IMG/VR virus record: IMGVR_UViG_3300022937_003894
Span: 1-20,518 of that record
Reading direction: 5' to 3' (one strand)
Source: a virus
DNA: 20,518 nucleotides
Shown: piece after piece, positions 1-20,518 of the stretch
Layout: the number at the start of each line of letters is the position of its first letter
How positions within the stretch are numbered: the first letter of the stretch is position 1
Position numbers and translations under genes: made by a program
Notes under the pieces: model-generated
Database searches by the model: none
What the model saw: the letters and a program-made list of their open reading frames with translations, nothing else
Told to the model about the DNA's origin: nothing

Positions 1-186
1 AATTACATAATCAAAAATATCATATAATTTTTTATCAAAATTAGGATAATGTGTACAATAACATATAGTAATGTCATTGATGGTTTCCCTAACTTTTTTG
101 GTTAAATCTAATAAATATTTTTCTTTGAAGATTTTGTCAGTATATCCTGTGATAATCAAGAAATGATTTTTTTGACTTGCTAACAT
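1..186 (-). CDS. Partial protein, possibly the N-terminus of a glycosyltransferase-like phage protein
   Basis: An open frame starts at ATG 184-186 and runs off the left edge after 62 codons without a stop, so only the N-terminus is visible. It begins MLASQKNHFLIITGYTDK and contains a beta-strand/charged-helix pattern (ITGYT, then KEKYLLDLTKKVRE, then DITICYCTHYPN), ending near IFDYVI. This layout resembles the N-terminal region of glycosyltransferase-like proteins of marine phages and giant viruses, which often read 'I.GY.D...K...L...I.......I...SH.P'. That is recall of a pattern, not an alignment. No clear ribosome-binding site precedes the ATG. It lies downstream of two small genes on the same strand. 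A hypothetical protein of another kind is equally compatible with so short a piece. Confidence 0.5.
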   Translation of the reverse strand, partial: MLASQKNHFLIITGYTDKIFKEKYLLDLTKKVRETINDITICYCTHYPNFDKKLYDIFDYVI

Positions 187-205
187 AATAAAATTTCGTA
201 ATACA

Positions 206-358
206 TTAATTTATTTTATCAATTTTTTCTATAATTGTGGTGTCCTCTTCCCAATATAAAGCAATTTTTTTTGCTCTTTCTAAACTATCTGCTCCAACTT
301 TTATTTTTTTCTCTCTTCCATTTTTTATTTTCAAAATTACATCATATTTATTCATCAT
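206..358 (-). CDS. Small conserved-looking phage protein of about 50 aa
   Basis: A short frame stops with TAA at 206-208. Candidate starts are ATG at 358, 355 and 364. I chose 358 because GAAAG lies six bases upstream. The product is about 50 residues: a lysine-rich beta-like N-terminus (NKYDVILKIKNGREKKIKV), a central ADSLERAKKIALYWEE helix and an acidic end. The order strand-hairpin-helix with 'ADSLERAKKIA' looks like a folded protein rather than a chance frame. Its start overlaps the last codons of the upstream 73-aa gene (348-569), so the two are probably translationally coupled. The function is not recognised. Confidence 0.6.
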   Translation of the reverse strand: MMNKYDVILKIKNGREKKIKVGADSLERAKKIALYWEEDTTIIEKIDKIN

Positions 359-569
359 TTTCATCTTTCATATTTTTTATTTTATCAATAACTTTTTGAC
401 TTTGTTCATTATCTGTCAAGGATGGTAATAAGGATTTTGCAATCTCCATTTTTCTAGCACCTAATTCTGATAAAATTTTATCATTCATTAATTGTGAAAA
501 TATATTTTTGCCATTTGTATAATCACCTTGTGAAATCTTATCTAATAAATCGTTGGATGTATAATCCAT
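348..569 (-). CDS. Small helical phage protein, 73 aa
   Basis: This 73-residue, mostly helical, charged protein reads MDYTSNDLLDKISQGD at the start and has a segment SQLMNDKILSELGARKMEIAKSLL. A helix of the type 'DKI...L..RK.EIAKS' recurs in short proteins and prohead-core-type proteins of T4-like marine phages, but that link is only recall. The start is well supported: the Shine-Dalgarno AGGAGA at 577-582 lies seven bases upstream of ATG 569. A TATAAATA element at 612-619 on the same strand is placed like a T4-type late promoter. It overlaps the next small gene by a few codons. Function unknown; a structural or assembly role would fit a late promoter. Confidence 0.7.
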   Translation of the reverse strand: MDYTSNDLLDKISQGDYTNGKNIFSQLMNDKILSELGARKMEIAKSLLPSLTDNEQSQKVIDKIKNMKDENDE

Positions 570-611
570 TTTTTTGTCTCCTAATTTTAGTGAGGTTTTT
601 GTAACGTTTAT

Positions 612-619
612 TATTTATA
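612..619 (-). promoter_or_regulatory. TATAAATA, possible T4-type late promoter
   Basis: The minus strand reads TATAAATA here, identical to the T4 late promoter -10 consensus. It lies in a 100-base gap, 43 bases upstream of the ATG of the 73-aa gene and ahead of its strong ribosome-binding site. In DNA this AT-rich an 8-mer of A and T is expected several times by chance in 20 kb, so position is the main argument. A seven-base-pair inverted repeat (TATCATT at 641-647, AATGATA at 654-660) lies just upstream. Confidence 0.35.
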
Positions 620-669
620 TAATAAGTCATTTCAAATATTTATCATTCAAAAAAATGATATAATTTTTT

Positions 670-780
670 TTACTTTTTCGAATCAATTATCCATAAAATT
701 GAAAACATAGAAACAAAACATAGGCATCCAATACCTAAAATCAACATATACAATACTAAAAATTTTATCATGATGCCCAT
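670..780 (-). CDS. 36-aa single-helix membrane microprotein downstream of the phosphate transporter
   Basis: A 37-codon frame runs from ATG 778-780 to TAA 670-672. The product is 36 residues: a short N-terminus with one lysine (MGIMIKF), about 25 hydrophobic residues (LVLYMLILGIGCLCF and onward to SILWII), and a DSKK tail. It therefore reads as one membrane-spanning helix with charged flanks. It begins 34 bases after the stop of the PiT-like transporter on the same strand, so it could be a subunit or regulator of it. No convincing Shine-Dalgarno precedes either the first ATG or the in-frame ATG at 769-771. A small holin-like or unrelated membrane peptide is possible. The gap from here to 570 holds no other gene that I can see. 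Confidence 0.45.
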   Translation of the reverse strand: MGIMIKFLVLYMLILGIGCLCFVSMFSILWIIDSKK

Positions 781-814
781 GTTATGTCAAGTATTATCCG
801 TTTTAGTTTATTAA

Positions 815-1780
815 TTAAAAGTTTGCAAATCCTTGGAACGCAAATCCATGGATAGCCAAGACGATTACAACTGACAGCGCCAGTCCAATCATCATTTTGA
901 AAAAGTCTCTCCCAACTAAAGGAAAAACAGTTTTAAACTTGTATTTGCCATTCACTGAAGCAAATGCAAGTTCTCTACCTGCCAACAAACCAACAAATAC
1001 CCAGGTAGTTGACATAGGTATACTATTGTATTCTTTAAAATACCATAAAATTATACAATAAATTAAATCCACTAATGTTGCCGATCTAACATATTTTGTA
1101 TTTGTTTTACTCAATACGACATCTTGAATTCTCCCACCTTTTTCATAAAACATGTAGGATAGTCCAGCAACAAAAATCAAACTAATCATAAACATAGTTT
1201 CTATCGGAATTTGTCTAGGCAAGAATACTGCAATGTTTGCCATATCGTGACTCAACCATGTAAACCATAACCAACCGGTTGTACACCACTGTGCAACCCT
1301 CCACCATTTGTCATGACTTGCTGGAATTTCTGTTTTTGTCTCCCAATATTTTGATACAGCCAACCATATAATATATGCTGCGGCTGCGGCAACCAAGTAA
1401 CCCATTGCCGATTTTAATAAAACTTTTTCTAAAACAACGGTGCTGGCAAATGCACTTAAAACTAAAAATGTTGTACTCACAGGTATGCCGAATCTTGTCA
1501 ATATCACAAGCACAAGAGGCGCCACTGCATGGTACCATTGAACGGGTTGATATGGAATTTTTTCTAATCTTCCATAAGAAATATCTCCTGCATTGACATA
1601 CCATCCATACCATATAGTGAACAAAAGCACAATACTGCTTGCGGCCCACATCACATACCATTTAAATTTCTCTGAATTACTAGCAATCCAAGTGCCTAGT
1701 GTTTGAACACTGTCATTGGCAATAACCGAATAACTAGCAAGTGTAAATCCTATAATCGTGTAGAGTAATGTTACATCCAT
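815..1780 (-). CDS. PiT (PHO4) family inorganic phosphate transporter-like permease
   Basis: A 321-residue, very hydrophobic protein with about nine or ten predicted membrane helices. It shows the internal duplication of the PiT/PHO4 family of ion-coupled phosphate symporters: the first half has AND at residues 21-23 followed by PVSTT at 100-104, and the second half has SHDMAN at 177-182 followed by PMSTT at 255-259. Typical PiT signatures are GANDVAN and P.STTH, so the motifs are degenerate. The length fits short bacterial PiT proteins. Start ATG 1780 is supported by GGGAGA five bases upstream. Its likely role is phosphate uptake in the inner membrane during infection. Divergence leaves room for another anion as substrate. 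A 36-aa membrane microprotein follows at once. Confidence 0.75.
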   Translation of the reverse strand: MDVTLLYTIIGFTLASYSVIANDSVQTLGTWIASNSEKFKWYVMWAASSIVLLFTIWYGWYVNAGDISYGRLEKIPYQPVQWYHAVAPLVLVILTRFGIPVSTTFLVLSAFASTVVLEKVLLKSAMGYLVAAAAAYIIWLAVSKYWETKTEIPASHDKWWRVAQWCTTGWLWFTWLSHDMANIAVFLPRQIPIETMFMISLIFVAGLSYMFYEKGGRIQDVVLSKTNTKYVRSATLVDLIYCIILWYFKEYNSIPMSTTWVFVGLLAGRELAFASVNGKYKFKTVFPLVGRDFFKMMIGLALSVVIVLAIHGFAFQGFANF

Positions 1781-1813
1781 TAGTCTCCCTTTTTTTATAA
1801 GTTTATTTTGCTA

Positions 1814-2155
1814 TTATATCTTGTAATAATTACTGAAATAAGTTTCTGAATTCCAGCTTTTATCACATATGTACATATCAAAATGAGGTTTATTATTAAT
1901 CATTAATTCATGATATTTGCACCCCCATTCTTTGAGTTGTCTTAAAGTCAACTCGGTATGATCAATTTTTGACAAAACACCTCTTGCGGTCCAATAAACA
2001 ATTTTATTTCCTTCATCATATAATCTATTGATTTTTTCTATTCTATTTTTGTAAGGTTCTACCTGGTCATAACTAATTGTTGGATCATTTCTTTCTTCTC
2101 TCAAATGATCTCTATTTTGACAAATAGTGCCATCTATGTCCACAAATATTATCAT
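1814..2155 (-). CDS. Small HAD-superfamily phosphatase
   Basis: A 113-residue stand-alone HAD-fold hydrolase. Motif I is IIFVDIDGT with D6 (nucleophile) and D8 (acid/base). Motif II is YWTARG with T56. A lysine in NNKP near residue 89 may be motif III, and D98 in YICDKSW fits motif IV. It has no large cap domain, as in phosphatases that act on macromolecular, polynucleotide or sugar-phosphate substrates. The substrate cannot be read from sequence. GGAG just upstream of ATG 2155 supports the start. It lies between guaC and the phosphate transporter, so a nucleotide phosphatase is possible, but a sugar-phosphate role is just as likely. Confidence 0.8.
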   Translation of the reverse strand: MIIFVDIDGTICQNRDHLREERNDPTISYDQVEPYKNRIEKINRLYDEGNKIVYWTARGVLSKIDHTELTLRQLKEWGCKYHELMINNKPHFDMYICDKSWNSETYFSNYYKI

Positions 2156-2166
2156 ATATTCTCCAA

Positions 2167-3249
2167 TTACGATTTGCCAAAAACCTCATTCAACTGACGG
2201 TTTACCTTGACAAAAGTTGTACATTTCGGCAATGATTTCAATGTTCTGGCACCTGCATACGTACAAGCACTTCTCAAACCTCCCATTATTTCCTCAACTG
2301 TTCGACTAACAGGTCCTCTATAAGGAACTCTAACTAGTTTTCCTTCAGACGCTTTGTAGTTTTCCATACCTCCCATATGCAAATCTTGGGCTTCTTTAGA
2401 AGACATGCCATAAAATTCAACATATTTATGCCTAAAAAATGCAGGAATGTCTTTGACGGTATCATCATCATTGATATCAAATTCTTTTAAAGCATATGCT
2501 TTTTCTATTATTTTACCCTCTCCCTCATCATGACCGGCTAACATGCCTCCCAACATGACAAAATCCGCCCCTGCCGCAAATGCTTTCGCTACATCTCCAG
2601 GAACTGTACATCCTCCATCTGCTACAATATGCCCTCCTAAACCATGAGCAGCATCAGAGCATTCTATTATGGCAGAAAGTTGTGGATATCCAACGCCTGT
2701 CATTTTACGGGTTGTGCATACAGATCCAGGACCGATCCCTACTTTTACCACATCAGCACCTGCTAAAATTAATTGCTCGGTCATTTCTGCGGTCACAACA
2801 TTTCCAGCAACAATAATATGATCTGTAAATAATTCCCGCACTTCAGAAACATAGTTGACAAATCTTTCAGTATAGCCATTTGCAACATCCAAACAAATCC
2901 AGTTTAATGCAGACCATTTAAAAGATGATACAAATTTTTCGGTTACTTTATGTTCATCACCTATACCCAATGTCATAATGGCATTAGGACCCCACGGAAA
3001 ATTATCTAATTCAACGTATTTAGTCAATGCAGTCAAGCAATCATACTTCGACAAAGAATTATGCATTGAAACAGTTCCAACACCATCCATATTTGCTGCT
3101 ATAATAGGAATACCAGACCATACTTTCGGTGAATATTTAAAAGAAAATTCTCTTTTCAGATTCACTTCTTTTCGAGAATTCATTTGAGATCTTTTAGGTT
3201 TGATTAACACATCTATAAAATCTAATTTTGTATCTTCAATAATTCGCAT
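2167..3249 (-). CDS. guaC: GMP reductase
   Basis: A 360-residue protein closely matching GMP reductase (NADPH-dependent deamination of GMP to IMP) along its full length. The N-terminus (EDTKLDFIDVLIKPKRS) and the PIIAANMDGVGT region are as in Escherichia coli GuaC. The catalytic loop GIGPGSVCTTR holds Cys178, followed by TGVGYPQLSA. DGGC at 211-214 binds the phosphate, and YGMSS at 280-284 and GLRSACTY are conserved. GMP reductase is distinguished from IMP dehydrogenase by the absence of CBS domains and by this signature. It carries an insertion of about 15 residues before YGMSS compared with the E. coli protein as I recall it. It overlaps the nucleosidase by 14 bases. In the phage it would shift guanine nucleotides towards IMP and AMP, useful for an AT-rich genome. 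Confidence 0.93.
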   Translation of the reverse strand: MRIIEDTKLDFIDVLIKPKRSQMNSRKEVNLKREFSFKYSPKVWSGIPIIAANMDGVGTVSMHNSLSKYDCLTALTKYVELDNFPWGPNAIMTLGIGDEHKVTEKFVSSFKWSALNWICLDVANGYTERFVNYVSEVRELFTDHIIVAGNVVTAEMTEQLILAGADVVKVGIGPGSVCTTRKMTGVGYPQLSAIIECSDAAHGLGGHIVADGGCTVPGDVAKAFAAGADFVMLGGMLAGHDEGEGKIIEKAYALKEFDINDDDTVKDIPAFFRHKYVEFYGMSSKEAQDLHMGGMENYKASEGKLVRVPYRGPVSRTVEEIMGGLRSACTYAGARTLKSLPKCTTFVKVNRQLNEVFGKS

Positions 3250-3715
3250 ATTTTTTCCTATAAATTAAGTCAAATGTTTTTTTACCATCTCCTACTTTTT
3301 TCCAAAATTCATCGATACTGTTTTTTCCAACATAATCAGAAACATATTTAAAACAATAAAAATCAATATTTTTCGTTTCACATATTTTTTTTAACCAATA
3401 AGCTTCGCAATCCACTAAATCTGCATCAATATCATTTCTTTCAGTTAAAAATTTATCATGGGAAATTAATTTCAAACCTTTGCCATCTCCCAATATTTCA
3501 TCATCGAATGTATTACTAAATGTAGTAATATTGTATAATCCATGATATTTTTCATAAAAACTTCCACAAGTTCCGTAATTTATAACTGTTTTTAAATCAG
3601 GATTCTGTTCAACAAACAATGAAAAGTTTGTTTTAACTTTCTCAGGGCCTACACCTGTCAACAAATCAAAATAATCAAATTCTTCCTTTAAAGCTATAAC
3701 TAGTGCAGTTTTCAT
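3236..3715 (-). CDS. Short MTA/SAH-nucleosidase-like (nucleoside phosphorylase fold) protein
   Basis: 159 residues in the PNP/UDP phosphorylase fold, much shorter than the usual 230 or so. Landmarks: ALKEEFD at 8-14, TGVGPEKV at 20-27, VINYGTCGS at 44-52, DCEAYWL at 102-108 and YVSDYVGKN at 124-132. The three catalytic positions of E. coli MTA/SAH nucleosidase (E12, E174, D197) map to E11 or E12, E104 and D127. The 23-residue spacing of the last two is identical, so it is probably an active N-glycosidase releasing a base from a nucleoside. The missing residues fall in the middle, where substrate-specificity loops lie. Its stop overlaps guaC and its start overlaps the oxygenase gene by one base, so it is inside one operon. 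The exact substrate is unknown. Confidence 0.75.
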   Translation of the reverse strand: MKTALVIALKEEFDYFDLLTGVGPEKVKTNFSLFVEQNPDLKTVINYGTCGSFYEKYHGLYNITTFSNTFDDEILGDGKGLKLISHDKFLTERNDIDADLVDCEAYWLKKICETKNIDFYCFKYVSDYVGKNSIDEFWKKVGDGKKTFDLIYRKKYANY

Positions 3716-4554
3716 TAGTAACTCTGATTGAGGCGCCAGACTAGATATTCTTTAGCACCTATTGATTTATATTTTTGTTCGCCAATAAGACTATCAACTT
3801 GAACATCATCGCAAGGGTGAACAAAATAAGGGAAACTGTAACGGCTAATATTGAGATGATCATTAACAACACGATGAGGAGTAGAAATGTAAATATCGTT
3901 AGTCCAACGTTGAAGTAAATCACCAACATTGACAATGCAGGTGTTTGGTATGTACGGCGCATTGACCCATTCACTTGTTCCTCTTGGCTTTATTTGAAGT
4001 CCTGGATTTTCATCTGTAAACAATATAGTTATAGTACCATAATCAGTATGTTCACCACCTCTCATTTGATTCTCTTGAATCTCACCATTCCATGCTGGAT
4101 AATGTAACATTCTAGTTGTTGTTGATTTTGAACCTTGATGTTTTTCAATCAATGTTAATTCTGGTAATTCTAATGCTTTCTCAATGAGTTGTAAAATGCG
4201 TTTAGTAATAAGTTCTAATACGAGATTCCATTCTTCACAAACAACTTTGAATTTTTCACTGGGCCATTTATTGTCTTCAATGTACTTACACCAATTGAAT
4301 GCTTCTTTTAAATCTGGTGGAGTACCTGGTGTCAAACTTTCAATCATTCCCTGATAACCAGTGTTTGATTCTGTTGATGTATATTTGTATTTGTTTTTTT
4401 CTTCTACTGGAAGGGAAAAGAATTCTTTGGCGTGATCGAGTATTTTGGGCCAGGTTGTTTGAGTTTTAAAATAAGCAAACCCAATTGTTTTAAATGCTTC
4501 ATCTAGTTTTAGATGTGCATCATCATCTAAATGATTAATGACTGGTATTTCCAT
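3715..4554 (-). CDS. Isopenicillin-N-synthase-like 2-oxoglutarate/Fe(II) dioxygenase
   Basis: 279 residues with the two-part layout of the family: an N-terminal DIOX_N-like region (IPVINHLDDDAHLKLDEAF, then GFAYFK) and a C-terminal jelly-roll. The iron ligands are H169, D171 (GGEHTDYGTIT) and H227 (STPHRVV), and R238-x-S240 (SRYSFPYF) is the 2-oxoglutarate-binding RxS. NVGDLLQRWTND, typical of the family, lies between them. All key residues are present, so it should be catalytic. Family members oxidise many small molecules; one known nucleobase-active member is fungal thymine-7-hydroxylase, which makes a nucleobase substrate attractive here given the neighbours, but that is inference. It overlaps the nucleosidase by one base and follows the sulfotransferase-like gene by one base. 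Confidence 0.85.
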   Translation of the reverse strand: MEIPVINHLDDDAHLKLDEAFKTIGFAYFKTQTTWPKILDHAKEFFSLPVEEKNKYKYTSTESNTGYQGMIESLTPGTPPDLKEAFNWCKYIEDNKWPSEKFKVVCEEWNLVLELITKRILQLIEKALELPELTLIEKHQGSKSTTTRMLHYPAWNGEIQENQMRGGEHTDYGTITILFTDENPGLQIKPRGTSEWVNAPYIPNTCIVNVGDLLQRWTNDIYISTPHRVVNDHLNISRYSFPYFVHPCDDVQVDSLIGEQKYKSIGAKEYLVWRLNQSY

Positions 4555-4555
4555 T

Positions 4556-5599
4556 TCATCCTAACCATGTTATAAATTCATAGTGATGTGCTTTAAAGCA
4601 ACTATTATGTGAACCTGTTATAAATTTGTTTAGTGGTTTCGGATATTCTGCAAAAGTAGGTATCACATATTCCCACACAGTTTCACCCTCAGTAGTTACC
4701 TCAAACAATCGACCAAAAGCACTCTCACATATAAATGTATTTCCATTCCATGTTCGTTGAACACTTCCCATGTAAGGTGAGAAAAATGCAGGAGGCAATG
4801 GATCCACATAGGACCATATGAGTTCCTTTGTCTTCGGATCGTATTCAACTATTCTAGAATGATGTATTGAATTTGGCCTCAAATTTCCATTATCAAAACA
4901 TAATATATTTCCATTATCTAATTCAACAGGACAATGTTGTTGTGCCACAAGAGGATATTCCAATGTCCATAAAATTGTTTTAAATTTCTTATCGACACAA
5001 ATAATTCCACTTGTAGTTCTCAAACTCATTAATACATTTCCGTCTCGGGTTACATTTAGGCCATTAATCATTGGCCAATGATCATCTGAAAAGCATTCAT
5101 GTTTTTTAAATCTTTGAGGAACTAACCAATCGCTTGCTTTCCACTCCCATATGACTTCACCATCTCTATTGACTTCTTTGACAACATCCTGAACTGTTTT
5201 AGTATCTTTATCATAAACTGCTGCTGTATATAAAAGATTACCGTTATCCATCCAAAGGGCATCATGATGGTGATAAGGATCTTCATATTCCCAAATAACT
5301 TTACCATATGGATTTACCTCAATAAAATGTCCTCCATGCCATATGTCCCATGCTGGATACAAATCTACAGATTTCTCATGACTACCATTATACCCTAAAT
5401 TCCCATTAGACAATAAAACAGCATCACGTCCAGGTCTAACTGGCATATTCCATTTATGAATTCTGGCACCTCTATGGTTAATAATCTCAACTAAACCGCC
5501 ACCAGTTTGAGTAGTAAAAAGGACATATCCTTTGCTACATTTTTTATCATTTTTTCCAATTAAACCAGTTTTTCTTCTCTCAATAGTGTTTTGGTTCAT
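4556..5599 (-). CDS. Arylsulfotransferase (ASST)-like beta-propeller protein
   Basis: 347 residues of repeated propeller blades, each ending in a 'xGxVIWEY' type strand: VIWEYEDP near 101-108, VIWEWKAS near 149-156, ILWTLEYP near 209-216, LIWSYVDP near 260-267 and TVWEYVIP near 307-314. The N[GD]N[LI]L turns (LLSNGNLGY, WMDNGNLLY, ELDNGNILCF) are typical of the arylsulfotransferase/ASST family. Histidine-rich loops (H110-H112, H174, H222, H246-H247) could supply the transferase histidine, but I cannot map it with confidence. Unlike classical ASST it has no signal peptide, so it would be cytoplasmic. GAGG upstream supports ATG 5599. It sits between pyrB and the oxygenase in one operon. A non-enzymatic propeller is an alternative. 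Confidence 0.72.
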   Translation of the reverse strand: MNQNTIERRKTGLIGKNDKKCSKGYVLFTTQTGGGLVEIINHRGARIHKWNMPVRPGRDAVLLSNGNLGYNGSHEKSVDLYPAWDIWHGGHFIEVNPYGKVIWEYEDPYHHHDALWMDNGNLLYTAAVYDKDTKTVQDVVKEVNRDGEVIWEWKASDWLVPQRFKKHECFSDDHWPMINGLNVTRDGNVLMSLRTTSGIICVDKKFKTILWTLEYPLVAQQHCPVELDNGNILCFDNGNLRPNSIHHSRIVEYDPKTKELIWSYVDPLPPAFFSPYMGSVQRTWNGNTFICESAFGRLFEVTTEGETVWEYVIPTFAEYPKPLNKFITGSHNSCFKAHHYEFITWLG

Positions 5600-5605
5600 A
5601 AAGCC

Positions 5606-6496
5606 TCATTTTAATATTTTTTCAAGTAGGTATTTTCTAACTACCAATCCATTTTTCATTTGTTCAAAATATTTTGCTCTAGGATCACTATCAAACCAGG
5701 TGGGAAGTTCTTCTAATCTAGGTAGAGGATGCATGACTATTGCATTGGCATTTAAAGATAATGCATCATCTTCATTGAATGAATAAGTTCCGGCAGATAT
5801 TATCGCACCTCTTTCTTTTTGAACTCTGGTTAAATATAAAACATCTGAATTTTCTAATATATCATGATTTAAATCGGTAAATATTTCATCTTCTTCCCTA
5901 AGATATTCAACAGGTAATTTCAACGATGCAGGAGAAACCAATTTTACATTAGTATTAAATAAATGCAATACAGAAATCAATCCGTGTATTGTTCTACCAT
6001 ACTTTAAATCTCCCATCAAAATTAAATTTAGACCATCTATCGTTTTAAATTTTTTAAAAATAGTATATAAATCTAACAATGTTTGTGTTGGATGTTCGCC
6101 TATTCCGTCACCGGCATTGATAATAGGTATAGAAGAAATTCTTGCCGCCCTATGTGCAGCACCTGTTTCTGGGTGTCTCAAAACAATACAATCAACATAA
6201 TTTTGCAACGTCAAAATAGTATCTTCCAGTGATTCTCCTTTTGATACACTACTATAAATCACATTATTAATGTTCAAAACTTCATGACCTAGATATTTTT
6301 CTGCGGCATAAAAACTGGAATTAGTTCTGGTACTAGGTTCATAAAATAAATTAGCAACCATTTTCTTTTTGATTACGTTATCATCAAATGTTTTAGGATC
6401 ACTATCATCATATTCTAAAATATCATTTAATATTTCCAGTATTTCTTCTTTTGAAAAATTTTTACATGTTATAAAGTGCTGTCCAGGTTTAATCAT
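5606..6496 (-). CDS. pyrB: Aspartate carbamoyltransferase, catalytic chain
   Basis: 296 residues, close to the usual 300-310, with all motifs of the ATCase catalytic subunit that condenses carbamoyl phosphate and aspartate in de novo pyrimidine synthesis. Visible: phosphate-binding STRT at 55-58, SVSKGES with K86 (the Lys84 equivalent), LRHPETGAA with R107, GEHPTQTLLDL with H135 and Q138, KYGRT with R168, YLTRVQKER with R224 and Q226, and MHPLPR at 255-260. ATCase rather than ornithine transcarbamoylase is indicated by KYGRT, TRVQKER and HPLPR. Residue 59 onward reads NSSF instead of the commoner RLSF. No pyrI or pyrC is visible. It follows the ABC permease by one base, so it is cotranscribed with the importer. 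The active site looks intact. Confidence 0.93.
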   Translation of the reverse strand: MIKPGQHFITCKNFSKEEILEILNDILEYDDSDPKTFDDNVIKKKMVANLFYEPSTRTNSSFYAAEKYLGHEVLNINNVIYSSVSKGESLEDTILTLQNYVDCIVLRHPETGAAHRAARISSIPIINAGDGIGEHPTQTLLDLYTIFKKFKTIDGLNLILMGDLKYGRTIHGLISVLHLFNTNVKLVSPASLKLPVEYLREEDEIFTDLNHDILENSDVLYLTRVQKERGAIISAGTYSFNEDDALSLNANAIVMHPLPRLEELPTWFDSDPRAKYFEQMKNGLVVRKYLLEKILK

Positions 6497-6497
6497 G

Positions 6498-7271
6498 TTA
6501 TGCCTTTTTTAGTTCTGATTCATGCCATGTATTTAATAATATGTATCCCAGTATGGATATAACAGTAAAAAACATAAATCCTAAAAATGTTGATGTAAAA
6601 ATTAATGCCATGACTAAAGATGTCTCCAAATTTGCTTGGGCATAAATTATTTGCACACCTAATCCACCAACGGAACTACCGGATCCAATTATGAATTCTC
6701 CCACAATAGATCCTATAACAGATAATCCTGCAGATATCTTCATACCAGCAATAATATTTGGTAATGCATATGGAAACTTTAATTTAATAAAATTATTAAA
6801 ATTATTAGATTTATGCATTTTAAATAATTCCATCAATGTTTCAGGTGTTGATTTAAGTCCAAATAATGTATTATTAATGATTGGAAATAAAGATATAATA
6901 ACTGAAATTATAATCACACTTCTTTCTTCAAAACCGAACCACAAAACTATTAAAGGAGCTACTGCAACAACTGGAACAGTTTGTAATAAAATAGCATAAG
7001 GATATAAACTTTTTTCTAAAATTTTAGATAAACTCATGATCGTAGCAACAACTAAACCAATCATCGTAGCAATAATAAAACCAGTAATTGCTTCTCTAAA
7101 AGTTATAAATGCACCTTGTAAAATTATAGAATAATCTATTAAGAATGTTTCAAAAACATTTATCGGACCGGGCAATAAAAATTTCATGTCGTAATAAAAT
7201 GAAGCAATTTGCCAGCAGGCAAAAAACAAAATGAGAATAATTATAGGGGGAAAAACTTTATTTAATGACAT
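6498..7271 (-). CDS. ABC transporter permease, ThiX/SsuC-like
   Basis: 257 residues with about six hydrophobic segments and the binding-protein-dependent permease fold. The N-terminal LPGPINVFETF motif (33-43) is typical of the nitrate/sulfonate/thiamine-precursor group. The EAA-type coupling loop lies near 147-175 (KMHKSNNFNNFIKLKFPYALPN) and ends in the usual LP. It lacks the strict EAA...G residues but keeps the position and the following IIAGMK helix. Its start overlaps the ATPase gene by 10 bases, which fits coupled translation. With the ATPase (7262-7966) and binding protein (7977-8906) it forms a complete importer. The family does not fix the substrate: taurine, sulfonates, nitrate or a pyrimidine precursor are all known. 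Confidence 0.87.
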   Translation of the reverse strand: MSLNKVFPPIIILILFFACWQIASFYYDMKFLLPGPINVFETFLIDYSIILQGAFITFREAITGFIIATMIGLVVATIMSLSKILEKSLYPYAILLQTVPVVAVAPLIVLWFGFEERSVIIISVIISLFPIINNTLFGLKSTPETLMELFKMHKSNNFNNFIKLKFPYALPNIIAGMKISAGLSVIGSIVGEFIIGSGSSVGGLGVQIIYAQANLETSLVMALIFTSTFLGFMFFTVISILGYILLNTWHESELKKA

Positions 7272-7966
7272 GATCTCAACTTTCTTGAAATATTATTCAC
7301 CAATTTTAAAAAAACAGATTTCTCTCTTATACTTCTATTTCTGTCATTATAAGGCACATCAACAACATCAATAATTTCTGCGGGTCTATTGCTCATAATT
7401 ATTACACGATTACTCAAATAAACCGCTTCTGCCACATTATGTGTGACCAATACACCTGTAAAATTATCTTTTTTCCATAAATTATAAATTTCTTCTTGAA
7501 GTATTTCTCTGGTAAATTCATCAACAGCAGATAATGGTTCATCTAACAATAGATAACTTGGATTTAAAACTAATGATCTAGCCAAACTCAATCTCATTTT
7601 CATACCACCGCTTAATTGGTGTGGATAATTATTTTCAAATCCTTTTAACCCCACCCGTTCCAATACATCATATGATTTAAATTTGTAATTATCTACTTTT
7701 TCTAATTCCAATAATAATTCGACATTTTTTAATACTGTTCTCCATGGTAATAATGCACTATCTTGAAACACAAAAGCACCATTAGAAGGTCTTCTAACAG
7801 TGCCTTGATATGGAATTAATCCTGCGATAATTCGTAATAAAGTAGATTTACCACAGCCTGAAGGTCCGACAATACTGACAAACTCGCCTGTGGCAATTTT
7901 CAAATTTATATTGTTCAATGCTTGAATTTCACCAAAATTTTTATTTACATTACAAATTTCAATCAT
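7262..7966 (-). CDS. ABC transporter ATP-binding protein, ThiZ/SsuB-like
   Basis: 234 residues with every ATPase motif in place: Walker A GPSGCGKST at 34-42, Q-loop glutamine Q68 (VFQDSALLPWR), signature LSGGM at 118-122, Walker B YLLLDE at 138-143 and switch histidine H176 (LVTHNVAEAV). The FQDSALLPWRTV stretch is typical of the TauB/SsuB/ThiZ group of importers. It should energise the adjacent permease on the cytoplasmic face. The gene overlaps the permease by 10 bases and follows the binding-protein gene by 10 bases. The start has no strong Shine-Dalgarno, consistent with coupling to the preceding gene. There is no sign of decay. Confidence 0.92.
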   Translation of the reverse strand: MIEICNVNKNFGEIQALNNINLKIATGEFVSIVGPSGCGKSTLLRIIAGLIPYQGTVRRPSNGAFVFQDSALLPWRTVLKNVELLLELEKVDNYKFKSYDVLERVGLKGFENNYPHQLSGGMKMRLSLARSLVLNPSYLLLDEPLSAVDEFTREILQEEIYNLWKKDNFTGVLVTHNVAEAVYLSNRVIIMSNRPAEIIDVVDVPYNDRNRSIREKSVFLKLVNNISRKLRSCH

Positions 7967-7976
7967 TGATTACCGT

Positions 7977-8906
7977 TCAATTACAATTACTCAAAAAAGA
8001 AAGATCATATGATGAAGTCGGATCAAAATTAGCAGGCACAACATCAACTTCTTTCAACTGTGAGGACAACTCATCCCATCTACCTGGACTCATGCAACCT
8101 AATTTTGCATGATCTTTGGGTAAAAATTCTTCTTTCATTAAATTAATCGCATTCATATGAATTGATTCATTTGTTTTTTTATCCTTAGACAATATCAAAT
8201 CCATAGTTGGTTTAGGATTGTTTAATGATTTTGAAAATGCTGCTCTTAATCTCCAAACAACCTCTCTTACCAATTCAGGATTTTCATCAATCATTTTTTG
8301 TGTTGTAAATAAAACACTATATGGTTTATATCCTAAATCGGCAACTTTAATTTGGGCATTAGGAATACCCTTTGCATCCATTCTAGCAGGTAAAAATAAA
8401 CTATATCCTTGTTGAAACATTTCCGGACTTTTCGCAAATAGTCCTAAATCTCCAGTGAGAGGAAATTCATCGACATAATTCAATCCATATTCCTTTTTGA
8501 TCCATTTCCAATATGTAATACCAGGAACAACAGCAAATCTTCTACCATCAAGATCTTTTACTGTTTTAATTCCCTGATTTGGATGAAAAACTAATGTATA
8601 GGGAACATGATCTAGATTTGCAAAAATTGCTACCAATCCTGCGCCTTTAGAATTTGCTTGCATCACACTGTCTGATCCGTTTAACCCAAATTCAACTTGT
8701 CCACTGGCAACTGCCGCAGTTGTACTAACTTTTGGACCTCCAGGCTTTACATTAATCTTCAATTTATAATTATCGTTATCCAACATTGCTTGCCAGAAAA
8801 CACTTTGATTACCTTGCGGAAACCAGTCCATCAATAATGTAACCTCCTTGGCATGTGCCGAGAAGGAAATAAAAATTGTTAAAATTAAACTTAAAATATA
8901 TTTCAT
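7977..8906 (-). CDS. NMT1/THI5-type periplasmic substrate-binding protein of an ABC importer
   Basis: 309 residues beginning with a signal peptide (MKYILSLILTIFISFSAHA, likely cut after residue 19). The mature part starts EVTLLMDWFPQGNQSVFWQA, like the 'LDW.PN..H' start of NMT1/THI5/ThiY proteins. It continues with VASGQVEFGLNGSDSVMQA, IKTVKDLDGRRFAV and YKPYSVLFTT, all normal for the fold. Known members bind thiamine pyrimidine precursors such as formylaminopyrimidine or riboflavin, and relatives bind sulfonates. The THI5 CCCFC signature is absent. It heads the importer genes and follows the BMP-family gene. AAGGAA upstream of ATG 8906 supports the start. A pyrimidine-like ligand is favoured by fold and by pyrB nearby, but is unproven. 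Confidence 0.85.
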   Translation of the reverse strand: MKYILSLILTIFISFSAHAKEVTLLMDWFPQGNQSVFWQAMLDNDNYKLKINVKPGGPKVSTTAAVASGQVEFGLNGSDSVMQANSKGAGLVAIFANLDHVPYTLVFHPNQGIKTVKDLDGRRFAVVPGITYWKWIKKEYGLNYVDEFPLTGDLGLFAKSPEMFQQGYSLFLPARMDAKGIPNAQIKVADLGYKPYSVLFTTQKMIDENPELVREVVWRLRAAFSKSLNNPKPTMDLILSKDKKTNESIHMNAINLMKEEFLPKDHAKLGCMSPGRWDELSSQLKEVDVVPANFDPTSSYDLSFLSNCN

Positions 8907-8926
8907 TTTTATTCCTTATGTGTGTG

Positions 8927-9985
8927 TTATGGATAATTTGAAATTACACCATCAACAAAATAATTCATATTTTCAATTCCCTCACGTCCCATTCCAGGTT
9001 CGACAACTGTTCCATCTTGTTTAGTAAATCCTGCAGAGAATGGAAATGAAGCATCATATTCTTCGGACACAAATTTCTCTTTTTCCGATTCAACATGAAA
9101 TTTGACATTTGCGGGTACATTTGGTCCCCACGGACTAAGTCCTACACAGCCTTTTTCCATACCCCAAAATGGTGTATCAACCTCCCATGTTCCATCTTCT
9201 ACTGATTTCATCACATGCTTATAATAAACATCCCAATTAAACATCGGACCAGTTGCATAACGATCTGGACCAAAAGAATTCATTGGAGCATCATTACCCA
9301 TTCCCCATAAGGGTTTGTCCGCAGTGGATTGCTTTTGTGCTATCATTACTACTGATGGCGAATCTGTAGTTGTAAAGAATACGTCTACTCCATTATTGAA
9401 CAACGCATCTGCTGCTGCGGTGTCTTTCGCAGGATCAAACCATGAATTAATCCAAACAATCTGTACTGTAATATTTGGATTCACAGATTTTGCTCCAAGA
9501 GTTGCAGCATTAATATTGGAAATGATTTCTGGAATTGGATGAGAACCTACAAAACCAATTTTATTAGTTTTAGTTAAAAGTCCTGCCGCCTGGCCTGCCA
9601 AATAACGTGCCTGAAACAATCGACAGTTATAATTATTCAAATTTTCTGATGTTTTGAAACCAGTAGCGTGCATAAATTTAGTATCAGGAAATCTTTTGGA
9701 AACATTTAACATAGGATCCATGTAACCAAAACTTGTACCAAAAACTACATCATGCTTACGTGCCAAATTTCTAAATACTCGTTCTGATTCAGATTCTGGT
9801 ACCGCCTCGACCACATCAAACTCATAACCACTTTCTTTCATTCCCTGATAATGTCTCATACTCCAACCACCATCACTCTTAGGACCTACTAACACCAATC
9901 CTGCTGTTGGTTTTTCTGAGGCATTTAAATTAAATGAGATAATTAGAAATGCAATTATTGAGAAAAGATTAAAGAATTTTTTCAT
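8927..9985 (-). CDS. BMP-family (Med/PnrA-like) substrate-binding lipoprotein-family protein
   Basis: 352 residues with a signal peptide (hydrophobic to about residue 20, likely cut after NLNA at 22; no lipobox cysteine). The mature protein reads TAGLVLVGPKSDGGWSMRHYQGM, the standard BMP/Med start. Then come FGTSFGYMDPM, FMHATGFKT, ARYLAGQAAGLLT and KIGFVGSHPIPEI, all characteristic. Characterised members such as PnrA bind purine nucleosides. The permease pair and ATPase that normally serve this family are not in the window, so this may feed a host transporter, as phage PstS is thought to do. AAGGAG before ATG 9985 is a strong start signal. The gene follows a 63-base leader with an inverted repeat and precedes the NMT1-type importer. 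Confidence 0.88.
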   Translation of the reverse strand: MKKFFNLFSIIAFLIISFNLNASEKPTAGLVLVGPKSDGGWSMRHYQGMKESGYEFDVVEAVPESESERVFRNLARKHDVVFGTSFGYMDPMLNVSKRFPDTKFMHATGFKTSENLNNYNCRLFQARYLAGQAAGLLTKTNKIGFVGSHPIPEIISNINAATLGAKSVNPNITVQIVWINSWFDPAKDTAAADALFNNGVDVFFTTTDSPSVVMIAQKQSTADKPLWGMGNDAPMNSFGPDRYATGPMFNWDVYYKHVMKSVEDGTWEVDTPFWGMEKGCVGLSPWGPNVPANVKFHVESEKEKFVSEEYDASFPFSAGFTKQDGTVVEPGMGREGIENMNYFVDGVISNYP

Positions 9986-10008
9986 TTAACTCCTTCCAAG
10001 TTAATAAA

Positions 10009-10038
10009 GTTATGTCACCTTCCGTGACGTTTTTTCAA
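10009..10038 (-). promoter_or_regulatory. Possible promoter with inverted repeat ahead of the BMP gene
   Basis: On the minus strand TTGAAA (10033-10038) and CATAAC (10009-10014) are 18 bases apart, a weak -35/-10 pair. The spacer holds a perfect dyad, GTCAC-ggaag-GTGAC (10014-10028), placed like an operator. It could instead be a hairpin in the leader of a read-through transcript: on the plus strand it is followed by a T run, but no plus-strand gene ends here. This is the only gap above 50 bases within the metabolic island. Confidence 0.3.
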
Positions 10039-10048
10039 ACACAACATA

Positions 10049-10525
10049 TCAAACTGGTGCATTCCACCAGGATTCCCAAGGAAAATGTATCCAAGTATCA
10101 GTTGAATCCTTGGCCATTTCTTGAGAAAAGTAATGCGGTTTAAAACTTACTTCATTATTCCACCATAATGATGCAAATCTTATATCCGCACACTGTTTGT
10201 TAGATAAAACAGTTTTATTATAATCATCTATTGAATATTTTATTCTTTGAAAAGTTTCACCGCTATCACATATATCATCAACAATTAAAACGGTTTTATC
10301 TTGAGGTTTAGGTAGGAATTCTTCCCATTCTGGAAAATCCCTGAGGGATGCTACAAGAGGGCGAAAAGGTTTTTTAAACCAATGACTCATCATGATTCCT
10401 GGAACCAATCCGCCTCTAGATATGCCTACGATCACATTAGGATTAAAATTGTCAAGAGTTATTTGACGGCAAAGAGCATTAACATCTCTTCGCATTTCTC
10501 TCCAATCATACCAATATTTTTTCAT
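10049..10525 (-). CDS. Purine-type phosphoribosyltransferase (XGPRT/HPRT-like)
   Basis: 158 residues with the type I phosphoribosyltransferase core. The PRPP loop is VLIVDDICDSGET at 79-91, with the DD pair at 83-84. VGISRGGLVPG at 33-43 forms the pyrophosphate loop. A C-terminal IHFPWE at 146-151 matches the FPWE signature of xanthine/hypoxanthine-guanine phosphoribosyltransferases. Tryptophans at both ends are typical of the short XGPRT-like group. It would convert a free purine base and PRPP to the nucleotide, which GMP reductase and the nucleosidase nearby complement. No clear Shine-Dalgarno precedes ATG 10525; the gene follows the H1-like gene by three bases, so coupling is likely. The preferred base (hypoxanthine, guanine or xanthine) cannot be told. 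Confidence 0.85.
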   Translation of the reverse strand: MKKYWYDWREMRRDVNALCRQITLDNFNPNVIVGISRGGLVPGIMMSHWFKKPFRPLVASLRDFPEWEEFLPKPQDKTVLIVDDICDSGETFQRIKYSIDDYNKTVLSNKQCADIRFASLWWNNEVSFKPHYFSQEMAKDSTDTWIHFPWESWWNAPV

Positions 10526-10528
10526 AGA

Positions 10529-10720
10529 TCACATATTATTTTTTTTGTCTTGAATTTCAGCACGGCGAGTTTTTGCCAATTTGCCCATTTCACCTAGTGC
10601 TTTTCTTGCTCTAGTTGCTGCGGCTTTATTTCCCTTTTCTTCAAATTTAGTTTGTTCAACAATATAATTGCCATATAATTCAACAATTTGTTGGTGTGTA
10701 GACATATTTTCTTCTGACAT
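10529..10720 (-). CDS. Histone H1-like (Hc1-type) DNA-binding protein
   Basis: 63 residues: a helical N-terminus (THQQIVELYGNYIVEQTKFEEKG) and a lysine/arginine/alanine-rich helix (NKAAATRARKALGEMGKL, then TRRAEIQDKK). The KAA.RARKAL...K..R.EIQ pattern is that of chlamydial histone H1-like Hc1 and of small H1-like proteins found in marine phages. It probably binds DNA non-specifically, in packaging or nucleoid remodelling. AGGG upstream supports ATG 10720; an in-frame ATG five codons later is an alternative. It lies between the HNH nuclease and the phosphoribosyltransferase with very short gaps. Confidence 0.75.
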   Translation of the reverse strand: MSEENMSTHQQIVELYGNYIVEQTKFEEKGNKAAATRARKALGEMGKLAKTRRAEIQDKKNNM

Positions 10721-10729
10721 AATACCCTT

Positions 10730-11287
10730 TCAATCAAATTTAGGTGTGTATAATTTAACATTCTCATCTGGCCATCGCAAAAACACTTGCCATTTAGCAT
10801 CGGGTATGAGAATTTTTTTCTGTTTTATAACAGAAACCATTTCCCAATAATATAATTCCGTAGGAATTTTATTGGGTTTCATTTTATTGAGAGAACCTTT
10901 TTTAACATTACATTTTCCGCATGAAGTAACTAAATTATCCCAAGAACTTAATCCACCCTTAGATCTTGGAATCACATGATCCAGTGTTAGATCATTTTCA
11001 GTAAATTTTTTCAAACAGTATTGACATGTATTATCATCTCTCAATAAAACATTTTTTCTCACAGGTAATAATCTCTGTGTTGTTTTATGATATTTATTCA
11101 ATCTTATAATTGAAGGCATTTGTATCTCAAAATTCATCGATCTACATTTAAAATTATTATACCATTCAATTACAGTTATTTTATTTAAAAAATAATATTT
11201 TATTGCATATTTCCAATTTATAACAGATAACGGACTCCATAAAAAAGGCTGAAAATCTGCATTCAGTAATAAAACTTGATTACTCAT
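10730..11287 (-). CDS. HNH endonuclease
   Basis: 185 residues. The first 80 form a basic and aromatic N-terminal part (VLLLNADFQPFLWSPLS, then ITVIEWY), as in a widespread bacterial and phage HNH subfamily. The C-terminal half carries the nuclease: zinc-binding C88-x-x-C91 and C123-x-x-C126, with D103-H104 (LTLDHVIPRSKGG), N118 (WDNLV) and N127 (CNVKKG). All beta-beta-alpha metal residues are present. It probably cuts DNA. It could be a free-standing homing nuclease or a phage DNA-processing enzyme; no intron or interrupted gene is visible next to it, so a homing role is not evident. ATG 11287 has no clear ribosome-binding site. Confidence 0.88.
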   Translation of the reverse strand: MSNQVLLLNADFQPFLWSPLSVINWKYAIKYYFLNKITVIEWYNNFKCRSMNFEIQMPSIIRLNKYHKTTQRLLPVRKNVLLRDDNTCQYCLKKFTENDLTLDHVIPRSKGGLSSWDNLVTSCGKCNVKKGSLNKMKPNKIPTELYYWEMVSVIKQKKILIPDAKWQVFLRWPDENVKLYTPKFD

Positions 11288-11299
11288 AGTATATATGAG

Positions 11300-11866
11300 T
11301 TATATAATTTTTACGCACCAAATATTACTAGGTTTTGGTTTATTTAGAATCTTTATGTCTTTTTTATTAAACATAGAATCAACTGCTTTTATGACACCAG
11401 GCCAAAACCAATGATAATCATCGCCTGTTATAAACCCGCCCCTTTTAATTTTTGGTAACCAATTTTTTATATCGTTTGAAACACTTTCTTCGGTGTGATG
11501 AGCATCTATAAATAAAAAATCCAATGATTGATCTTCCACTTTTTCACAAGCATTATCTGTTAAATCCCTTATAAAATGTGTTCTATCTTTATGCTGATCA
11601 CAGAATTCAATAATTGATTTATAATGTTTTTCATGATTCCAATCTCTGGATTTATCACTAATTAAATACTTTTCAGATTTTTCGCCTACATTGTTGGGCA
11701 TTTCCATATACGCATCTACTCCAATCATATGTAAATCTTCACAATTTAAAATCAAATATTGAAATGTATTTCCTTTCCAAACTCCTAGTTCGGCTCCTTT
11801 TTTTAAATTGTTATCTCTAACAAGTTTAGATAAAACCTCGCCTCTTAGAGTTTCTTTATCCTTCAT
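11300..11866 (-). CDS. Class I SAM-dependent methyltransferase (Methyltransf_24-like)
   Basis: 188 residues with the Rossmann-type motifs of the small methyltransferase group related to CmcI and Methyltransf_24: motif I GAELGVWKGNT near 24-34, acidic motif II IGVDAY near 48-53, LDFLFIDAHHTEESVSNDI near 115-133, and KRGGFITGDDY towards the end, whose aspartates and histidines can bind metal. The substrate is unknown; relatives act on sugars and small molecules in glycan or antibiotic pathways. Its start overlaps or abuts the end of the peroxiredoxin gene (two bases apart). A role in modifying phage glycans is possible but not shown. Confidence 0.8.
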   Translation of the reverse strand: MKDKETLRGEVLSKLVRDNNLKKGAELGVWKGNTFQYLILNCEDLHMIGVDAYMEMPNNVGEKSEKYLISDKSRDWNHEKHYKSIIEFCDQHKDRTHFIRDLTDNACEKVEDQSLDFLFIDAHHTEESVSNDIKNWLPKIKRGGFITGDDYHWFWPGVIKAVDSMFNKKDIKILNKPKPSNIWCVKII

Positions 11867-11868
11867 TA

Positions 11869-12411
11869 TTAATCTTTCAGGTTTTCTGTTTTAATATAAT
11901 TTAATATTGTTTCAGGATCAGAAACTTCATAAGGATCATTTTCAACATTATCATCAAATCCAGGTTCTTCAAAAATTTTAACTATCTCACCATCATCGAC
12001 TAACATTGAATATCTCCAAGATCTTTCTCCAAATCCAAGGTTTTTCTTTTCAACTAAGTAACCCATTTTTCTTGTAAATTCACCATTACCATCTGGAATA
12101 AATGTCAAGTTTTTTGCATTTTGTTGTTCCTTCCATTTATTCATGACAAAAGCATCATTTACAGATATACAATATATATCATCTATTCCCTGTTCTTTAA
12201 AATCATCATACATTTTATTATAATTAGGCACTTGATAAGTTGAACAGGTTGGAGTAAATGCACCGGGTAAACTAAAAACTACAATCTTTTTATTTTTAAA
12301 AAGATCATCTGTTGTTACGTCTTGCCATCTAAAAGGATTGTCCCCATCAATTGATTCATCTCTAACTCTTGTTTTAAAAGTCACATCAGGTACTTTTAAT
12401 AGTATATTCAT
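11869..12411 (-). CDS. Peroxiredoxin (Prx5-type)
   Basis: 180 residues with the AhpC-TSA/redoxin fold of the Prx5 subgroup. The active loop PGAFTPTCS gives the peroxidatic cysteine C56 with the conserved P49 and T53, followed by QVPNY and [24 protein letters not shown] corresponds to the usual 'LG.G.RS.RYAM.V.DG'. It would reduce hydrogen peroxide or organic peroxides; no fused glutaredoxin is present, so the reductant would come from the host or from elsewhere in the phage. The start at ATG 12411 has AAGGAG eight bases upstream. Its leader contains ACACACAC just before the Shine-Dalgarno, like the leader of the NMT1-type binding protein. Confidence 0.9.
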
Positions 12412-12458
12412 AATATCTCCTTGTGTGTGTTTAAATAATCAAGTGAATAATAAAAGTT

Positions 12459-12473
12459 TATCAAGTTTTGATA
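12459..12473 (-). terminator. Weak hairpin after the coiled-coil gene, possible terminator
   Basis: TATCAA (12459-12464) and TTGATA (12468-12473) form a six-pair stem with a three-base loop, just after the stop of the coiled-coil gene at 12480. On the minus strand it is followed by AACTTTTATT. The stem has only A/T-rich pairs, so it would be a weak terminator at best, or part of the peroxiredoxin leader. Confidence 0.25.
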
Positions 12474-12479
12474 GTTTTG

Positions 12480-12950
12480 TCAATCCTCTCTTGGAACTTT
12501 TCTACGATCAAAAGTTCTATATAAAACCTCTTCTTTCAATTCATGTAATTTTTGATTAAGATCGTGCATCTCATTCTTCAATTCATTTTTGTGTGTTTCA
12601 ATTTTGGCCATCATCTCATAATCTGATTGCTGATCTGCCTTTACATAATCCATCAGTTCTTTTCTCATACTTGCAGATTCTTCATCCCACTGCTGTTGTC
12701 TTTTATAATACCACCATCCTAATATCAACAATACCAAACCAGTAATTCCATGATCTAATAAAATTCCAACAGCTCTATCAGTCGGATCAGATTCCACCTG
12801 TTGTTGAGGTGATTGAATTGTATCAGTATAATATACCCTGGACTGTCTTTCAAATGGATTGTTTTCCATTGTATCTGCAAATATTAAAGTTGTCATTGTA
12901 ATATATGACACCATCAAACTCATTATAATAATTTTCAAAGAGTTTGACAT
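12480..12950 (-). CDS. Two-helix membrane protein with C-terminal coiled coil
   Basis: 156 residues. An N-terminal hydrophobic stretch (SLKIIIMSLMVSYITMTTLIFA, ending near residue 25) may be a signal peptide. It is followed by a polar linker rich in Q and P, a second hydrophobic helix (GILLDHGITGLVLLILGWWYY, about 62-82), and a long charged heptad-like helix (RKELMDYVKADQ, then IETHKNELKNEMHDLNQKLHELKEEV). A periplasmic linker between two membrane segments with a cytosolic coiled coil is one topology. Such layouts occur in holins and in spanin-like proteins, but no family is recognised. It follows the RNA-repair genes. AGGA upstream of ATG 12950 supports the start. Confidence 0.65.
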   Translation of the reverse strand: MSNSLKIIIMSLMVSYITMTTLIFADTMENNPFERQSRVYYTDTIQSPQQQVESDPTDRAVGILLDHGITGLVLLILGWWYYKRQQQWDEESASMRKELMDYVKADQQSDYEMMAKIETHKNELKNEMHDLNQKLHELKEEVLYRTFDRRKVPRED

Positions 12951-12986
12951 TTTTTTCCTATTTTACATAAATTTTTATCTTACCTA

Positions 12987-13910
12987 CTATTTAGTTTTAA
13001 ACTTAATAAATTTTAATGTACCATTTAAAGTTAAATTTATTTTTTTAAACTTTGCATCCGATGTTATCAGTTGATTACTATCAACTGGTTTAGCATTACT
13101 TGTATGTGATATAGTAATATGTGGTTTACCTGGATTTAATCGTTTAATTCCTGCTATATCAACCACAACTGCCTGAATATTATCATTGCTATATAAATCT
13201 AAAGTTTTAATTTTAAATTTATCGTTTAATTGTTTTTCTAAAATTCTTGAATCATAATCACTAGGTCTATATGCAATTGTCACATGATGTGCAACAATTA
13301 TAGAATGTATTGCATATTTTTTCAATGATTCATGACTTTTTTTATCCAACACTATTGCAAAATAGCCATTCGCATTATTGTTTTTATATTCTATATCTTC
13401 ACTAATTTCTTCGTTCAACAATTTATTCAATTTATTAATAGTAGAAGATGCGGATATATGATAAATTCCTATTCCCCCTTTTGCCTCCCATTTTTCAATA
13501 TTATCTATTGTATCGTCAATCAAAATATTCGCTATATTATTTTTTACAGCATATTTAGGTTTTTCAGATGTAAAAACTGTGATGACTTTATTTGGGGAAA
13601 ATCCATAATGCTTTTTCATCCATTGCTTCTTATGATCTGATGCATATGGCATTGCTCTCTTACCAGGCATTCCTGTTAACATATCAACATCATATTTTTT
13701 CAATTCTTTCATCAATAAATCTGCATCTTTCATTTTAGGTAAATTCAAAAACCAATCACCAGGCAAATTCCTAAATGGTAATATATCTTCGATCTTTTTG
13801 TCTGGACCATAAATTTTTTTTACCTGACCCTCAAAATCAGCAACTACACCATCCATGTCACAATAAATTTTAGGTCTATTTTGATTTAAAACTTCTTTTA
13901 AAGTTTTCAT
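12987..13910 (-). CDS. HAD phosphatase fused to a 2H phosphoesterase (RNA end-healing candidate)
   Basis: 307 residues in two domains. Residues 12-165 are a HAD phosphatase: YCDMDGV with D18 and D20, MLTG with T79, SEKPK with K117/K119, and ILIDDTIDN with D132 and D133, closest to 5'(3')-deoxyribonucleotidase NT5C-like proteins. Residues 182-307 form a 2H phosphoesterase: GYFAIVL, then H209-V-T211 (HVTIAY) and H264-I-T266 (HITIS), the paired HxT motifs of 2',3'-cyclic phosphodiesterases. A linker rich in N, E and K separates them. Its ATG overlaps the RNA ligase stop by four bases and GGAG lies nearby. In this operon the fusion could remove 3'-phosphate and open 2',3'-cyclic phosphate before ligation. 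A nucleotide-pool phosphatase is the alternative for the HAD half. Confidence 0.82.
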   Translation of the reverse strand: MKTLKEVLNQNRPKIYCDMDGVVADFEGQVKKIYGPDKKIEDILPFRNLPGDWFLNLPKMKDADLLMKELKKYDVDMLTGMPGKRAMPYASDHKKQWMKKHYGFSPNKVITVFTSEKPKYAVKNNIANILIDDTIDNIEKWEAKGGIGIYHISASSTINKLNKLLNEEISEDIEYKNNNANGYFAIVLDKKSHESLKKYAIHSIIVAHHVTIAYRPSDYDSRILEKQLNDKFKIKTLDLYSNDNIQAVVVDIAGIKRLNPGKPHITISHTSNAKPVDSNQLITSDAKFKKINLTLNGTLKFIKFKTK

Positions 13911-15004
13911 ATTGTCTCCAAAAATTTATTTGCTTTCTCTAAAGCATTTGTATTTTTTTCAACATAATTTTTAATTAATGATATGATAAATTCATCGGTT
14001 GGATTTTTTAAAGATTGCATGATTAAATGAAAATCTTCATCATCTTTTATAGACATGGCAAAAGTTTTCTTATCGCCATCATATCGTTTCAAGGAATTTT
14101 TAATTTTATCGAATTTACACAAAATTAAACCAACAATTTTTGTTCTAATATTCTTAATTCTATCTATTATTTCAACCTGATCTTCGGGAACATTAGAAAT
14201 TAAATCATCAATTGTTTCATCTAAAATACAATTGATTATAAAATTAGTTGATTGTACATCTACAGTTAACAATCTATGATTTTTTAGATACCAAGGTGTC
14301 TTAACTTTGATCATTTGACCATCATCAAAATGTAAAACATATCCTTCAAGTTCTTCTGAATCTAATGAACTCATGGTATCTTGATAATTCATTTCGACTT
14401 TTTTAGCAGTTTTAATGCCCCATTTTTTACCACAATCATCAATGTTTAAATATTTACCATTAGAATTATCTCTCAAGGCAACTAATACTAAATCAGTGTA
14501 TTTGTATCCGACAACTACTCTATTAAAAGGTGAAACATATTCAAAAATTGCTGCCAAATTATTTTTTAATGTAAAATCAACAAATGATTTAACATTAAAA
14601 TTTGTATTGTAAACGGATTGCGCAGAAACTGCTTGTTTCGATTCAAATGACATTTTAGTTTTGGCAAAAACTTTATCTCCTATGGGAATGAATCTAATCA
14701 TTGAACCGTCCAATTTTTCATATACACCAACTAATTTTTTATCCTTTAAATCATTTGACATATAATTAGTTGTTTGATTCAAATTAAAAAATTTATGCAA
14801 ATGTAAAAAAGGATTTGACCATACATTGTTCTTTTTTTGAACAAACGTTAGACCTCTCATTTCAAAAGCATTAAAATTATCAAAATCTTTAAAATCCGCC
14901 ATCATGTAATGAAACATTGCAACATTATGACCATTGACAGTCACATGTTTGGAATAAAAACATGAATTTTTATTAGTTATAGCCAATGCATCTTCGTATT
15001 TCAT
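13907..15004 (-). CDS. RNA ligase, T4 Rnl1 family
   Basis: 365 residues, close to T4 Rnl1 (374). Motifs in order: FEMRGLTFV with R50, nucleotidyl motif I YEKLDGSMI with adenylated lysine K97, motif III/IIIa AIFEYVSPFNRVVV at 152-165, motif IV EGYVLHF at 220-226 and motif V MIKVKTPWYL at 231-240. The helical C-terminal region (roughly 250-365) fits the Rnl1-specific domain. The enzyme joins 5'-phosphate and 3'-hydroxyl RNA ends with ATP, typically to repair tRNAs cut in the anticodon loop. It overlaps the HAD-2H gene by four bases and follows the kinase gene by six, so the repair enzymes are probably made together. No good Shine-Dalgarno precedes ATG 15004. Confidence 0.9.
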   Translation of the reverse strand: MKYEDALAITNKNSCFYSKHVTVNGHNVAMFHYMMADFKDFDNFNAFEMRGLTFVQKKNNVWSNPFLHLHKFFNLNQTTNYMSNDLKDKKLVGVYEKLDGSMIRFIPIGDKVFAKTKMSFESKQAVSAQSVYNTNFNVKSFVDFTLKNNLAAIFEYVSPFNRVVVGYKYTDLVLVALRDNSNGKYLNIDDCGKKWGIKTAKKVEMNYQDTMSSLDSEELEGYVLHFDDGQMIKVKTPWYLKNHRLLTVDVQSTNFIINCILDETIDDLISNVPEDQVEIIDRIKNIRTKIVGLILCKFDKIKNSLKRYDGDKKTFAMSIKDDEDFHLIMQSLKNPTDEFIISLIKNYVEKNTNALEKANKFLETI

Positions 15005-15010
15005 AATTTT

Positions 15011-15520
15011 TTATATTTTTTTAATTTCAATATCGTCAAAACCTTCTTCTTCAGTAGGAGGTTCATAATTCGAAAGCATCTGCTGTAGTAAATTTACAGG
15101 TAAGTTTTTTCCCTCTGCCGCTCTCATTTTATTTCTTGCCTTTAACGTAGACAGATCAGTTTCAAATGCAACGGCAATTTTTCTATAATGTTTAGGAATT
15201 CTAGATAAAAATTTCGATCTAGATTTTCTGTTCATCATTGTCATATCAATTACAAAATTTTTACCATTATTAATTAATTGATCAAATTTCAAATTCAATT
15301 CCTTATTAACAGAATTTTGATCAATTTTTGAAAATATTAAATTATAATTGTTCAATCCTAACTTATGACCATGATTCATCACTATTTCATCTCTTGATAA
15401 AACGTTTTTAAGACCTTCTCTTTTAATATAAGTTGTTTTTCCTACACCAGGAGGACCTATAATAAAAGTAACAGTTTTATTTTTATTTGCCTCTGCTTGA
15501 AGGCCTCTAAACGTTTTCAT
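15011..15520 (-). CDS. Polynucleotide 5'-kinase-like P-loop enzyme
   Basis: 169 residues with a P-loop kinase fold resembling the kinase half of T4 Pnkp. Walker A is GPPGVGKTT at 22-30 (K28). LSRDEIV at 41-47 resembles the Pnkp NRDD segment. VIDMTMMNRKSRSKFL at 90-105 follows the 'D.T..N...R' pattern, arginines R129 and R133 could form the lid, and PVNLLQQMLSNYEPP and EGFDDI at 141-163 match the Pnkp 'P...L..M...P...EGFD' tail. The 3'-phosphatase half of Pnkp is missing; a HAD domain is instead found two genes downstream. The likely reaction is ATP-dependent phosphorylation of 5'-OH RNA ends. It starts seven bases after bS21. Confidence 0.82.
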   Translation of the reverse strand: MKTFRGLQAEANKNKTVTFIIGPPGVGKTTYIKREGLKNVLSRDEIVMNHGHKLGLNNYNLIFSKIDQNSVNKELNLKFDQLINNGKNFVIDMTMMNRKSRSKFLSRIPKHYRKIAVAFETDLSTLKARNKMRAAEGKNLPVNLLQQMLSNYEPPTEEEGFDDIEIKKI

Positions 15521-15527
15521 ATATTAT

Positions 15528-15770
15528 CTAAAAAAATATTTCATCTGAATTTTTTTCAAGATTTTTGATTTCCCTATGCAAATCTTTGATTCTCTGACGT
15601 TCTGCATTTTCTCTTTTCAGTTTTTTAGCTAAAGAAGGTTTAATAAAGAATTCATGTTTTTTAATTTGCATCAAAATTCCCTCATCATTTACCATATTTT
15701 TAAACTTTTGAAGAGTTTTAAAGTTGTTTTGAGATGTATTCTGAACGCTCACTCTTACACATTTTGTCAT
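15528..15770 (-). CDS. rpsU: Ribosomal protein bS21
   Basis: 80 residues with the bS21 layout: a short strand (VRVSVQN), then FKTLQKFKNMVNDEGILMQIKKHEFFIKPS matching the bacterial '[28 protein letters not shown]', then a basic helix (KRENAERQRIKDLHREIK) and an acidic end. It is slightly longer than typical bacterial bS21 (about 70). bS21 sits near the anti-Shine-Dalgarno region of 16S rRNA in the 30S subunit. Marine phages, including pelagiphages, are known to carry bS21 homologues. It is the first gene after a sigma70-like promoter (15823-15851) and heads the kinase-ligase-HAD/2H series. Its leader of about 45 bases has only a weak Shine-Dalgarno, AAGAGA. Confidence 0.88.
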   Translation of the reverse strand: MTKCVRVSVQNTSQNNFKTLQKFKNMVNDEGILMQIKKHEFFIKPSLAKKLKRENAERQRIKDLHREIKNLEKNSDEIFF

Positions 15771-15822
15771 ATAGGTTCTCTTGTTTAAATGTTTTTAAAA
15801 AAGCACTCACGCACTTAAAAAT

Positions 15823-15851
15823 AGTATATATCAATCATTGGCATTTGTCAA
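15823..15851 (-). promoter_or_regulatory. Sigma70-type promoter for the bS21/RNA-repair operon
   Basis: The minus strand has TTGACA at 15846-15851 (perfect -35) and TATACT at 15823-15828 (one mismatch from TATAAT), separated by exactly 17 bases. Transcription would start near 15816, about 45 bases before the bS21 ATG. It is the best promoter match I found in the window and fits an early or middle gene read by host RNA polymerase. Confidence 0.75.
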
Positions 15852-15925
15852 TCTTTTTTTTAGTATAAAAAATTAATTTTCCACATTCTGTTTCAACCAT
15901 ATTCATTTCTAAATTGTCGAGTGAT

Positions 15926-15948
15926 GCCAGTGAGATTTTCTCACTGGC
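15926..15948 (-). terminator. Nine-pair hairpin at the end of the upstream operon
   Basis: GCCAGTGAG (15926-15934) and CTCACTGGC (15940-15948) form a perfect nine-pair stem with a five-base loop, by far the strongest hairpin in the window. It lies between the upstream genes and the bS21 promoter and contains the stop codon of a 22-codon frame. There is no T run on its minus-strand 3' side, so it is not a classical intrinsic terminator; it may block exonucleases at an mRNA end or help termination. Confidence 0.55.
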
Positions 15949-16009
15949 GCATACGTTGATAGTTTGGATCTTTTAGTGATCCTTTATACCTCCAAATTTT
16001 TTTTAACAT
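15941..16009 (-). CDS. 22-aa micro-ORF ending inside the hairpin
   Basis: From ATG 16007-16009 a 22-codon frame runs to TGA 15941-15943. The product is basic and aromatic (starts MLKKIWRYKGSLKDP and ends with RMRQ). TAAGGAA, overlapping the stop of the upstream 100-aa gene, sits four to five bases before the ATG, a good ribosome-binding site. The last codons and the stop fall in the 3' part of the hairpin sequence. The amino-acid choice looks protein-like, but at 22 codons chance cannot be excluded. An internal GGAGG within the frame is an oddity. Confidence 0.4.
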   Translation of the reverse strand: MLKKIWRYKGSLKDPNYQRMRQ

Positions 16010-16016
16010 TTTTTCC

Positions 16017-16319
16017 TTATACATTGATGGAATTTCTAATAAATCCTCTTGTTGATGTTTTTAAAAACTCATAGCCTTGTGTTTTCAAATTCATTTCATA
16101 ATCTAAATTCGAATCAAATAAATCTTTATTTATTTTAAAATTGACTCTATTTCTCATTAATGGTTTATCTGGATTTTCATCTCTATTTTTTTTATTTAAA
16201 TATATAAAAAAAATCATTTCACAATTGTCATCAGATTTTTCAATGATATAATCTATTTTAAAATAAGCATTTTTTGCAGTCCAACCATAAGTTGTCAAAT
16301 AATCTTTTTCAATTGCCAT
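16017..16319 (-). CDS. Hypothetical phage protein, 100 aa
   Basis: 100 residues, mixed alpha/beta, starting MAIEKDYLTTYGWTAKNAYFKIDYI and rich in charged residues (EKSDDNCEM, LNKKNRDENPDKP, then KINKDLFDSN). The opening 'EKDYLTTYG..A..AYFKI' resembles small proteins found near structural and tail genes in marine phages, but I do not recognise a family. GAGGA eight bases upstream supports ATG 16319. It overlaps the end of the two-helix membrane protein by one base and sits downstream of the tail-fibre-like gene, so an accessory structural or tail role is a reasonable guess only. Confidence 0.65.
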   Translation of the reverse strand: MAIEKDYLTTYGWTAKNAYFKIDYIIEKSDDNCEMIFFIYLNKKNRDENPDKPLMRNRVNFKINKDLFDSNLDYEMNLKTQGYEFLKTSTRGFIRNSINV

Positions 16320-16702
16320 TATTCAGAATCCTCTTTTTTTAATTTTCTTCTTCTATATAACTCAGCATTTTCTTTTGATTCATTGTCATCTGACTTAAAC
16401 CAGTAATCTCCAGTCTTTGCCACCGTAGCTACAAATGCTCCAATCATAATGTTGACTAAATCTCTAGAACCTTGAGGCAATTCTGCATAGAATAATACCC
16501 AAAAGAAAAATATAAAAGTTCCAAAAATGACTAATGATAGTATCATTCTTGCAATCCAATTTAAAATTTTTCTTCTCTCTAAACTTTCATATTTCAATGC
16601 TTCAATCGGATCATGTTCCCACACTCTTTCATTATCCACTTCTATCAACTCCTCTGGAGTGTTAATCTTACCATCGCCTAATCTTTTTTTGTTGTAAAAC
16701 AT
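16319..16702 (-). CDS. Small two-helix membrane protein, holin-like candidate
   Basis: 127 residues. A charged N-terminal half (TPEELIEVDNERVWEHD, then YESLERRK) leads into two hydrophobic helices: about 48-72 (NWIARMILSLVIFGTFIFFFW and onward) and about 83-103 (LVNIMIGAFVATVAKTGDYWF). A very basic and acidic tail follows (RRRKLKKEDSE). Two close transmembrane helices with a charged tail fit class II holins and the 'D.I..I.GA....V....YWFGS' type of phage membrane proteins, but no family is certain. AGGAT lies about seven bases before ATG 16702, inside a palindrome (16709-16724) that could hide it in RNA. Confidence 0.65.
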   Translation of the reverse strand: MFYNKKRLGDGKINTPEELIEVDNERVWEHDPIEALKYESLERRKILNWIARMILSLVIFGTFIFFFWVLFYAELPQGSRDLVNIMIGAFVATVAKTGDYWFKSDDNESKENAELYRRRKLKKEDSE

Positions 16703-16708
16703 TATAGT

Positions 16709-16724
16709 TTATCCTATAGGATAA
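16709..16724 (-). promoter_or_regulatory. 16-base perfect palindrome covering the ribosome-binding site
   Basis: TTATCCTATAGGATAA is a perfect palindrome seven bases upstream of ATG 16702. As RNA it can form a six-pair stem with a TATA loop that would sequester AGGA, the ribosome-binding site of the membrane-protein gene; as DNA it could be an operator. Confidence 0.45.
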
Positions 16725-16731
16725 TATCTCT

Positions 16732-16750
16732 TATTCATAAATTATGAATA
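16732..16750 (-). repeat. Inverted repeat at the end of the tail-fibre-like gene
   Basis: TATTCATAA (16732-16740) and TTATGAATA (16742-16750) are perfect nine-base arms around one base. The repeat spans the stop codon of the fibre-like gene. No T run follows on the minus strand. As DNA it looks like a protein-binding site, as RNA a weak A/T stem. A second palindrome lies eight bases further on. Confidence 0.45.
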
Positions 16751-17196
16751 GTTACCATGATGTCACCCAATGATATGCCATTACCATCACTATCTCTAGG
16801 TGTAAATCTAACATAAGTTGTATACCTATTGACACCTAAGTCAATCGCATAACCCGAACTATAATTAAGTCCATCCCATGTAGCTTGAACAATATAATTA
16901 TTTGTTGATGCATATGGTATTGGGAATGTTAAATCATAAAGGTTATCAGTACCATCCTGAGAAAATGATACTGTATAATTTGCTGTTCCAGTCCAAGTAG
17001 AACTAGCACCATTCATGGTAATAAAACCAGTTGCTGCCGGTCCACCACCAATTACAGTACCTCCTGGTGTAGAACCATCAGATTTTTTAAATCCTCCACT
17101 CTCAGGATCATAAAAAACTTCTCCACTATTGCCTATGAATTCCGAAGGTTCTGTACCTCCCAATTTTTCTACAAAAAATCTGTTTACAACTCCCAT
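16735..17196 (-). CDS. Tail-fibre-like structural protein
   Basis: 153 residues. The N-terminal part reads IGNSGEVFYDPESGGFKKSD followed by GSTPGG, the 'GE.YYD...G.L..SDG.TPGG' element common in tail fibres and other structural proteins of marine phages. The rest is rich in T, S, G, N and Y with beta-strand character (NYTVSFSQDGTDNLYDLTF, YIVQATWDGLNYSS, TTYVRFTPRDSDG, ISLGDIMVTIHNL), as in small fibre or decoration proteins. It has no signal peptide. It sits between the exported nuclease and the two-helix protein. The end of the gene coincides with an inverted repeat. It may be a short fibre tip, or a host-recognition accessory protein. Confidence 0.75.
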   Translation of the reverse strand: MGVVNRFFVEKLGGTEPSEFIGNSGEVFYDPESGGFKKSDGSTPGGTVIGGGPAATGFITMNGASSTWTGTANYTVSFSQDGTDNLYDLTFPIPYASTNNYIVQATWDGLNYSSGYAIDLGVNRYTTYVRFTPRDSDGNGISLGDIMVTIHNL

Positions 17197-17206
17197 ATTT
17201 ATCTCT

Positions 17207-18055
17207 CTATTGTAATTTGTTTAAAATAGTTTTAATCGATTTTAATTGTTCGGCATTTAACTCGGTTTTCTTGTATATTTTTAATAATTTTATCAATTCC
17301 GTTTTATCTGTATTATTAAAAATTATTTTTTTACCAACACTCCTGTTAAACATTCTGAACACTTCATCACAATTTTTTTCATAAAATTTAGGATTTTTAC
17401 CGTTTATACTATCATAATCTTCATCATTCCAAATAAAAAAACATTCTCTATATCCAGTATTTGACACAAATATCTTCGCAAATGAACTAGGAACTTGTAT
17501 ATTATTTTTCCCTATTGTTTCAGGATCATTATCCCAGAAAGCTAAACTAATTGTTTCCAAACTACCATATTTTTCTGCCATTTCTCTCTCATATTTTTCA
17601 AGAGAAATATATTTGTATCTATTTGTCTTCGGTGTTTGTGGTACAATATTGGACATTTTATATGTGCTATTTAATGCATTTTCATTCCAATCGAATGAAG
17701 CATCAGATGCACCAAAATGTCCTCTATCATATCCCGAATTTGTGTAATCTCTTGTTGTTGACTCAAAACCTTTCGGTATTCTATTATCAGTATAAAAACT
17801 TGGTCTTTTCTTTATACCATCTTTTGATACCTTTTTACCTTCTATTTTTGTATATATTGCTGAAGGACTTTTTCTATCGTAATCATAACATGTGACAAAA
17901 TAATCAATTAAAATCAAATCACAATTTTTTTTATTAAAAATAGAATTTAATTCTTTAATATTGTCAGAATTTATGTCGATAGAAAGTGCATTATTATATA
18001 AAAATAATAATACTAATAATAAAATTGTTTTCTTTAATCTTGACAACAACTGCAT
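17207..18055 (-). CDS. Exported DNA/RNA non-specific endonuclease (DRGH family)
   Basis: 282 residues. The N-terminus (MQLLSRLKKTILLLVLLFLY, then NNALS) is a signal peptide or membrane anchor cut near residue 25. The nuclease domain has the signature YDRGHFGASD with the catalytic histidine H113 in D110-R-G-H. SNIVPQTPKTNRYKY supplies the metal-binding asparagine, probably N145, 32 residues on (Serratia nuclease spacing is 30). The family is sugar-non-specific and cuts DNA and RNA. Export suggests action in the periplasm or outside the cell, for example on competing or environmental DNA, or on host DNA after lysis. Its ATG lies inside the 3' end of the cysteine-rich microgene, so the two are probably coupled. 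Confidence 0.88.
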   Translation of the reverse strand: MQLLSRLKKTILLLVLLFLYNNALSIDINSDNIKELNSIFNKKNCDLILIDYFVTCYDYDRKSPSAIYTKIEGKKVSKDGIKKRPSFYTDNRIPKGFESTTRDYTNSGYDRGHFGASDASFDWNENALNSTYKMSNIVPQTPKTNRYKYISLEKYEREMAEKYGSLETISLAFWDNDPETIGKNNIQVPSSFAKIFVSNTGYRECFFIWNDEDYDSINGKNPKFYEKNCDEVFRMFNRSVGKKIIFNNTDKTELIKLLKIYKKTELNAEQLKSIKTILNKLQ

Positions 18056-18126
18056 GGATTATCTTCTGAGCATTCACAATTTTCGCAATCGCATTCTGGA
18101 TTATTACAATTTGGATTATTACACAT
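18034..18126 (-). CDS. 30-aa cysteine-rich, metallothionein-like microprotein
   Basis: A 31-codon frame from ATG 18124-18126 to TAA 18034-18036. Nine of 30 residues are cysteine, at positions 2, 7, 12, 14, 17, 19, 25, 27 and 28, in C-x-C and C-C arrangements separated by N, P, D and E. This spacing is like metallothioneins and other metal-thiolate clusters. Aromatic residues are absent and the protein is acidic. TAGGAGA about six bases upstream gives a clear ribosome-binding site, and the frame overlaps the nuclease start by 22 bases. Likely roles are binding zinc, copper or another soft metal, or redox buffering. No family is certain. It lacks a signal peptide, so it would stay in the cytoplasm. 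Confidence 0.7.
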   Translation of the reverse strand: MCNNPNCNNPECDCENCECSEDNPCSCCQD

Positions 18127-18135
18127 AAAAATCTC

Positions 18136-18609
18136 CTACATTAATTGATTGAAACTTGAAGGACTAATACCTGAATAATTATTTACAATATGCTCTATCA
18201 TATCTTCAATATCATGGGATTTTAATTCAGGCACATCAAAAAAATTACCATACTCGTTTAAAATATTTTCAAAATTATTAAAATTTGTATGAATAGACAT
18301 AATTTTCATGGTATTTCCGCAATTAAAAGATAAAACATTATCTGTTTTAATATTATTTTTTTTCAGATAATTTATTTTTTCTGTCATATATTTAAAAAAT
18401 ACCTCTTCATCACTTATAACATTAAAAACACTAAATAACATACCATCTTTACTAACTATAGAATCTCTCAAAATATAATGATCGTCCATATCGGCAAATT
18501 TTTGAAAAATATCAGATTCTTTTTTATAATGTTCATGAATGTATCTGTAATGTTGTATTTTTTCATTCGAGATTTTTGATTTTAATTCTACGCTATATGC
18601 AATTTTCAT
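18136..18609 (-). CDS. Hypothetical protein, 157 aa
   Basis: 157 residues, mixed alpha/beta and rich in Asn, Ile, Lys and His. It starts MKIAYSVELKSKISNEKIQHYRYIHEHYK. The middle (YILRDSIVSKDGMLFSVFNVISDEEVFFKYM) looks like two strands and a helix, and the tail (PELKSHDIEDMIEHIVNNYSG) is helical. No signal peptide, no membrane helix and no recognisable motif. Only one cysteine. It lies between nitroreductase (four bases upstream) and the cysteine-rich microgene (nine bases downstream), so it belongs to the same transcription unit. I do not recognise a family. Confidence 0.6.
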   Translation of the reverse strand: MKIAYSVELKSKISNEKIQHYRYIHEHYKKESDIFQKFADMDDHYILRDSIVSKDGMLFSVFNVISDEEVFFKYMTEKINYLKKNNIKTDNVLSFNCGNTMKIMSIHTNFNNFENILNEYGNFFDVPELKSHDIEDMIEHIVNNYSGISPSSFNQLM

Positions 18610-18613
18610 ATTT

Positions 18614-19288
18614 TCATATTCTATAAGTTGTTATGGTTTTACGTCCAAAAACGGAATTCGTATATACATGTTCATCATTTTCAAATACATAATTTCGTGG
18701 AACACCTGGCCTTCCTTTTCCGACACCAAGAGCAACGGAAAATTCCTTAACATTATTACTAAATTGTTTTAAAAATATTAACATTTCATCATTTAATACG
18801 CATCCACAAAAACCAGTTTGATAACCCAGACTTTGCGCAACTATTGCAGCAGCCGATGAAGAAATACCAACATGCATCGATTGAGTTGTGACCGATGTTC
18901 CGTTCTGTTCTGGTGATCTGTAATCAACTTCTCTATCATTATTAGTATTTTCATTATCTGCATATCCTTCAGTGTAATCTGATATCAAATATTGATCAAC
19001 AATATCTGTTCTACCCCATATCAAAACCAAAGGCGCCATCATCTGGCCGTTATGATATTTTGCTCTATTTGATAATGAAAAATCCAAATCATCTTGAGCA
19101 ATTGAAAAAATATGCTTAATATGTTCTTTATCCGTAAATGCAAATAATTCATAATCAATAATGTTTTTTCGTGTAGGCATATTTGTACATGCTTTCATAA
19201 TCAATTCAATGTCTTCTTCTTTGACGGGTTCATCAGTCCAATTTCTTTGGCATTTTGCCGCATTTTCAGTAACTGATAGCCAATCCAT
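18614..19288 (-). CDS. Nitroreductase-family protein
   Basis: 224 residues with the nitroreductase fold. The N-terminus 'ENAAKCQRNWTDEPVKEEDIELIMKACTNMPTRKNI' follows the usual 'R..R.W.D.PV...D...I..A....PS..N'. The segment VTTQSMHVGISSSAAAIVAQSLGYQTGFCG fits the FMN-binding, dimer-forming core, and SVALGVGKGRPG is the typical near-C-terminal motif. It would use FMN and NAD(P)H to reduce a nitro, quinone or flavin substrate. Nitroreductase-like genes occur in other marine phages. GAGG upstream supports ATG 19288. The peroxiredoxin at 11869-12411 is a second redox enzyme in the window. The physiological substrate is unknown. Confidence 0.82.
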   Translation of the reverse strand: MDWLSVTENAAKCQRNWTDEPVKEEDIELIMKACTNMPTRKNIIDYELFAFTDKEHIKHIFSIAQDDLDFSLSNRAKYHNGQMMAPLVLIWGRTDIVDQYLISDYTEGYADNENTNNDREVDYRSPEQNGTSVTTQSMHVGISSSAAAIVAQSLGYQTGFCGCVLNDEMLIFLKQFSNNVKEFSVALGVGKGRPGVPRNYVFENDEHVYTNSVFGRKTITTYRI

Positions 19289-19289
19289 A

Positions 19290-19655
19290 TTAACCTCTAA
19301 TTAAATTAACCATTTTTAATACTGCTTTACCTGTATCCAAGGCCTGCAATACCTGTTCTTTTGCAACTTCTAATTCTTCTGGCGGATTAGAAATATTAGG
19401 TATTTTAATTTCTACACCTAATTCATTCATCACAAAACTAACCAATTCAGATATTTCTTGATCATCTAAATCTTTTAATTCTGGTAAAATTTGATCTAAA
19501 TTATCAACAGCATCTACTAATAATGATAGGGGTTCAACAAAATTTTTAGCATCCCATAATGTTAATGATCCATCTGCCATACTTTGTTTAACTGCATTTG
19601 CCAAACTAAATACAAATCTTAATAATTCTTTCGTTTCCTTAATACCAGTAGCCAT
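19290..19655 (-). CDS. Helical phage protein, 121 aa
   Basis: The protein from ATG 19653-19655 is 121 residues: MATGIKETKELLRFVFSLAN, then amphipathic helices (LSLLVDAVDNLDQILPELKDLDDQEI) and a C-terminal QALDTGKAVLKMVNLI. I chose this ATG because GGAG at 19665-19668 lies nine bases upstream; an upstream TTG at 19670 would put the ribosome-binding site inside the gene. 'MATGIKETKE' is a start I associate with small proteins of marine phages. Four or five helices, acidic, no motif, no function known. A CATAAATA element lies 54 bases upstream. Confidence 0.65.
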   Translation of the reverse strand: MATGIKETKELLRFVFSLANAVKQSMADGSLTLWDAKNFVEPLSLLVDAVDNLDQILPELKDLDDQEISELVSFVMNELGVEIKIPNISNPPEELEVAKEQVLQALDTGKAVLKMVNLIRG

Positions 19656-19708
19656 TAATTTAAACTCCAAAAATTGTTAAGGGAGATAAATATACCTCCC
19701 CAAATATA

Positions 19709-19716
19709 TATTTATG
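19709..19716 (-). promoter_or_regulatory. CATAAATA, possible late-promoter-like element
   Basis: The minus strand reads CATAAATA, one base from the T4 late consensus, directly after the phoH stop and 54 bases before the ATG of the 121-aa gene. A weak hairpin, GGGAG (19681-19685) with CTCCC (19695-19699), lies between. Chance matches are frequent in such AT-rich DNA. Confidence 0.25.
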
Positions 19717-20487
19717 TTAAATAAAACTATGCGATAAATTTAATCTTTCCTTATTGATAATATAATCTTTTACTATGGAAGACCGAACAATATCTTTTTG
19801 TTCAAATTCAATATGTTGAAATTGTTTCATACCACTCAATATTTCCATAAAATTATGCAATCCTTGTCTTTCATCCATCTTTTTTAAATCACTTTGTCTG
19901 AAATCACCGCAAAAAATAATTTTACAATTATTTCCTATTCTTGTCATAACAGAATCAGTTTCATGAAAAGACATATTTTGAACCTCATCGACTAAAACAA
20001 TTGTATTATCAAATGTTATACCTCTTATAAATGAGGTAGATAAAAATTCAATTTTTCTTTTCTTTTTTAAGATCTCATAAGCATCTCCACGATGAAATAA
20101 ATCATTTACAATTTGCTTATAAGGCAATTCATAAACTTCAATTTTTCTATCTAAATCTCCCGGTAAAAAACCAACATCTCTAGTAGGAACAACACTTCTA
20201 ACAATTGCTAATTTATAAAAATCATTTTTTGTTAAAATTGAATTCAAAGCAAGATATAATGATATAAATGTTTTTCCGGTTCCTGCAGAACCATGTAATA
20301 ATAAATTTTTATTTTGATAATAAGAATCAAAAACAATTTGTTGATTTTCAGTTTTCGGTGTGATTTCTTTGATGTAGAAATTATCTAGGCGTGTAATATT
20401 GTCTAAATTAGAAGATTTATGTAATTTAAGATGTGTTTCAGAACGTTCAAATTCATGAGTATGATTTTGTCTTTTTCTTTTAGCCAT
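19717..20487 (-). CDS. phoH: PhoH-family ATPase
   Basis: 256 residues from ATG 20485-20487 (MAKRKRQNHTHEFER). Walker A is LLHGSAGTGKTFIS near 63-76, and a conserved RGITFDNTIVLVDEVQNMSFHE gives Walker B with DE, followed by KIIFCGDFRQSD, all typical of PhoH. The N-terminal IKEITPKTENQQIVFDSY region is the usual PhoH start. PhoH is a P-loop ATPase common in marine phages; its role is unsettled (RNA processing or phosphate-stress response). An upstream in-frame TTG at 20496 is less likely than this ATG. The window begins just upstream, so its promoter may be outside. Confidence 0.92.
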   Translation of the reverse strand: MAKRKRQNHTHEFERSETHLKLHKSSNLDNITRLDNFYIKEITPKTENQQIVFDSYYQNKNLLLHGSAGTGKTFISLYLALNSILTKNDFYKLAIVRSVVPTRDVGFLPGDLDRKIEVYELPYKQIVNDLFHRGDAYEILKKKRKIEFLSTSFIRGITFDNTIVLVDEVQNMSFHETDSVMTRIGNNCKIIFCGDFRQSDLKKMDERQGLHNFMEILSGMKQFQHIEFEQKDIVRSSIVKDYIINKERLNLSHSFI

Positions 20488-20518
20488 AAATTCCAATAGA
20501 AAAGGTTAGAGTTATATG

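Follow-up and report, generated by a model that had tools for sequence, protein, structure and literature searches.

A kinase, an Rnl1-type ligase and a HAD-2H fusion form a probable phage RNA repair cassette beside a bS21 gene that is probably not part of it

Why would a phage place a gene for a ribosomal protein directly ahead of genes for enzymes predicted to mend broken RNA? The question is raised by a complete virus record of 20,518 bases (IMGVR_UViG_3300022937_003894; hereafter the window), in which four genes on the minus strand, spanning positions 12987-15770, read bS21, kinase, Rnl1-type ligase and a fusion of a HAD phosphatase with a 2H domain (Table 1). An earlier note on this DNA had delimited the four genes, and all are present within those limits; it had further seen in them a full RNA end-healing and sealing set, transcribed from one promoter and acting jointly with the ribosomal protein. 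The genes are closely packed, with 7 nt between bS21 and kinase, 6 nt between kinase and ligase, and a 4-nt overlap between ligase and HAD-2H.

Table 1. Coordinates of the features discussed and the matches or motifs that identify them
Feature	Positions	Strand	Evidence
bS21 ribosomal protein homologue, 80 aa	15528-15770	-	PF01165 E 1.7e-10; TIGR00030 2e-10
5'-OH polynucleotide kinase (predicted), kinase domain only, 169 aa	15011-15520	-	AAA_33 2.4e-17; phrog_505 1.3e-11
T4 Rnl1-type RNA ligase (predicted), 365 aa	13907-15004	-	PF09511 1.9e-19; T4 Rnl1 PDB 2c5u 4.5e-30
HAD-2H protein, 307 aa	12987-13910	-	
HAD phosphatase domain (residues 1-172), NT5C / 5'(3')-deoxyribonucleotidase type	13395-13910	-	PF06941 7.4e-6; phrog_2643 9.5e-26
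2H phosphoesterase domain (residues 173-307; predicted)	12987-13394	-	motifs H209-V-T211-I, H264-I-T266-I
Candidate sigma-70-type promoter, TTGACA-17-TATACT	15851-15823	-	11/12 consensus positions; upstream of bS21
Second HAD, PNKP type	1814-2155		present in window and sister
Phosphoribosyltransferase gene	10049-10525		

The earlier note had proposed looking for this gene order elsewhere, and one further contig has it: IMGVR_UViG_3300021364_000056 (40 kb; L056 and L057), here called the sister, carries the same four genes in identical order with their catalytic motifs retained. Protein identity between window and sister is 85% for bS21, 73% for the kinase, 56% for the ligase and 69% for HAD-2H. 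For the three enzymes dN is 0.18-0.34 against a dS of 0.85-1.76, values of dS so high that they are rough, and dN is below dS in the HAD and 2H parts taken separately; bS21 gave no computable value. Since the order is kept in the sister and dN lies well below dS for the repair genes, the arrangement is not a matter of chance, and judged from the sequences the four-gene block has most likely been maintained by selection in two diverged phages, the only two in which it is known complete. Directly after the cassette the sister has a possible tail-fibre-like gene, which is absent next to the cassette in the window.

Transcription of the block from one promoter is plausible. The candidate upstream of bS21 is a good sigma-70-like site, and at the place aligned with it the sister reads TTGACA-16-TAAAAT, a conservation that is ambiguous because the TTGACA sits within a small ORF. 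The single-promoter reading is further weakened by the abundance of promoter-like sites in the region (43 observed, 30 expected) and by the common direction of all the main genes in the window. A candidate site is there, and a single transcript is plausible.

The ligase aligns with the structure of T4 Rnl1 over residues 12-318 and nearly end to end with phrog_562 (7-370/377). K97 of its KLDGS motif, E155, E220 and K233/K235 are invariant in seven aligned homologues and the C-terminal region is present, which places the KxDGS lysine, the other nucleotidyltransferase motifs and the C-terminal region of an Rnl1-type enzyme all in one protein; its score on TIGR02308 is 135.7 bits, under the curated equivalog cut-off of 242. 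The kinase matches phrog_505, the T4-type polynucleotide kinase family, over the N-terminal kinase half alone. Its P-loop GPPGVGKTT, D44, D92-x-T94 and R129 are invariant with the aligned homologues, and include the GxPG-GK-T P-loop, the Asp for the 5'-OH (D44) and the lid arginine (R129) that, with the family match, characterize a Pnk. As the earlier note had held, no phosphatase is fused to it: the C-terminal HAD 3'-phosphatase of bifunctional T4 Pnkp is absent from its 169 residues. The pair resembles the T4 Pnkp and Rnl1 tRNA repair system in joining a T4 Pnk-type kinase to a full-length Rnl1-type ligase, but differs in that the kinase lacks the Pnkp HAD and 3'-end healing is assigned to an NT5C-type HAD fused to 2H. 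Some of the closest relatives of the kinase, with which it aligns, are the HD-kinase fusions (PF01966 plus AAA_33) of L038 and Campylobacter phage CP81, and it is of one kind with the kinase domains of HD-Pnk and T4 Pnk, which in many phages lie close to Rnl1 genes. Cassettes of HD-Pnk and Rnl1 (CP81, L038, L167 and others) share with the window this kinase type and a nearby Rnl1, but carry HD at the N-terminus of the kinase, whereas a profile search of the window kinase finds no HD domain and HAD-2H stands here instead.

What, then, would heal the 3' end? The HAD domain passes the NT5C profile PF06941 (26.4 bits against a cut-off of 24.8), has its catalytic D18, D20, T79, K117 and D132/D133 intact in a 19-sequence alignment, and finds its best PDB match by Foldseek in the deoxyribonucleotidase-like 3bwv (1.3e-7), followed by human deoxyribonucleotidases. 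A search of the HAD-2H protein with the PNKP phosphatase profile PF25109 gave no match. By profile and predicted fold the domain is of the NT5C 5'(3')-deoxyribonucleotidase type and not of the Pnkp type, and for that reason the earlier suggestion that a Pnkp phosphatase had left the kinase to join a 2H domain was abandoned. Stand-alone relatives of the HAD (L003-L025) have no Rnl1 or Pnk match in their examined flanks; the family is therefore not generally one of RNA repair, and the domain looks recruited into the cassette. In BFVD, the HAD matches a region of a Bodo saltans virus protein annotated as tRNA ligase/uridine kinase (3e-11, 27% identity), which has been counted among the tRNA repair genes of that virus (PMC5871332). 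The PNKP-type HAD encoded elsewhere in both window and sister could be the true 3'-phosphatase, or could contribute to the 3'-phosphatase step or carry it out instead.

The second half of the fusion is more clearly seen in its predicted fold than in its sequence. Profile matches to 2H families are weak (PF13563 0.015, under cut-off; phrog_36523 8.2e-7), and phrog_36523 relatives of the domain were found in none of 18 records, in which the control was equally silent. The pair of H-h-T-h motifs (H209, H264), which arises in 0.27% of shuffles, supplies the two H-x-T/S-h motifs of a 2H enzyme, and a bilobed 2H fold is predicted: for the full-length AlphaFold2 model, whose mean pLDDT is 78, the CNPase catalytic domain is a match with E ~7e-5 and a probability of 1.00. 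With the 2H domain modelled alone (pLDDT 63), CNPase is again first (E 5e-3) and the fungal RNA kinase 6u05 third (1.4e-2), none of the matches falling below 1e-3. The predicted fold is thus nearest to CNPase, which, in the available text of one account, converts 2',3'-cyclic phosphates to 2'-monophosphates (PMC4643303); the healing half of Trl1 is homologous to CNPase, and 2H domains of the CNPase type serve in tRNA healing by opening 2',3'-cyclic phosphates (PMC5434554). Fungal Trl1 and the animal PNK/CPDase-CNPase enzymes resemble the locus in their kinase, 2H cyclic phosphodiesterase and ligase activities, predicted here, and in a similar predicted 2H fold, but the window has three separate proteins, an extra HAD phosphatase and an Rnl1-type ligase. 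Scans of IMG/VR and of GTDB genomes and their contigs, made with short peptide patterns that reach near relatives best, found no further HAD-2H fusion. What appears to be new, as far as profiles and models tell, is the joining of an NT5C-type rather than a Pnkp-type HAD to a CNPase-like 2H domain, and the product is likely to be a bifunctional 3'-end-healing enzyme.

Kinase and ligase also keep company in other phages. Of the viral loci retrieved, 20 others, some of them near-duplicates, have Pnk and Rnl1 on the same strand and no more than 4.5 kb apart; HD is fused to the kinase in nine, a separate PNKP-type HAD is present in three (L059, L071 and L091), and eight have no recognised partner. 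None of the 20 has a 2H or bS21 match. A kinase without a phosphatase of its own therefore occurs elsewhere, both in the HD-Pnk fusions and beside the separate HAD genes, and the idea that the kinase-phosphatase split is unique was dropped. The three split loci are like the window in having a kinase-only gene, a separate HAD gene and Rnl1 close together, but their HAD is Pnkp-type and no 2H was found there. Because other Pnk/Rnl1 loci carry an HD fusion or a PNKP-type HAD at this point, we infer that HAD-2H fills the slot of an exchangeable 3'-end-healing part. Phages mend host-cut tRNA with a small number of interchangeable parts; to judge from this locus, a fusion of a nucleotidase-type HAD with a CNPase-like 2H domain, seen nowhere else in the scans made here, may stand in for the part that heals the 3' end. 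Sets of kinase, HAD, 2H and ATP-dependent ligase are described in jumbo phages, where the available text proposes that they undo host RNase attack (PMC7824862). Those sets share with the window an Rnl, a polynucleotide kinase, a HAD, a 2H domain and the proposed job; their HADs are PNK-type or "Swiss-army-knife", and an NT5C-HAD-2H fusion is not described in the portion available. A survey of polyvalent proteins never saw the specific phage 2H domains that it studied together with RNA ligases (PMC5512222). This cassette belongs with the jumbo-phage sets as a variant and departs from the trend in the survey, with a new fused healing enzyme.

From gene content and order, conservation in the sister, motifs, predicted folds and the cassette-free bS21 loci described below, the following activities, order of steps, RNA substrate and role against host nucleases may be proposed. 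A metal-independent host RNase, for example an anticodon nuclease, would cut tRNA or another RNA into ends bearing 5'-OH and 2',3'-cyclic phosphate. Of the two halves of the fusion, 2H would open the cyclic phosphate and HAD would then strip off the 2'- or 3'-phosphate so formed; the separate kinase would phosphorylate the 5' end, and Rnl1 would seal the healed ends. Counted in favour of such a cassette are the gene order of the sister, dN below dS, the Rnl1 match and motifs, the invariant kinase residues, the 20 Pnk/Rnl1 loci and the 4-nt overlap, together with the modelled CNPase-like fold, the match to a fungal RNA kinase fold and the HAD match to the Bodo saltans virus protein; counted against it are the stand-alone HADs without repair genes, the weak sequence call for 2H, the occurrence in two phages only and the second HAD. 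On balance we regard it as probable, if well short of assured, that kinase, Rnl1 and HAD-2H are a phage RNA repair cassette in which bS21 takes no part. The end-healing and sealing set of the earlier note thus survives as a compact set of three genes, kept in the sister with motifs intact, minus the bS21 partnership and the Pnkp-type phosphatase. A more specific version, in which a single polypeptide heals by way of a 2'-phosphate, 2H opening the cyclic phosphate to a 2'-phosphate that HAD removes before Rnl1 seals, is tentative and on present evidence rather unlikely. If true, it would join a fungal-type opening to a T4-type clean junction, with no need for a 2'-phosphotransferase, and could show how 2H enzymes that form 2'-phosphates pair with a ligase requiring a plain 3'-OH end.

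Could HAD-2H instead serve nucleotide metabolism? The 2H domain would open free 2',3'-cyclic NMPs released as RNA is degraded, the nucleotidase would remove the phosphate, nucleoside pools would be fed, and the position after Rnl1 would be incidental. The HAD is indeed nearest to 5'(3')-deoxyribonucleotidases, and nucleotide genes abound in the window (those for IMPDH/GMP reductase, aspartate carbamoyltransferase, phosphoribosyltransferase, and PnrA-like and NMT1-like transport proteins). However, HAD-2H is tightly packed and overlaps Rnl1, an arrangement retained in the sister, and recycling would leave the kinase and Rnl1 with no adjoining 3'-end-healing partner; we consider it improbable. 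As to the host, the PnrA-like protein matches best in marine MAGs, with SAR324 single cells also represented; at least one MAG match (L184/L265) is itself a phage contig, and no host is assigned from these matches.

The place of bS21 is best judged from its locus in relatives, found by using the gene immediately upstream of bS21 as a marker. The protein itself passes the Ribosomal_S21 profile (PF01165, 40.9 bits against a cut-off of 27) and is likewise above the cut-off of TIGR00030. Five relatives (L139, L178, L180, L182 and L265) have bS21 in the same syntenic position, 72% identical to that of the window in L139 and 57-59% in the other four, with no detectable repair gene. Contigs holding the bS21 locus thus number seven, two with the repair genes and five without; L178/L265 and L180/L182 appear to be near pairs, so the cassette-free lineages are about three. 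In L178, L180, L182 and L265, one or two short genes downstream of bS21 separate it from the phosphoribosyltransferase gene; in L139 a repetitive fibre-like gene of 1048 aa comes after it. A whole-record search of eight virus records, which are fragmentary contigs, matched Pnk, Rnl1 or HAD-2H in the sister only, and the MAG containing L265, also fragmentary, gave zero Rnl1 matches. Because relatives keep bS21 in place without the cassette, comparison of the loci makes bS21 the conserved gene and the cassette variable cargo. The two adjoin because the stretch downstream of the conserved bS21 is variable, not because bS21 participates, and bS21 probably does not belong to the repair module. The four genes are thus a conserved block in the sister, and not in the other five contigs with the locus.

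A joint role on the ribosome for bS21 and the three enzymes, with bS21 directing 16S rRNA repair or helping take-over of the ribosome while repair proceeds, is consistent with the operon-like order common to two diverged phages, and the bS21 of another phage does enter ribosomes (PMC6375957). In contig L093, bS21 lies ~0.9 kb downstream of a kinase, though in a head-gene region and with a protease-like gene in between. The five cassette-free loci remove the main support from this proposal of the earlier note, as do Mosig, where bS21 adjoins unrelated genes, and a survey of 900 phages, in which phage bS21 mostly adjoins head genes and its commonest named neighbours are head, DNA-processing, Hsp20, Clp and lysis genes (PMC9723584). 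The literature searched yielded no paper combining phage, ribosomal protein S21, RNA ligase and polynucleotide kinase. The joint system was dropped once the five relatives were seen; it is largely contradicted already, and we hold it to be very unlikely. The bS21 result is a warning that function should not be read from the gene order of a single phage.

Equally slight is the chance that the 2H domain acts in counter-defence, as a phosphodiesterase destroying cyclic or 2'-5' oligonucleotide signals. 2H domains do include Acb1-like and viral 2'-5' phosphodiesterases, and the viral RNase L antagonist 4ye2 occurs lower in the 2H fold list (E 0.05). Signal or RNase roles have been proposed for phage 2H domains unlinked to ligases (PMC5512222), whereas the domain is here tied to a ligase. 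Its best folds are CNPase and the fungal RNA kinase, Acb1 being absent among the matches listed for the full-length and domain-only models, and PADLOC gave no meaningful match, so that an anti-defence role by that route was set aside. T4 gp63 (Rnl1) also works in tail-fibre attachment, and a ligase serving mainly that purpose among unrelated neighbours would suit the phrog_562 label ("RNA ligase and tail fiber protein attachment catalyst") and the possible fibre-like gene of the sister, but it is the least credible reading of all, since the window has no fibre-like gene beside the cassette, all nucleotidyltransferase motifs are retained and the kinase is directly coupled to the ligase.

In the sister contig L056, which carries the same four genes in the same order, and in the five relatives whose bS21 locus lacks the RNA repair cassette (L139, L178, L180, L182 and L265), a two-piece (permuted) tmRNA gene lies a few kb upstream of bS21, as confirmed by Rfam RF04321 (6/6). 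The window stops short of this place. Two-piece tmRNA is already known from Melnitz-like marine phages (PMC9004378). Closer to the operon, at the end of one small ORF and ahead of another, the window has a perfect hairpin that is kept in the sister with both stem sides changed (RNA fold z-scores of -5.1 and -7.0); no T run follows it.

Kinase and bS21 also lie close together in the phage contig L093, separated by a prohead-protease-like gene, and this closeness probably reflects the usual neighbourhood of bS21 and head genes. The window's second small HAD matches phrog_415 at 6.5e-10 and PF25109 below the cut-off (E 3.2e-5). The sister has a copy with 96% identity, and no counterpart was found in the relatives without the cassette; the protein is possibly an extra 3'-phosphatase.

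The PHO4-like transporter protein is 100% identical between window and sister, versus 55-87% in most neighbours, which suggests recent exchange of its gene. The host-like stretch encodes IMPDH/GMP reductase, aspartate carbamoyltransferase, a 2OG oxygenase, an arylsulfotransferase-like protein and an ABC transporter whose binding proteins are NMT1-like and PnrA-like; L178 and L265 have the transporter genes in the same order as the window.

Positions of the features in the window and related contigs
Feature	Sequence	Position	Strand	Remark
PHO4-like transporter gene	window	815-1780	(-)	
Second small HAD	window	1814-2155	(-)	weak PNKP-phosphatase similarity
Host-like gene stretch	window	2167-9985	(-)	
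Perfect 10-bp hairpin	window	about 15925-15955		upstream of operon
Two-piece tmRNA	L056	17592-17926		Rfam RF04321
Two-piece tmRNA	L139	2326-2743		Rfam RF04321
Two-piece tmRNA	L178	5253-5672		Rfam RF04321
Two-piece tmRNA	L180	4963-5377		Rfam RF04321
Two-piece tmRNA	L182	4306-4720		Rfam RF04321
Two-piece tmRNA	L265	4092-4511		Rfam RF04321
AAA_33 kinase and bS21-domain protein	L093	5884-6630 and 7499-7873

Follow-up and report, generated by a model that had tools for sequence, protein, structure and literature searches.

Metallothioneins and the nine-cysteine frame

Metallothioneins are recognized by composition: they are small, poor in or free of aromatic residues, and made up of about 20-33% cysteine arranged in CxC, CC or CxxC motifs. 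Close CxC/CC spacing with nine cysteines is typical of d10-metal thiolate clusters, and nine is the number that half of an animal metallothionein uses to hold three metal ions. The M3S9 cluster of the beta domain is named in the title of an earlier study (PMC2872756). Prokaryotic metallothioneins (of the SmtA/BmtA type) are also small and Cys-rich and are thought to buffer zinc in bacteria; they have a zinc-finger-like fold and often use His ligands (PMC10612145 and general knowledge). The literature searched contained no report of phage metallothioneins; a survey of small genes in phages may already list the family (Fremin et al. 2022).

The window analysed here – a stretch of 20,518 nt (IMG/VR record IMGVR_UViG_3300022937_003894) from an uncultured virus, apparently a marine phage – carries on its minus strand a small open reading frame (sORF; 18034..18126) missed by standard annotation. 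Its translation, which ends at a stop codon, is the 30-aa microprotein MCNNPNCNNPECDCENCECSEDNPCSCCQD, in which nine residues are cysteine (30%), CxC and CC motifs are both present, and F, W, Y and H are absent: the composition is that of a metallothionein. Directly 5' of the ATG, inspection for Shine-Dalgarno sequences identified a ribosome-binding site region (AGGAGATTTTT; 18127..18137, minus strand), with AGGAG a few nucleotides from the start codon (the preceding sequence is TAGGAGATTTTT). The short nine-Cys frame with a strong Shine-Dalgarno sequence, first proposed from the letters of the window, was thus borne out. Among ORFs of 20-60 aa in 150 windows simulated under a first-order Markov model, none reached 30% cysteine (the maximum was 25%). 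This is a real gene of the phage, neither a product of chance nor unique to the window.

Like the beta domain of animal metallothioneins (1m0j, 1qjl), the peptide combines a length of about 28-30 residues with nine cysteines, CxC repeats and scant aromatics; it differs in having no alpha domain, in the spacing of its cysteines, and in giving no match to PF05522. The same two 28-residue metallothionein chains, 1m0j and 1qjl, are the sole PDB profile matches, at E values (3.4 and 5.9) that are not significant. Next to the SmtA/BmtA type, the phage peptides are roughly half as large; most of them contain no His, and none has a Pfam match. The metallothionein profiles of Pfam gave no match at E<=10 to the window peptide or its relatives, while a 28-aa sea-urchin metallothionein segment (1qjl), included as a positive control in the same search, matched PF05522 at 6e-8. 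Pfam, NCBIfam and PHROGs held no meaningful match for the sORF peptides, and a tblastn search of phage records with the 30-mer returned no match, a result made uninformative by the low-complexity filter. An AF2 model of the peptide (pLDDT 75, pTM 0.29) has no secondary structure and found no match in the PDB by Foldseek; such a model is uninformative on a metal-coupled fold.

Nine cysteines in three layouts

A search of IMG/VR with the pattern M-C-x4-C-x4-C-x-C-x2-C-x-C returned at least 120 stretches, mostly short frames such as MCNNEECKCENCTCDPCECTIDNQCGCDEELVSAI. Related frames occur in more than 100 IMG/VR contigs and encode at least 78 distinct peptides, which together form an apparently unlisted family of tiny phage proteins. 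A Shine-Dalgarno 4-mer lies upstream of 50 of the 56 distinct full-length members among the matches listed, compared to 8.2% of all ATGs at the same loci.

Exactly nine cysteines are found in 72 of the 78 distinct peptides, over three layouts (among the matches listed), and the family as a whole has the composition of an M3S9 cluster: nine cysteines in about 30 residues. Each of the 56 members among the matches listed has either Cys9 (45) or a second Cys near the C-terminus (11), never both and never neither, the window-type layout – with the second Cys near the C-terminus – being the group of 11; since all members are relatives of one another, the layout counts do not represent independent events. 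In the third layout, KCCxCxxCxCxPCxC, Cys2 has been dropped and an extra Cys gained adjoining the next one, and all 13 distinct members among the matches listed have nine cysteines. From layout to layout, the loss of a Cys is made good by a gain at another position. Since the first search pattern forced six of the nine Cys positions, we also examined an independent sample of loci, for which a neighbouring SNase gene was the sole criterion and no Cys pattern was applied. The sORF is present in 36 of these 78 SNase loci, in 21 distinct forms: 20 of the peptides retain the core nine cysteines, and one has eight plus a His. Decayed forms were absent from this sample in a scan sensitive down to six cysteines.

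One feature recurs at the C-terminus. A V-[AS]-x-[IV]-like tail, which may act as a signal for docking or degradation, ends 32 of the 78 distinct peptides among the matches listed and occurs in all three layouts (L003, L036, L040, L072, L316 and others). A tail of this kind, together with the small size and strong acidity of the peptides, would suit a molecule that binds to a host protein or works through thiol/disulfide chemistry, with no metal cluster at all; that Cys-rich peptides could also act via disulfides or protein contact is a caveat to reading the family as a metal buffer. We regard this alternative as extremely improbable: nine cysteines fixed over three layouts are hard to explain without a shared cluster, and an odd number is ill-suited to paired disulfides.

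Evidence of selection comes from close relatives. The contig L001, the one close contig obtained in a scan with the downstream nuclease as query (83% identity), carries the sORF MCNNPECKNPDCKCENCQCTETNPCSCCA, whose end falls exactly at the start of the nuclease ATG; L003, from the pattern scan, carries MCNNPECKNPQCDCEDCNCSEQSPCPCCYDDNQVSEV, again abutting a nuclease with the DRGH motif. Absence of the frame, or loss of its cysteines, in such relatives had been set as grounds for refutation: both contigs retain the frame, with nine cysteines, directly 5' of the nuclease. In L005, likewise from the pattern scan and with different neighbours, the Cys at position 27 is replaced by His and nine ligands are kept. 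Values of pS/pN are 0.54/0.146 between the window and L001, 0.94/0.187 between the window and L003, and 0.737/0.164 as the family mean (among the matches listed); TGT/TGC switching is seen at every Cys position. Outside the cysteines, N4 is invariant, CDPC frequent and PCxC recurrent among the matches listed. Together these patterns show purifying selection on the protein.

Further Cys-rich frames were seen at other loci. Those of 19-20 aa (e.g. MCECKQCECESCNCSCCEC) in L010, L030, L039, L043, L045, L116 and L122 have phage neighbour genes of another kind, outer-membrane-like proteins among them, and are possibly an independent metallothionein-like group. Frames of 69-90 aa (from the ATG) in L304, L324, L342 and L390 carry the motif in fused form: a conserved MIYEKRGxWCWRGKDG domain precedes a terminal CCECEDC-type Cys-rich tail.

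The downstream nuclease and its place in the neighbourhood

The gene downstream of the sORF (17207..18055, minus strand) encodes a DNA/RNA non-specific endonuclease of 282 aa. It is a clear member of Endonuclease_NS, both by family profile (PF01223, E=6.8e-35; phrog_14168, E=1.3e-45) and by its DRGH-type active-site motif; the sORF stands outside that family, as an optional neighbour. The motif, YDRGHFGASD, is invariant in alignment A2, as are four cysteines of the nuclease in 4 orthologues, and the N-terminus, read by eye, is hydrophobic and signal-peptide-like. A membrane protein gene further downstream (16319..16702, minus strand; neighbour cluster c8) is common to other sORF loci by neighbour clustering, while the gene upstream (18136..18609, minus strand; 157 aa, function unknown), 9 nt before the sORF, is not at this place in L001.

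The sequence-only reading had drawn attention to an overlap between the sORF and the start of the nuclease. The overlap is real in the window, where it spans 22 nt (18034..18055, minus strand), but L001 and L003 do not share it: there the sORF stop and the nuclease ATG abut with a gap of 0 nt. The window has lost this ATG and its nuclease starts upstream, within the sORF, so the overlap is lineage-specific; the idea of a conserved overlap was rejected.

The search for the sORF upstream of DRGH nucleases, proposed in the same reading, gave a divided answer. In the window, L001 (=L249), L003 (=L250) and L276 the sORF immediately precedes the nuclease, and in seven further loci (L251-254, 256, 261, 270) it lies about one gene up, at most ~275 nt away, but most other loci found through the nuclease have no sORF. 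The nuclease therefore counts as a frequent neighbour, but an optional one. Of the 56 members among the matches listed, 14 are followed immediately by an SNase gene and 3 by a DRGH nuclease gene; in the rest, the next gene is holin-like or unknown. The SNase-type nuclease, unrelated to the DRGH nuclease, is thus the more frequent neighbour. Coupling to the DRGH nuclease as a defining feature was rejected, given the commoner SNase neighbours, the non-nuclease genes and the many DRGH loci without the sORF. Two unrelated nuclease families, Endonuclease_NS and SNase, share the slot after the sORF. Between the sORF and IscU, L060, L077 and L104 have a membrane gene plus a DRGH nuclease where L036 and L065 have an SNase, as if one nuclease had been exchanged for an unrelated one.

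The sharing of this slot might indicate that the peptide is a dedicated nuclease partner, which supplies metal to, withholds it from, or chaperones the enzyme encoded after it. A nuclease lies within four genes of the sORF in 20 of the 56 distinct members (among the matches listed), and in L248, a contig related in a flanking gene, sORF and nuclease are missing together at this place. Such a partnership is nevertheless very unlikely. The DRGH nuclease, with its signal-peptide-like N-terminus, is probably exported, whereas the peptide has no such N-terminus; Endonuclease_NS and SNase enzymes use Mg2+ or Ca2+, which thiolates bind poorly; and the sORF is missing from 42 of the 78 SNase loci as well as from most DRGH loci.

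The variety of downstream genes (SNase, DRGH nuclease, holin-like, unknown) bears also on whether the frame is a Cys-codon-rich leader peptide, at whose Cys codons ribosomes would stall when cysteine is short, so regulating translation of the nuclease. Nine Cys codons in 30, and close coupling to the next gene (gaps of 0 to 12 nt in many loci), speak for such a leader. A leader is unlikely, however, given that selection acts on spacing and on non-Cys residues of the protein (the N4, CDPC and PCxC noted above), that no RNA structure beyond that of shuffled sequences (z -0.58) and no terminator-like site was found on the minus strand, and that the downstream genes vary. A Cys-responsive leader, defined by a conserved downstream gene plus an attenuator or RNA structure, found no support in these results.

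Iron-sulfur genes, hosts and a putative metal buffer

Within four genes of the sORF, IscU-like genes (PF01592) occur in 21, IscA-like genes (PF01521) in 8, M15 peptidases in 13 and Hsp20 in 11 of the 56 distinct members among the matches listed. The window itself has neither IscU nor IscA; these genes and the sORF may simply belong to the same module in these phages.

Relatives outside viruses are rare. Since a pattern scan of genome contigs returned almost exclusively chance Cys-rich frames (two matches looked genuine), presence in bacteria was tested by profile on whole genomes. Two of ~1,190 bacterial and archaeal genomes were positive, a Gemmatimonadales MAG and a Defluviitaleaceae MAG, and there was no match in 399 genomes of an alphaproteobacterium's phylum, 248 of a flavobacterium's phylum or 194 of a cyanobacterium's phylum. 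The Gemmatimonadales relative (L219, 1742-1813, minus strand; MCNNTNCTCDTCECTEENPCGCE) has seven cysteines and its own Shine-Dalgarno sequence, and sits between an MscS channel gene and feoA (PF04023, E=1.7e-10). Its place just 5' of feoA recalls FeoA/FeoB operons with small accessory proteins, as a single example; no feo genes occur among the phage sORF neighbours examined.

Both the IscU/IscA genes and the position of this one of the two bacterial relatives would fit a peptide that acts alongside phage IscU/IscA by binding Fe(II) or an Fe-S cluster. We find this doubtful: around many members there is no Fe-S gene, the bacterial relative is one example with seven cysteines only, and nine cysteines in close CxC/CC spacing fit d10-metal thiolate clusters.

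In our judgement the sORF probably encodes a cytosolic, metallothionein-like thiolate metal buffer of M3S9 type, carried by phages as optional late-operon cargo. The proposal of a metal-binding microprotein, already made in the sequence-only reading, is strengthened by the fixed nine cysteines, the lack of aromatics, purifying selection and the restriction of the (non-significant) PDB matches to metallothioneins. What the analysis shows is the gene, its conservation under protein-level selection, its fixed Cys count, and its neighbours in an operon-like arrangement; metal binding itself is something that we infer, as are its stoichiometry, the identity of the metal, the shared mRNA and the biological role. 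The nine thiolates would most likely form a single M3S9-type cluster with about three divalent ions, as in an isolated beta domain. During infection, the peptide would hold Zn2+ (or Cu+) freed as host proteins are dismantled, hand the buffered metal on to phage metalloproteins, and keep metal off thiol sites – for example those of the phage-borne IscU and IscA encoded nearby in many related phages. In E. coli, zinc blocks IscU and IscA via their cysteines (PMC6495748); a thiolate buffer could prevent such poisoning. The gene would travel as optional cargo in late-type operons, often right before a nuclease gene and on a shared mRNA; in the lineage of the window, peptide and nuclease would be supplied together through co-transcription and, probably, translational coupling.

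There is a modest chance that this virus-restricted metallothionein-like family and the phage IscU/IscA together make up a metal-handling module acting on the zinc, copper or iron economy of the infected cell. Phages of metal-starved marine bacteria would then manage metals with a gene of their own; metal handling by phages is little explored. The gene is short and, though common, has so far gone unannotated; its count of nine thiolates is fixed. If the metal buffer is confirmed, it would mark a class of auxiliary genes hidden by gene-calling length cut-offs and would connect the Fe-S assembly genes of phages with the buffering of metals.

The sORF is absent from nine isolate phages, including the Pelagibacter phages Mosig and HTVC008M, and present in four of the five viral records examined beside them. 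By gene content the nearest isolates are Kyanoviridae, T4-like phages of marine bacteria, a likeness that suggests a host range among marine bacteria.

Elsewhere in the window (815-10525, minus strand) lies a block of metabolic genes that is unusual in a phage contig. It encodes a Pho4-like transporter, a GMP reductase/IMPDH, a 2OG-Fe(II) oxygenase, an arylsulfotransferase, an aspartate/ornithine carbamoyltransferase, a PnrA-like nucleoside-binding protein, a phosphoribosyltransferase and a complete ABC transporter (permease, ATPase and NMT1-like binding protein), and possibly serves nucleobase uptake and salvage.
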